Shown piece by piece: positions 1-64,000 of a stretch of DNA of 64,000 bases. The position numbers and the translations under genes are program-made. Numbering within the stretch: position 1 is the first letter of the stretch; the number at the start of each line of letters is the position of its first letter. The notes beneath the pieces are model-generated. The model was not told the DNA's origin. It saw only the letters and a program-made list of their open reading frames with translations, and made no database searches. Source of the stretch: Carposina sasakii (Eukaryota > Arthropoda > Insecta > Lepidoptera > Carposinidae); the NCBI GenBank assembly GCA_014607495.2, contig CP053168.1, forward strand, positions 1,178,001-1,242,000, read 5' to 3'.

Positions 1-63
1 AGGACCCAGGATCTGATCGAGGATCTGCTTCTCCTTCTCCCTGAAGTTTATCTTCGCGTTCAT
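1..63 (-). CDS. N-terminal exon of a possible Myb/SANT-like protein (partial)
   Basis: On the minus strand an ATG at 63..61 opens a frame that stays open to the window edge (21 codons, starting MNAKINFREK). An acceptor-like TTGCAG lies just upstream of it. The short, charged peptide resembles the start of the Myb/SANT-like DNA-binding domains found in many insect genes and in Harbinger-type transposon partner proteins. Only 21 residues are visible, so family membership is a guess. It could be a host gene whose body lies left of the window, a transposon-derived gene, or a chance ORF. Confidence 0.35.
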   Translation of the reverse strand, partial: MNAKINFREKEKQILDQILGP

Positions 64-112
64 GCATCTGCAATTTTAGTGGGCATAAACATACAGTGAG
101 ACTCTGAGAGCT

Positions 113-225
113 ATGGTTAAGACGTGCGCCTTTCAAGTCGGAAGGCGTGGATACGATCTCAGTTACGGGCCTGTACCACTGAATTTATTTCATGTACAAA
201 CGGATTTTAATATTCTAAAATTTGT
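113..225 (+). repeat. SINE-A 5' head (tRNA-like), fragment
   Basis: Contains box-B-like text in the pattern GGCGTGGATACGATCTC followed by ACGGGCCTGTACCACTGAA. The same block occurs at 28980-29060 (minus), 35530-35625 (minus) and about 48810-48860 (plus). The near-complete copy at 35360-35625 shows this is the tRNA-related head of a SINE whose 3' half carries GTCAGGCAGGCAGCCGGCC. In this copy the 3' half is displaced to about 793 by later insertions. Confidence 0.7.
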
Positions 226-408
226 TCTAGAGTGGATACCACGTATCGGCAAGCGCAGCGTGGGAAGGCCACCCGCGAGATGGACGGACGACCTGGCCAA
301 GGTCGCGGGCGTCGGTTGGATGCAGGCTGTTTCCGACCGGTCGGTATGGAGGTTGTTGGGGGAGGCCTATGTCCAGCAGTGGACTTCCCAGGGCTGAAAT
401 GATGATGA
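226..408 (+). pseudogene. RTE-type LINE reverse transcriptase, C-terminal fragment plus tail
   Basis: The translation to the stop at 395-397 reads RIGKRSVGRPPARWTDDL, then GWMQAVSDRSVW, then LGEAYVQQW. This is the recognisable C-terminus of lepidopteran RTE-clade ORF2 proteins. It is followed directly by an ATGATGATGA tail, the usual RTE 3' end. It is a 5'-truncated retrotransposition copy lying inside a SINE-A unit. Related fragments are at 23210-23428, 29880-30035 and 41772-41970. Confidence 0.8.
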
Positions 409-410
409 CC

Positions 411-792
411 TATACTGGGTGTAAAAAGACAACTTTGTTCTTTTAATACCTCGTATTCTTTGCAACATCACGATCTTTTTTTCTATGGGAGCACCCCTGG
501 GAAACCACGGGTTTCCAAGATATTGAGGTCCAAAGTTACATGAATATCAGCATTTTTTTTAAATAAATCCATCTGGAAACAATCAACAAACATTTTTTTA
601 AAGACACCATTTTAATATTTAAAAATGATAGTTTTGTAGGTACATTTGTCAATCAAATACATTGCTTGCAATAAAAAAAATAAAAAAAAAATTTTCGTTT
701 CCCAGGGTTGGTTCCATAGAAAAAAAAAGATCGTTACGTTACAAAGAATACGAGGTATTAAAATAACAACGTTGACTTTTTACACCCTGTAT
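411..792. mobile_element. Palindromic MITE with ~95-bp inverted repeats
   Basis: The left end (TATACTGGGTGTAAAAAG...) is matched inverted by the right end (...CTTTTTACACCCTGTATA). Complementarity runs about 95 bp inward, through AATACCTCGTATTCTTTG and the CTGGGAAAC motif on each arm. TA or TATA at both ends suggests a TA-type target duplication. There is no coding capacity. Confidence 0.7.
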
Positions 793-930
793 ACCCGAGT
801 CAGGCAGGCAGCCGGCCACAATACAGACGTCAAATCCTTAGCAATATGAGTTTCTAAGGAAACCATATTGTGCCGACCCCATAAACAACAGTATAAGAGC
901 AGGAAGATGAATAATGACTTATGCTGACAC
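793..930 (+). repeat. SINE-A 3' half
   Basis: CCCGAGTCAGGCAGGCAGCC, then a block ending ACCATATTGTGCCGACCCCA, then GCAGGAAGATGAATAATGA. This matches the 3' half of SINE-A at 44275-44425 and 58900-59050 (plus) and at 28720-28945 and 35360-35500 (minus). With the head at 113-225 it forms one interrupted SINE-A. Confidence 0.65.
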
Positions 931-992
931 AGTTTTCTTCGATAATGCAATGCGATCCTACATTGGCTAAGAATATATAGTCATGTAAATAA

Positions 993-1354
993 TCTATACA
1001 TATAATAAAAATTGTACGGGTCATACAGTATATAAAGTAAAAATGTACGGGTCGCTGTCTGTACGATATATGAGGAAAATATTATAGAAGACCTTTAATA
1101 ACGCAATAGTACCCAAAAAATATTTTTTGGAATTTTTGTCTGTTTGTCGGTTTGTCTGTTTGTCTGTGCGTTTGTGCACGCTAATCTCAGAAACGGCTGA
1201 ACCGATATCGATGCTGTTTTCAGGAATATATTGTGACATGTCCCACTTAACATATAGGCTACTTTTTATCCCGGGAAAATATTTTTATCCTGGATAATTT
1301 CGACATTATGTTTTTTCTGTGGTCCGCGCGGACGGAGTAGCGGGCGTCCACTAG
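993..1354 (+). mobile_element. Non-autonomous Helitron
   Basis: Starts TCTATACATATAATAAAA after an A. Ends with a GC hairpin region (GCGCGGACGGAG...CGGGCGTCC) followed by CTAG and then T, the Helitron rule of insertion between A and T with a TC start and CTRR end. The interior carries the TTTGTCTG repeats and CACGCTAATCTCAGAAACGGCTGA-type block shared with the copies at 18290, 34525 and 45238. It encodes no protein. Confidence 0.75.
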
Positions 1355-1849
1355 TAGGGAATATAATTCAAAAATAATGTACAAAAACCATTTATTTGAA
1401 TTATGGTTGACAGCCATAATTATTCATGAAAACCACGCGGTAATTATAAAGAGTTCAGACAAATAAGAGCACTGTAGTCAAACCTACCATTTGCAACTGA
1501 AGTAGAATGGAACTCTTATTTAACTAGCTGCTTTGACAATAAGTTTTGGATCAAATAATTCATGCAATGCATAATGCATTTTTGTATTCATGAGAACGAT
1601 AATGCTGTAAATGATATTTGTGAACAATGCCACAAACTAAGCCGGAAGAATGAAATGTCATAAAGCATTGCATATTCAGTACAAATAAATATTTAGATAT
1701 TCATTTTACACAATCTTCATCTTCAAAGATCCATGTTGCAATGTTGCAAGAGACAAACAGAATTTCGCGCGTAGTGACTTTTACGAAAACATACCATTTA
1801 TACCATCGTAAACGTACCACCCGCCTCTCTGATGGTCATTATAATGTTT

Positions 1850-2490
1850 TCTTCAATGTTGCAGGTTGTTGCATGTAGCATGTTGCAGCAACAGCAAGGT
1901 CATGGCTTGTGGTTGCGTTTACAAACGAATTGAACGTCGTAATAGTAATCACAAGCCTACCTCACTGTTATTATATGCGACAACTATAAGAAACAAAAAC
2001 TTGTATGAATCTCCACGATGTTTGCTTCTTTAACTTCTTCAAACTTGTCAGTTTCTTTATATTCCATGTTGCGAGTGTTGCAGATGGTTGCTTGCTGAAC
2101 GTTGCTGCAACAGCAAAGTCGTGGCTTGTGGTTGCGTTTACAAACGATGAAGAACGTTGTAATCGTAATCACAGGCCTACCTCATTGTTATCGTGTTTTT
2201 TCTTCATATCAAGTGCAAAACGTTAATTTATATGCGTCAACAGCCAAATATACTAGCTGTACCGTCTACAAGAAACGAAAAATAGTAATGAACATCCACA
2301 ATGTTTGCTTCTTCAACGTTTCTTTCTTCAAACGTGTCAGTCAATTTTTTTCATATTCCATGTTGCCAGTGTTGCAGATGGATGCATGCTGCACGTTGCT
2401 GCAACAGCAAAGTGGTGGCTTGTGGTAGCGTTTACAAACGATGAAAAACGTCGTAATCGCAACCACAAGCCTACTTCACTGTCATTCGTC
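1850..2490. repeat. Degenerate tandem triplication, about 220-290-bp units
   Basis: Three related blocks share GTTGCAGCAACAGCAA or GTTGCTGCAACAGCAA, then TGGCTTGTGG, GCGTTTACAAACGA and AATCACA(A/G)GCCTACC. TGGCTTGTGG begins at 1903, 2122 and 2416, giving spacings of 219 and 294 bp. ORFs here read the repeat in different frames and show no protein family, so I treat them as non-coding. Confidence 0.7.
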
Positions 2491-3139
2491 TTCAAGTTAT
2501 TGGATAACACATAAAAGTACATAGTTATAAAACATGCCAATGAATAGTTGGTAGAAACTAATTAGAATGACCATAATCTGCGAATAATTAATAAAAAAAA
2601 ATAATAATATTGGCAAAGGGAACATAAAAATAGCTTTCGCTTTTAGCAGCAATACATTTATTGCTACCTGTCAAAAACAAATAAAAAATTGAAAACAACC
2701 TTCAACAGGTCTTATTGCAGAAGCCTTAGCTTTTAAAAGTATGTACCTACGTAAAGCTATCTTTAAACGAATTTAACACATTATACCTATATATCTATCT
2801 ACATAGTCGTAGAATTATTAACTGACTATAGTATGGCCTCTTCGATACACATAATTCGTTTTATTTCACTTGTAAAGAATCATGTCGTGCACACATGACA
2901 TATCCCAGAATGTAAAGGGCATGATATTTCCAGCGTGCCCTTTATGTCTCTTGAGTGAATTGAATTTAGTTATTGAGTTGAGCTCACATTTTCGCTCAAA
3001 GAAGGTAATTCTGTGCTACTTGTTCTACATGCTACATATAAAATCCTAAAGATATAAATATCACTTATGGTAATTAGTATGTTCGAGTCGACTAAGAAAC
3101 CTATTCTCTCAAGTGAGCTAGCAACTTGTCACTAAGCTC
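2491..3139. other. AT-rich intergenic DNA, nothing recognised
   Basis: No ORF with family resemblance, no tRNA and no clear terminal repeats. One short imperfect inverted repeat near 2900-2945 surrounds AAAGGGCATGATAT / CGTGCCCTTTATG. Confidence 0.5.
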
Positions 3140-3225
3140 TTTCTAAACGTCGCTGTGAGATCTCTATTATGATTCTGCAGTTCTGGCTAACCCATTGCGA
3201 GAACACAGCCGTGTGTTTATACCTT
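3140..3225 (+). repeat. Repeat E 3' fragment
   Basis: TGATTCTGCAGTTCTGGCTA followed by AACACAGCCGTGTG. This is the 3' end of a very frequent repeat (E). Its fuller form (CAGCTGCATCTCCTTCCGTG ... GTCGACTAAGGAACTC ... GCTAGCAACTTGTCACTGAT ... CTGCAGTTCTGGCTACCCCA) appears at 38810-39000, 43600-43800, 47460-47875 and 52555-52760. Confidence 0.65.
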
Positions 3226-3470
3226 GTCTTCAGCCTATTGCAGTTCACTGCTGGACGTAGGCCTCCCCCAGGGTATGCCACAAGGCTACTGCCACATGGG
3301 GTTTTGCCCATAGTCACCACGCTGGGCAGGCGGGTTGGTGACCGCAGTGTGATTTTCGGACTATGTTGTCAGCACGGGAGGCGCTACTGCCCACCTCTCG
3401 GAAACCCTTAATCGCCTCGTACGATACCCACGGGCAGGGGTACAAACTCTATTCTGCCGGCACCACGGCG
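3226..3470 (+). repeat. Repeat C (RTE-tailed SINE-like unit)
   Basis: Contains TATTGCAGTTCACTGCTGGACG, CGGGTTGGTGACCGCAGTGTG, a GGGAGGCGCT(A/G)CTGCCCACC block and GCCGGCACCACG. The same unit recurs at 14045-14255 (-), 20130-20415 (-), 20895-21145 (+), 25690-25860 (+), 27885-28060 (-, internally deleted) and 56290-56470 (+, diverged). In the minus-strand sense it ends with the GTCCAGCAGTGGACTGCAAT motif and (GATG)n seen in RTE. Confidence 0.75.
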
Positions 3471-3640
3471 GTATGTATATGTATGTATGTATATAAGTAG
3501 AATCCTCTCTTAAAGCCCTACACTCCTTAAAGAATAATTCCAGCTTCCTACAGCCCACTAGTTTCGGCTGTACGTTAATATCAGTCAATCAGTTTACCAA
3601 TAGATGACGAACGGATATTTCTTCCATCTTCTATATATGT

Positions 3641-3712
3641 TTTTATCCCGGATAATTTCGACATTTTGTTTTTTCTGTAGTCCACGCGGACGGAGTCACG
3701 GGCGTCCACTAG
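3641..3712 (+). mobile_element. Helitron 3' end fragment
   Basis: CCCGGATAATTTCGACATTT, then GTCCACGCGGACGGAGTC and GGGCGTCCACTAG followed by T. This is the conserved 3' terminus with hairpin and CTAG. No matching 5' end was located nearby. Confidence 0.65.
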
Positions 3713-4309
3713 TCTATGATACGATATGATGATCTATTAATACGTACGAGAGCGAGCACGTGAAATTCGAAGCTACTTTTATTAAAGCATCTGCGTCTAA
3801 AATTAGACTCTATATTAGAATATCTGTTAAATTTAGGCAGTGTTTAAATCTTTCTGTGTTAACACGGAAAACGTTTTACTTACTTGAGATCTATGTATAG
3901 AAGGAAACGTAGGAAACATTTAATTAATACTCGTACGTTCTAACACGGCTCAAAGTTCATATATATTTCGCACACTACACCATGTTTGACACGTGTCGAG
4001 CGAACTATTTTAATAAAGCGCCTCGTTTGTAAACTAAAAAGGTCAGGAGGAGTGGATTAGTTTCATAATTGAGGATGTTACTAGTTATTACCTAACCTTT
4101 AGTTAGTTACTTGAGACATTTATACGTTGGCTTATTTGTCTATTATTTTCGACCATGGAGGCGTTCTAGCGTTGTACTTTACCTTTCCACTGTCAATATA
4201 ACAAATCTGTAACTCAGGTTAGTCTGTGCATTGGATATATGGCACTTGGGGCCTTTTTAGAGGTAAAAGAAGCCAAAACGAATCTTTTTAGAATTATTGT
4301 AGTCTGGCT

Positions 4310-4553
4310 CTATGTCTATCTATATGTCTGCATGTTTGTTCGCGTATCACGTAGAAGGACGACTGAATGAAATTTAATTAGGTTTTTACAATTTTACAGT
4401 AGGAGATTAAAAAGTGGTGTATGGTATGTTTTATCAAAATAAGTACATACGATTAGAAGCCGAAATTAATAAAAGTAAGTAAAATTTTTTTTGTAGAAAA
4501 AACCAGACAGCTATTCTGTAGTCCACGCGGACAGAGTCGCGGGCAACAGCTAG
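4310..4553 (+). mobile_element. Helitron, probable
   Basis: Ends with GTCCACGCGGACAGAGTCGC, GGGCAACAGCTAG and then T. The body contains the TCTATGTCTATCTATATGTC and GTTTGTTCGCGTATC text common in such elements. The 5' end is not certain. Confidence 0.55.
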
Positions 4554-4921
4554 TGTCTACGAGTAATATGTATAAAGAAATAAGTACAGATCAGAGTAGT
4601 ACATTTATTAAAAAAAAAACAGAGAGTTATCTATTTATGTACCTAAACTCCAGTATTGCAATAGGCTGTAAGTCTGCTGTATTTACTCGCCAAGATTAAT
4701 AAGGGCATATATCTAGTTAAAACTAAGAAGTTAATACCCCTTTTACCCTTAAGCATTACAAATTGAGTGCTTAAATAATAAATTACTAGTAAGGGGGCGC
4801 ACCAGGGCGCACATTGGCCAAGTTGTGGCAATGCCTACTGAATAATTAACTTTAAGGGTTTCCCGAAAAGGCTGATTTTCCTTCTCTGTAATTTATTTTA
4901 CCTATCAGTAATACCAAATGC

Positions 4922-5200
4922 TATTCTATTCTATGCTGCTCTGGGAGTGAAAAAAAAAACGTATAATACTACAGCTGCTTCTCTTCTCGGGCATACTGTA
5001 TAAGTCAGTAAAGGGACAAGAGGGTCTTGGTGTTTTGTAGGCGATGGGCTGACCACCTGTCACTACTAACCGAACTTGTACATCTCAACTATACCCTCAA
5101 AATTGGTCAGAAGTGGCACCATGTGGTTCTGTCGGCCCTTGATGCTCTGCCTACCTCATAAGGGATAAAGGCGTGATTATATGTATGTATGTATGTAATA
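4922..5200 (+). repeat. Repeat D with TATG tail
   Basis: GCGATGGGCTGACCACCTGT, CTAACCGAACTTGTACATCT, AAGGGATAAAGG and a tail of (TATG)n. The same repeat is at 8390-8465 (-), 40375-40640 (-) and 47507-47686 (+). The last copy has a target duplication around it. Confidence 0.75.
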
Positions 5201-6247
5201 CCAAATTGATATATTTCAACTTCTTTATGTGGTTGTATCTAATGTTTAATTACAAGTACAGGAAGGGTAGAAATTTCTATAACTAACTTAAAATTTTCAT
5301 ATGTTTTTTAATTTCTTTAGTTGTTGCTAAATATTTTCTACGAATAAGTTTACCCTTGACGGCACTTAGATGATAGATGAAAGTACTTGTTATTGACAAA
5401 GAAGTTATTTTGTAATTCATGATATTGATGTTTAAATTACTACTAATTAACTAATAATGGGGGCTGACCTGACTGATCTCTTCTTCACATCTATTTGAGT
5501 ACCATGGTACGATATCTATTTTACAATATTCCTAATTCTTCTAATATTCAATAAGTATGTTAGAACCATTGTAATTAGCTATATAAATTTTGGACAAATA
5601 AAATTTTTAATAGCCTAAACTTTCTAAAAAATCTCGGCAGAGGAAGTATGAGATGAATGAGAATGAAGAACGAATGATTAGATCTATAATACTCACTCTG
5701 CTAGCTGTGTAAAGTATAAAATGAACAGTACAACAAAGGCGCATGTTGGCCGATAGATTTCCATCCTCCGTCTGTAACAATAGAAAAAAAAAATATTATG
5801 GATAAATTCAAGATCAATCTAATGATAAAGCTACATTTCTACTATGTTACGTCGCTATCGATGCGTTTGGTATGTGATGGGATGAACCCACGTTAGGCGC
5901 CAATGTAACGCTGTTCTCTGACCCCCTCTTCCCCTTTTAAAGGGGTGGATAAGTTAATGATGGTAATAGGAAATATTAAAAATAACTAAGAGTTTGAAAT
6001 AAAAATGAATATGAGACTATTTAATAAACGCGATCCCCCTGGTCACCGGTGACAGACCCAGGTTTCTTCGAGACTTCGTTTCTTTATTAATTACCTCATG
6101 TTAGACTAATAATATAATAAGCTAGACCTATATATCTATATATCATACAATAACACTAAACCAAGAATTAAGAGAAGGTAAGGTGAGAAAATTAAACTAC
6201 TAATTAACTGGCTTCTAAAGGAAATCAGTGAAGACGAAGAATAGAGG
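5201..6247. other. AT-rich intergenic DNA, nothing recognised
   Basis: No ORF of note. A TCCCCTTTTAAAGGGG palindrome lies near 5929-5945. Confidence 0.5.
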
Positions 6248-6255
6248 AGATACAG

Positions 6256-6440
6256 CAGTAGTTCCCAAAGTGGTCCAGGTGGACCCCCAGGGGTCCACAG
6301 GAGACTCGATGGGGCTCTACGTTGGCGTAAAAAAATGGGGTTTCACAATTAATTCGTATGTGGTGTAGGCCTGGTGTGGTCCACCAGAAACAGTTAACTT
6401 TTGAAAGGGGTCTATGAGAAAAAAAGATTGGGAACCTCTG
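6256..6440. mobile_element. hAT-type MITE, copy 1
   Basis: Starts CAGTAGTTCCCAAAGTGG and ends TTGGGAACCTCTG, giving inverted ends of CAG(A/T)(G/A)GTTCCCAA type. The flanking 8-mers AGATACAG and AGATAGAG match at 7 of 8, as expected for an aged hAT target duplication. The interior is similar along its length to copy 2 at 7932-8118. Confidence 0.8.
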
Positions 6441-6902
6441 AGATAGAGAGACGACACGGTGGTATCTATCTCTAAATAAACAAAAACTCTTCGTCGTTAC
6501 ACCCTAATATTAAAACACGTTACATCTAACATCCATTCATCAATCGTCACAAACTTTCGCGGCTATTTTTAGAACATTAAAAATAGATGCAGTTGCACAT
6601 ATTTCACAAAAAACAGCGTCTAACAGAGATAAAAATAAATTAATGAGGCCAAAGCAGAATGACCTTTGCGTTTAGTATAAATACAGTGCATTGGTGGGTC
6701 AGTCACTTCGATTATTGGAACTGTGCCATACGTAGAAACTAGTAATTGCAGTTATCGTATTTTATAATAAAATGCTTAGAACTGATGTTGACGAATCTGA
6801 GAACTTATTGTAATGTACAATAAAGAATAAGAATAAGAATAAGAACTTATGATCGCGACTACAAACCCGAGCACCTAGCATGCAATACGTATAGTCTACG
6901 TA

Positions 6903-7289
6903 TGCAGGGTGTTTTTTCGATGCCACCCTTAACGAAGGGTACGTACTCTATACATCAAATAAAGCAAGATTATGCCAAAAAAATGCTGGGAAACAATGAA
7001 ATTTTTTTTTTTTTTTTAATTACTTGATCGGGCGAAATTTATAGTGTCCAGTGTTTATGCTAGTTTTATCATCATAGACAGATATTAATTATTTATCGTG
7101 AAAAAATCTTGATACGCGCGTCTATGTGTATTTATGCAGAAAAACGCAGTCTATTTACTCAACTTTGGACCCTAATATCTTGGGAACCAGACACTTCTCA
7201 GGTATGCTTCCATGGAGAAAAATGATCGTGATGATGAGGAGATTCCGTAGTTTTCGGGAACGTTGACTACCAAAAATCACCCCGTATAC
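6903..7289 (-). mobile_element. ACAGGGTG repeat element, copy 1
   Basis: About 380 bp. In the plus sense of the family it begins ACAGGGTGATTTTTGG(T/C)CGTCAACG and ends GGGTGGCAACGAAAAAACATCCTGT. Six copies are in the window: 6903 (-), 23799 (+), 33768 (+), 34168 (+), 44866 (-) and 49080 (+). The ends are imperfect inverted repeats (ACAGGGTGATTTTT / ACAGGATGTTTTTT), suggesting a non-autonomous DNA transposon. Confidence 0.75.
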
Positions 7290-7602
7290 ATATGTATACA
7301 GGATGTATAACTTCTCTTCCGAAACTAACGTGGCTGTGGGAACTCCTTTTTTCGATCCAGTTCTGTCCACCTACACTATTTCGGTAACACAGCGGTGTTT
7401 ATTGTTAACCAAAATGTTTCGCGCGCACTCGTGGCATCCTCAAATAGAATTCGCACTTTATCAAAAATATTTAAGTAAGTACAATTATGAACGAAGATTA
7501 TAAATAATTATGTAGCTTTTTGCAAAAGTATTATTTGTTATCACTTCATATTTTCTACACCTCCTAGCTTTTTCTATATTATAAATATTATTAAGAAATG
7601 AA

Positions 7603-7790
7603 AAAAAAATCACCCGAGTGAGATTTGAACTCACGACTTCTCGCAAACCGTGCTTTTGCTCTAACCAACTGAGCTGTCGGGTCAATTAACTCGGATGACG
7701 AATTTGACCATCTATTTTACATTACGTTTTTGGCAACGTTATTTTTTCATCCCGATAGCTATACACTAGCCAAATCTCGGTAAATAAAGC
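7603..7790 (-). repeat. SINE-B, tRNA-derived
   Basis: On the minus strand GACCCGACAGCTCAGTTGG, TTAGAGC, GTCGTGAGTTCAAATCTCAC and TCGGGTG give a recognisable tRNA acceptor, D arm and T arm with box A and box B. The anticodon stem does not pair, so it is not a functional tRNA. The sequence upstream of the head is shared with 14496-14665, so the repeat is longer than the tRNA part. Confidence 0.7.
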
Positions 7791-7931
7791 TGAATCTCTC
7801 AGCACAATGTTTAATGATGAATTTATAAGATTTATATTATATTTTTCTGTTAAATGAACCGAAGTTTTACTACTTATATAGTAAAGTATGAATGTAATTT
7901 TTATTTACGCTGTAGTAGGTACCATCTAAAT

Positions 7932-8118
7932 CAGTGGTTCCCAGAGTGGTCCAGGTGGACCCCCAGGGGTCCACAGGAGACTCGGTGGGGGTCTACGTTA
8001 ATGTGAAAAAATGGAGGTTCACAATTAATTTGTATATGGTGTAGGCCTGTAGGGGGTCTACCAGAACCAGTTAACTTTTAAAAGGGGTCTATGAGTAAAA
8101 AAAGTTTGGGAACCTCTG
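7932..8118. mobile_element. hAT-type MITE, copy 2, perfect 8-bp target duplication
   Basis: Starts CAGTGGTTCCCAGAGTGG and ends TTTGGGAACCTCTG. It is flanked on both sides by ATCTAAAT (7924-7931 and 8119-8126). The 187-bp length, the CAGTGGTTC ends and the 8-bp duplication are typical of hAT MITEs. Confidence 0.9.
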
Positions 8119-8389
8119 ATCTAAATGCTCCATAAAATATAAAAATAATGCATTTTTAACTGCAAGTCGTAAATGCATATTATTTGCAAAAAGTAGTTAG
8201 CGAGTGTGAAATTATTCGCCAGTAACTAACCGTTTTAAACACTGGCTTACTCACCTTTAGTAAGGTAAATTAAAACTTTAATTAAACCGTCAGAATGGTA
8301 CCCACTAAAGCCCTGGTGCCTAAAATTACTTCTTTGGAAAAATGAACTAACTTAACTAGTAAGTCCAGATTATAAAAACAAGGTTTTGC

Positions 8390-8465
8390 CAAAATATAAT
8401 ACATACATACATATACACACGCCTTTATCCCTTACGGGGTAGGCAGAGCACCAAGGGCCGATAGG
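8390..8465 (-). repeat. Repeat D 3' end
   Basis: (CATA)n tail followed by CACGCCTTTATCCCTTACGG, then GGCAGAGCACCAAGGGCCGA: the reverse complement of the repeat D 3' end. Confidence 0.7.
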
Positions 8466-8500
8466 ATAAAATATAATATATACTTATAGTACTCGTGTAA

Positions 8501-8677
8501 TCTATACTTATAATGTTATAAAGCTGAAGAGTTTGTTTGAACGCGCTAATCTCAAGAACTACTAGTCCGATTTAAAAAAAAAATTCAGTGTTAGATAGAC
8601 CATTAATCAAGGTATGCTGTCAGCTATATAGCAACCCGCCCCGGCTTCGCGCGGACGAAGTCAAGAGCGACCGATAG
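8501..8677 (+). mobile_element. Short Helitron
   Basis: Begins TCTATACTTATAATGTTATA, AAGCTGAAGAGTTTGTTTGA, with CGCTAATCTC inside. Ends with the hairpin CTTCGCGCGGACGAAG and ...GATAG before T, a degenerate CTAG. Confidence 0.7.
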
Positions 8678-8679
8678 TA

Positions 8680-9613
8680 ACTAATATAAAGTTGTCACGG
8701 AATTTTACAATAAATATTATTAAATTAAATCAACGTGTTTGTAGAATTTCCTTCGTGATCCTGCAGTTCTAGTTAGGTACCCTATTTTTGAGAACTCAGT
8801 CGTATGTCATTTGACAACAAATTTAGGATCTAAATCCCCCCAATGGCACCAATTGAGCTAAGTGGCACTCCTCTTACTTGCCTACTAATTCAACCTGATC
8901 GTTCAACGGTTACCATTAGGTCACTCCACAAACGATTTATTTCAATTTATACAGTTAAGGGATAGCATAATAAAGAATAAAAAACTTAAATCTAGAACAT
9001 TTACAAATAAAAAATTGCCTGCAATTCCTCCACCGCTGGCAGCGTGGCCAAAAGGCTGGCCGCATTACTCCGCTGGATGGCGAGGCTAAACTATATCTTA
9101 CCTAGGTACCTACGTAAGCTACAACATGCACGGAAGGAGATGCAGCTAATGTGTTCTAGTGAAACCTCGCATCAACAGGACTTCGGATTAATATTTTTAC
9201 TTGACTATATTTTGAGTAGTTGAGATGCCCTTCGCGATCAAAACTCTACATGCACAATTGACTTATTTCTCTATATTATTATTATATTGTATGATTTTAC
9301 ATGATAATAATTTTAATAGTGACAACGCCGTATGGTCGACCTTACGTGACAAAATATAATTATCTACAACAATTTGTTACAAAGTAAGCTATTTATTTAT
9401 TTTATACGATTTTTAAGTAGATAAGGATATAAATTTAAAAACTTACAATAGAATAGAAATCTATTGTACGGGTATTTTTAAATAAGAAACTTTTGATTTA
9501 GTGCCGATTTTTCCAAATAGCATAACAGAGAAATAAAGTTGATGTTGTCTTTCTCTAAGTCTTGATCATGATAGAGACAGCACCAACTTTATTCTTTTGA
9601 TAGGTTATCTGAA
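8680..9613. other. Intergenic DNA with small repeat fragments
   Basis: A repeat E fragment (minus) lies at about 9117-9200 (CACGGAAGGAGATGCAGCTA). A small inverted repeat at about 9535-9600 has AAAGTTGATGTTGTCT opposite AGACAGCACCAACTTT, a relative of the palindrome at 60430-60530. Nothing else was recognised. Confidence 0.5.
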
Positions 9614-9786
9614 GCCGCCCCCTGATTACCTAATTTGCAATAACAAAGCCGAAGCCAAGCGATAGCGAAAATTGTACATTATTCGCTTTGAAATGTCAAA
9701 GTTCCTTTGAAATTCATTTTACGTAACACGAATTTGACAAGCAATCAGCGATTTTTGCTTTTGCTAGTTAGGTAATAAGGGGGCCG
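9614..9786. mobile_element. Palindromic MITE carrying the Transib insertion at its edge
   Basis: The left end CGCCCCCTGATTACCTAA is matched inverted by the right end TTAGGTAATAAGGGGGCCG. The interior (AATAACAAAGCCGAAGCC) resembles the hairpin element at 28140-28325. The last five bases (GGCCG, 9782-9786) are the left copy of the Transib target duplication. Confidence 0.55.
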
Positions 9787-10120
9787 CACAGTGGTTCCAA
9801 TGTATGGGAGGTGCTGGACATTCGCATCCAAAAAATAAAATTGGTGAATCTTGAGAAACTAATTATGCCATCTTGTTTGGTAGATCAATGTCTTTGAAAG
9901 TTATTATTTAAAGTTTTTTTGTAACTGTTATATTTGAGGAGATAATTGAGAAATAGTATCTTCTTACTATGGAAATGGTCAAACTTACTTACATATCTCT
10001 TGATTCCGGCCTCGTTTCAAGTTGCGGTCTTCGGTATTGTGTTTATATTTGAGAGAACTACAATTAATGCTAACACACATAGTGCGCCAAACGTGCACTT
10101 TCTGCGGTACATAGAGATGT
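9787..10120. repeat. Transib left TIR (334 bp)
   Basis: Matches the reverse complement of 13045-13378 without gaps. Differences seen are ATCTTC versus GTTTTC just after GAAATAGT (two positions) and one base in the last ten. Both arms contain an ORF starting MRNS(I/V)FLLWKW; this is a by-product of the repeat and not a gene. Confidence 0.9.
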
Positions 10121-10450
10121 CTATTTTTATATACGAAAAAGTTCCATACTGAACACTACAATGAAAGTGATCTTGTAATTTTGATTTTTGACATGTCCAA
10201 AATGTAGGTCAAATGGTTTGAGAACTAAATTACACTAAAATTGTTAGTGGTAGTATTTATTTAATAAAATTCAAAAAATACGAAAAGCACAACATGCATT
10301 ATAAATCTATAAAATAGTACAGATAAATTTAACTAAAAATGTCTATAAACACAGAGAGAAAGACCCTAGTTACACGAATGAGATCTTTTTATTAAACTGT
10401 AATAAAAAATTTATTTATTTATATTTATTTTAATTAAAATTTTAATTTAT

Positions 10451-12646
10451 TTATGAATCGTCTTCACAATCATCATCGATCAATTCTGATGCGGAGTCTA
10501 TTTCGATTAACTCGTTTATATCGACAAAATTAAATTTACCTGTCTCGGATATAATCAGTTCATAAAATTCTGAGAAACAAGATTTTTTAATAAATTTGTT
10601 ATACATTGGGCGAATACTTGTAAGAACCGGATCAGAAGATAATAAAAGATTGTGTAGTACATCTTCATTACACGAGACACTGCTATGTTTTCTTGAATGT
10701 CCTTCGCGGTACTTTCTAAATTCTTTATTTCGTGCCTCCGAGGCTTCTTCGGACAAAAAGCCGATAGGCATCATTGAAAAGTTCTCAATGACATCTGGCC
10801 CATGGACCAGCAATTTGTGGAGACTAGACGGCATATAAAACCATGGATATAATTCCACGTAGAGCAAAGTAGTGTCATTACAGAACATACGAAATTTGTC
10901 AATGTCGAGTTTCTCTCCTGAAGATATACACTGTAAAATGACAGCTAGCCTTCTTAAAAGTCTCGCATCTAATCCGGTTAATTCAGCAGATTTTTCTGGG
11001 TTTTCAAAAAACCTTCTAGCACAATTACCGGTGTTGGTGGTTCCACTCCCTTGCTTGACAACATCAAGACGCATTCCAGTTTCTTTTTTGAAGTTTTCTT
11101 GAATTGCTGATTTTCTTTCAGCAACATTCTTCTTTGCTTCATCACCTCTAGCTTGCCATGATTTTATGTCTAATCTGTATGCGATGTGAAGACAACACTC
11201 CATGGTCCGGATCCATGCATGGAGCGAGCTAAGTCCGTATTTAAACATGTCTTCGTGCACTGGCTTGCTTCTTACTTTACTAATGTCGTTCATCTCATTT
11301 GGACGCGCTTTGCAAATGTCGCACACTGATGCTGCTGTGCCTGATATGTATGAGTGAATCTTACCATCTATCATCGTCAAATGCAACTGGTGCTTTACAC
11401 TTACGTCATCGCTCTTAGTAGGTTGCAGAAGCTTAATCTCTTCTTCGAATTCAGACATCTCCATTTGAACATTTTCTTTTGTTTCTTTGATGAACTTGAT
11501 TAGGATTGGTCGACAAAGAGATGTTGACGAGGGCCGCTCATTTTCCCAAATTATTTGGCCAGTTTCGGATGTGAGCCGGATTGGTACAAGACTTGCAACA
11601 AATACACTGGCAAAATTCGTTTCCTCAGTTTCACTTGTTTTCTGGTGGTAAACACTTTGATCCGAAGCACCGTCAAAGCCCCATTTGCTCACGAGCACCA
11701 GGTTTTTCTCCTCAGTGGTAGAGAGGTTTTGGGTTTGTAGAAGTCTTGTCGTAGTAAGGTCTAGCAACGCTTGCAATTTGATTTTAGCAGAGTGTTCAGT
11801 AATTGTAACGTCTTCTTGTTTTGGGTAACATTTCTTTTTTTCTTTCAGAAGCATGTAATAACTGGGATATTGAGCTACTCCTTCTTTAGCATGAAAATCC
11901 CGTAAAGTCATATAACGCCATTTTGAAAGGTTCATCGACACAAACAAAGCTAGGGCCTTTAGTGGAGATATACATTTATCTGAATCTGTGGTACTCCGTC
12001 CGCCAATGAAATCTTTGATCTTAGAAGCTTCTGTAGGATTTTCCATTAAAAACTTCATAATATCAGCTACATCATTTTCCCCTGCAGCCCTAAGACTGCT
12101 TTGTGCAGAAAACATAATCTCGTCAGTGCTGCTAGATGCCCTAAGTACTTCAGTGCGTCTTTTCTTTTGACGAGGACTTAAATCTTCAAAGGGCTTACGA
12201 GGAGAGACATGAGTACACGTAGAGGCATCGGATTTAGAAGGTAAATTCGTCTGCTCAGTAGTTTCTTCTTCTATTGCGTTCGTAGGTAATACTTGTAAAG
12301 GCAAATTATTTTCCTTTAGGGAATCCGGCCACTGGACTTCAGACTGCAACCACTCTGAGTGTTTATTTAGAAACTTTCCTTCGCTTCTTCCAGCTTGAGA
12401 CCATTTAGGATAGATCCGGTAGCAAAATCGACGACACCAGTTCTTTAAGTCTTCTTCGGCACCTTCACAAAGAGAAACGTTGCAATTCGTTTTAAGGACA
12501 CCGAATAGATGATCAAAGTCACGTAGATCATTGTGTTTGCGTAAAGCGCAATAAAGGTCAAGATTTGTAACAAATCCACGGAAAGACATATTTATTAGAA
12601 CGAAATAGAAATCAAAATTGATGTAAAATAAAGGATTACCAACCAA
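10451..12646 (-). CDS. RAG1/Transib-superfamily transposase
   Basis: 731 codons without a break, with a second in-frame ATG at codon 20 (MSFRGF) that may be the real start because the first 19 residues look like leader sequence. The family cuts DNA next to a CACAGTG heptamer by an RNase H-fold transposase. Visible landmarks compared with the RAG1 core from general knowledge: KWGFDG with D325 at the place of RAG1 D600; a C442-x-x-C445 pair and H610...H615 that match the spacing of the RAG1 zinc ligands; and SEEASEARNKEFR, where E634 (or E637) aligns with RAG1 E962. At the place of D708 the protein reads SLHAWIRTME, so no aspartate is there. The N-terminal third is divergent, with a basic PRQKKRR stretch near residue 160. 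The acidic C-terminus ends DDDCEDDS. It lies alone between the TIRs and is probably transcribed from the right TIR. Confidence 0.88.
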   Translation of the reverse strand: MVGNPLFYINFDFYFVLINMSFRGFVTNLDLYCALRKHNDLRDFDHLFGVLKTNCNVSLCEGAEEDLKNWCRRFCYRIYPKWSQAGRSEGKFLNKHSEWLQSEVQWPDSLKENNLPLQVLPTNAIEEETTEQTNLPSKSDASTCTHVSPRKPFEDLSPRQKKRRTEVLRASSSTDEIMFSAQSSLRAAGENDVADIMKFLMENPTEASKIKDFIGGRSTTDSDKCISPLKALALFVSMNLSKWRYMTLRDFHAKEGVAQYPSYYMLLKEKKKCYPKQEDVTITEHSAKIKLQALLDLTTTRLLQTQNLSTTEEKNLVLVSKWGFDGASDQSVYHQKTSETEETNFASVFVASLVPIRLTSETGQIIWENERPSSTSLCRPILIKFIKETKENVQMEMSEFEEEIKLLQPTKSDDVSVKHQLHLTMIDGKIHSYISGTAASVCDICKARPNEMNDISKVRSKPVHEDMFKYGLSSLHAWIRTMECCLHIAYRLDIKSWQARGDEAKKNVAERKSAIQENFKKETGMRLDVVKQGSGTTNTGNCARRFFENPEKSAELTGLDARLLRRLAVILQCISSGEKLDIDKFRMFCNDTTLLYVELYPWFYMPSSLHKLLVHGPDVIENFSMMPIGFLSEEASEARNKEFRKYREGHSRKHSSVSCNEDVLHNLLLSSDPVLTSIRPMYNKFIKKSCFSEFYELIISETGKFNFVDINELIEIDSASELIDDDCEDDS

Positions 12647-13044
12647 TTTATACTACACTACCCTCATTACTGCGTACTGCGTACAATTGTTATTCTTGTA
12701 ATGTTTTAGTACTAATGATTTCAATTAATAATCACCTGCATCAAATAATTGTTGAAAATGCTAAAAATTACTCTAAGAATGACATCTGTAATTGATAGAA
12801 ATGCTAATGACTACTGTCTTAATGATAATGCAATAATTTCATTAATTAATTATTTAAAAGTCTAAGACCGTCTGTGGATCGATCGTTGCCCTCGTTTGCA
12901 AATTAATTAATTTAATTATTATTTTTTTATTTCTGCAACATCATTTATCGATACGCATATTTAGAGGGGCCCTTATTCCTCTATGATTTTAACAGAAAAT
13001 TGTAAGATCCTTGTCATTGTAGTATATTATAATATAAAAATCAA
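12647..13044. other. Non-coding interior of the transposon, probable promoter side
   Basis: AT-rich and without ORFs. It lies upstream of the minus-strand transposase ORF and inside the right TIR, so promoter elements are expected here. None can be named from sequence alone. The matching 10121-10450 interval on the other side is also AT-rich and holds several AATAAA motifs on the minus strand just after the stop. Confidence 0.5.
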
Positions 13045-13378
13045 ACATTTCTATGTACCGCAGAAAGTGCACGTTTGGCGCACTATGTGTGTTAGCATTA
13101 ATTGTAGTTCTCTCAAATATAAACACAATACCGAAGACCGCAACTTGAAACGAGGCCGGAATCAAGAGATATGTAAGTAAGTTTGACCATTTCCATAGTA
13201 AGAAAACACTATTTCTCAATTATCTCCTCAAATATAACAGTTACAAAAAAACTTTAAATAATAACTTTCAAAGACATTGATCTACCAAACAAGATGGCAT
13301 AATTAGTTTCTCAAGATTCACCAATTTTATTTTTTGGATGCGAATGTCCAGCACCTCCCATACATTGGAACCACTGTG
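13045..13378. repeat. Transib right TIR (334 bp)
   Basis: Inverted copy of 9787-10120 ending in CACTGTG, followed by the GGCCG target duplication at 13379-13383. Confidence 0.9.
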
Positions 13379-13410
13379 GGCCGGGCTGATGATGATGAAT
13401 ATATAATATA

Positions 13411-13621
13411 CTAGTGGACCACCCCAACTCCATGCGCATGATCTGCAGAATGTTGAAAATGTCGAAATTATCCGGTATAAAAATGTTTTCCCGGTATAAG
13501 AAGTAGTAGTACTATCTCAGGCTCAAGACTACCTGTGTACCAAATTTCTTAAAATTCGGCACAGTAGTTTTGGCGTAAGAGCGAGACAGACGAACTGACA
13601 GTTACTTTCGCATTTATAAGA
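13411..13621 (-). mobile_element. Helitron on the minus strand
   Basis: In minus orientation it starts TCTTATAAATGCGAAAGT with an A before it and ends CTAG before T. The interior has the CCGGTATAAAAATGTTTTCC block and the CAAATTTCTTAAAATTCGGC text common to such elements. The terminal hairpin is degraded. Confidence 0.6.
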
Positions 13622-14044
13622 TTAGTAACTGCAGAATCATAAGGAGATATTGTTAAACACTCAATAATAAAACAATTCACCCGAACATTAGAAAGGTTAA
13701 CAAGCGCCAATTAACCGGTAAAATGTAAACATGTGCCTGTTACCCCAAAAAGCGTTTAATTTTATTTACCAACAGCAAATAAGCGCTCCCAATATTTAAA
13801 TAAGCACTTAGAGCACGCAAAAACGGAATCAACGGTCGGCCATCTTGGAAAAATGCTAGCGGAAGTCGGAAGTGTACCCAAAGTAAACACATTTAGCGCG
13901 CTCTGTCGGTGCGCAACTGAAACCTACTAGTGTTGACAAGATAAACAAAAATTTGTCGATAATAGTTTAGTTTAGCGACAGAAAGTTAATAGTTTGCTGA
14001 CATATCCATTACGGCTGTGTTCACAAAATGGGGTAGCTAGAACT
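13622..14044. other. Intergenic DNA, nothing recognised
   Basis: Contains ACGGTCGGCCATCTTGGAAA near 13833 and a GCGCGCTCTG stretch near 13900. A similar GATCGGCCATCTTG text occurs at about 16950. No ORF or splice structure that I could support. Confidence 0.4.
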
Positions 14045-14255
14045 GCAGGATGGGTATCGTACAAGGCGATTAAGGGTTTCCGGGAGGTGGGCAGCAGCGC
14101 CTCCCGTGCTGACAACATAGTTCGAAAATCACACTGCGGTCACCAACCCGCCTGCCCAGCGTGCTGACTATGGGCAAAACCCCCCTGTGGCAGTAGCCTT
14201 GTGGCGTGCCCTGGGGGAGGCCTACGTCCAGCAGTAGACTGCAATAGGCTGAAGA
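14045..14255 (-). repeat. Repeat C, minus strand
   Basis: Reverse complement of the unit at 3226-3470, including GGTCACCAACCCGCCTGCCC and the GGAGGCCTACGTCCAGCAGT end. Confidence 0.75.
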
Positions 14256-14450
14256 CAAGAACTGCAGGATGACAAAGGAGATTCCGCAGCCACTTTCAGT
14301 ATATCAGGGACAGATGTAGGTAAATGATCAGTGACATGTTGCTAGCTTATCGTGTGAGAGAATGCCCGAGTTCCTTAGTCGACTCTTAAGTACAACGTGT
14401 ACGGAAGGAGATGCAGCTGATGTATTCTAGTGAAGCCCCGCATCAGCGCA
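14256..14450 (-). repeat. Repeat E, minus strand
   Basis: GAACTGCAGGATGACAAAGG, GTTGCTAGCTTATCG, AGTCGACTCTTAAG and GGAAGGAGATGCAGCTGATG are reverse complements of repeat E landmarks. Confidence 0.7.
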
Positions 14451-14495
14451 AGTAATAAGTATATATTAGTGTTGAAATAAAGAAATTAAAAAATT

Positions 14496-14665
14496 ACACC
14501 CGAGTGAGACCTCTCGCAAACCGTGCTTTCGCTCTAACCAACTGAGCTATCGGGTCAATTAACTCTGTTGACGAATCTTACCATCTCTTTTACATTACGT
14601 TTTTGGCAACGTTATTTTTTTTCATCCCGATGGCTATACACTAGGCAAATCTCAGTAAACAAAGC
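14496..14665 (-). repeat. SINE-B, tRNA-derived
   Basis: Same head as at 7603 (minus GACCCGATAGCTCAGTTGG, GAGCGAAAGCACGGTTTGCG), but the T arm has lost about a dozen bases, so it cannot be a working tRNA. The shared sequence extends through ACGTTTTTGGCAACGTTATT and TATACACTAG. Confidence 0.7.
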
Positions 14666-14933
14666 TAAAGTTAATTGTTTGATTTATCGACAAATATATT
14701 TAAATTGTGTAAGTTACTTAGTAATTAACGTACCTAACACTTTTCGACATACTTAGTTTATGTAGGAGGTCTCATTTTATCACGGAGACAAACAGATGAA
14801 ACACATTATTTCCGTACTAACTTCTGGCAGTGTGACTTCTGATCCTACAAATCTGGCTACCTTACTTCAGAAACACATGATTTGACTGCATATAATATGA
14901 CTCCTGTGTCCCCATAATCTATATCTATACTAA

Positions 14934-15400
14934 TATTATAAAGAGGTAAACTTTGATTGTTTGTTTATTTGCAGAGAATAGGCTCCAAACCTAATGGACT
15001 GATTTCAAAAATTCGTTTACCGTTAGAATCCTTATTGAACCCGAATGAACATAGGCTATAATGGTTTTCCGAAATTCCACGGGAAGGAACAACCGTGATT
15101 TTTTTTTACGAAAACCGCTATACATATAAAGCTGAATTCGGGCTTGTATGTTTATTAGGGAGTGCGAGGAAGCATTTAGAACGGATTTTCCGAAATTCCC
15201 ACGGGAACGGGACAAACAGGAATTCCAAATTTATACGAAAACCACTTGACACATATTAATGCTGAAATTTGGCATTTGTATGGGCGTGCGAGGAGGCATT
15301 GGGAACATATTTCTCGAAATGCCCACCGGACCGGGACAAACGGGAATTCAATTTTTTTTACGTAATCCGCTGTACCTATAAAATTGTAGCTATGTACTGA
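14934..15400 (+). mobile_element. Helitron with internal degenerate tandem units
   Basis: Starts TCTATACTAATATTATAAAG. The interior repeats motifs such as TTCCGAAATTCC(C)ACGGGAA, GGGACAAACGGGAATTC and ACGAAAACCGCT(A)TACAT roughly every 125 bp. These are also the building blocks of the Helitron at 54299-55094. The 3' end is not clear. Confidence 0.65.
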
Positions 15401-16756
15401 TACGTACCGAAGCGAAGCGAGGACGGACCTCTATCGTAGATAAATACAATAGTTTCAACTCGCATTACCTACAGCCGGAATGTTTACAACACAGTATTTA
15501 GCAACATGAGTTAAAATCGTACAAAGTGCGTAAAAATACAGTAAAAAAAATTCGTCAGTTACATCGATTGGATAAATGCCAAAATAGATAACACCGATAG
15601 TTTAGCATTCTGCCATACTGTCACTACTCACTGTCTGCAATTACGCTTTCATTGTTTTTAAACTTTGATAATGTTTGTTTTGTTTTTTCCAAGTTATTAA
15701 AACCTTGGAAATGCTTGTTTTGAAAACTTGTAAGTATACAATTTCAAGAGTTGATATTAAATTAAGTTAAATGTGTATAAGATATTAAACCTACCTGAAA
15801 TTACAAATTAGCACATTTAAATTAAAACACAAAAACTTTTAACAAACTTAAAAACTTCTGCCAAAATACGTAAAGGAATCTCCAAATATTTCAACACTGA
15901 CCGATGCCCTTTAAATTATTAACTGAGTTGCTGCCAAATATACTTGCATTTAGAATATTTCGATAAAATCTTTAATGCAACGCACAACACTATCTCCGAA
16001 ATGTTCCAAAAATATGTAATCGGTGATCCGACCGCACCGGTTCACTGCTTGGCAGTAACTGCGGCTGTGTGGCTGTTTATTCCGATATGCTACGAGTAGT
16101 GCCCTGACGTGCAATTTAAAAAGTTAAGGGAGATAACGATGCTTTCCCGCTGGAAATTGGCTTTGGCGGGAGGAGCTAGACGTTGAATAAGACTATCGAC
16201 GCTTTAAGGTTCATTTCGAAGTACCTACGTGTCTAGACTTGTAATACAGGGTGTGTGGGGAATGCATTATAATTGAAATTCACGCTCCGCCCCATTTTAA
16301 AGGTTATATTGGCCAGACGTGAACTATTCCTTTTATTATATTTGTATGTTTGTTGCTGTTTTCGTCGTTGGCAATAATTTTACTAGAAAATGCCGTCTAC
16401 GTGTTTCGAAGAAGAAAATTTTCTTTACATTTTGTATTCAAATTTAAATTGTGATCGTAAACAGACATTGTAGATAATACAACTGCTTATAATAACTACA
16501 TAGAATTTTACGGCCTATAAGAAACTTTTGGCGACAACTGCATTAGACTTCACACGGATCATTAACACGGTACCTGTCCCAGCTATGCTAGACGTGGCTC
16601 TGGGATCTCTCATATGATCGACTCTGGCTACCCCATTTCGGGAACAATGATGTGTATATGTATGTATGTCTAATATACATATATATATATATATTTCATA
16701 TTTATATTGATTGCTTACAAAAATACAGGGTGTAAGTGATGTATATCCATAGTAAA
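15401..16756. other. AT-rich intergenic DNA with small repeats
   Basis: A repeat E fragment lies at about 16575-16660 (GCTATGCTAGACGTGGCTCT), and an (AT)n microsatellite at about 16675-16692. No genes recognised. Confidence 0.5.
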
Positions 16757-17968
16757 TAAGGTACCTGCGAGTAAAAAGGGCCGGTGTTTATCAAGGCCAT
16801 TACCAGAAAAACACATTTCTATTACAATTATTTAGATTCCATTCATGCTCACATGTAAAGGACCTATCAGAAAAAAATATTTTCCTATATATCATATAAC
16901 TGGCAAAAGAAAAAGAGAGGAAAGTAAAATGCGAATCCACAGTCTCGTGCGATCGGCCATCTTGTTAATAGCCACGTCGCGGTCCGTGGCGTAGTTCTAT
17001 ACCACATGTTAGTAAAATAATTCGAAATAAATCAAGAGATTTTAAGGTGAAATTATAAAAAAATTACATATTCTACTACAAAGAAGTTCAACAAAAACAT
17101 TAATAAATGAATAAATCAAGGTTAGTACACCATTATTATAATTTTTTAAAAAATTACTTCATTTAATTACACGAAACTAGCCTAAAAGTCTAACAAGAGC
17201 CACATTCTGGGCGGGTAAAGCCACGACGCGATTTGCCAGTTAGTAAAATAATTCCCTTATTATACTCATATTCTACTACAAAGAAAACAAAAACATATTA
17301 TTATTTTTGATAATTTCGTTTTTTTTTCTTAGGAAAAACTGTTATTACTTGTAGAGGTAAATACTATAATTGAATATCTGAGATTAACTGATTTATTTTT
17401 TAGTTAACACATATAGAATGTCTTATATTGCAATTTAAGATTATTATGTGTAACTAGGGCCACCAATATTTTTTGTAATTATTATTTAATTTTTTTGTAA
17501 TTTTTGTTTAAAATTGTCAAGAATAAAAAATACTTTATTCAAAAACATAATGTTATTGTTGATAATTCTCATATGTTTTTATATATTTAGATTTTTTTGT
17601 TTAATACGGTTATTAAGGTCTACTATTGTTTTTTTCCTTTAATTCTTCGTAGCTAAATTGTGATTCAATTTGAAAATAATAATTGAACGTAGGTAAAACT
17701 AGAAGACTGAGTTTTAATTGATGTAACTCTTTTAATTGCTAAAACAATTTATGGCTTTTATTATACAACCTAGTTTTATTAAGGGCCATTGCTAAGGTTT
17801 TAAAAATATTTTTTTATGACAATTGTTACATAAGAAACAAAATTTTGTACTGTTCTAGATAAAGAAAACCTTAAATTTTGTTAATGTGTATTTATTATGT
17901 TCTATTTATTATTTTACAATTTAATCAATTTTGAATTAAGCTGGCTCTTGTTTATCGCAAGTACCTTA
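16757..17968. mobile_element. Possible DNA transposon with short inverted ends
   Basis: The left end AAGGTACCTGCGAGTAAAA is matched inverted by the right end TTTATCGCAAGTACCTTAAT, roughly 16 of 19 positions. The interior is AT-rich and lacks a transposase ORF. It contains an imperfect internal repeat around CATATTCTACTACAAAGAA (near 17067 and 17268). I could not define a target duplication. Confidence 0.4.
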
Positions 17969-18289
17969 ATAAGAATAGAGTTTAATTAAACTATAGTAAA
18001 AAAATGCATTTAATTACTATTACTAAGTATAATAAAGCTTGTCCAAGGTCCTATAGAACTTACGTAAGAAGCCCTTCATTGGGAGACTATAGGAATACAA
18101 TCCAAAAACACGATAAGCAAGCCTCTTCACGTCAATGTCAGCTTTCAGGCTCAGTCTCAATCTCATCGCCGATGAGGCTTTCGGCAAGCTATTGTAATTG
18201 AAGATCTGTTCTCATGATCTCCGAAGGAATCTGTCGAGCAACTAATCCTACCATACCATAACCGTAATAGGAACGCCTTAGGCATCGTC

Positions 18290-18558
18290 GGTTTGTCTGT
18301 TTGTCTGTGCGTTTGTGCACGCTAATCTCAGAAACGGCTAAACTGATTTCGATGCAGTTTTCAGGAATATACGAAAATAATGATTTTTTAAACTTTTGTT
18401 TTTGTCTGTGCGTTAATCGCACGCTAATCTCGTATTGTGACAGCTCCCACTTAACATACATGCTACTTTTTATCCCGGGAAAATGTTTTTTATCCCGGAT
18501 AATTTCGACATTTTGTTTTTTCTGTAGTCCACGCGGACGGAGTCGCGGGCTTCGACTA
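18290..18558 (+). mobile_element. Helitron, 5' part truncated
   Basis: GTTTGTCTGTGCGTTTGTGC, CACGCTAATCTCAGAAACGG, TATCCCGGATAATTTCGACA and GTCCACGCGGACGGAGTCGC, ending CTAA before T, which still fits CTRR. Confidence 0.7.
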
Positions 18559-18940
18559 ATATAATCTTAGTCCGAGTTTACCCCGACGATAAACTGAAAC
18601 TGTGACATTATCTAACATTCCTACTTTGATTAATATTACACGAAACAAGGTGTTATCTATTAAAAACTAAAATAATTTCCCGATATCCACAAATAATATA
18701 GTACCTACTTTAGGTGTACAACAGAAACACAGATGTGCACCTAATTAATTATCGTTTGTATTCTTAGTGATAACGTTTCCCTTAAGGGCACTCGGATGAA
18801 GGATGGAACCATTTTATTGTTTTCTTTGAAATAACATTAATGGTTGAGGAGTTATTTTTAAATATTTAAGCGTCATTGAGGAAAAAGTCAGCGACTAACG
18901 ATTGCCATAGGGGAAATATTGTTACAAAAACAAACAAACC

Positions 18941-20035
18941 CCGCTCACCTCAGCAAAATCCCATCGCCAGCTCAGTCTGGGGCGGCTATCACTAAAACTC
19001 TAATAAACAGTCTAAAAAACTTGATTAAATAAAAAAAAACGTTACAAAATTTTCAATAGAAAACGTTCTTGGCCGTCCCGGGCGCGGTACTGCTCCATCC
19101 CTTGGAATAGCGAGGGGATGAGAGGTGGTGGGGGCGCGGGGAAAGGGGGGATGTATTGATCGGGGCCACGCGCAGCCTCCCATGGTCCAGACTTGGTGGT
19201 TCAGGGAGGAACAAGGCTGAAATTCAGGTGGCTGGTAGAGGGAACCTTGTAGTTTGTATGGTTATTTGTTTGGTGGGTAGTATAGTGGCGCCGCGGCGGG
19301 CGGTAAAGTCAGGTTGTGCGGGATACATTGCTTGTTTTCGGTGCCGGGCGCAGTCTAAAGCCGAGTTTACAATTGAGTGTGGTTAAGAGTAAAATAAAAT
19401 ATAATAGGTACATTTTGGGTACCTATAATTTGAATTACCCACTAATATGGAAATTGAAGGTGTTATTACAAACCCGCGCCTAAAGCTAGATTAGACACTG
19501 TTTAAAATAATAATTGACGTATGGAACATTTGACAAATTTCGAAAATATTTTTAAATATTTTTTGTAATAATACATATTCGGCATTCACATATCTATAAA
19601 CTTGAATAATATATTTTCTATAAATCTTTAAAAGTTGATTTGTAAATTATTATGTATACTTACCAACCTATCACTGCAAAATGGTCCAGGATAATATTTG
19701 AAATCAGTGTTTGATATACATTTACTTTTGTATATTTAGACTTTCCCTAAAACTAATATACATAATTTTAAAACATAAATGACAGAGCACATAGTAAAAA
19801 TAAAAAACCCCACGATGTCAAACAATAATAATGCCAATAAATCAAAAATACCATCCATCTAAATAAAACCTAACAACAAACAACAATCTACAAAAGCAAC
19901 CAATAGGAAATCAGCCTGCTAAATACTAAAAATAGAACGAGCAGCGAGCAATGTATACAGTACACACTACAATATGCACGCACACAGTCACAGGACACAC
20001 CCCCGCCGCACCCCGCGCCCCTCACACCTGAAATT
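18941..20035. promoter_or_regulatory. CpG/GC-rich blocks, candidate promoter or first exon
   Basis: Two GC-rich islands stand out in AT-rich surroundings: about 19070-19375 and 19978-20030. On the minus strand, GGGATTTTGCTGAG is followed by GTGAGC at 18958, a good splice-donor sequence. No recognisable protein is encoded; the 76-residue plus-strand frame at 19156-19386 has no family resemblance. This may be the 5' end of an unseen minus-strand gene, but it may also be chance composition. Confidence 0.3.
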
Positions 20036-20129
20036 CCTTAATATATACAAGGGTTTCATGTAAAAATATAACGAAGATATTTTATTTCTTTCTTCATTTT
20101 ACGTCTTGAATTTAGAAAAATAATATTAC

Positions 20130-20415
20130 ATACATATAGACATGGCCGCGTGGTGCCGGCAGAGTAGAATTCGTACCACCCCATTTCTACCCGTGGGTAT
20201 CGTACGAGGCGATTAAGGGTTTCCGGTAGGTGGGCAGCAGCGCCTCCCGTGTTGACAACATAGTCCAAAATACAAACTGCGGTCACCAACCCGCCTGCCC
20301 AGCGTGGTGACTATGGGCATATGGGGAGTCCCATGGCAGTCTTGTGGTGTGCCCTGGGGGAGGCCTACATCCAGCAGTGGACTGCAATAGGCTGATGATG
20401 ATGATGATGATAGAC
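20130..20415 (-). repeat. Repeat C with GATG tail, minus strand
   Basis: Runs from GCCGCGTGGTGCCGGCAGAG to GTCCAGCAGTGGACTGCAAT followed by (GATG)n. It is a nearly complete copy. Confidence 0.8.
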
Positions 20416-20894
20416 ACGGCTGTGGGAAAATAATGAAATGATTAGTTTCTACAGAACTACATATCTATTTTCAAATTTAAATTTTCAACTCTCAATATCA
20501 AGATCCTTCAGATCTCACTACATTTGTCTGATTGGACGAACTACCAGTTGGCAGCGTCCATTCTGCCTGCTCCCTAGCTAAACGGAGTGGTACGCTCACA
20601 AGCGTCAGATTTCAGGCAAATAACTGAACAAGATTATTTTCGAAAAGCTGCACACAATTACTACAGAGAACAGGAATAACATGATCCTGGTCAAGGATGA
20701 CTAGCTGAAATCGGCCACCATTGGAGATTCTACAAGGCTGCGCTGACTCAATGGTCTTGGACGTGGTCTTGGGCCAGCATGTTAAAAATTGCTACGGATG
20801 CGTCGTCGTCATCATGCGTGAAAGATATCTCATTCCATCAAATTCAGCTAGAGGAAAAACAATAATTAAATTGCTTTGTAAATATCCATCTTCT

Positions 20895-21145
20895 TCTTCT
20901 TCAGCCTATTGCAGTTCACTGATGGACGTAGGCCTCCCCCAGGGCACGCCACAAGGCTACTGCCACAGGGGGGTTTTGCCCATAGTTACCACGCTGGGCA
21001 GGCGGGTTGGTGACCGCAGTGTGATTTTCGGACTATGTTGTCAGTACGGGAGGCGCTGCTGCCCACCTCCCGGAAACCCACGATATCTACGGGCAGACAG
21101 GGGTGGTACAAACTCTACTCTGCCGGCACCACGCGGCTACCCATA
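20895..21145 (+). repeat. Repeat C, plus strand
   Basis: Mirror of 20130-20415 in the opposite orientation, so the two copies form a loose inverted pair about 500 bp apart. The 149-residue frame at 20721-21170 reads through this repeat and is not a gene. Confidence 0.75.
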
Positions 21146-21544
21146 TATACAAATACATGGCTATTCATAATTTACCTGTTGAGTATCAATGCGACCCCTC
21201 GCTTAACAGAATCTCTTTGAGATGAGCACGCCTTTGTACATATTCTTTGTTATCAACATTATTTGTGAAAATTTTGTTTTGTACAATAAAGCATAAGAAA
21301 ATAGGTATTTTCTTGTCGCCTTAGTTACTGATCCGTCGGGCGGGGATAGGTATTTATAGGGACCTACCGATTACGTAACTCTACACCCTACATCCTAATT
21401 TTGTGCCACTTTTCCCGGTAAAATATACATATACAACTAGCGATAAAGATCTAAGCATACCTACCTACATAAGGACAGTCAGACAGCGGGAAGCAACTTT
21501 GTTTTATACTATGCTATTACTAAATTATAATCTTTCTGCCCTTA

Positions 21545-21615
21545 TCCCACTTAATTATTGGTAGGCCGGCGCAATATGGTTTCTTGCGAATATCATATTG
21601 CAAATGCTTTGGCGT
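21545..21615 (-). repeat. SINE-A 3' end fragment
   Basis: GGCCGGCGCAATATGGTTTC, then CATATTGCAAATGCTTTGGC, the reverse complement of the SINE-A 3' half. Confidence 0.6.
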
Positions 21616-22079
21616 AAGTATATAGAGTCATATAGGGTAAGAAGGGAGAAATATATAAATAAATATATCTTACCACGATAGAAAATACTCCCTGAACTTT
21701 GCACAAGATCTATTTCTGTGTATTTCACACAGATTAGTTTAGGCCGATTAGAAACTTGAAAATCAATAAAATTCAACTTTGTCATTTAAATTGATTTTGA
21801 CAGCTGCACGTAGAGTAGCAAAGTTTGCTAATACCAAATTCTTGGTTTTATCACTTTCGAAACAAATAAAATTGAGTCAAACTCATTAATAATTAAGCTG
21901 TTTGATGAAACACACTCCACTATAATATTATCTGTGAATGATGTCAATTATAGCACACCTATAATTGGCACATACATCAGATTTTTAGTTGTAAGTGTAA
22001 TTATTGTTGCTCTTAATGTATGTTCTGTAAGTGTGTCTAAATAAATAAATAAATAATGAAGACAAAAGATGATGATGTA

Positions 22080-22510
22080 TCATATACATATATAAGGAGA
22101 TGCAGCTGATGATTCTAGTGAAGCCCCCCATCAGCATAGATTAGAATAATCACCTAAGATTCATTATACAAAATTTTACTTTATATTTTGTAAGTGAAAA
22201 TAAACCTCAAAGCTATCCCATTATCCCAATCCACTGCATATAACTTTATACACGAGCCGCACCCGGCTTCGCCTGAGCCTGAAGCGAGATACCAATCATT
22301 TTGCGTTAATTGAAAAACTTTCTGACAAGTACGATAACCATGGTTTTACGGTTAATTTATAGACATTGTAGAGATATAGAGCTGCATTTATGTGTAATTT
22401 ATCCTTCCATGCCACGAGCTGATGAAGGCTCTACTAGAATACATCAGCTGCATTTCCTTTCGTGCATATCGTAAGAGTAAGGAAGTCAGGGGCATTGTTC
22501 TCTCACGGCC
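22080..22510. repeat. Two repeat E fragments in opposite orientation
   Basis: Minus fragment at 22090-22140 (AAGGAGATGCAGCTGATG) and plus fragment at 22415-22510 (AGAATACATCAGCTGCATTT, GTAAGAGTAAGGAAGTCAGG). Confidence 0.6.
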
Positions 22511-22677
22511 AATTTCAATACGAGAGATTAAAAGAATCTCGGATTTTTTAAATTCTTAATTTGAAATTTTGTATGAAAACAATTGAAGATTAAATCTCAG
22601 ATATGCAAAAAATCTCTCAAGATAAGTTATAGAAATTAGCTATCAGGAGATAAGCTAGCAACGTTTTACTGGTTTTT

Positions 22678-23085
22678 AGGGTTCCGTACCACGAAAGGAC
22701 TCCTTATAGTTTTGTTGTCCTTCCGTCCGTCCGTCCGTCTGTCAGTCAAGACAAGACCCTTTTTCTTAGGAACGCATGGAGGTATCAAGCTGAAATTTAT
22801 ATCAAATACTACTGTCCCTTGGAGCTGTGAAAAAATCTAACTTCTAATCCAAAGCAATCAAAAGATACAGCCGTTTATGCCACAAATTTTCGACTTTCGC
22901 AAGGGAATCAATACCTACAGGGTACTTCCCGTGAACTCTGTAGTTTGGTACGAAGCAACGTCATATAGCACAGATAAAGGAAAAATTGCGAAAACCGTAA
23001 ATTTTAAATTACATCATGTAATAATACATGTTTGTACGGAACCCTCGGTGCGCGAGTCCGACTCGCACTTGACCGGCTTTTTTAT
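22678..23085 (+). repeat. GGGTTCCGTA-type lepidopteran repeat
   Basis: Begins GGGTTCCGTACCACGAAAGG with a (CCGT)n stretch. Ends TACGGAACCCTCGGTGCGCG, AGTCCGACTCGCACTTGACC. The boundary motifs are inverted (GGGTTCCGTA / TACGGAACCC). This is a repeat I know to be widespread in Lepidoptera. The 81-residue frame inside has no family resemblance. Confidence 0.7.
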
Positions 23086-23209
23086 ATCTGGCCCCTGGTT
23101 TTACATGGAAAGATCTCCTTAGTGATCCTGACAGTTCTTGCAATCCCATGTTTGAGAATACAGTCGTGCGTACTGTACGTTATGTAGATTCATTATTTCA
23201 GCCCTGATG

Positions 23210-23428
23210 GGGGAGACATATGCCTCCCCCAACAACCTCCATTCCGACCGGTCGGAAGCAGCCTGCATCCAACCGACGCCCGTGGCCAGGTCGTCGGTCC
23301 ATCTCGCGGGTGGCCTTCCCACGCTGCGTTTGCCGATACGTGGTAGAACTTTCCGGCTCCATCGGCCATCAGTTCTTCGAGCTATGTGCCCTGCCCATTG
23401 CGACTTTAGCTTGCTGGACCGTTATGTA
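23210..23428 (-). pseudogene. RTE-type reverse transcriptase C-terminal fragment
   Basis: On the minus strand the translation includes KSQWAGHIARRTDGRW, VLPRIGKRSVGRPPARWTDD and GWMQAASDRSEWRLLGEAYV. It covers more of the C-terminus than the fragment at 226-408. It is in frame over this stretch but truncated at both ends. Confidence 0.8.
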
Positions 23429-23798
23429 GATTACCCTATTTAATTTTCTAAAGATTAAATCTAATGATTATATTTAGTCATTGTCCACCGAAAAGCCCAA
23501 GCCATATGACCCTTACGAGTTTAAGTGTAACGCGGGCACATCACTCTGTGACATGTTCGACAGCGGAGCCCTAAGACTAAGTGGGGAGTCTCAGTCAAAA
23601 TAATTAAAAGCTTACTCCTATATTTATGATAACATGACCTATACATATAAATAGGGTAAATATCACTGATTGACATACAGACGCACGCATAGATAATAGC
23701 AGTGGCTTTTTTTTGTGATGTAGGTAGGTCCAATAAGAAAGGATTTTGTAAATTCCCACGGGAACGTGGGCGGCTGCTACTGTTATAATAAAGTATAT

Positions 23799-24178
23799 AC
23801 AAGGTGATTTTTGGTCGTCAACGTTCCCGAAAACTACGGAATCTCCTCATCATCACGATCATTTTTCTCCATAGAAGCATACCTGTGAAGTGTCTGGTTT
23901 CCAAAATATTTGAAATCCAAAGTTGAGTAAATAGACTGCGTTTTTCTGCATAAATGCACATAGACGCGCGTAGGAAGATTTTTTCACGAGAAATAATTAA
24001 TATCTGTCTATGAACAAACTAGCATAAACACTGGACATAATAAATTTCGCCCGATAAAGTAATTTTAAAAAATTAAAAAATATTTTACATCGTTAATTTT
24101 TTTGGCATAAACTTACTTTATTTGATGTACTGAGTACGTACCCTTCGTTAAGGGTGGCAACGAAAAAACATTCTGTAT
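23799..24178 (+). mobile_element. ACAGGGTG repeat element, copy 2
   Basis: Starts ACAAGGTGATTTTTGGTCGT and ends GGTGGCAACGAAAAAACATT, CTGTATA. Full-length relative of the copies at 6903, 33768, 34168, 44866 and 49080. Confidence 0.8.
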
Positions 24179-24861
24179 AATAGGTAGTTGTTAATTTTAT
24201 TCATAGGCTAATTTCGTACTCATCTTTAATGAGACAGCAAAAATCGTACAATTTTTTCTAAGAAAAATCGAATTCCTTTGGGATTGCTGTTACGAAATAT
24301 GAATTTCACAAGTGATCGTATCGTAGCGGGGCTGTTATTTCTGAAAACCGGGGCAAATTCCTGTTTCAGCACCAAACTAGTAATTAAAAGATTAATTGCA
24401 ACTTGTGCGTTACAAAAATAGAAACATCCTTGTACGAGTATAGAAAGTATAATGAATTAAACTAACTCGTGCGTACATCATACCGAATACCTAGACTAAA
24501 ATGAATGATGCCGAGCGGATTTTCATGGAAACATTTCAAAATGTACGAAAAGTATTAAATTTTATCGACACTTGCGTCAATCTCAGCGGCCATCATGGCG
24601 TGCCCTTGTAAATCTAGTTCCCTGTCAAACCAGTCCAATTAGCACCGAAAGCAGATTACAGGGATGAAACAGGGTGGAAACGGGGATGGGGGGTGAAACC
24701 TGTACCTACGTACCTACACGCTAGTCTATATTAAGTACGTTTACCTATCCAAATTAGGTACAGTAAAAATTGGAGTTAGTCAACCTATGATTAAAATCAT
24801 ATGAATGCTAAAAAGATATAAATGTTTAGATATAAAAGACCTAGATGTATAGGTGAGATAT

Positions 24862-25034
24862 CTTTATATATAAATCTTCTGTTCGTGTGTTTGTAATTGA
24901 ACTCCTTCTAAACGGCAGGACCGATTGTGATGATTTTTTTATGTGTGGGTTCGAGAATGGTTTAGATTCACAATTCGGTCAACTAGAACAAGTTTTGTGC
25001 AGTCCACGCGGATGGAGTCGCGGGCGTCTACTTA
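24862..25034 (+). mobile_element. Short Helitron
   Basis: TATATATAAATCTTCTGTTC, GGCAGGACCGATTGTGATGA, then the hairpin end GTCCACGCGGATGGAGTCGC and GGGCGTCTACTTA before T. The CTRR motif is altered to CTTA. Confidence 0.6.
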
Positions 25035-25143
25035 TAAAAAAATATAAAAAACGTTACAGGGTTTAATAAGTCCCGTACAGCCACAATGGTATTTCATGAC
25101 GGGGCGTAAAACGCCTCATACTGCAATTGAAAGAATAAAAAAA

Positions 25144-25212
25144 ATCACTGAAAATGAAAAACTGCAGGATTGAGCAAATAAATAATCATTTTCATTTTTC
25201 ATTTTCAGTGAT
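25144..25212. repeat. Perfect 18-bp inverted repeat
   Basis: Arms at 25144-25161 (ATCACTGAAAATGAAAAA) and 25195-25212 are exact reverse complements with a 33-nt loop. Confidence 0.85.
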
Positions 25213-25689
25213 ATTTATATTTCATTCCATTTGGCTCTTTGAACGTGTTAAAACAAATTACTTACCCAGGTTATATGTGAAATAGGTTTCAGGTACATGG
25301 TGATAAAATCTGGCAAACACGACTGCTCTATGGCTGGTACAGTAAAGTGCATCAAACGATTGAGACGCGAGTGCGTCGCCCGGGCAACCGACAGACCCCC
25401 TCGACTCTATATTAACCGTATCACGGAGGAAACTATCAGAGGAGATTCTATAATATTACACTGTGACTGTCGAACTTGGGTCGGTATAGCTTTGGTTTTA
25501 TAGGATATCTGTGCCGTAAAACCTACGTACGAACGTCACAAAATCACACTCGTTTTTCGGTTTCTTTAAAGCCTGCCTCGTAATGGAGCGGTTAGCTTCG
25601 ATTGAAAAGCATATACGCTAGTATCCCACTCAATCTGCGAATTTGGAGCTACCGTGGTCGATGGTGGCGGGAAGGATGGAAGGTGGATG

Positions 25690-25860
25690 GGAGCACAGAC
25701 GTCAGCCTTTGCAGTCCAGTGCTGGACGTAGGTCTCTCCTAGGAATTTTTATGCACATAGTCACCACGCTGCTGCCCATTTCCCAAATACACTCATATGA
25801 TACCTGCGGGCAGATAGATTGGTGCTACTCTACCGACATCATACATAAGGCACGGATTGT
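25690..25860 (+). repeat. Repeat C, diverged fragment
   Basis: CAGTCCAGTGCTGGACGTAG, CATAGTCACCACGCTGCTGC and the CTACTCTACCGACATCAT end are diverged versions of repeat C landmarks. Confidence 0.55.
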
Positions 25861-25869
25861 CGCATAGTA

Positions 25870-26459
25870 TGAACCAAATACTTAGCTAGTGATTTAGACA
25901 TTTGCCTGTATCCTGTCGCCTGTCAACGATATGTTTTCTATGACTATAATTATGTTACTTGGTTCTCCTCTTTGTATCCACCGTGAATAGTACCTATAAG
26001 TACTATGTTGTGCATATAACTATACTATACAATGACCTCGTATTGTATATAGACAGTAAAAAGGATTACAGGATGACGTTAAAAAACAAGTAAAAAGTGA
26101 GAAAAAAAAAGAATTAAGGATCATGTGGTTAAACTAATCGCCAATTGCAATATCTAGAGATCGTGATTCATTTGTTTAATGAATGAATCTAGGTTGAAAT
26201 TAGCTGCGGACTCACTTCGATCAAACATAATTACTCTACTCACGAAAGTTTCATGATGATTTAAAATAAATATTTTAAACGTTTTACATGAAACAATTTA
26301 TTATTCCACATTATGAGATCCCATTGGATTGATTTTAAAAACTTTTCATTGGTTTCTTACAATTTTGTGACTAACCTTTATACCTATTCTGTGTTAAAAG
26401 CTTGGTAGGTAGATACAATAGTTTGTGGAAATAGCAAGTATCTCTTACAAAAGTTGAGA
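25870..26459. other. AT-rich intergenic DNA, nothing recognised
   Basis: No ORF, repeat ends or RNA gene seen. Confidence 0.5.
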
Positions 26460-26467
26460 GGTGAGTA

Positions 26468-27582
26468 TAGAGAATACAATCCCGGCCACTATTTCCAATC
26501 CCGGGATTTCGGGATTTGAGTCCACATCAAAATTACAAGAAAAATCCTAATTATCGTGTAAATTCTAATTTAACTTTTATGTGTAGGACATTCAGACCGA
26601 AATTGAATAAAAAAATGCGAATTTTCCTAGTAAAATCGCACCGATTTCAAAGAAAGTAGCGCCTAGTGCATATTTATTTCAACTATTTTAAGCTACTTTT
26701 GACATGCTTAAAATCCGAATCCGGACCTATTTATCTGTCGATATTACCTATATATGATATTTAATAGATGTAGACCTATATTATTTTATGTATTAGGTAC
26801 ATACACAATATTTTAAAATATACCTAACTATTTATCTTAATAGTTATTGAAGTTAATATTCAAAAACTTTGAATGACTGACTAATTTCAAGATGTTTTAG
26901 AAATGAATTATTTGAGATCAAGACTATAAGGCATAAATAAATACAGTTATTTTTTATATATAGGTGTGTCATAATTCATTGAAACTGTAACTTTTATAGC
27001 GCGGAGGAGCTAGAACGTGAATAGTTTAACAATATTTCTTGGTACATATGTCCAAGTAGGGTAAAGTTACGAAGAAGGTATAAGTGTCCGAAATGTTATA
27101 TTGATATTACATATCAGTATTTGGTAGGTACATACGGTATGTATATAACATACCTATAAATAGATCCGTGCCATTTTTCATTTATGTTTTCAGGGTTATG
27201 TATGAGTGAGTTAAACAACAGTGAATTTTTTTTAACGAAATTACCGAAATTTTTAGTTTATGTTAAATATGCAAGTATTTAGTAAATCTGGTAAAATAAA
27301 TGTAAAATCAAGTAGTGGTTGTTACTGCTGATCAATTTACCGCGAGAGAAAGGTTATGATCAACTCTAAATGTAAAACAAAATGGCCTATTTTCATATGA
27401 TCGCGTTTAAAAAGACAGGTAGAGTTAAAAATATTAATAATCTCCTTATAAACCTTTTCAAACCTATGTTCCTACTTTTCAATCCCGAAAATACCGGTAT
27501 TGGCAAAATGTAATCCCGAAATTTTCGGGACTGAAAAGGGGTCGGGATCCCGGCATCCCGAAAGTCGGGATTGTATTCTCTA
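26468..27582. mobile_element. Non-autonomous hAT element, 1115 bp, perfect 8-bp duplication
   Basis: Starts TAGAGAATACAATCCCGG and ends CGGGATTGTATTCTCTA, so the terminal 17 bp are inverted copies. GGTGAGTA flanks it on both sides (26460-26467 and 27583-27590). The TAGAG start and 8-bp duplication point to hAT. Subterminal regions repeat short ATCCCG / CGGGAT motifs many times, as expected for transposase binding sites. The longest frame is 66 codons, so the element cannot move by itself. Confidence 0.88.
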
Positions 27583-27884
27583 GGTGAGTACAATATTAGT
27601 ATCTAAGTAATACCATAGTGGAATAAGATACTTATACCTCAAATTCCCTCTAAATTATTACTGGCCATTCACGTGAAAAAGAAAGCTTAATTTTGAAACA
27701 ACCTGTATAGAAAATGTAAACTCATTAGATTAGCCCCCCCTAGCGACGCGCCGCCGGAATCAAAAGCCACGTCCTATTCTGCAAAACTATGTTCACCGAC
27801 ATATCTCTAAAGTCGACTTATGTTCCTTAGAGATAATAAAAAGCAATATGATGGACTAAGAGCTAGTACCTAAGTACTCGTTGG

Positions 27885-28060
27885 CCGCGTGGTGCCGGCA
27901 GAGTAGAATCCGTACCACCCCATGTCTGCCCGTGGGCGTCGTACGAGGCGATAAAGGGTTTCCGGGAGTCCAAAATACAAACTGCGGTCACCAACCCGCC
28001 TACGAGGCCTATGCCCTACGTCCAGCAGTGGACTGCAATAGGCTGATGATGATGATGATG
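27885..28060 (-). repeat. Repeat C, internally deleted, with GATG tail
   Basis: GCCGCGTGGTGCCGGCAGAG ... GGTCACCAACCCGCCTACGA ... CGTCCAGCAGTGGACTGCAA, then (GATG)n. Compared with 20130-20415, the middle is missing. Confidence 0.7.
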
Positions 28061-28139
28061 AAGTACTCGTATTCGTCGAGTACAATTTAGTAATATATCA
28101 GGGTTAGTGGAACTCTTTATGTAGGAGGCAGACCGCCCC

Positions 28140-28325
28140 CTGATCACGTAAAAGCAATAGCAAAGCCGAAGCTGCGCCATTGTGATAATTTTATTGAGAG
28201 TGTGTGCGTGCGCGCAACGAGCGCTCGGCGTCCTCCCGTACCCCGCACCTCGCCCCGCGCACGCACACACTCTCAATTATCGCAATCGCGCGGCTTTGGC
28301 TTTGCTATTGCTTTTACGTACATAA
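28140..28325. mobile_element. Hairpin MITE with ~65-bp arms
   Basis: The left arm (ACGTAAAAGCAATAGCAAAG ... GAGAGTGTGTGCGTGCGCG) is the near-exact inverse of the right arm (...CGCGCACGCACACACTCTC ... GGCTTTGCTATTGCTTTTAC). The GC-rich centre CGAGCGCTCG is itself palindromic. It shares CCGCCCCCTGAT and AGCAATA(G)CAAAGCCGAAGC with 9614-9786. Confidence 0.75.
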
Positions 28326-28719
28326 TCCGTTTTTGTTTAAAAGTTTATATTTTTTAATGAACAAATAGGTTGAGATGCATGCTGAGCAAAAATGTATTTT
28401 CGTTATTTCTTTCTTTCTTCCATTATGTCTATAGTGTGTCTTATGTTTTATGTTGCGTATAAATAAATTTGGATATAGAAATATGTCGAACGACGCTAGA
28501 ATGCCGTCCCTGTAGTTAGAGCATCACTGGAGCCCTCTAAACGGACTGCAAACCCTAACAGCTCGGAGCTCGGAGGTCAGACACCCCATTTAGTGCTAGT
28601 CTAGGTATCTACCTAAACTGCAAAAGGTAGGAATTTTATATGTAGGTAGGTGGTGTGAGTTTTGACGGTTTCTGTTAAAAAGTGACGCACATACTAAGTA
28701 TCCTTGTGTTAGGTAGGTC

Positions 28720-29060
28720 ATCATCATCTTCCTGCCCTTACTCCATTATGGATGGGGTCGGTGCAACATGGTTTCTTTCGAAACTCACATTTCCAAAGTT
28801 ATGGCATTTGTTTTACGAAATTATTAATAAAGAAATGGAAAAAATTCCTCATCCGGGTGGGAATCGAACCCACGACCTCTGCATTCCGTGCCAGCGCTCT
28901 TTCCACTGAGCCACCGGGTCAATTACTTTAATTTGTTTTACGGCCGGCTGCCTGCCTGACGCCAACTCTTCTTCAAAATTCAGTGGTACAGGCCCGTGAC
29001 TGGTATCGAACTCACGCCTCCCGACTGAAAGGTGCACGTCTTAACCATTGTGCTACCTTG
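28720..29060 (-). repeat. SINE-A, interrupted by a SINE-B insertion
   Basis: On the minus strand the head (GTTAAGACGTGCACC ... AGTCACGGGCCTGTACCACT) is followed by GCGTCAGGCAGGCAGCCGGC, then an inserted 113 bp, then AACCATGTTGCACCGACCCC and a GATGATGATG end. Apart from the insertion it is a full-length SINE-A. Confidence 0.8.
28818..28930 (-). repeat. SINE-B-type insertion with 12-bp target duplication
   Basis: Flanked by ATTTGTTTTACG on both sides (28806-28817 and 28931-28942). On the minus strand it has GACCCGGTGGCTCAGTGG, AAAGAGCGCTGG and GTCGTGGGTTCGATTCCCAC, a tRNA-like head with box A and box B, followed by a short AT-rich tail. The acceptor stem pairs only in part, so it is a SINE head and not a tRNA gene. 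Confidence 0.85.
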
Positions 29061-29234
29061 TGTTAGGTAGGTAATCTGTTTTTTATTTTACTCCACGACC
29101 TTCACGATGATTTTGCCTTCACTCATTTTCTGCATCTGTTCTAGTAGGTAAGGTTATGTATATAGTATATTTTAAAAGAATATCCGAATGTGCCCGCAAG
29201 TTAGCATGATACGTATAGAAAATATCGGATATAT

Positions 29235-29435
29235 ATAGTCGATAATGACGGAATTATCCGGGATAAAAATATTTTCCCGGAATAAAAAGTAGCCTATGTG
29301 TTAATCCAGGGTGTCAGCTAACTCCATACCAAATTTTATTAAAATCACCCTAGCCGTTTTTACGTGAAAGAGTAACAAACATCCATCCATCCATCCATAC
29401 TTACAAACTTTCGCATTTATAATATCAAGTAGGAT
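29235..29435 (-). mobile_element. Helitron fragment, minus strand
   Basis: AATTATCCGGGATAAAAATA, then TTTTCCCGGAATAAAAAGTA and a CATCCATCCATC stretch before TCGCATTTATAATAT. This is the reverse complement of the Helitron body and start. Confidence 0.55.
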
Positions 29436-29879
29436 ATACCTATGCGCGAACTAGGAAACCACTCAAAGAGGTTATTTGCTATTCTGTTTGTATTTTGGTC
29501 AAAATTCCATATTTTTCCCCAACAAAAGGAAAGGAACTTAGGTTTACGGAAATGTAAATGTATTGGGAAGTTGATTGTCTCTACACCGAGAGCTGACTGG
29601 GCTTAGAATTATGTTCTATGTATTGGCCATGAAATATAGCCTAGGAAGGCAAAGTAATATAAAATACGTAATAAATAATGCATATCGGTTTGGTTTAACC
29701 TACCCAGTAGGTATTAGAAATAATTATTGTAAGGTAACTTAATGCAGTCAACCCGAGTTATTTAGTTAGTTACCCCGGTTAGTCATGCCGAAAGAGTAGG
29801 TAGGTATAACATTAATTAAATTTTTAGCATTTTGGATTTTTTTAAATAAATAAATTATTTTACCTTATGTAGGTACTTA

Positions 29880-30035
29880 ATAGCAAGCGTAGAGTGGACG
29901 CCCTCCGGTTAGGTGGACCGATGACTTGAATAGCGAGGCTGGTGGTAGCTATATGGCGAAATCGGGTATCGAGACTTGTGGCCTGTTCTGGGGGAGCCCT
30001 ACGTCCAGCAGTGGGCTGCTATATGCTGATGTATA
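29880..30035 (+). pseudogene. RTE LINE 3' end, frameshifted
   Basis: GGTGGACCGATGACTTGAAT, then GGGAGCCCTACGTCCAGCAG and TGGGCTGCTATATGCTGATG: the same C-terminal coding end plus GATG tail as at 226-408, but diverged and out of frame. Confidence 0.65.
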
Positions 30036-31216
30036 TAATGTCTGTACTAAATATCTTATTTATTATATTATATAGATGAGTGTTCTAGGATTACCTAAAT
30101 TGGATAGTCAATTTGTCGGCTCAGTTTTTGTAGATTTTTAAATCCGCCACCTGAGCTATGATTTTTTCTTTGTTTACGAACCCTGGAATAATAAGCCGCG
30201 CTTTACTTAGGGGCTGGTATGGCTTATTTCTCGAAGGTTCCGAATTTTTTCATTTGTAAATGATTGTTTTTATTCAAACTTGTCAATAAATATACATGAG
30301 CCGGTTTGTTTTCGATGTGAATTGATCTTCTATGGGTAAAGTTTTCACAATAGCGTTAGAAAATACTTTTCTGTTTTTCTCTGTGTATACGAGTAACTAT
30401 GTGATTAAGACCTACTTTTTAATGGTCAGAATTTTCATGGTCATGAAAGTTGATGTCTCTATCTTGATTAAGTTTTAGAGAAATAGATAGATAATGAGAC
30501 TTGATGAGTAACTAGATATTGCATTTCCAATAATGTATGGGTTGGGCACAACTCAAAATTTTCGGTACTTCACTTTGTTATAGAGATGGCTCTTTGTTGT
30601 TAGTTTTACCAGATGGCTGTCGCTGAAAGAGATAACAAACAATAAATGAGGAAGTAACTTGCCTTTACTTGTTAAAATATAATAGGTATTATGATTAATT
30701 TCTACACGATCAACTTACTAGTCTTAAAGAAGGACGGGCATTAATGCTCTACAAAGGAATATCCTATAAATTCGCAATCTTCCTCATTTTGCTTGAAAAG
30801 AAGTACGAGTAGTCTGAGTTTAAGATCAGAGTATCCTTAGACTAAGACTTTTAATACTATTCATTAAGATCGAAATTACATTGGTCTCACGTAAAAAGCG
30901 TTTACATTGGTCTTCCATACAATTTCATCTTTATTTCAAGAGTTGTTTCGAAGGAAAGGGAAACATTATTTAAAATGACCCCAATGCGAATTTATATGGG
31001 GCGGAAAAGGACTTCCTGTAAAGGTCACTTCCGGTATGTAAGTAAATAAGTAGGTACCCTACTTATTAATTTCCCGCTTCAAGTTGGGTAAATGTTGAAA
31101 AAGCTTCTTTTTATTGTCTAAAAATATTGTAAACTTTCCAACTTTCCAATACTTACATTTAATAATGACATTTAAACTTTTAAAGTAAAAGTTATAAGTA
31201 GGTAGGTTTATTTTTG
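30036..31216. other. AT-rich intergenic DNA, nothing recognised
   Basis: No supported gene, repeat end or RNA. Short TAGGTA-rich simple sequence. Confidence 0.5.
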
Positions 31217-31224
31217 TCTGAATT

Positions 31225-31485
31225 CAGTGTTGCCAACCCACATCCAATGTTACCCCAAGATTTTTGAACTTTACCTGTAAAAACCCTAAAGGGGGAAGGA
31301 TTTCGTTTCATAGTATGCAGTGACACACAAAATGTGGTCATACACATCACCATCGGAACTACACTATGAAACGAACAATACACGTTGAGTCGTTGTACCC
31401 CTAAAAAATTCTGCTCCTAAAAGTCCCCCTAGTTATCTTTTTTCCCCCTAAATTTAGGGGTAAAATCCCTAAGTTGTCACCACTG
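31225..31485. mobile_element. hAT-type MITE, 261 bp
   Basis: Starts CAGTGTTGCCAAC and ends GTTGTCACCACTG, inverted ends of CAGTG type. The flanking octamers TCTGAATT (31217-31224) and TCTGCATT (31486-31493) match at 7 of 8. The ATTTAGGGG / CCCCTAAA motifs are subterminal. Confidence 0.75.
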
Positions 31486-31674
31486 TCTGCATTGCGAATG
31501 TCTAGTACTCGGACATTACTGTAAAAGCTATAATTGTCAATGGACCTCCTCTCTCAACTTTACAAAGATTTATGTTAGCATTATAATTATTTTAGATCCG
31601 CTTTTACTAATAGTAAGAAAGTATATCTGAATGATAAAGATGTCCGTAAGTACATACACAGATAGGTTTTATAT

Positions 31675-31920
31675 AAATAAATAAATAAATATTCACACAC
31701 AACACATTAACCTAGTCCCACAGTAAGATCCCTAAGGTCTTGTATCGTGGGTACTAAGCAACGGTATATAACTACATAGATGCTTATATAAACATCCATG
31801 ACTCGGAAACAAAGATCGATATTCATCATATCAATGTTTGCACCTACCGGGATTCGAACCCAGGACCAATGGCGTCGTAGGCAGGGCCACTACCTACTAC
31901 ACCAATCAGTCGTCCACTAT
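31675..31920 (-). repeat. SINE-F (tRNA-like head)
   Basis: On the minus strand it has a tRNA-like T arm (CCTGGGTTCGAATCCCGGTA) and a long shared 3' part containing GATCTTACTGTGGGACTAGG and AATATTTATTTATTTAT. The same family is at 43140-43355 (-) and 56500-56765 (+). The tRNA fold is degenerate. Confidence 0.75.
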
Positions 31921-32918
31921 ATACTATAGGACATATTATATAATTCTCGCTTTACGATCAAAAGCATTTTCTATTTTCTTCGGTGATCAATTCCTATAAG
32001 ATGAATACCTCTTACCTACATAATATCATAAATATAAAATTCCTAAGAAGACTTGTGCTACCTAACAATTCTCCCCGGATGTCTCTATAGCTGCATCCTG
32101 GCTATTGTAGTCGCCTCCTTGATGGAATACTCTTTGTGCTTCCGTCAAAGGAAGCTCATATCATGCCAGTTCATATACGAACTAGTTTGTACATAATGTA
32201 TGCAGGTGTATTTCTGTCCATCTGTGTTCCCCAATCAATGGTCAAACTTAAAAAAAAAACTAGGGATTCGGCAGGAAAAGCTGGAAGGGAGTAGGTGTAA
32301 TTTTCTTGATAAAATCAAAATTTATTTGTAAATGGCTTGCATGTGTCCGTAAAGTGATGTTTTCTGGTAGATAAGTTATATTTTGATTACTTGTGATCTG
32401 AATCTTGTGCGTGTGCTAGGTATGCGTTTTATATGCAGGTAGGCTGAGTAAAACTTGAATCGGAATACGATTTCTTCATGGGCTCATGTAAGTTGTTTCT
32501 GCAATTCATTTTGATTTTTACTAACTTTACACTCGTTCTTGAGGATTTTCCTGACGTTTCCATCCATCATCATCATCATTATCATCCATAATAAATTCAG
32601 AAATCATTCACAAAAGACAATGGCTGTATGGGTAATAGTTCCCTTTGCCTAAACAGAAAACTGTAGATACACCAGTTGTTGCTTGCGACTCCGTCCGCGT
32701 AAACTACAGAATGTGGCTTATGCAGCCTAGGTATGTCCTTTTTCGCACTCCCAGCTATGTATCTATGCATTTCAACAAGATAAGTAGAGTACCTAGATAA
32801 AGCATGAAGAGGTACCTAACAAACAAACAAACTTTTGCATCTATTCAGTTAATATAATACAGATAATTAAACAGGAAAGCGGAAAGAATAGATATAGTTA
32901 TTTCTTAAATTGACAATA
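31921..32918. other. Intergenic DNA with one Helitron end remnant
   Basis: At about 32680-32712, GCGACTCCGTCCGCGTAAAC is the reverse complement of the Helitron 3' hairpin. Otherwise nothing was recognised. Confidence 0.45.
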
Positions 32919-33071
32919 GGGTCAATTCCTGCAGTCACACTTAAACCTAAACCTAATCTTAGTCAGGTTTATCTCTCTCCGTTCTTAACATAAATGGCTG
33001 AGAGAGAAAAGGACAGGTAGGACTAATTTTACGTTTAGGTTTACTCGTAAGTGTGACTGCAGGAATCGCCC
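32919..33071. mobile_element. Palindromic MITE, 153 bp
   Basis: The left end GGGTCAATTCCTGCAGTCAC is matched inverted by the right end GTGACTGCAGGAATCGCCC. Pairing continues through AAACCTAAAC / GTTTAGGTTT. ATA flanks both sides, compatible with a 3-bp duplication of Harbinger type. Confidence 0.7.
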
Positions 33072-33414
33072 ATAATGGCAACATTAAATGAAAGTTTTTC
33101 CGATATAATATTAATGTAGTAAATTTATGATAATCTCATAAGAGAGATATTTTTTCACATTTTCCATTCATTCCTTGTAACGGACGCAGCCGCGGAACAC
33201 AGCTAATACAAATATTTTCTCTACACCTAAGATCCTTTGAATACTGCTCTTTGTTGAACGCCTGAAGGAATGGTATGAGCAATATTGCATACGTTCAAAT
33301 GTGTGAAGTAAATATAAAGAAATTTTATTGGGATTTCAAGGTAAAAATATTATATTAGAATGGTTGAACAAAACAGAAAAGAGTCGGCGAAGTGTGAATC
33401 TAGTGCAACGAGAG

Positions 33415-33685
33415 TATACAGGGTGTAACAGACAGGGTATGTTAAGCGAAAAACTATGTAAATAGCCCACTAATAGAGAACCTATTTCCAAAATTTGAGA
33501 CTCGAAATCACATATTTATTTTTCAAGATTGTATGAACAATAATGAACATTCCTGAATTGTTAAGGAATTCTTTATATTATCTGGAAAAATAAACTTGTG
33601 AATTCGAGTCTGAAATTTCGTGGGTAGGTCCGTTTTAGTGGGTTATTTACATAACATACCTACCCTTTCTGTAACATTCTGTATA
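33415..33685. mobile_element. Palindromic MITE, GGGTGTAACAGA type, copy 1
   Basis: TATACAGGGTGTAACAGAC at the left and CTGTAACATTCTGTATA at the right are inverted. The arms continue through GTTATTTACATAACATACC versus GTATGTTAAGC...TAAATAGCCC. A related copy is at 36030-36288. Confidence 0.7.
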
Positions 33686-33767
33686 AGTAGATACTCTATT
33701 TAAGCACTATAATCTTGGATAAGGAATATTAGCCTATCTACTTTAGAAAACATAAGTAGGTACCTGT

Positions 33768-34158
33768 ACAGGGTGATTTTTGGCCGTCAACGTTCCCGAA
33801 TAGGTACTACGGAATCTCCTCATCATCACGATCATTTTTCTCCATTGAAGCATACCTGGGAAGTGTCTGGTTTCCAAAATATTAGGGTCCAAAGTTAAAA
33901 AATAGACTGCGTTTTTCTGCATAGATGCACGCACATAGACGCGCGTAGCAAGATTTTTTTAAGAGAAATAATTATTATCTGTTTATGAAAAAACTAGCAT
34001 AAACACTGGACACTATAAATTTGGTTCAATCAAGTAATAAAAAAAAAAATTAAAAACTTTACATTCTTTTCCAGCATTTTTTTTGGCATAAACTTACTTT
34101 ATTTGATGTATAGAGTACGTACCCTTCGTTAAAGGTGGCAACGAAAAAACATCCTGTA
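33768..34158 (+). mobile_element. ACAGGGTG repeat element, copy 3
   Basis: Full-length relative starting ACAGGGTGATTTTTGGCCGT and ending CGAAAAAACATCCTGT. It sits nine bases before copy 4 in the same orientation. Confidence 0.8.
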
Positions 34159-34167
34159 TACCTACAT

Positions 34168-34523
34168 ACAGGTTGATTTTTGGTCCTCAACGTTCCCGAA
34201 AACTACGGAATCTCCTCATCATCACGTCATTTTTCTCCATGGAAAGTGTCTGTTTTCCAAAATATTAGGGTCCAAAGTTGAGTAAATAGACTACGTTTTT
34301 CTGCATAAATGCACATTGACGTGTGTAGCAAGATTTTTTCACTAGAAATTATTAATATCTGTCTATGAAATAACTAGCATAAACACTGGACACTATAAAT
34401 TTAGCTTAATCAAATAATAAAAATATATATATTTTTTTTAACTACATCGTTTCCCAGCATTTTTTTGGCATAAACTTACGTACGTACCCATCATTAAGGG
34501 TGGCATCGAAAAAACATTCTGTA
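34168..34523 (+). mobile_element. ACAGGGTG repeat element, copy 4
   Basis: Starts ACAGGTTGATTTTTGGTCCT and ends GGTGGCATCGAAAAAACATT, CTGT. Same direction as copy 3. Confidence 0.8.
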
Positions 34524-34524
34524 T

Positions 34525-34706
34525 AATAAAAACGTAACAGATCGCTGACTGTACATGGAATAAATATGAGAAAAAATATTATAGGAGACCTTTATCAACG
34601 CAATAGTATGTAGCCAAAAGAATGATTTTTTGAATTTTTGTCTGTTTGTCGGTTTGTCTGTGCGTTTGTGCACGCTAATATCAGAAACGGCTGAATCGAT
34701 TTTGAT
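34525..34706 (+). mobile_element. Helitron 5' part, truncated
   Basis: AATAAAAACGTAACAGATCG, then GTTTGTCGGTTTGTCTGTGC and CAGAAACGGCTGAATCGATT, as in 993-1354. There is no 3' hairpin. Confidence 0.6.
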
Positions 34707-35359
34707 TAAAAAGAGAAAAGAATATAAGCATAATTTAAACGAAACATTGCCTAAATTTGACGGATATTCTATATCTACATTTTGCTGTCAAATGTCATAT
34801 TTAAAACGAGTCTAACTTTAGGCGCTCTTTTGTAATAACACCGACAATGTTTCGAAATACTGTTACTCATCATAATCTTAAATATGAGCCCTAGTAAAAA
34901 CCTCAAGTAAAAACCCGGCTTACAAAATCTTTATCCGATTCAAACATTTCTTAAAACTCATTCAAAATATTTCGCCAAAATTGAGAAAGATCCGCCTGGA
35001 TCATTCATCCATTGATACCTAAATATAATAATATCCAACGAAGGGAATATAAAATTCATTGCGTAGGTAGAGGGAGAAAGATATCCTTGGGGCATCCCCA
35101 AGCGAATTCTATTGCTGGTGACTTAAGTTACCCTCCGAGACGGTTTGGAAAAACGTATTTATTTTTTCGTCTGAAGTGTCATCCGCCTACCTAGGGGTAC
35201 CTATTCTTGACATTGCATCGAAATTGAAAAATAATAAGTATTTAAGTTATTTTATAAGATAAGTATTTTAAATTAGAAATAGCCATGGTGTAAGGAGAAC
35301 TAAACGTGACGAGTTGAATTAAAATAATTTAAATTATGCACTTATCAATATTTTTGTAA

Positions 35360-35625
35360 AAATCTTAATCACATCTCATTTTTATGGGGTCGCTCAGCGC
35401 AATGTGATTTCTTTCGAAACTCACATTATTATAGATTTAGCATTTGTTTTTACGGCCGGCTGCCTGCCTGACGTCAACCCTCCTCGGGTATTGCTAAGTG
35501 ACAATTTTAGGCAATCCTTACATGAAATAAATTCAGTGGTACAGGCCCGTGAGTGGGATCGAACCCACGCCTTCTGACTGGAAAGCACACGTGTTTACCA
35601 CTAGGCTAATATCACCGAATTCCGT
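35360..35625 (-). repeat. SINE-A, near full length
   Basis: Minus strand: GATATTAGCCTAGTGGTAAA ... GGCGTGGGTTCGATCCCACT ... GGGCCTGTACCACTGAATTT ... GTCAGGCAGGCAGCCGGCCG ... GACCCCATAAA. This is the best copy for defining the family. The tRNA-like head has box A and box B. Confidence 0.8.
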
Positions 35626-36029
35626 TTTTAAAATTAATTTTACTTTTTCTCCTCCAATATATTTTTTGTGACAAATTCGGTCACATTTTATAAACATGTA
35701 GCAGCTCACAGGGTCTGAACAAACTAGTCACGGTTGTGTAAGAAAATGGAAAACCCATGTCACCTCGCTTGACTAATTGATCCAATGGAGGCAGGTCAAT
35801 ATACCTCAATAACTGCTTAGTGACGCTACACTATGTAACGGTGAAATTCTTATAATTACTGCCAATCAAGGGAAACCTTTGATTGTGCTTGGGTACTAGC
35901 AAAAAACTGTTTTATTTATACCGAACACTAGTTTGAAATGTCTGTATTATGTGAGTATCAGTTGCTTTAAAAATAAATTAAAGGTAAAAGGCATACCAAG
36001 GCTCTAACTTACGAAAGTACTTACTTAGG

Positions 36030-36288
36030 TACAGGATGTAACAAAAAATTCAGCGAAATGCAATGAGATTAGTGCAATGAACCTATCCTCAAAATTCGAG
36101 AATTTAAATAACACGTTATTAGTATAGATAGTACCTAACATGTTATTTTGTAGATAGAACTCAGGATTTGTTCATACAATCTAGAAAAATAAACATGTGA
36201 TTTCGAGTGTAATATTTTGTAGGTTCTGGAATAGTGGGCCATTCTCATATAATTTCGCCTAACATACCCCATTTGTTACATCGTGTAG
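36030..36288. mobile_element. Palindromic MITE, GGGTGTAACAGA type, copy 2
   Basis: TACAGGATGTAACAAAAAAT at the left; ATTTGTTACATCGTGTA at the right. The interior ATAAACATGTGATTTCGAGT matches the text of copy 1. Confidence 0.65.
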
Positions 36289-36389
36289 GTATAAAAACAA
36301 TCCCTACACACAATATTCACCTCTGACCTAGACCTCATTGTAATTCTTTCCGATTACCAACACAACAACAAACATGGTGACAAAACCGC

Positions 36390-36671
36390 CTTACATCAGA
36401 GGATCAGATCCGTGATCCCCACTGTGTGGTAACGAAAGTAAAACCAAATCGTTTCAGAGCATACCACTCACTGCGGCGACGGTGTGCGCGCGCAACGCTG
36501 CTGTCAAAATCTCCCGCCAAAAAGGGAATCTTGGAATTTGGGGTCCATGTTTTTTTAGGAGCGTTGAACCTATGGAATCGAGTGACTCTGCGTTTCATAG
36601 TCCTAAGTGCTAGTAACGTGTTATTTGGCCGGTGAAAGTGGTGTGACGTAACAGTTAGTTGTATACGCAAT
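36390..36671 (+). promoter_or_regulatory. Probable promoter and 5' UTR of the clip-domain protease
   Basis: A locally GC- and CpG-richer stretch (CTGCGGCGACGGTGTGCGCG, then CTCCCGCC) directly upstream of the ATG at 36672 contrasts with the flanking AT-rich DNA. No TATA box could be assigned. The frames here on both strands show no family resemblance. Confidence 0.4.
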
Positions 36672-36720
36672 ATGTCGGAAAATAATGTTTTCGGGAAGCA
36701 GTGCGTTGTTATTGTTTTTG
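36672..36720 (+). CDS. Clip protease exon 1 (start of signal peptide)
   Basis: ATG at 36672 begins [16 protein letters not shown]. The exon ends in phase 1 before GTGAGT. Joined to exon 2 it restores a continuous hydrophobic signal sequence, which is the main reason for this assignment. No other nearby start gives one. Confidence 0.75.
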
Positions 36721-39700
36721 GTGAGTAATTTTATTTATTTTTTTACACAGATTTAAAAAAAATATATTATAACGGTGATTAATTTACAATGGTAACCTAT
36801 ACAAGTTTATGTGGAGTAAAAAAAAAGTTTACCCCAAATCTCTAATATAACTGGTAACTTAACAACACTTAAAAAAATATTGAGTTAGAAAAAGTTGGCC
36901 TAATTCTTACTAGCTATTACCAAATAGATCGAAAATAATATACCTACTAAATGAAAAAGTTCAATACAATTTTCAACAAAACATTAAACACTTACCTACT
37001 AACTAATAATAATAAAAAATTATAATAATATCGGAAGAGATACAATAATAGTAATATAAGTATAACAAATAATACAATTTGTACCTATTAAACATAGAAA
37101 ATACTACCTAAATAGGAAATATGTACGTGACTGTACTTCAAGAAACGTTCAGGAAAGTGTAGAGTATCTACACAATGTGATTTAATGTCTGAGGCACCTA
37201 CCAAATAAAAATATATCATACAGTGTATGATGAGATACCTAGTGTATACCTACACTGTATCTCATCTGAATAACACGTAGTCCACAGGGATAGGTGATAG
37301 TAAAACTTTTTATCCCGGCATATGTTTTCTAGAGAATTAATGTTCCACCACCTTCCACTGAATTTTTACCTTCCACCAGGTTAGACGGTGATCAACTTGC
37401 AATCCCTTTTTTATAAAATAACTTGTTACTTACCTAGTAAAGTATAACATTAAAATTCAAGTATTATTCTTAAAACAATTATGTATGTATCTAAATATTT
37501 TGAATATTTTTATTAGAATATATGAGTAGATACTTATTACATTTACTTTATTAATGTAGGTACTTAGCTTGAAATATAATACCTTCGACATAATTTGCAT
37601 TTTTTATCATTATTTTCAAGTGCAAGTCCGGTGCTTGGAGAATAGCCCCCTCATAAAGAACGACATAGTTTACTTTGACGTTAAATCACACAAAAGATAC
37701 TATACTGGAACAACAGCCGAAATAACATATTATACATATAACGAGTAATTTAACAAACCTTAAAACAAGTGTATAAAGGTCAGATTAGGCTAATACACTT
37801 ACCTATATCGACTAGAGATTGTGAAAGTGACCAATTACAATAGACAAAAGAAGCGAGACCATAAAACAATATGGCGCTGGCATTACAAGCGAACTATTGT
37901 GGCATTTCGGTGTTCGAAACTGTGAAACTGTGCTATTAAAATGAAAATTCCAATTAGAATTGAATCGGACAAAAACATTAAAGCAAATTGTGAAGCGAAC
38001 GCGTCGTGAGAACTGACGTTTATTTTCTATATTATTATTGTGTATGCACTTTGTGCGTGACTTATCCGCGGGAACTACAGGAAGAAAAATATAATATTTG
38101 AATTATACCTAACCCAAGCAAGACCATTCGGAGTAAAGAAGATTTTTATATCTAAACTGGACATAGAAGAGGCTTTAATACATAGTCTAAGTATCCATTT
38201 ATGACTTCGTTCGCGAGAATTTTAAAATTCTCGTTTTTCACGTTCTCATAGGAAATTCGGGAAATCCTTCCTTATAGAATGCCGGTCATATAAAGAACAC
38301 ATGCTCCAAGACAAGATTTAGGACTCCGCGAGTAAAACACTGGTTGGTTTAGGTTACCTATGCGTTGATCTTCAGTCATTCAAGACAAAGTAATTTTGTA
38401 GGTATACCTATAGATGTATAAATAGATTTATAATATTCTGATTTTAGTGCCATAATAATGTCATTTATATAAAGAAAAACACTCTACTTGTACATAAATA
38501 TTTTGACACAGTCACTCTCGCGATTTAAAACTTACTATCTAAAGATACCTCTCAAGATCAAATACGGCAAGCCGTAAAAGGCTCTAAAGCGTGTCAAAAA
38601 TGTTTTTAACCCGACATCGCCTGAAGGAGGGTTATGGTAAAAATGGTGACTCATGCTGAAACGAGGTTATAAGAGTATTAGTTTCTTCTGGAAGGTTGCA
38701 TGCAAATCAGTTATCCGTAACTGAATGATTATTGAGGCAACCCGCATTATGTTATGTTATCTAACATTTTCCGTAATAAGCGAATCGTTGTGTAATCTCT
38801 ATGTTAAGACGCCTTTTTGTCATGTGCTGATGCGGGGCTTCAATAGAATACATCAGCTGGATCTCCTTCCGTCCATGCAGTTGACTAAGGAACTCAGGTA
38901 TTCCCTCAGGCGATCAGCTAGCAACTTCTCACTGATATTAACGTCTGAGTCCGTTATGCTGCAAAGGGATCTCCTTCATGATACTGCAGTTTTGGCTTCC
39001 CCATTTAACTTAAACTTAGTCAATGTAATATTAAAGCATCGACGTTCGATCGAAACTAAAGGGTTCCTATTGGAGCAATTGTGTCGGTGACGAACCGCTA
39101 TCGATTCGATCGAGAGATAATATTACTTTGTATTAGGCACCTTACAACTGAATTTATTTAACATATGGATTTTAAAGGTATAGGTAAAAACTGTCACTTA
39201 GCTTAACGTAAAGAAAGGTTGACGTAAACCCTGATTATTATACTACAGTCATAAAAATAAAGTACCTTCTTGTTTACAAAGTAGGGCATTAAAAATACAA
39301 TTCCTGTAAAAAAACTAACCAGCAACCAAATTGACAAGTTTAACAACCTCCATAATATATGGCTGTCATATTTCAAACTGTTTCATAAGTAAAAACTGCG
39401 CATGTGAGATGCGTACGCGCACGCGATGCATTCGATTATTACAAATCGATTTATCGATACAATTTTTATCTTGAACAAACAGGCGAATCCACGTCACGTA
39501 AAATTGTTATACCTACAGGATGGAAGTGACAGCCAGGCAAATATTGATATGGCGACTTCAGACCATGAGGCCAAAACCACTGAAAACCAATAAGCCCAGG
39601 ACTCGAATTGTGAGGCACCGAAAAGTCTAATGGTGCATCGAAACTGTTAATATGACATTAGCACACTATGTCTACATCTTATTCTTTTATGGTAGCGGGG

Positions 39701-42700
39701 CCACATGAGAGATCAGTGACAAGTTGCTTGATCATCCCCTGAAAGAATGCTCATGCCTGATCTCCTTAGTCGACTCTTACAACATACATGGAAGGAGATG
39801 CAGCTGATGTACCTACTCGTATGTACCCATTGTCGTAAAGATGATAATATTGATGATCCGCAAGTGATAAAGAAATACATAAATAAATGTTACGTTCTAT
39901 GTAATGTAATCTAAGATGTAATTTTTTTATAAATACCCTCAGAGAAAAAACCCGACTGTGTAAAAATTTTGACCCAGCCAATGTCACGCTCATGACTAAA
40001 ACGAATCTAATGACACCTCTCAAGCTAAAATGCGTCAAGCCTTTTGTACCAAAAATATGATACAAATATACACTCGAAAAACACAACACTCCCTCTGACG
40101 CAGTCGGGTAAAAAAGGTTTGCATCACAGTAGTTGTAAGGGGTGATACAGTTTACATAATGCTCACTTAGGTACATATATAAATAATTCATTTTACATGG
40201 CAGTAAGATTTTTCCTTCGTGATCCTGCACTTCTGGCCACCCCATTTTAGGCACACCGCCGAATGTGTGTATACCATCATTCATTCATCATCATTATCGG
40301 TCATGAGAAGTCCACTGCTGGACATAGGCCCCCCAAAAACCTTCACCTACCTACCTACTTACGTACCTATTATACATACATACATATAATCACGCCTTTA
40401 TCCCTTACGGGGTAGACAGAGCACCAAGGGCCGATAGAACCACATGGTGCCATTTATGACCAATTTTGAGGATATAGTTGAGATGTACAAGTTCGGTTAG
40501 TAGTGACAGGTGGTCAGCCCATCGCCTACAAAACATCAAGACCCTCTTGTCCCTCTACTGACTTGTACAGTATATGCCCGGGAAGAGAAGCAGCTGTAGT
40601 ATTATACTTTTTTTTTCACTCCTAGAGCAGCATAGAAGATGTACCTATTATGTTGGTACATAATATAGTTTCACGAAGTCTCCACTCTGATGACATATTT
40701 AGGTTAAATAACATAATACCCTGTAAGGAAGTCTTACTCATTGATAACGAAGGGTATTCAATGAGGGTATAAAGGAACAAAGGAAGGACCCAAACCAACC
40801 CTTACGCTGACCCAGTTTTACTTGAATTCAATTTAAATTATCCTGCGTATTATATCTTAATCAATATTAATATTATACAATGAAGATTAAGAGTACATCT
40901 CGTTTAGATTTAATACAGAAATCTGATTAGATTGTTTTTATTGTTTTATCCACGCGATCGGCGTGGGTTAATTTCCATACGAAACCAACATAGTAAACAA
41001 CTTGCCTATATTTACTGTACTTACCCACTCACTATTTATAAATACTACATAGTACATGCATTTAAAATAAATATATAAAAAAAACCTTAATAAAAAATGC
41101 ACACAAATTGAATAAAAGACATCAACGCGCGGCATTAATTTCATTAATTAGCATTGAGACAGGTTGAAAGAATCGTATATTATAATAAGCTAATGTCCGT
41201 AAATTATAGCGCATATATTATTCTGAAATATAGGTGAACTATATACATTTTTCCATGTAGTGATGCGGGTGTTCACTAGAATACATCAGCTGCATCTCCT
41301 TCTGTGCATGTCGTAAAATCAGGGGCGTTTTCTCGGCCTGATTTTTCTATGCTATGCTATGCTGTTATGTTTAACATGGCAACAGGATCGCTACTCTGGA
41401 TACTCTATTTTTAAGAAAACATATGTATTTATACGCCAAGTTTCATGAAAACAGATAGATCAATGGGTACCATTTACCACAGGCAGGTTAGGTGAACTTC
41501 AGGTCCGTAAAGTATTCGTCCCCCAACACCTCTCTAGTTTGAACTCTATTTATAACCTAAGGTTATTGATGTGGGATGGACGTAACTACGGCGTAAGGGT
41601 ATTTATTTTCGTAGTATTCTTCCCTCGGGATATTTAGCGTTTCGCAAGTCATAATGAAATTGATACGGGATACATAGACAGGGAGATAGCTACCGCTTTT
41701 GCCAGCAATATTGATTCAGTATATATTATCTGCACAGACAAAATAATACTTAATTAAATAATACTATTCTAGTAAAGACGAAGGTATTCAACCAGTGCGT
41801 GCTGCCGGTGATGACCTACGGTGCCGAGACGTGGTCTCTAACTATGTGCTTCATAAAAAAGCCCAGGATCGCACAGCGAGCGATGGAGAGAGCTATGCTC
41901 AGGATCTCTCTACGTGATCGAATCAGAAATGAGGAGATCCGTAGACGTACAAAGATCACCGACATAGTATTTTTTTCGTATGTAAAGAAAACTAAATAGT
42001 CAATCAGGGCAAACAGTCAGTATGGTGTTCTAATACACTGCATAATAAATAATTGTAAGTTTACTTGTCCGATACGTATATGTTGATGTAGGAGAATGTA
42101 CAATCTATGCGGTTACCATTCCACCCAGAAGGGTTTTTTATACCGAAAATAACAATCTATCGTATAATTTAACTTTAAAAAGTTGGCGAAGATACCAATC
42201 GTATTTTCTCCTACATTGTACGTAAGTAATACTGAACCAGCGTTCTTGCGATTGTTTAACAAAAGCACAGCCATCTCCTAGTGTATAATGTGTAGGTTAT
42301 AATTAGATCTACCTCGGACGACGGGTGTCTCCAAACTTAGTTAGTAGACAAATTGTGTTTAGTAGAGGATAGCTGAGCATGCTGTACAGGGTGTATAGAA
42401 AGGAGTAAGTCAGGAAAATTAGCCCAAATACGAAAATAGGTATGGTCTGAGAAATCGGATTTTTTAAAGTATCTGGACAGGTTTTTGTGTCTCTATTGTG
42501 GTGGGGATTCCACACATACGTTTTTATAGTCAGTAGTGCCTCTCCCAAAAAAACACCTAAATAAGCACTTAGCCGTAATTTACTACTACAGCGGGGAAAT
42601 GACGTCATCTCAACGTTGTCTATCTAACCAAAATAACACGGTTTCCTAGAGAGCGGTGTAACATCATCCACCGCTGTATTACGACCGCTATCATAAGAAA

Positions 42701-45700
42701 CCATAGCTTAGGCCCCACATCTATAACAAAGTTCCTATTTCAGTCTCCGCACGCACTTTTATATAACATTTTAGATATTCCTCTCTCGACAGTGACCTAC
42801 GTAATTGTGAGGCTTTTAGAATTTTAATAGGTTCCCCACTGTCGCGTCTCTCGTGAGATAATTAGTAGTTTTCACCTTAATTAGGTGGGCTTTAGAATGT
42901 GCTCGAATAATTAGAATTCATCTTCACATTGTTTTTGGAGGAATTGGGAATACTTGGTAAAGTTAGTAATATAAGTAATAAATTATTTGCAATAATAACT
43001 AAACCTACGTAAAAAAAAAAAATAATTAGAGCTACAAAATAAAATAAAATTTACAAATAGAAGACTTCCAAATTTTAGTTCGTATGTTATTGGTTATGCT
43101 TTAATTCCTTTAATTTAATTCCTATTAGATTTATTCTTTATTGTACAGAGTAATAAATAAATAAATATTCACACACTACACAACACATTAACCTAGTGTC
43201 ACACTAAGATCCCTAAGATCTTGTGTCGTGGATACTAAGCAACGGTATATAAATACATAGATAAATATAGAAACATCCAGACTCGGAAACAAACATCAAT
43301 ATTCATTATCAATGTTTGCGTCTACCGGGATTCGAACCCAGGACCTTAGGGATAGTTACTAAGAAAAATTTCTCAAACAAGTAATGAATGAATCCTCATT
43401 TTAAAATTATGTAATGTTGTCACAGTAAATACCATTGTTATACAAGACGACACACACAAGTAAAACCTCCAGAAAGTTGCTTCACATCTGATTCATAACA
43501 ATACACATAGAATGCGTTACTCAACAACAATGTGTGGTTGTCAGTTTGTAGCACAACAACACAGTGCGAAATCTTTGTTCATAACCATATCCGGGAGATG
43601 GCTCTTAATGCTAAAAGAAATTGGCCCCGTGAATACATTAGCTGCATCGCCTGCATCTCCTTCAGTATATCGAAAGAGTCTAAGCAACTCGAGCATTCTC
43701 TCAGGCGACATGCTAGCAACTTGTCACTGATCATTTACATCTATGCTATCTCCTTTATGATCCTGGAGTTCTGGCTAGTTACCCCATTTGGAACATAGGA
43801 ATGTTATCGTCGTCTTCTCTTTTCAACCCTGGCTTAGACAAAGTAACGTTATTTATCGATCGAAACGATAGAGGTTCGAGGTTCGTCACCGATACATTTG
43901 CTCCAATAGGAAGCCTTAAAATAAGTGGGTAATGCTAGAGCCTCGTCAAAGTAGTCTAAATAAACCTTTAGGAAATACCCGAACGATGTTTTATTTTTAG
44001 TTTCCATTTTTTATCCAAAGAGAAAAAGTTATGTCATGGTCTACTTAGCAAATGATGGTCCAAGATGGTCCAAAAAGTCGTTGGGTAGGCGCCTACATTC
44101 GCAAAGATTTTTTATATAATAGGGAAAAAAACATAATTTTACTTTTTAGCGAATCAAATATTAATTTAATCAGTGTAAACAGATCACACTTACTTTAATC
44201 GTTAAGTAATTGAAATTAGAATCAATCTTGGATATTCCTTCAAGTTAAAAAGTTTTATATACTTACTTGAAAAGGGTTGGCGTCAGGCAGGCAGCCGGCC
44301 GTAAAACAAAAGCCAAATCCTTGGCAATATAAGTTTAGAAAGAAACCATATTGCGCAGACCCCATAAATAATTGGGATAAGGCCTTATCCATCACGATAA
44401 GGCCAAGAAGATGATGATGATAAGTTTCATAGATTTATGCAAAGCCTAGATAAATTTTGCTAGGTCACACTACTATCCGCATTGCTCTAACAAATGTAAA
44501 TCACCATAAGAGTGAGAGAGACGCGACACACAACCGTATGAAGTTCAGTGTGCCGGCCATCGAGAGTGAAAGTCGTGATGTCAGCGCTTGCGCAACCGCC
44601 GGAGGCGAATTACTCTCATTCGCGGATTGGGATGATCGCATTATTACCTACTACCATAACATAATAAGATCTTCAGAACCCGTGATCAAAAATACTTTTG
44701 AAGGAACTTGAAGTCAGTCAAATTGACCTTGTGTGGCGACTGCAGATCATAAAGGATTTCACACAGTACGTTTAGCTTAGTGGGGACAGATGTTATTGAG
44801 CAGTGACAAGTTGATAGTTTCCCGCCTGAGATAATAAATACCTTATTATTTATCTATCTATAAATACAGGATGTTTTTTCGTCGCCACCCTTAACGAAGG
44901 ATATGTACTCTATACATGAAATGAAGTGCGTTTATGCAAAAAAAAACTGCTGGGAAACAACGTAATTTTTTTTATTACTTGGTCGGGTGAAATTTATAGT
45001 GTCCAGTGTTTATGCTAGTTTTTTCATAGACAGATATTAATTATTTCTCGTGAAAAAATCTTGCTACGCGCGTCAATGTGAATTTATGCAGAAAAACGCA
45101 GTCTATTTACTCAACTTTGGACCCTAATATCTTGGGAACCAGACACTTCCCAGGTATGCCTCCATGGAGAAAAATGATCGCGATGATGAGGACATTCCGT
45201 AGTTTTTGGGAACGTTGACGACCAAAAATCACTTCACTCTATATAATAAAATTGTAATGGATCGATGTTTGTGCAGTGCACAAAAGTGCTGTGCACGCTA
45301 ATCTCAGAAACGGCTGGGAAAATATTTTTATACCGGATCATTTCGACTTTTTGTTCTTTCCGCTGTCCACGCGGACGGAGTCGCGGGCGTCCACTATATT
45401 ATAATATAACTAAGTAATCAACAAAGATGACTTGGACTTGTATTTATTTGTTATTTAGCTCAAATTCAAAATCACAAAGCAAGAAAGCAATGACAAATTA
45501 CCGAATGACATAATTATAACATTTATAACAATTTCAACAAAGGTAGGTATGTTATTACACTCTCTATATAAATTAATATTGATTGCGCTCAAAGCCATTA
45601 TATCTACAGATTTCAATTTGTACATAGGTATAATAAAATATGGCCAGTGATTATTGGCGCTAGTGTCTACGAAAATAATGTGATTTTAATATTTGAATAC

Positions 45701-48700
45701 TTTTAGTTCCCTAAAAATCTGTCGGCCATTGCACTCTATGTTAAGACATTACCTATTACTACCTTTCAGTAATAAATAGTGACTTATTTTAATTGTATTC
45801 TAATTATTGCAATAAACTTATATTACTGATACAAGGTAAAATTCTGGTATTTATCTAGTCTCTGTCTATTACAAAATTAGTAATAGGAAGTTGATACAAG
45901 TACGAAAGTGACTACGAAACGCCGTCTGATAAACAGCAACATTTATAATATTTAATTATAGACAGAATATAACAAATAGTTAGAATACGTCTGTACTCAT
46001 GTTCACTAGAATACATCAGCGGCGTCTCCTTCTTATATCTCAAGAGTCTCATATTAATAGTTAATAATAAAAACTATATCTTATAAAGCATTCAGAACAG
46101 AAGTTCTATCTATACTACATAGTATATGTTATAATTGGACCAAATCCAACGTGACCCTACTTCTCATGAAATCTTTACTATCTGGACCCATACCAAAATG
46201 GCTGACAAAGCCAAAAATCTATCCTCCACTATTTATAAGAGCAGTGCTTGAGTGCTATATTGAATATTCTGACTGTAATTATTTTTAAACGCACACGCTA
46301 ACCAATGTGCCCCATGTAATTTACCTCATAGAATAACTACTTTTTCTATGACCTACCCATAAATCCTTAAGAAGTCGGATTGGTATAGGTTGCGTAGAAA
46401 GAGAATGGTATAGTCAAAGATAGGTTGTATATTACTCTTTCTTGTCTTCTTTATGGTCGTATAGGTACATACATTTACAAACGGCCATATTCCCTAAATG
46501 GGGTAGCCTGGAGATCATGCTTAGTATAGCGGGGACAGATGTAAATGACAAGTGACAAGTTGATACAAAGAATATACTTACTCTGAGTTGATAGCTCATC
46601 GCCGTCATCGTGGCAGGAATTGTTTTCTTTGGTTTTTCGATGTTATTAACTAACATAATACTATTTATAGCAATATAACTTTCCTAATTAATTAACCTTA
46701 TCTATTTAAAGACAAACACCCGACTGCGAATTTTGACCCAGTGTCACTCATAACTAAAAGGAATCTAATGATACCTCTCATGCTCAAATGCGACAACCAG
46801 TTTGGAACGTGCCAAAGAAATATGCATACAAAAATACACACGAAAAACATGACAGTTGAAGTGCCGAAAACTCGAACTAAGCGTTTTGCATCTACATTCA
46901 TAGTGCGAACGGCCAAGCTGTAGAACTCCCTGCCTAAATCCCTGTTCCCCATGAACTATAATCTTGCGGTCTTCAAGTCGAGAGTGAACCGGTTTCTTTT
47001 AGGCAAGCGCGCCTTCGATCAAATTTATATTTCATCGAAGAAGCGCGCTCCATCTTAGACTGCAACGGTGCTTACCAGCAGGCGCGTTGTTGTCAAGCGT
47101 AAGCCTATTTAATATAAAAAACCCCTTCTGGCGAAGGCAGGTAAATAGTATTTCTGTACTCGAAAGAAGTCACGGATGGTTCTATAGCTTCTGTTCGGTG
47201 GCTCTTCAATTTCTATTGCATTGAAAACAAACCAGTGGCCAGCTAGCACCGATCCATCGCTTACATAACACGACCCCGATACCGTGGAAATTACTGCTCA
47301 TATATATTCTAGTAGGTAACTACACTCTACTTATTTATTTACAAATTGCAAAATGGTTCGCTATAGATAGACATATATAATACTCAGCGGTGTTCCTGAA
47401 ATGAGATTAATTGCAATTGGAATTAAAATTGGGTAGGTATTAGTCCGTTCAATAGCAAAGTCCTGTGCCGATGCGAGGCTTCACTAGAATGCAGCAGCTG
47501 AATCTCGTTCTCTTCACCTTGGTGTTTTGTAGGCGATGGGCTGACCACCTGTCACTACTAACCGAACTTGTACATCTCAACTATACCCTCGAAATTGGTC
47601 AGATGTGGCACCATGTGGTCCTATCGGCCCTTGGTGCTCTGCCTACCCGTAAGGGATAAAGGTGTGATTTTATGTATGTATGTATGAATCTCCTTCCTTC
47701 CGTGCGTGTCGCAAGAGTCGACTAAGGAATTCGGGCATTCAGGCGATGAGCTAGCAACTTGTCAGTGATCATTAGAATCTGTCCCTGCTATGCTAAACGT
47801 AGCTACGGGATGATACTGCAGTTCTAGCTACACCATTTCGCAAACGAATGAGTAAATGCTCGAGTTCTTTTGTCGACTCTTACGACATGCAAATACTTGC
47901 TAAAGGTGTTAGGAAACATTGTCGCATCCTCCACACGCCATATTTAGACCAAAACAAATCGTAAAACTGTTATATAACGTGCATGTACCATCTATTACAG
48001 CGCTCCCAATTCTTGAGTATACCAACCCATTCAATGATCTCTTATTATGTCAGAAAAACGTATCACATACGGCGTGGAGGGGTGTATAGGTACATTTGCG
48101 TAAATCTACTTTCTCAAGTTAGTCATCGTCAGTTAGTGGGTTGTGAGATGATGACGTTCTTTGACCAAATTCCAACTAAAAGCGGCATATATACATACAT
48201 ACAGATAGATAATGAGACGGCTGTGTTCACACAATGGGATAGCCTGAACTGAAAAATCATGAAGGAGATTCTTTAGCTACGTTTAACATAAGAAAAAAAG
48301 TAATAAGCAGGCCATAATAAATACTTGTACCAAATCTTTAGTAACTTAGCTTTAGAAATAAACTATACTTACCTATATATAAATATTGCGCTTGCGTAGA
48401 CCTTTTGGGCAGATTTTAACCAACTACTTATGGATTATCTCTAGGCTTATAGGCTTCCAATAGTCAACGAAAATCAGTTTCGTCATCTCTGTTAAACCCA
48501 ATTTTATTTGTGAAAGAGGTTATACCTTTTCAATTCTATCTAAGCAAAACACATGGTAACCTAACTTTAGGATATTTCCGTAGCTGACTAACCTCACATA
48601 TTAATATCTTGACAAATAAGAACAAAACCTCGATTTCTCAAAACAAATTTGGTTAAAACGGATTTCTCTAGTTAAACATGGATCGATAAGGATAACGTTT

Positions 48701-51700
48701 CACTTGAATTTCGGAATGAGCATCTTTTCTTCTGTTGATTTCACTGACAACTTTCATCATCAATTTGTTATTGTAATTAAGGATAACTACATATTAATAG
48801 TGGGCGTAAGTTGGATCTCTGTCACGGGTCTGTACCAATGAATTAATTTTCATGTGAGTACGCTTAGCTCGTGCCTCGGAAAGCACGTAAAATGGTTGGT
48901 CCTTCGCCTGATCTCTACCCAGCCGTGACGGCTTTCAGTCCCATCAGACTATGAGAGTGACAGAATAGAGAGTGCAGTTGTGTTTGCGCACACACTTGAG
49001 CACTATAATATCTTCTGCGCACCTGGCTAATCTCCGTAGAGATTGGCCGCCTTGATCGAAATGCGGTCGGAGACCTTATACAGGGTGATTTTTGGTCGTC
49101 AACGTTTCCGAAAACTACGGAATCTCCTCATCATCACGATCATTTTTCTCCATGGAAGCATACCTGGGAAGTGTCTGGTTTCCAAAATATTAGGGTCCAA
49201 AGTTGAGTAAATAGACTGCGTTTTTCTGCATAAATGCACATAGACGCGCGTAGCAGGATTTTTTCACGAAAAATAATTAATATCTGTCTATAAAAAAACT
49301 AACATAAACACTAGACACTATAAATTTCGCACGATCAAGGAATTTAAAATAAAAAAAAATAAAAAAAATCCCAGCATTTTTTTTGGCATAAACTTACTTT
49401 ATTTCATGTATAGAATACGTACCCTTCGTTAAAGGTGGCCACAAAAAAACATCCTGTATTTAGGTACATATTATTGGAGGATTTCATCACCATCACCAGT
49501 AGGAGTGTAAATTTAGCACCATACCACCACGTACCTAATTTTAATTTTTCTAAACACTGCAACTTTCTTTAAGGTATTCTAAAAGGCTATTCTAAACGTA
49601 ACTGTAAGATCTCTATAGTAATCCAACAGTTCTGCCATCATATTACGTACCTAGCGAGAGCTATGCGATAGCGAATATTGTACAAAATTCGCTGATTGCT
49701 TAGGTATAAAAAGTATTGAGTACCTACGTAACGTAACAGAAATCTTAAACGAATATGACATTTCGTTCGCTGACGCCTTGGTACTGTTTTACTTTTGCAA
49801 GATACATAGAGAAGAATAACTATAGAGGATACTATAAAAACACATATAATCATCAGACATGTGTGTATCGGTCACCAACCATGGCAGTCTTGTGGTGTAC
49901 CCTGGGGGAGGCCTACGTCCAGCAGTGGACTGCAATAAGCTGATGATGATGTGTGTATGGACCCAATTATCTATCAATAACTATAGGTAATCGCGCGAAC
50001 GGATGAACGAAGTTAATTATGTAGAGAAGAAGTGCTTAGGTATTTTTTTACACAAAGTACTTAGTCAAGAATACATAATAATTTATTTATTTATTTCTTT
50101 ACTCTCTAATTTGCTTTATTTTTGTTTTCAGGTATATCACTGATAATCACACCCGCCTCCGCCCAGCATCCAGCTCGCCACCCTGGTAGGTATGCATCAC
50201 ATCTTTTACCAACACTTTCTGCTATTCCTCCTACTGCAACAGATCCAAACCAAGAGCTTTTGTTCCAGGTCTCATGCAGAGTTCGGCTGACTGGACCAAC
50301 CCACAGATCCAATCGAGGAACCCACCCTGGCACCAGTTCTCAAGTCCAAGAAAAAGATCCCCGGAAATTCAGGAGCAGTACCACAATGCGCCGCAGTTTA
50401 ACCAGCCTTATAGTTATAATCAGAACCCGTTACTGATGCAAGACAGTTCTGCTAAATACGAGCGAACCCAACAGAGTTACCAGCCATCACTGTACACTTC
50501 GGGTGCAGTACCCTACTACGATGGCAGATCCTCAGTAGATTTAGTAAATACAGAGAATCGGTATATACCCAACGATGGAAGGCTTCTTTCCGATTCTGCA
50601 TTCACGAGAATTTCCGAAACTCTAGGTGCAATCAATACTGTAGGACACTATTTAGTAGATATAGTTAATGAGAATGAGAGAAACGAATCTAATCCAAATT
50701 TGAAGCAGTTACCGCAAGCTTTGTATACGTTGAGCAAGAATGTGCTGGGCAGAAATGTTACTGACAAAATTGCTCCTATAGTCAAAAAAGCTTTACCAAA
50801 AGTACTACCTGACGCACCAATTACAAGAATAGCAACAGGAGATTCGACTCCAGAAGACGTCAAAACATGCACCACACCCGAAGGAGAAGATGGTGTATGC
50901 GAAGACCTGAGTAATTGTCCACAGCTATTGTTAAACTTGATAAACCTACGAGAGTCTCTCTGTTTCAAAGATCTTTTTGTGCCAGGGGTTTGTTGCCCTA
51001 AATATGCTGTAGTGGCTTCTACGCCAGCGGAAAAGCCAGTAATAGCAACGACAAGTAAACCGACGTATTTGTTACCTGTAACAACAAAGAGGCCGGTGCC
51101 AAAACCTCTGACAACAACGAAGAAGCCGTCCGCTATCCAGGTGCTTACAACTAAGCGTCCCAAGCCAACGATAACTACTGTTAGGACAACGACCACTACC
51201 AGAGCACCCACAACTGTAATCACCACACCACGACCGCAGCCGACGTCGACGTTCTTCACTGTTGCTCCACCTGTTATCAACAACTTCTCTAACGTCGTCG
51301 ATATAAATGGTAAGCAAGCAGAACCAACTTTTATTTAGTAGCCAACAGTGTAAAAAATTACCCAATTATCTCGACCAGGCGAAAGCACTATATCGTTCTC
51401 CCAGAGTGCTGCTAAGAGTGACATCTTTCCTACTCTTAACCTTTTGGTAATATCAATAATAGAATTCGCCCAGTATTATTCTTCATTATATGTATAGTAC
51501 CATCTTATCGAAGTTTTAAGCATTCACTATGGGTGCGCCCACCACCGGGCCCTACACCCTCCACACGAAGTTTAAAGATCAGCTCGCAAAATCCCTCGCA
51601 TTTTTTATATTTTTTCCGACTTATTGGTTACCATCATCATATTTCAGAATGTGGCCAAAGAGAGGACGAAGGAGGTCGCGTTGTGGGAGGCTCAGAGTCC

Positions 51701-53614
51701 AAGTCGGGAGACTGGCCGTGGATGGCAGCGATATACCTGCACGGCAGCAAGAGACGGGAGTTCTGGTGCGGCGGCACTCTGGTGGGGAAGAGGCATGTCC
51801 TGACTGCGGCTCATTGCACACGAGATTCTAAGCAGAGGCCGTAAGTAAAGAGGTTACAGAAATCTCTTGGTTACAAGGTTATTCTTGCTATCGAATAGAA
51901 CTGATAATGGAATCGATACATGTGATTCGGAATCAATAAGATTATGCGATGCCAATATAGCGCCATCGCCAGTGTAATCATCATCATATTCTATCATACC
52001 AATCGTCGCCACCACCTCTAACCCTCATATTATCGACTCAAACTTCACACTCAATGCTCCTGTGAATGAAAACGTAATAAGTAGGTACTAACATCTCTCG
52101 TAACATAACATACATCGGAGGGTGTAGGGACCGGTGGTGGGCGAACCCTTGATAGAAACTAACATTTCTGACCCGAGTTGCATCTCTCATCCGAGTGGCT
52201 TCAAGGGAAAAGTTACCACATTAAACACGAGCTAGATAGATCTTATCTATTTTTAAGCATATGCCTACTTACCTCTTTTCAGTTTCCCTGCCCGCCAGTT
52301 CAGCGTACGCCTGGGTGACGTAGACCTGTCACGAGATGACGAGCCTTCCCGCCCTGTCACCATGAGGGTGGCGGCCGTCAGAGCGCACGACCAGTTCTCC
52401 AGGGTCGGATACTACAATGATATTGCTGTGCTGCTCCTAGCTGGTAAGTTTATCAAGTTTAATATGACGGGTTTTCTACCTTAGATTGGATAGGTAGTAG
52501 GTACTGTCTTCTATATTTACCAGTGTATGAATTCAAATCTCATGAGCCTAGCGGGAAAGTATGCCCTAGGGGCTTCACATCTACTTCCGTGCATGTCAAC
52601 TAAGGAACTCAGGGGCGTTCTCGCAAGCGATGAGCTAGCAACTTGTCACTGATCCTTTACATCGGTCACTGCTATACTAAATGTGGCTCTAGGTTTTCTT
52701 TTAAGATCCTGCAGTTCTGCCTACCCCATTTTGGGAATGCAGCCGTGTGTATATCATGTATAGGTATGTCATGAGACCAAATCATAAAGAAAACGCACCA
52801 TTATCAAAACCTGGATTGTTTAACAACGGCGAGATACCTACTGTTCAAGTACTTATCATCTTTCAAAACTTCACAGACAACGTTCAAAAATCCAAATACG
52901 TGATACCAATCTGCTTGCCAAGCCATGACTTACTTCGGGCGACCTTCGAAGGCTCGGTAGCCACAGTGGTGGGCTGGGGCACCACCAGGTACGGCGGCAC
53001 CGAGAGCTCCACTCAACTGGAGGCAAAGCTGCCAGTGTGGAGGAATGAGGACTGCGACCGAGCGTACTTCCAGCCTATTACCGACTCTTTTCTATGTGCT
53101 GGGTATGCGAGAGGAGGGGTTGATGCTTGTCAGGTAAGAATAGAAGTTAAAACGGAACTAGCCTTTAGCTGATAAAATTATTGGGACAGCACCTTATTTT
53201 TACATAAGAACATATTAACATTTTACATAGCGGACGCCGCGTAGCAAAAAAGTATTTACTTATAAACGTACTTACTTATTAAGTAACTTATAAACTGACT
53301 ATTAAGTTTGATATTAAGTTTTATTATTCAATTTTCATCACAATTTGATCGATATTAAATAGGTAACTAAATCTTTAAAATTTTAAACTCATGTCATAGT
53401 CTCATGTACTGGAGGTTTAGAAACCTATCAAAACCAATTTTTTATTGACTGTTTTCAGGGGGACTCGGGTGGCCCATTGATGCTTCAAGTGAACGGCAGA
53501 TGGACCCAGATCGGTGTGGTGTCCTTCGGGAACAAGTGTGGGGAGCCAGGGTACCCTGGAGTATATACCCGGCTGACGCACTATCATGCCTGGATGCAGC
53601 AAAATTTAATCTAG
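36672..53614 (+). CDS. Clip-domain serine protease, 7 exons
   Basis: Spliced from 36672-36720, 50132-50185, 50269-51309, 51648-51840, 52283-52443, 52877-53133 and 53459-53614: 1911 nt, 636 residues, all junctions GT-AG and in phase. Residues 1-27 form a signal peptide (hydrophobic VVIVFGISLII, then PASA). A Gln/Ser/Pro-rich stretch follows, then a clip domain with six cysteines (C235, 245, 251, 266, 276, 277) and a Thr/Pro/Lys-rich linker of about 100 residues. The trypsin-type domain has activation site GGR392|VVGG and catalytic H437 (TAAHC), D492 (NDIAVLL) and S588 (GDSGGP). D582 sits in the S1 pocket, predicting cleavage after Arg/Lys. It is a secreted zymogen activated by another trypsin-like protease, as in insect immune or developmental cascades. 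The layout fits CLIPD proteases, but the substrate cannot be told from sequence. Confidence 0.9.
38530..38660. repeat. Fragment related to the LINE 3' region at 39930 and 46690
   Basis: AGATACCTCTCAAGATCAAA, TACGGCAAGCC and CCCGACATCGCCTGAAGGAG resemble parts of 39930-40110 and 46690-46830. Confidence 0.45.
38810..39000 (+). repeat. Repeat E
   Basis: TGATGCGGGGCTTCAATAGA, ATACATCAGCTGGATCTCCT, GTTGACTAAGGAACTCAGG, CTAGCAACTTCTCACTGAT and GATACTGCAGTTTTGGC. Nearly complete copy. The 121-residue frame here is read through the repeat. Confidence 0.75.
39690..39830 (-). repeat. Repeat E, minus strand
   Basis: GAGATCAGTGACAAGTTGCT, TTAGTCGACTCTTACAACAT and GGAAGGAGATGCAGCTGATG. Confidence 0.7.
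39930..40110 (+). repeat. LINE-derived 3' fragment
   Basis: ACCCGACTGTG ... TTGACCCAGCCAATGTCACG ... AATCTAATGACACCTCTCAA ... CACTCGAAAAACACAAC ... GACGCAGTCGGGTAAAAAAG. It matches the start of the LINE remnant at 46690. Its two ends share an inverted CCCGACTG / CAGTCGGG. Confidence 0.55.
40375..40640 (-). repeat. Repeat D, minus strand
   Basis: (CATA)n, CACGCCTTTATCCCTTACGG, AAGTTCGGTTAGTAGTGACA, GTGGTCAGCCCATCGCCTAC, ATGCCCGGGAAGAGAAGCAG. This is the most complete copy. It is preceded at 40300-40330 by a short CTGCTGGACATAGGCC remnant. Confidence 0.75.
41260..41340 (+). repeat. Repeat E fragment
   Basis: TGATGCGGGTGTTCACTAGA, ATACATCAGCTGCATCTCCT, GTGCATGTCGTAAAATCAGG. Confidence 0.65.
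41772..41970 (+). pseudogene. RTE-type reverse transcriptase fragment (downstream of the RT core)
   Basis: The plus-strand translation includes [18 protein letters not shown], then [19 protein letters not shown] and [12 protein letters not shown]. This is the highly conserved stretch after the RT core in RTE-clade LINEs, the region just upstream of the QWAGHIARR motif seen at 23210-23428. It is broken before that motif. Confidence 0.8.
43140..43355 (-). repeat. SINE-F, minus strand
   Basis: AATAAATAAATAAATATTCA, CACATTAACCTAGTGTCACA, GATCCCTAAGATCTTGTGTC, then TACCGGGATTCGAACCCAGG, the T-arm box. Confidence 0.75.
43600..43800 (+). repeat. Repeat E
   Basis: GTGAATACATTAGCTGCATC, TCTCAGGCGACATGCTAGCA, ACTTGTCACTGATCATTTAC, GATCCTGGAGTTCTGGCTAG. 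Nearly complete. Confidence 0.75.
44275..44425 (+). repeat. SINE-A 3' half with GATG tail
   Basis: GGGTTGGCGTCAGGCAGGCA, GCCGGCCGTAAAACAAA, ACCATATTGCGCAGACCCCA, AAGAAGATGATGATGAT. Confidence 0.75.
44740..44830 (-). repeat. Repeat E fragment, minus strand
   Basis: AGATCATAAAGGATTTC and GCAGTGACAAGTTGATAG. Confidence 0.5.
44866..45233 (-). mobile_element. ACAGGGTG repeat element, copy 5
   Basis: Minus-strand copy from ACAGGATGTTTTTTCGTCGC to GACGACCAAAAATCAC. Confidence 0.8.
45238..45395 (+). mobile_element. Short Helitron, internally deleted
   Basis: TCTATATAATAAAATTGTAA, CACGCTAATCTCAGAAACGG, then TTTATACCGGATCATTTCGA and GTCCACGCGGACGGAGTCGC, GGGCGTCCACTA. Compared with 993-1354, about 200 bp of interior are missing. 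It directly abuts copy 5 of the ACAGGGTG element. Confidence 0.7.
46490..46565 (-). repeat. Repeat E fragment, minus strand
   Basis: AATGGGGTAGCCTGGAGATC, TTAGTATAGCGGGGACAGAT, AGTGACAAGTTGAT. Confidence 0.6.
46690..47130 (+). pseudogene. Non-RTE LINE 3' remnant (CR1/Jockey-like C-terminus)
   Basis: The plus-strand translation reads [16 protein letters not shown], then VRTAKL, a TAG stop at 46921, then [20 protein letters not shown] and [10 protein letters not shown]. The motif with Trp before NSLP is typical of insect non-LTR elements of this group; here the tryptophan codon is TAG. Shared 3' text with 39930-40110. It is a dead fragment in the protease's first intron. Confidence 0.7.
47460..47875 (+). 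repeat. Repeat E, split by a repeat D insertion
   Basis: Left part 47470-47506 (GAGGCTTCACTAGAATGCAG), right part 47687-47860 (GAGTCGACTAAGGAATTCGG, GCGATGAGCTAGCAACTTGT, GATACTGCAGTTCTAGCTAC). The break is a D unit. Confidence 0.8.
47507..47686 (+). repeat. Repeat D inserted in repeat E
   Basis: Body GCGATGGGCTGACCACCTGT ... AAGGGATAAAGGTGTGATTT with (TATG)n tail. AATCTC flanks both sides (47501-47506 and 47687-47692). It has a small internal deletion relative to 4922-5200. Confidence 0.75.
48800..49075 (+). repeat. SINE-A head remnant plus another dispersed-type repeat
   Basis: GTAAGTTGGATCTCTGTCAC, GGGTCTGTACCAATGAAT is a diverged SINE-A head. The following GGTTGGTCCTTCGCCTGATC ... TGCGCACCTGGCTAATCTCC block looks like a dispersed element I have seen in moth DNA, but no second copy is in this window. 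Confidence 0.45.
49080..49457 (+). mobile_element. ACAGGGTG repeat element, copy 6
   Basis: Starts ACAGGGTGATTTTTGGTCGT and ends CACAAAAAAACATCCTGT. Nearly complete. Confidence 0.8.
49870..49950 (+). repeat. Repeat C / RTE tail fragment
   Basis: GGTCACCAACC, then GGGGGAGGCCTACGTCCAGC, AGTGGACTGCAATAAGCTGA and TGATGATG. Short 3' end only. Confidence 0.65.
50132..50185 (+). CDS. Clip protease exon 2 (rest of signal peptide)
   Basis: Acceptor TTTTCAG, donor GTAGGT. Encodes [18 protein letters not shown], completing the signal peptide. Reading on through the donor gives a 104-residue frame that is an artefact of the small intron 50186-50268. Confidence 0.8.
50269..51309 (+). CDS. Clip protease exon 3 (clip domain and linker)
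   Basis: Acceptor TTCCAG, donor GTAAGC, phase 1 at both ends. Encodes the Gln/Ser-rich region, the clip domain ([11 protein letters not shown] ... [12 protein letters not shown]) and the Thr/Pro linker. The frame continues past the donor to a stop at 51338, which is intronic. Confidence 0.9.
51648..51840 (+). CDS. Clip protease exon 4 (activation site, catalytic His)
   Basis: Acceptor TTTCAG, donor GTAAGT. Encodes ECGQ, the GGRVVGG cleavage site, GDWPWMAAI and TAAHC. Confidence 0.92.
52283..52443 (+). CDS. Clip protease exon 5 (catalytic Asp)
   Basis: Acceptor TTTTCAG, donor GTAAGT. Encodes [16 protein letters not shown], then [14 protein letters not shown]. Frame checked with both neighbours. 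Short, so it is easily missed by ORF-only annotation. Confidence 0.92.
52555..52760 (+). repeat. Repeat E inside protease intron 5
   Basis: GGGGCTTCACATCTACTTCC, GATGAGCTAGCAACTTGTCA, GATCCTGCAGTTCTGCCTAC, then GGGAATGCAGCCGTGTG. The 141-residue frame at 52747-53172 starts in this repeat and runs into exon 6. Confidence 0.75.
52877..53133 (+). CDS. Clip protease exon 6
   Basis: Acceptor CTTCACAG, donor GTAAGA. Encodes [19 protein letters not shown] and [15 protein letters not shown], including the S1 aspartate D582. Confidence 0.92.
53459..53614 (+). CDS. Clip protease exon 7 (catalytic Ser, stop)
   Basis: Acceptor GTTTTCAG. Encodes [30 protein letters not shown] and ends MQQNLI before TAG. 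Confidence 0.93.
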   Translation, partial: GDSGGPLMLQVNGRWTQIGVVSFGNKCGEPGYPGVYTRLTHYHAWMQQNLI

Positions 53615-54028
53615 ATTACCTATCCACATTTAAAGGAAGGACAATAAGATATGTGGACTACAAAGCGCCGTATGAACCAATCACTGGTTAACCTTTGAAT
53701 TCCACCGCTGTCTCTACCCGTCTACCCTACCTACACCTTCCGTCAATGTCAACTGTGGAACGCCACCTCTCCATTGTCCTTCCTTTGTGTGCATTCCGTT
53801 TAATAGAACAACTCCTGTGTCTGATTTTGGAACTGATTTTTGTATGCAGCTTTACACCTTAGGCCTCTGCTTCGAATTACGAAGAGTTACACAGATAATG
53901 TACCTACCTATACTTAGATAGTCCATCACAAAACGCCATTGTTCAAAGGAAGTGATGGAACGCACTCTTTGTCTATTTTTTTAGTGCCAATTACTTCCCT
54001 ATACACTTGCTTTAACTTAGGGTTTAGT

Positions 54029-54060
54029 AATAAAATTGTGAGGCTTCAGGGATCAATAAA
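54029..54060 (+). terminator. Candidate polyadenylation signals of the protease gene
   Basis: AATAAA at 54029-54034 and 54055-54060, about 415-445 bp after the stop. Another AATAAA is at about 54236. Confidence 0.5.
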
Positions 54061-54298
54061 AATGTTAATAGGCTTGTAACAAAATATGTAAAATTAGGTG
54101 AGGATAACATTTAATATTATTGTTAATTTGTGATTTTATTGACTGAAATACCTATATCTAAATTATTGTAAAAAGTTATGTAGTAATTACTGTAAGCTAT
54201 TTATACATTTTAAACCTACAATAATTTTATTATACTAATAAACCTAACGAAAGGAAAAAAAATGATTACCTGATTCAACGTCCTCGCACATCTCTTTA

Positions 54299-55094
54299 TC
54301 TACACTAATATTATAAAGAGGAAAACTTTGTTTGTTTGGTTGTAATGAATAGGCTCAAAAACTACTGGACCGATTTCAAAAATTCTTTCACCGTTAGAAT
54401 CCTTATTGGACCTGGATGAACATAGGCTATAAGAATTTCCCGATATTCCCACGGGAAGACGACCAACGGGAATTCTATATTTTTTACGAAAACCGCTATA
54501 CATATGAAGCTGAAATCGGGCATATATGTTCATTGGGGACAGCGAGGGAGGACTAAAAACGGATTTCCCGAAATTCCCACGGGAAGGGGACAAACGGGAA
54601 TTCATAGTTTTTACGAAAACCGCTATACATATGAAGCTGAAATCGGGCATATATGTTCATTGGGGACAGCGAGGGAGGACTAAAAACGGATTTCCCGAAA
54701 TTCCCACGGGAAGGGGACAAACGGGAATTCATAGTTTTTACGAAAACCGCTATACATATGAAGCTGAAATTGGGCATATATGTTCATTAGGGACTGCGAG
54801 GAAACACTAGAACGGATTTCCCGAAATTCCCACGGGAAGGAGACCAACGGGAATTATTTATTTTTTACGAAAACGGTTAAACATGTGAATCTGAAGTTGA
54901 GCATATATGTTTATTTGGGACCCCGAGGAAGCACTGGGAACGGATTTCCCGAAATTCCCACGGGAAGGGGACAAACGTGAATTAATTTTTTACGACAACC
55001 GCGATAACATATAGGCTACTTTTTACACTTAACATATAAGCTACTTTTTATTTTTTCTGTAGTCCACGCGGACGGAGTCGCGGGCGTCCACTAG
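54299..55094 (+). mobile_element. Helitron with an internal 127-bp tandem array
   Basis: Starts TCTACACTAATATTATAAAG after an A and ends GTCCACGCGGACGGAGTCGC, GGGCGTCCACTAG before T, so both Helitron boundary rules hold. The inside is a tandem array (see next entry). Frames of 60-116 codons on both strands come from the array and are not genes. Confidence 0.85.
54374..55010. repeat. Tandem repeat, about five units of ~127 bp
   Basis: The marker CATATGAAG (or close variant) starts at 54501, 54628, 54755, 54882 and about 55008, giving periods of 127, 127, 127 and 126. Units 2 and 3 are almost identical and the outer units more diverged, which suggests growth from the middle. Confidence 0.88.
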
Positions 55095-55557
55095 TCTCTC
55101 CCTATATAGAGATACCCAATCTGAATGAGATGACCAATCTTTTTAGTTAGGTACACTAGGGGAGCATATTCAAGCAAGCAGCACCCAAGCGGGTGCTGGT
55201 CATGGCCTATTATGACGGTGGTGTGAGTCTGTGTAGGTGTTTTCTATAATCAAATCACACTATTTGATAAATTTACTATAATGGGCCGAATGGTGCAGAA
55301 ATACTTTGACGATTGAGATTTATAAAGCTGAACTGTCACTGTCAGCAGTTGTCAGTGCTGTAATGTCAATGTCAGTCAAATATTTTGTTGTGTTGATGAA
55401 TTGGTTTCTCTTTATTTCTCAAATTATATTAAATAAAACAATTTATAGCAATAATCGTATAAAAAACTATAATATCGGATGAACGACTATAAAAAACAAT
55501 CCTACTTTGCCATATAATTGTGCCTATATCGTTTTAGTGGTTATAATCTGGGTCACA

Positions 55558-55792
55558 ATGAAATACTCCACTTCCCCTACTCCTAGTACTTCCAATTATC
55601 CCAGGAGCACATCCCCTTTACCGGCACCAGCTAATTACCAGCCTACAACTGCCAGTGCTTCGGTGAAAAGGTATAAATACCTTCGGCGGATGTTTAAGTT
55701 CAATCAAATGGACTTTGAGTATGCTGCATGGCAAATGGTATACTTGTTTGTATCGCCCCAGAAAGTGTTTAGGAATTTTAACTATAGAAAAC
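55558..55792 (+). CDS. UNC50: UNC50 exon 1
   Basis: MKYSTSPTPSTSNYPRST... to NFNYRK, ending in phase 1 before GTAAGT. Confidence 0.93.
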
Positions 55793-58700
55793 GTAAGTAA
55801 TATTTAATTAAGGCAAAACTAATTAAATCCTTATATATTTTCCAAAGTGTAAACTTCACAACATAGGTACATAAAGATTTATCCTAACATTCATCATTCA
55901 ACAAGTTTTCCAATTTTTTATATTCTCTGGGGCTGTTTGGGGTAGGTACTGTGTATTTATTTCCTAACACGAGTGTGCCCTTCTTCAAATTTCACCAAAA
56001 TTTTACCAAGTCTCCTCAAAATCCATAAGCCAAATTCTGTTGAAAATGATATGGATATGATAACTTTCATGTTTATGGTAGATATTTTAATATTTTCCTT
56101 TCAGACACAAAGTCACAATTTGCTAGAGATGACCCAGCATTTGTAGTGCTGTTATCCTTCTGGTTATTCCGTAAGTATCAGAAAAACTTTATTAAGTAGC
56201 ACATTTTTATTGATATTTATGAAATATTTTTATAAAATGCCTAATAGCAATACCATGATGTGTCAACCAAGTAAAATAGCACAAAGTGAGAGGTGATTAA
56301 AGGCTCCTGGGTAGTGGACAGCAACACCGCCCATGTTGACAACACAATCCGAAAATCACACTGCGAACACCAACCAGTCTGCCTATCATGGTGATTATGT
56401 GCTAAAACTCCTTTTAGCAGTAGTAGGGAGGCCTAAGTCCAGCAGTGGACCGCACTGGGCTGATGTGTGATATAAACAGGCAGGCACATTGCAACTGTTT
56501 TGTCTGTATATCATTGTTCGGTTGTTGACTGGTTATTTCTTAGTTGGTAGTGACCCTGCCTGCGACACCATAGGTCCTGCGTTCGAATCCCGGTAGGTGC
56601 AAACATTGATATGATGAATATTGATGTATGTTTCCGAGTCATGATGTCAAACTTATCTATGTATGTATTTATATACCATTGCCTAGTACCCACGACACAA
56701 GACCTTAGGGATCTTAGTGTGGGACTAGGTTAATGTGTTGTGAAGTGTGTGAATAATATTATTATATTATTTCTAATGTTTCAGTCACGTCACTATGCTT
56801 TGCCCTAAGCATGAGTCTGAGCATAGGGCAGGTGGCCCTGTTTGTACTGTATGTGGTGTACGTTGACTTCATCGGAATGGGCCTTCTTGTGTCAACTATA
56901 TTCTGGTAAGCCCTACAACTTTTACTTGGTAAATGAATTTCCTTAATGTTATGCCAATATATTGTAAATTCCTGTGCCTCTAGAGCCACGACAATGACTA
57001 TTAATTATTTATAGGAAGATGACCTATAATCCTTGCATTGCAGTTATTTACTTGAACTTCTTTTTAACACCGAAAAAATTTAGTGTTGTTCTACTTATCT
57101 TATGCAGATGCATAGCTAGGATAGGATGTTTTAGTTTTTCCAACAAACAACACTGTTAGACTATGTTTCTCCTTCTTAATAGTTCTCTATCTTTACAGCG
57201 GGCAGGGTTCGAAATTATCAAGATAAATATTTTTTTGGATAATTATCCTAGCTGATTTTCCATTTAACTTCTTGAAATTTTCTTTATTTAAATGATAATA
57301 TATTTATCCCAAGGAGGGTGTAGGTTTTTCAGTATTATTAATTAAACAGCATAGAGTAAATATGAGAAATATACAATTTAATTCAGAATTTTTTTTATGA
57401 CGTCAAACAAAAGTAAGAAAGTACCCACACAACAGAAATTCGCACTTTTCTCGTTAGAGAAACGGTTTTTTTTTGTTTAGTTTGAGGTCTAGCGCGTTTG
57501 GACACGCAAATGACGTTCAGATACACATAAATAAATGAGATTATTTTAGTGTTTGATTTTTATAATTTAACAAGATAATTATCGTGATAAGTAACATGAT
57601 AATTATCAATGACAATTATCACTTCGAACCCTAACTGCAGGGCTTCACTAGAAGTCATCAGCTGCATCTCCTTTTGTACATGTTGTAAGAGTTGACTAAG
57701 GATCTCAGGCTTTCACCCAGGCGATAACTTGTTACTAGCAAGCAACTTGAACTCGTTACTAGCAAGCAACTTGAACTTGTTACTAGCAAAGCAACTTGAA
57801 CTTGTTACTAGCAAGCAACTTGAACTTCTTACTAGCAAGCAAATTGAACTATTACTAGCAAGCAACTTGTCAATGATCATTAACATCTATCCCCACTATG
57901 CTAAACACAGCTGTGTATATTTTCCTGCAGTTTTGGCTATCCCGTTTCGGAAATACAGCCATGTGTGTGTTATGTATTTATGTATGTATCTCCTGCAGGT
58001 ACGTAAGTAACCGGTTCATGTCAGCGGGCGGCGCGGCTGACGTGGAGTGGGGTTACGCGTTCGATGTACACATTAACGCGTTCTTCCCGCCGCTGTCACT
58101 GTTACACTGCGTACAGATTGTCCTGTTTAATAGTAAGTCATTAATGTGTTAAGATTTATTGTCGGCATTCTGGTCAGTTATAAGGTCATATTTTGCTGCC
58201 CTCATCTAATTATTTACGGTGTCAGCACCATTGGCGGCTCATCTTAAGGATCGCTGGTGCAGTGCACTCCCACCCACGAATATTACATAGGCAATCTATA
58301 TTTATAATATTTATAATTATCTTTCAATTCTACTATGTTCATACAATAGCGTTCATCTCAAGTAAGTTTTAATCTTATGTATCGAGTGGAGCGCTAGCGA
58401 TCGCGCTACAATGAAACGAAATTTGGTACGATTCCTAGTACTGTATTCCATAAAACAAGTATGGTACCATTCTACCAATTATATACTTATTCAATGAGTG
58501 CGAAAGAGACATACCGACATAGGCTGGCGCGTGAAACAGAAGATTTGGTATGAAAAATTAGTCTAATCTGGCGCGCCGCTCACATTAATTCGTAGTGTGC
58601 GTATGCGGCCACTAGATGTCGCTTAGGCCGAGTCAGAACGCTGTATGGTTGTCTTTAATGTGTTTCATTTGGTCATCTGAATTTTAATAAGAGTGATGTT

Positions 58701-61277
58701 GTACTTGCATCATTTCATTCGTTAAGGGAGTGAACACGCGCGGCGTTTCCAAACTGTAATTTTGCATGCGCTTATATTAGAAAAAATGTGAGTGAACCCC
58801 CATCTAAAAATATCAGGAGCCGCCCCTGGTATAGGTACAAGAATTCCAAAGTTTACGCGGACAATGTTTTATTTCATTTCACGTCCGGATTTTTCTAAAA
58901 GTTGGCACTTAGCTATACCCGAGAAGGGTAGCGTCAGGCAGACAGCCGGCCGTAAAAACAAATGCCAAAACTTTGGCACTGTGAGTTTAGAAAGAAATCA
59001 TATTGCCCCGACCCCATAAATAATGAGATAAGGACAAGAAGATGATGACGCGGACGATGTCTATTTACAATATAAAAATCATTTATGAATGTATTATTGC
59101 TTATGTTTTAGAAGACAGTGGTGAGTTATCTAATTATTTATTACTTGAATGCTTAACTAATATTTCATGCTGTTTCTCTATAAACTTTGATCAAGGTAGA
59201 CCTATCTGATCATTGCAAATATCGGCCTTAAGCTTAATAATCTCTATTAGGGATACGCACACCGTTGTATATTATCCAGTGACGTGATTATAGGCAGACG
59301 CGGGGTCTCATAATAAAATATTTATAATAAGTGGCACAAGTGAATCCGTTATATAAACGTAATAACTGCATTAGTACAGATTTTTAAACTTGACTCTTAT
59401 GTAGTTACCATAAGACTCGACTTTGCTTGTATCAATTTATGACAATAGACGCCTAGCCATACATTTGAGCAGCTATTTGTGTCGCCATTTTTTGAGCGCT
59501 GTCACTGAATCTAGTTATAATTCATCTAAGATATTATCATTATAAACTGTTTTTATTTATGAAATGTTTTTGTACAATAAAGAATAACATACATAAGTAC
59601 ATATAATAAATAATAATAATAAAGCTTTGTTTATTCCATGCAAATATAGAGTGATACAAAAAATAACATCTTAAGATTTTTTAGGTTTGGAATTCTAATA
59701 CAAAATTTATATATTTTCTTTATAACAATTAGGATTAAGATATATATTTTGGACTAAGATTTTTATTTTTTTTTGCATGGACCCCTTTTGGGTAAAAGCC
59801 TCCTCCAAGGAATACCACATAAGTACATATAGTCACGTCTAATTATTACCTCAAAAGGGCTGGGCAGATGTGTGTAGTTAAATTACACACCGACTTTTCA
59901 CCAGTTAGCCTACTAAGTCCCACGTGGTAAGGGGTGAGCCTACCGCCGCTATAATAAAGAATAAGAAAAAATAATTTATCTCTTGAATCCCCTTAATATA
60001 AAACTACCTATTCAACTAAGCTTCATAGCCCCACACGACCTATATTTTATATAAAACGCCTTGTGTTTGTATAACAAGTTCTTTAAGAACCGTAGGTATA
60101 TGATAGGTATAGGTAGGTATATACAAACACTAAGTAAGTACACAGAGAAATTTACAAAATACTTTTCCCGTAAACTCGCAGACCTGTTGCTGCACGGCGG
60201 ATTCCTCTCGTGCCTGGTCTCCAACACGTTCTGGCTGGTGTCGGTGGGATATTACCTGTACATCACCTTCCTAGGGTACAGCAGTGAGTACTCTATACTT
60301 ACCTTCATTTGTAACAGGTTCCCTTCATAACGTAGATAGGGCAGGTGCAAAAGCCATGCGAAAGTAAATAACCTCATTTAAACACATACCTACATATCAT
60401 CATCAGCCTATTGCAGTCCACTGATTGATTTTTCCTAACCTCAGATAGCCTATCTGAAGAGTAAAGTTGCTGCTGTCTCCATCTTCACCAAGTTTGAGAG
60501 AAAGACAGCATCAACTTTATTCTTATGATAAGCTATCTGACGTTTGGAGAAATCGTTTACAAGTTACATGAAGATTTTGCCAGTGTTGTTAAATAAAACA
60601 TGATAAATGATGTCTACCCGGTTGTAACCCATCTCATGCTTTAGTAATGGTCACACATTCTCTGTATAGTTTATGAAGTAATAGGCAACTTACGTGAGTT
60701 ACGTGCTAAATATGAGAAAAAATTACGCGCTCGCGCATATTATATTCTATTACCTACTTACTAAACTTAAGCAGATTTTCGCTTTTTTTCGTAAACTCCA
60801 CAAATACTTGGAAGAAAGAAAGGAAAAGACAAAAACCCAAAAAAAGTAAGCTTTTTTACCCAAAGGTCCGGCCAAACAGGCTGGTCTTTCCGGCTTTTAG
60901 GTTTTTGAACCTGGCAACCCTAGATATGTATAAGTGTGCAAACGATCATGAAGCGCTTTTACATAGCCTGCGGCCCAGTGCTGGCACTCACATAGTTATG
61001 TGTGGCCCTTAAACGGTAAAGTGTGACGACCGCAGCTGTAGTGTCTAAGAGTCAAAGAAATATACATAGGTAACTAGGTATAGGAAAATCTTACCATGCA
61101 GATTTCGCTCCAATAACCTATTAATGTTTGTTATTTCCAGATATCCCAATGCTGCAGAATACGAGAGCGTTTCTGATGCCGTTACCTTTTCTGTTCCTCA
61201 TCTACCTAGGTACCCTGGCTGCGGGCTGGAATCTAAGTCAAATGTTGATCAACTTCTACCACTATAGGGTACTATAA
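55558..61277 (+). CDS. UNC50: UNC50 homolog, 6 exons
   Basis: Spliced from 55558-55792, 56105-56170, 56785-56905, 57999-58132, 60182-60283 and 61141-61277: 795 nt, 264 residues, all GT-AG and in phase. Diagnostic UNC50 motifs: KRYKYLRRMFKFNQMDFEYA, WQMVYLFVSPQKVFRNF, ARDDPAFVVLL, DVEWGYAFDVHINAF, SVGYYLYITFLGYS and a C-terminus ending FYHYRVL. About five membrane segments (roughly residues 90-108, 116-141, 163-185, 190-215, 232-252). The family is conserved from yeast (Gmh1) to human (259 residues), sits in the Golgi/ER membrane and in worms is needed for trafficking of a subset of acetylcholine receptors. The start is the ATG at 55558; the ATG-less frame upstream is not used. The Ser/Pro/Thr-rich N-terminus varies between species. 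Confidence 0.95.
56105..56170 (+). CDS. UNC50: UNC50 exon 2
   Basis: 66-nt exon, acceptor TTTCAG, donor GTAAGT: HTKSQFARDDPAFVVLLSFW. Confidence 0.93.
56290..56470 (+). repeat. Repeat C, diverged, in UNC50 intron 2
   Basis: GCTCCTGGGTAGTGGACAGC, CCGAAAATCACACTGCGAAC, AGGCCTAAGTCCAGCAGTGG. Confidence 0.6.
56500..56765 (+). repeat. SINE-F, plus strand, in UNC50 intron 2
   Basis: TTAGTTGGTAGTGACCCTGC, TCCTGCGTTCGAATCCCGGT, then GACCTTAGGGATCTTAGTGT and GGGACTAGGTTAATGTGTTG. tRNA-like head with clear box A and box B. Confidence 0.75.
56785..56905 (+). CDS. UNC50: UNC50 exon 3
   Basis: Acceptor GTTTCAG, donor GTAAGC; encodes LTSLCFALSMSLSIG through LLVSTIF (two membrane segments). Confidence 0.93.
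57640..57980 (+). repeat. Repeat E carrying a minisatellite, in UNC50 intron 3
   Basis: GGCTTCACTAGAAGTCATCA, GCTGCATCTCCTTTTGTACA, GGATCTCAGGCTTTCACCCA, GGCGATAACTTG, then the tandem block, then TCAATGATCATTAACATCTA and TTTTGGCTATCCCGTTTCGG. The tandem block replaces the single GCTAGCAACTTGTCACTGAT segment of normal copies. Confidence 0.8.
57728..57872 (+). repeat. Minisatellite, ~24-bp unit, about six copies
   Basis: Unit close to TTACTAGCAAGCAACTTGAACTTG, repeated with few changes. The 93-residue frame at 57729-58010 (LLASNLN-like repeats) is read from it and is not a gene. Confidence 0.85.
57999..58132 (+). CDS. UNC50: UNC50 exon 4
   Basis: Acceptor CTCCTGCAG, donor GTAAGT; encodes YVSNRFMSAGG, DVEWGYAFDVHINAFFPP and LLHCVQIVLFN. 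Confidence 0.94.
58133..60181 (+). other. UNC50 intron 4 with repeat remnants
   Basis: Holds a SINE-A 3' half at 58900-59050 (GCGTCAGGCAGACAGCCGGC). A possible element at about 58226-58830 has ends ATTGGCGGCTCATC and TCAGGAGCCGCCCCTGG that are partly inverted, without a target duplication I can show. The rest is AT-rich. Confidence 0.55.
60182..60283 (+). CDS. UNC50: UNC50 exon 5
   Basis: Acceptor CTCGCAG, donor GTGAGT; encodes LLLHGGFLSCLVSNTFW, then LVSVGYYLYITFLGYS. Confidence 0.93.
60410..60545. repeat. Imperfect palindrome, possible MITE
   Basis: CTCAGATAGCCTATCTGAAG, AGTAAAGTTGCTGCTGTCT is matched inverted by AGACAGCATCAACTTTATTC, TTATGATAAGCTATCTGACG. A related shorter copy lies at about 9535-9610. 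Confidence 0.6.
61141..61277 (+). CDS. UNC50: UNC50 exon 6 (stop)
   Basis: Acceptor TTTCCAG; encodes IPMLQNTRAFLMPLPFLFLI, TLAAGWNLSQMLINFYHYRV and L before TAA. Confidence 0.94.
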
Positions 61278-61471
61278 TAAGTAACCTTCGTTCGTGACAT
61301 TTTTGTATTATATTCAATCATACATTACCTACCTATTTATTTTAAATCGTTTACCGTGGTCCGTTTTAATAGCAGTCCCATGGACTTTCTGTGAAGTAAA
61401 TGGGGTAAAAGTAACAGTTTTAAAAGTTATAGACACTGTGTCAATGATTTCAATAGGTACCTACTGATTCA

Positions 61472-61477
61472 AATAAA
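61472..61477 (+). terminator. Candidate polyadenylation signal of UNC50
   Basis: AATAAA about 195 bp after the stop, before the convergent gene. For the opposite strand a TTTATT (AATAAA on the minus strand) is at 61587-61592. Confidence 0.5.
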
Positions 61478-61905
61478 ATTTATATAAATGCTTGGCATAG
61501 TGGATGTATGCCTCTAAAACTGTAATATTAATCTATAATTTACTGTGGCAATACCTAACCTAGTACTATATATTTGTAAATAATACTTTATTTCATATTT
61601 TATAATCGATAGTGCTCATCATAAGCCGTTTTAGGATAAGTAAGTAATGCAAGATAAATCATTATTATTCCAAACATTGATAAATATATACTTAATTCTT
61701 ACATAAATGTAATTTTGGGACAAGACTTGCCTATCCTAAACGAAATGATGAGGCGCGACTATGTAAAAAATACTAGATTAGAAATAAAAATATATTTTGA
61801 AATATTACAGACTTTTACTGAAATAATTTCATAATGGATACAGTCTTATAATCATAGGTTAAAGTTAAATAATAGTATAATTTTAATATCACGAAACACG
61901 TTATG

Positions 61906-64000
61906 TTAATCATCATCTAATATAATAATTTCATCTGAAGAAATCGGTTTGGGAGCCGCCCTAGTTTCACTCTCATGTGGTTTTCTGACATCAGTCTTCT
62001 TTCCTTGCACAGGTTTCGTTGAACCAGTCTTAGTTATAGTCAAAGATGGGGGTAGTCTGCTTATAGAATTGCTAATATCTGTAGCAGGTTTAGGCATGCT
62101 CTTCTGGCGTTCTGCTAGCTTCTCCTGCAATGTCTTCGCAGAGCTGTTAGACTGAGGTATTGTGGGTTTAGATGACCCCGATGCTTTTGACGTACTGTTT
62201 GACCCAGAGAAGCGCGATGCTGGCAAACTGTGAGTTGCTGAATGACCCGCGTATGATGACGTCAGGTTTGCGGTGAGTGATGCAGGCAATGTTGATAAAA
62301 CTGACCCCATAGATGCCGTCAGTGGGGTAGATAAAGACTTCTGTAGACTTGTTATGACAGGCGTAGGTGCAGCCTTTGCGGTGGAAGACCCAGAATTACT
62401 GCTAAAGGACTTTGAATTCTTCATTTGCGATGTCGCTGGCTGGTTAGATCTATTAACGTTTTGAGGTTTAGGACCGCGCTTTTTCTTAGGAGGAGGCAAA
62501 TTGAAAGCGGATGAGAAGCTCTGCCCCAGACATTGTCTGTAATATTCAGCTTGAAAAGAATTCTGGAATGTATTTTGTAATGATGATTGTATGGAATTTT
62601 GCAGGGACGTGTAGCCGGCTAAGGCGCTGACATGACTGTTAAGATAGGATAAAGATAAAGCCGCATTTGTTTGCTGAGTTAAAATCGGATCATTTAACAT
62701 CGGCAAATAACTTTGGAAAGCTGCTGCTATTTCAAGTGGCGTCATATTCATTATATTAGTCGACTTCGTTGCAGCCTCTCTAGGGTCAGGTTTCGGACCA
62801 GTGTGTGAAGCAGCCGATGGGTTAACTGTGGTAGAAACTGGAGGTGGCACAGGTTTAACACTTTCAGTAACCTTAGGCGCGTGTTTCTTTTGCATATTAT
62901 GAGTCTTGCCCAAACTTGCTTGTGTAGCTTGCTGCTTTAGCCTTTGTATCAGTGACTGGCAGTATTTCATGCTAAGGTCGACAAAATTGGTGTTTTCATT
63001 TGCAGGTGTAGTCATTACCAGTTTGTAAGCTTCGATCAGTAAATTTGTGAACTGCTTCGAGCTAGATTGTTTCTGTACTTTTTGATATGCTCTGTATATG
63101 TCCAACATTAGACTTTTAAGGGCTTCTTGTTCAATCTCGTTGCTCTTCAAATCCTCTTGTTGACTAAATTTCAGTAGCTGCCCTTTCAGAGATTGCACAC
63201 AAAGCGAGAACGCCTGTTGGGATAGTTCTTCTCTATCAGAATCTCGCAAGTATTTCTTGTCAGGTTCGGGAACCCTCTGTAAATGTAAGCTTAACTCGAG
63301 CAACGTTTTATGATCGTCAATCTCTTTCAGTATCTCCATAGTGAGCAGAACAGACCGATTCATGTGAAACGCAAAGCTGCCTGGCCTATCTACTTCTTGT
63401 GACGGTATTTTCCATATATTATTGAAGAAATTCGACGCCTTTCTCTCACTGAACAGGCCTCCTAGTTTTAACCCTGCTCTCGATACGAAAGTGGAAAGCA
63501 TAAGATCCCGACATCTCTCAATGTCTTTTCCCTTTTTATAGTAAAAGTGATAGTGGGCTATTCTGTAGATAGCTTTATAATGTGGGGGTATACGATTAGC
63601 GCAGTCTTCTAAAGCATCTAAACAGGCACCTATGATTTTCATAATTTCTTCTTCAGTTAATGGTTTGGCGTCATTAGATTTATTTGACGTGTCACTGTCT
63701 CTGCTGGAATCGGTAGTGCTGTCGGATGAAGAGTCACTGGTGCTTGAATCTGATGATGAAGAAGACGTGCTAGAGGTCTCTTCTTTCTTATCAGCTCGTA
63801 TTAAACCTGGGGGTTTAACTGCTTTATCGTCATTAGTAGGAATCAAACTTGCTTTTTCAACGTCAGAAACTTTATTTGTGTCATTGGAGAACGCTGGTTT
63901 ATCTCCTTTATCATTTTCAATTGTAGTAGTTGTAATATCTTTAGATATTGTTTTTTGGCTGTCAACGGTTACATTATCATCCGTGGTTAGTTGTTGTGTT
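61906..64000 (-). CDS. CABIN1: CABIN1-like protein, C-terminal part (runs off the window)
   Basis: The minus-strand frame is open from the window edge (64000) to the stop at 61906-61908: 697 complete codons, one uninterrupted exon. The start is outside, and no ATG need be sought at 63846, where the codon is TTG. A Ser/Asp-rich stretch is followed by a helical region with PPHYKAIYRIAHYHFY, then FFNNIWKIP, DRPGSFAFHMNRSV and DKKYLRDSDREEL. These match the C-terminal half of Cabin1, the calcineurin-binding protein related to yeast Hir3. In animals Cabin1 works with HIRA and UBN1 to deposit histone H3.3 in the nucleus. Further on are a Gln/Ser-rich stretch, a basic PPPKKKRGPKP motif (possible nuclear signal), long Ser/Thr/Pro-rich disorder and a final DEIIILDDD. 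The last motif looks like a SUMO-interacting motif. Confidence 0.88.
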   Translation of the reverse strand, partial: TQQLTTDDNVTVDSQKTISKDITTTTIENDKGDKPAFSNDTNKVSDVEKASLIPTNDDKAVKPPGLIRADKKEETSSTSSSSSDSSTSDSSSDSTTDSSRDSDTSNKSNDAKPLTEEEIMKIIGACLDALEDCANRIPPHYKAIYRIAHYHFYYKKGKDIERCRDLMLSTFVSRAGLKLGGLFSERKASNFFNNIWKIPSQEVDRPGSFAFHMNRSVLLTMEILKEIDDHKTLLELSLHLQRVPEPDKKYLRDSDREELSQQAFSLCVQSLKGQLLKFSQQEDLKSNEIEQEALKSLMLDIYRAYQKVQKQSSSKQFTNLLIEAYKLVMTTPANENTNFVDLSMKYCQSLIQRLKQQATQASLGKTHNMQKKHAPKVTESVKPVPPPVSTTVNPSAASHTGPKPDPREAATKSTNIMNMTPLEIAAAFQSYLPMLNDPILTQQTNAALSLSYLNSHVSALAGYTSLQNSIQSSLQNTFQNSFQAEYYRQCLGQSFSSAFNLPPPKKKRGPKPQNVNRSNQPATSQMKNSKSFSSNSGSSTAKAAPTPVITSLQKSLSTPLTASMGSVLSTLPASLTANLTSSYAGHSATHSLPASRFSGSNSTSKASGSSKPTIPQSNSSAKTLQEKLAERQKSMPKPATDISNSISRLPPSLTITKTGSTKPVQGKKTDVRKPHESETRAAPKPISSDEIIILDDD

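Follow-up and report, generated by a model that had tools for sequence, protein, structure and literature searches.

A complete, autonomous cut-and-paste transposon of the Transib superfamily is, with a probability of about 95% on sequence comparison, the best explanation as a whole for positions 9787-13378 of the window, the 64,000-nucleotide stretch of Carposina sasakii DNA that was analysed. Transib is a family related to RAG1, the enzyme that shuffles antibody genes, and the sequence-only reading had called its members the accepted relatives of the RAG1 recombinase. That reading had pointed to a CACAGTG heptamer at each end, identical GGCCG flanking pentamers and terminal inverted repeats, all of which were confirmed: the heptamers lie at 9787-9793 and, as CACTGTG, at 13372-13378, GGCCG adjoins both, and the two 342-nt arms are 98% complementary, their first 120 bases being identical when read by eye. 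Within the element there is one ORF of at least 130 aa, on the minus strand, in keeping with the single gene of the Transib superfamily. The inverted repeats starting with a CAC heptamer likewise fit the superfamily, an altered right end being seen in 1 of 40 copies (L019).

Table. Features of the transposon, in window coordinates.
Feature	Position	Strand	Basis or remark
Left target-site duplication GGCCG	9782..9786	.	same letters as 13379-13383
Right target-site duplication GGCCG	13379..13383	.	pairs with 9782-9786
Complete Transib transposon (probable), 3,592 bp	9787..13378	- (transposase strand)	end points common to aligned copies
Left terminal inverted repeat, 342 bp, starts with heptamer CACAGTG	9787..10128	+	arm comparison
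Right terminal inverted repeat, 342 bp, ends with CACTGTG	13037..13378	-	arm comparison
Transposase gene, 712 aa	10451..12589	-	ATG at 12589; stop 10451-10453; homologue alignment
N-terminal helical domain, residues 1-95	12305..12589	-	common to full-length insect relatives
Residues 127-187, segment with possible resemblance to RAG1 nonamer-binding domain (NBD)	12029..12211	-	
Catalytic core, residues 204-683, equivalent of solved HzTransib chain	10541..11980	-	homology
Catalytic Asp306 (HzTransib D126)	11672..11674	-	alignment, 97/97 rows; HzTransib numbering from an excerpt of PMC6941560
Catalytic Asp408 (HzTransib D225)	11366..11368	-	alignment, 97/97 rows; numbering as above (PMC6941560, excerpt)
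Catalytic Glu618 (HzTransib E436)	10736..10738	-	alignment, 97/97 rows; numbering as above (PMC6941560, excerpt)

The mechanically listed minus-strand ORF has 731 codons and a TTG start. Aligned homologues start close to the ATG at 12589, which makes a length of 712 aa more likely, so that the earlier claim of one long intact ORF held for its intactness and not for its 731 residues. The protein is homologous to known Transib enzymes, HzTransib among them, and an alignment of 97 rows showed the DDE triad and the C2H2 zinc ligands of the superfamily, bearing out the RAG1-core landmarks and the Transib kinship that had been proposed. The check suggested for this kinship, the Pfam RAG1 profile (PF12940), scored 21.9 bits, below its curated cut-off of 25. 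For the N-terminal domain (residues 1-95), Foldseek returned no match with E < 0.001, and the fold matches were unconvincing.

Searching the assembly (399 Mb, 31 contigs) with the element yielded 40 near-complete copies, the best 40 of 175 candidates, together with a partial piece adjoining the copy L018. The aligned copies end at the same places with 5-bp duplications, as the earlier reading required. A protein search, in which the best 63 of 495 candidates were scored, found at least 63 places with 99-100% identity throughout; 51 of them span residues 1-712 without a stop, 7 are interrupted by one stop and a further 5 are incomplete. The 712-aa ORF is intact in 36 of the 40 near-complete copies, a fraction that is overstated, these being the best-scoring of 175 candidates. 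With the element's first 174 bases as the query, 24 of the best 40 of 288 candidates were over 6 kb away from every one of the 63 ORF places; if each of these 24 counts as a single copy, all or part of the element is present at no fewer than 87 places. Ten of these 24 were sampled over ~1.5 kb each and matched the element at 98-100%; within the third of the gene so covered, six are frameshifted, one (L080) breaks off at element position 777 and three are unbroken. Intact genes are thus common, though damage is frequent too. No MITEs (short derivatives) appeared among the ten, nine of which continue into the element for ~1.4 kb or more. Four stretches in viral contigs fit a pattern, none of them a relative.

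Identical 5-mers flank 33 of the 40 aligned copies according to a script, and L018, L019, L039 and L040 have them too once their true outer ends are read by eye. With eye-read ends included and L016/L024, a duplicated pair, counted once, the total is 36 of 39 insertions; in L030, L033 and L034 the two flanking 5-mers are set apart by one changed base or an offset of 1 bp. Ends were inspected in 19 of 23 further copies from the protein search, 12 of which have identical 5-mers at the predicted places, the other 7 having only one end inside the 81 bases fetched. Because identical 5-mers flank most copies, the end points and the duplication are not due to chance. The 5-mers are GC-rich, as in other Transibs (74% over 40 target rows, including the inner L018 site, seen from one side); in 37 of the 40 rows positions 1-2 or 4-5 read CG, and CGNCG is the symmetric consensus. 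YRNYR fits 30 of the 40 rows compared with 5,069 of 79,680 flank positions, and 11 of the 12 further sites. The target preferred by the Drosophila elements hopper and transib2, given as CCANTGG in an excerpt of PMC3276498, differs from the YRNYR, mostly CGNCG, of this element and likewise sets YR steps around a free middle base. We infer that the enzyme may read flexibility more than a word in its target.

One locus bears on how the ends are used. At L018, a full copy has inserted inversely into a second copy, at its CGCCA (element position 2215), and of that second copy 2215-3592 is all that is left. The resulting 4,970-bp unit is bounded on either side by a right end, each followed outwards by TTCCG. 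Most simply, the two copies travelled together by means of these two right ends, which a single case suggests without amounting to proof. A later deletion inside the nested pair, instead of transposition on two right ends, would draw on the nesting itself, which is directly visible in the inner 5-mer CGCCA at position 2215; it is unlikely, however, because the outer TTCCG abuts the heptamer of the inserted copy exactly and recurs at the other outer end, so that a deletion would have had to stop at an exact base. A literature search for Transibs with composite transposition or target motifs found no Transib composite example, which is not proof of absence. Movement of the pair on two right ends suggests that the 12/23 asymmetry of V(D)J recombination may be absent in a Transib.

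The copies are young, and their interiors and arms vary differently. Across 38 copies, interior substitutions from the majority base averaged 2.53 per copy, or 0.00087 per site. The mutation rate of butterflies is near 3e-9 per site and generation, at which the mean copy age is a few hundred thousand generations, several copies having no substitutions at all. Among 37 copies, interior variants comprise 88 singletons compared with 3 shared sites in 2,908 bp, whereas 15 sites are shared in the 684 bp of the arms. Of 16 shared minor arm alleles, 15 recur, complemented, at the mirror position of the opposite arm (these form 7 mirror pairs and are not independent), compared with 0 of 21 arm singletons. 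Arm-to-arm conversion would explain both the mirrored alleles and the 98% arm identity, and polymorphism inherited from two source copies may play a part. Two arms are interrupted: ~785 bp are inserted in L039 (4464-5247), 327 bases of which match the L019 target region at 99% and which looks like another recently mobile repeat, and L040 carries a short AT-rich insertion (~4395-4478).

That the arms appear to exchange sequence, and that 10 of 40 copies encode exactly the protein of the window copy, the commonest one, could speak for an old resident Transib whose copies were kept alike and intact by selection or genome-wide gene conversion, with no recent burst. This is very improbable: the 40 copies carry unique coding changes (14 synonymous, 49 nonsynonymous and 4 stops) in numbers that match those expected without selection (16.1, 48.0 and 2.9), and interior variants are nearly all private. 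The transposase genes are intact because they are young, and the near-identity of the copies agrees with the earlier suggestion of a recently active element. Comparison of the copies shows that the element recently spread in a star-like fashion, to 63 or more ORF-bearing copies. Fresh Transib bursts are already known, since Transib1 invaded D. melanogaster in 2013-2016, according to an excerpt of PMC12230796.

Unoccupied sites were sought with the joined flanks of 37 loci (without L018, L039 and L040), the comparison being confined to the window and the loci that had been fetched. For four independent insertions a paralogous repeat matches without interruption and with the 5-mer present once: L016/L024 (89% over 104 bases, with one difference in the 5-mer), L019 (99% over 327 bases), L026 (90% over 252 and 254 bases, at window 40373-40615 and 4950-5193) and L033 (87% over 536 bases). 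The same comparison gave no such site for the window insertion itself. Spread by segmental duplication or assembly error in place of transposition would suit L016 and L024, ~18 kb apart with matching flanks, but the remaining copies differ in flanks and 5-mers, and together with the four unoccupied sites this leaves it hardly any probability.

Other features of the window were also recorded. At 4950-5193 and 40373-40615 lies a dispersed repeat, one copy at each, which resembles the L026 target site at ~90% and is present in L015 and L021 as well; 32264-32608 is a repeat common to L023, in several places there, and the L033 target site. On the plus strand, a CLIP-domain ORF (50274-51338) and a trypsin-domain ORF (52747-53172), both identified with Pfam, are probably exons of a clip-domain serine protease. 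On the minus strand, a 646-codon ORF (61906-63846) without a Pfam match has cabin-1-like relatives, the best match being from Iphiclides podalirius (65%). Together with the relatives of the transposon, this ORF identifies the host to the level of a lepidopteran, not specifically of a moth.

Transposition would begin with the 712-aa DDE transposase binding the 342-bp inverted repeats, nicking at the CACAGTG heptamers and then making hairpins on the flanks, as in HzTransib and RAG. The excised element would then insert into a flexible 5-bp target and duplicate it; arm-to-arm exchange, probably during repair, would keep the arms alike, and two right ends would suffice. Nick-hairpin cleavage and strand transfer are assigned here by analogy with HzTransib. 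The joint picture, of a currently mobile full-length Transib with a RAG1-type NBD that the structural prototype lacks, symmetric ends (a pair of right ends being enough, with no 12/23-like rule), flexible-YR targeting and arm conversion in gap repair, is tentative, the odds running somewhat against all its parts holding at once. The element offers a natural, intact full-length Transib whose N-terminal region, ends and target preference are documented over dozens of fresh insertions. Two questions thereby become open to testing: does the putative NBD-like segment touch DNA although the element has no nonamers, and does a Transib lack the V(D)J 12/23 asymmetry?

Among known systems, RAG1 and ProtoRAG/RAGL share with this element the core fold, the heptamer and possibly an NBD-like segment; an equivalent of the NBD was already reported in Transibs (PMC9435367, in excerpt). 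The element differs from them in having neither a RAG2-like gene nor 12/23 spacing nor an above-chance nonamer. In the first 100 bases of each arm of the window copy, no V(D)J nonamer was found at spacer 12 or 23, and the best nonamer-like match (6/9, at spacer 34) was equalled by 1,040 of 2,000 shuffles, which is chance level. For a RAG-like (RAGL/ProtoRAG) transposon with RAG1-like and RAG2-like genes, the element would need a convergent RAG2-like gene, and it contains no second ORF of at least 130 aa; HzTransib being also far closer, we give that classification next to no credence. HzTransib (Hztransib) of Helicoverpa zea is 3,518 bp long with a published ORF of 489 aa, and resembles the element in its Transib core, DDE and zinc residues, long inverted repeats, 5-bp duplication and similar size, as far as an excerpt of PMC1852546 describes it. 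Alignment of the solved HzTransib chain (497 residues) starts no earlier than residue 204-206 of the present transposase, which has ~200 more N-terminal residues and 47% identity in the core. Full-length insect Transib transposases match over the whole length, including the N-terminal 200 residues, with 66% identity for P0002 and 56% for Manduca sexta P0007; among the best 120 of 245 database matches, the closest is 66% identical and none is of high identity. The 5-bp duplication is common to Drosophila hopper, transib2 and Transib1, as described in the excerpts available. By these comparisons the kind of element is already known, and this one is, at the level of sequence, a new and recently amplified family of the Transib superfamily.
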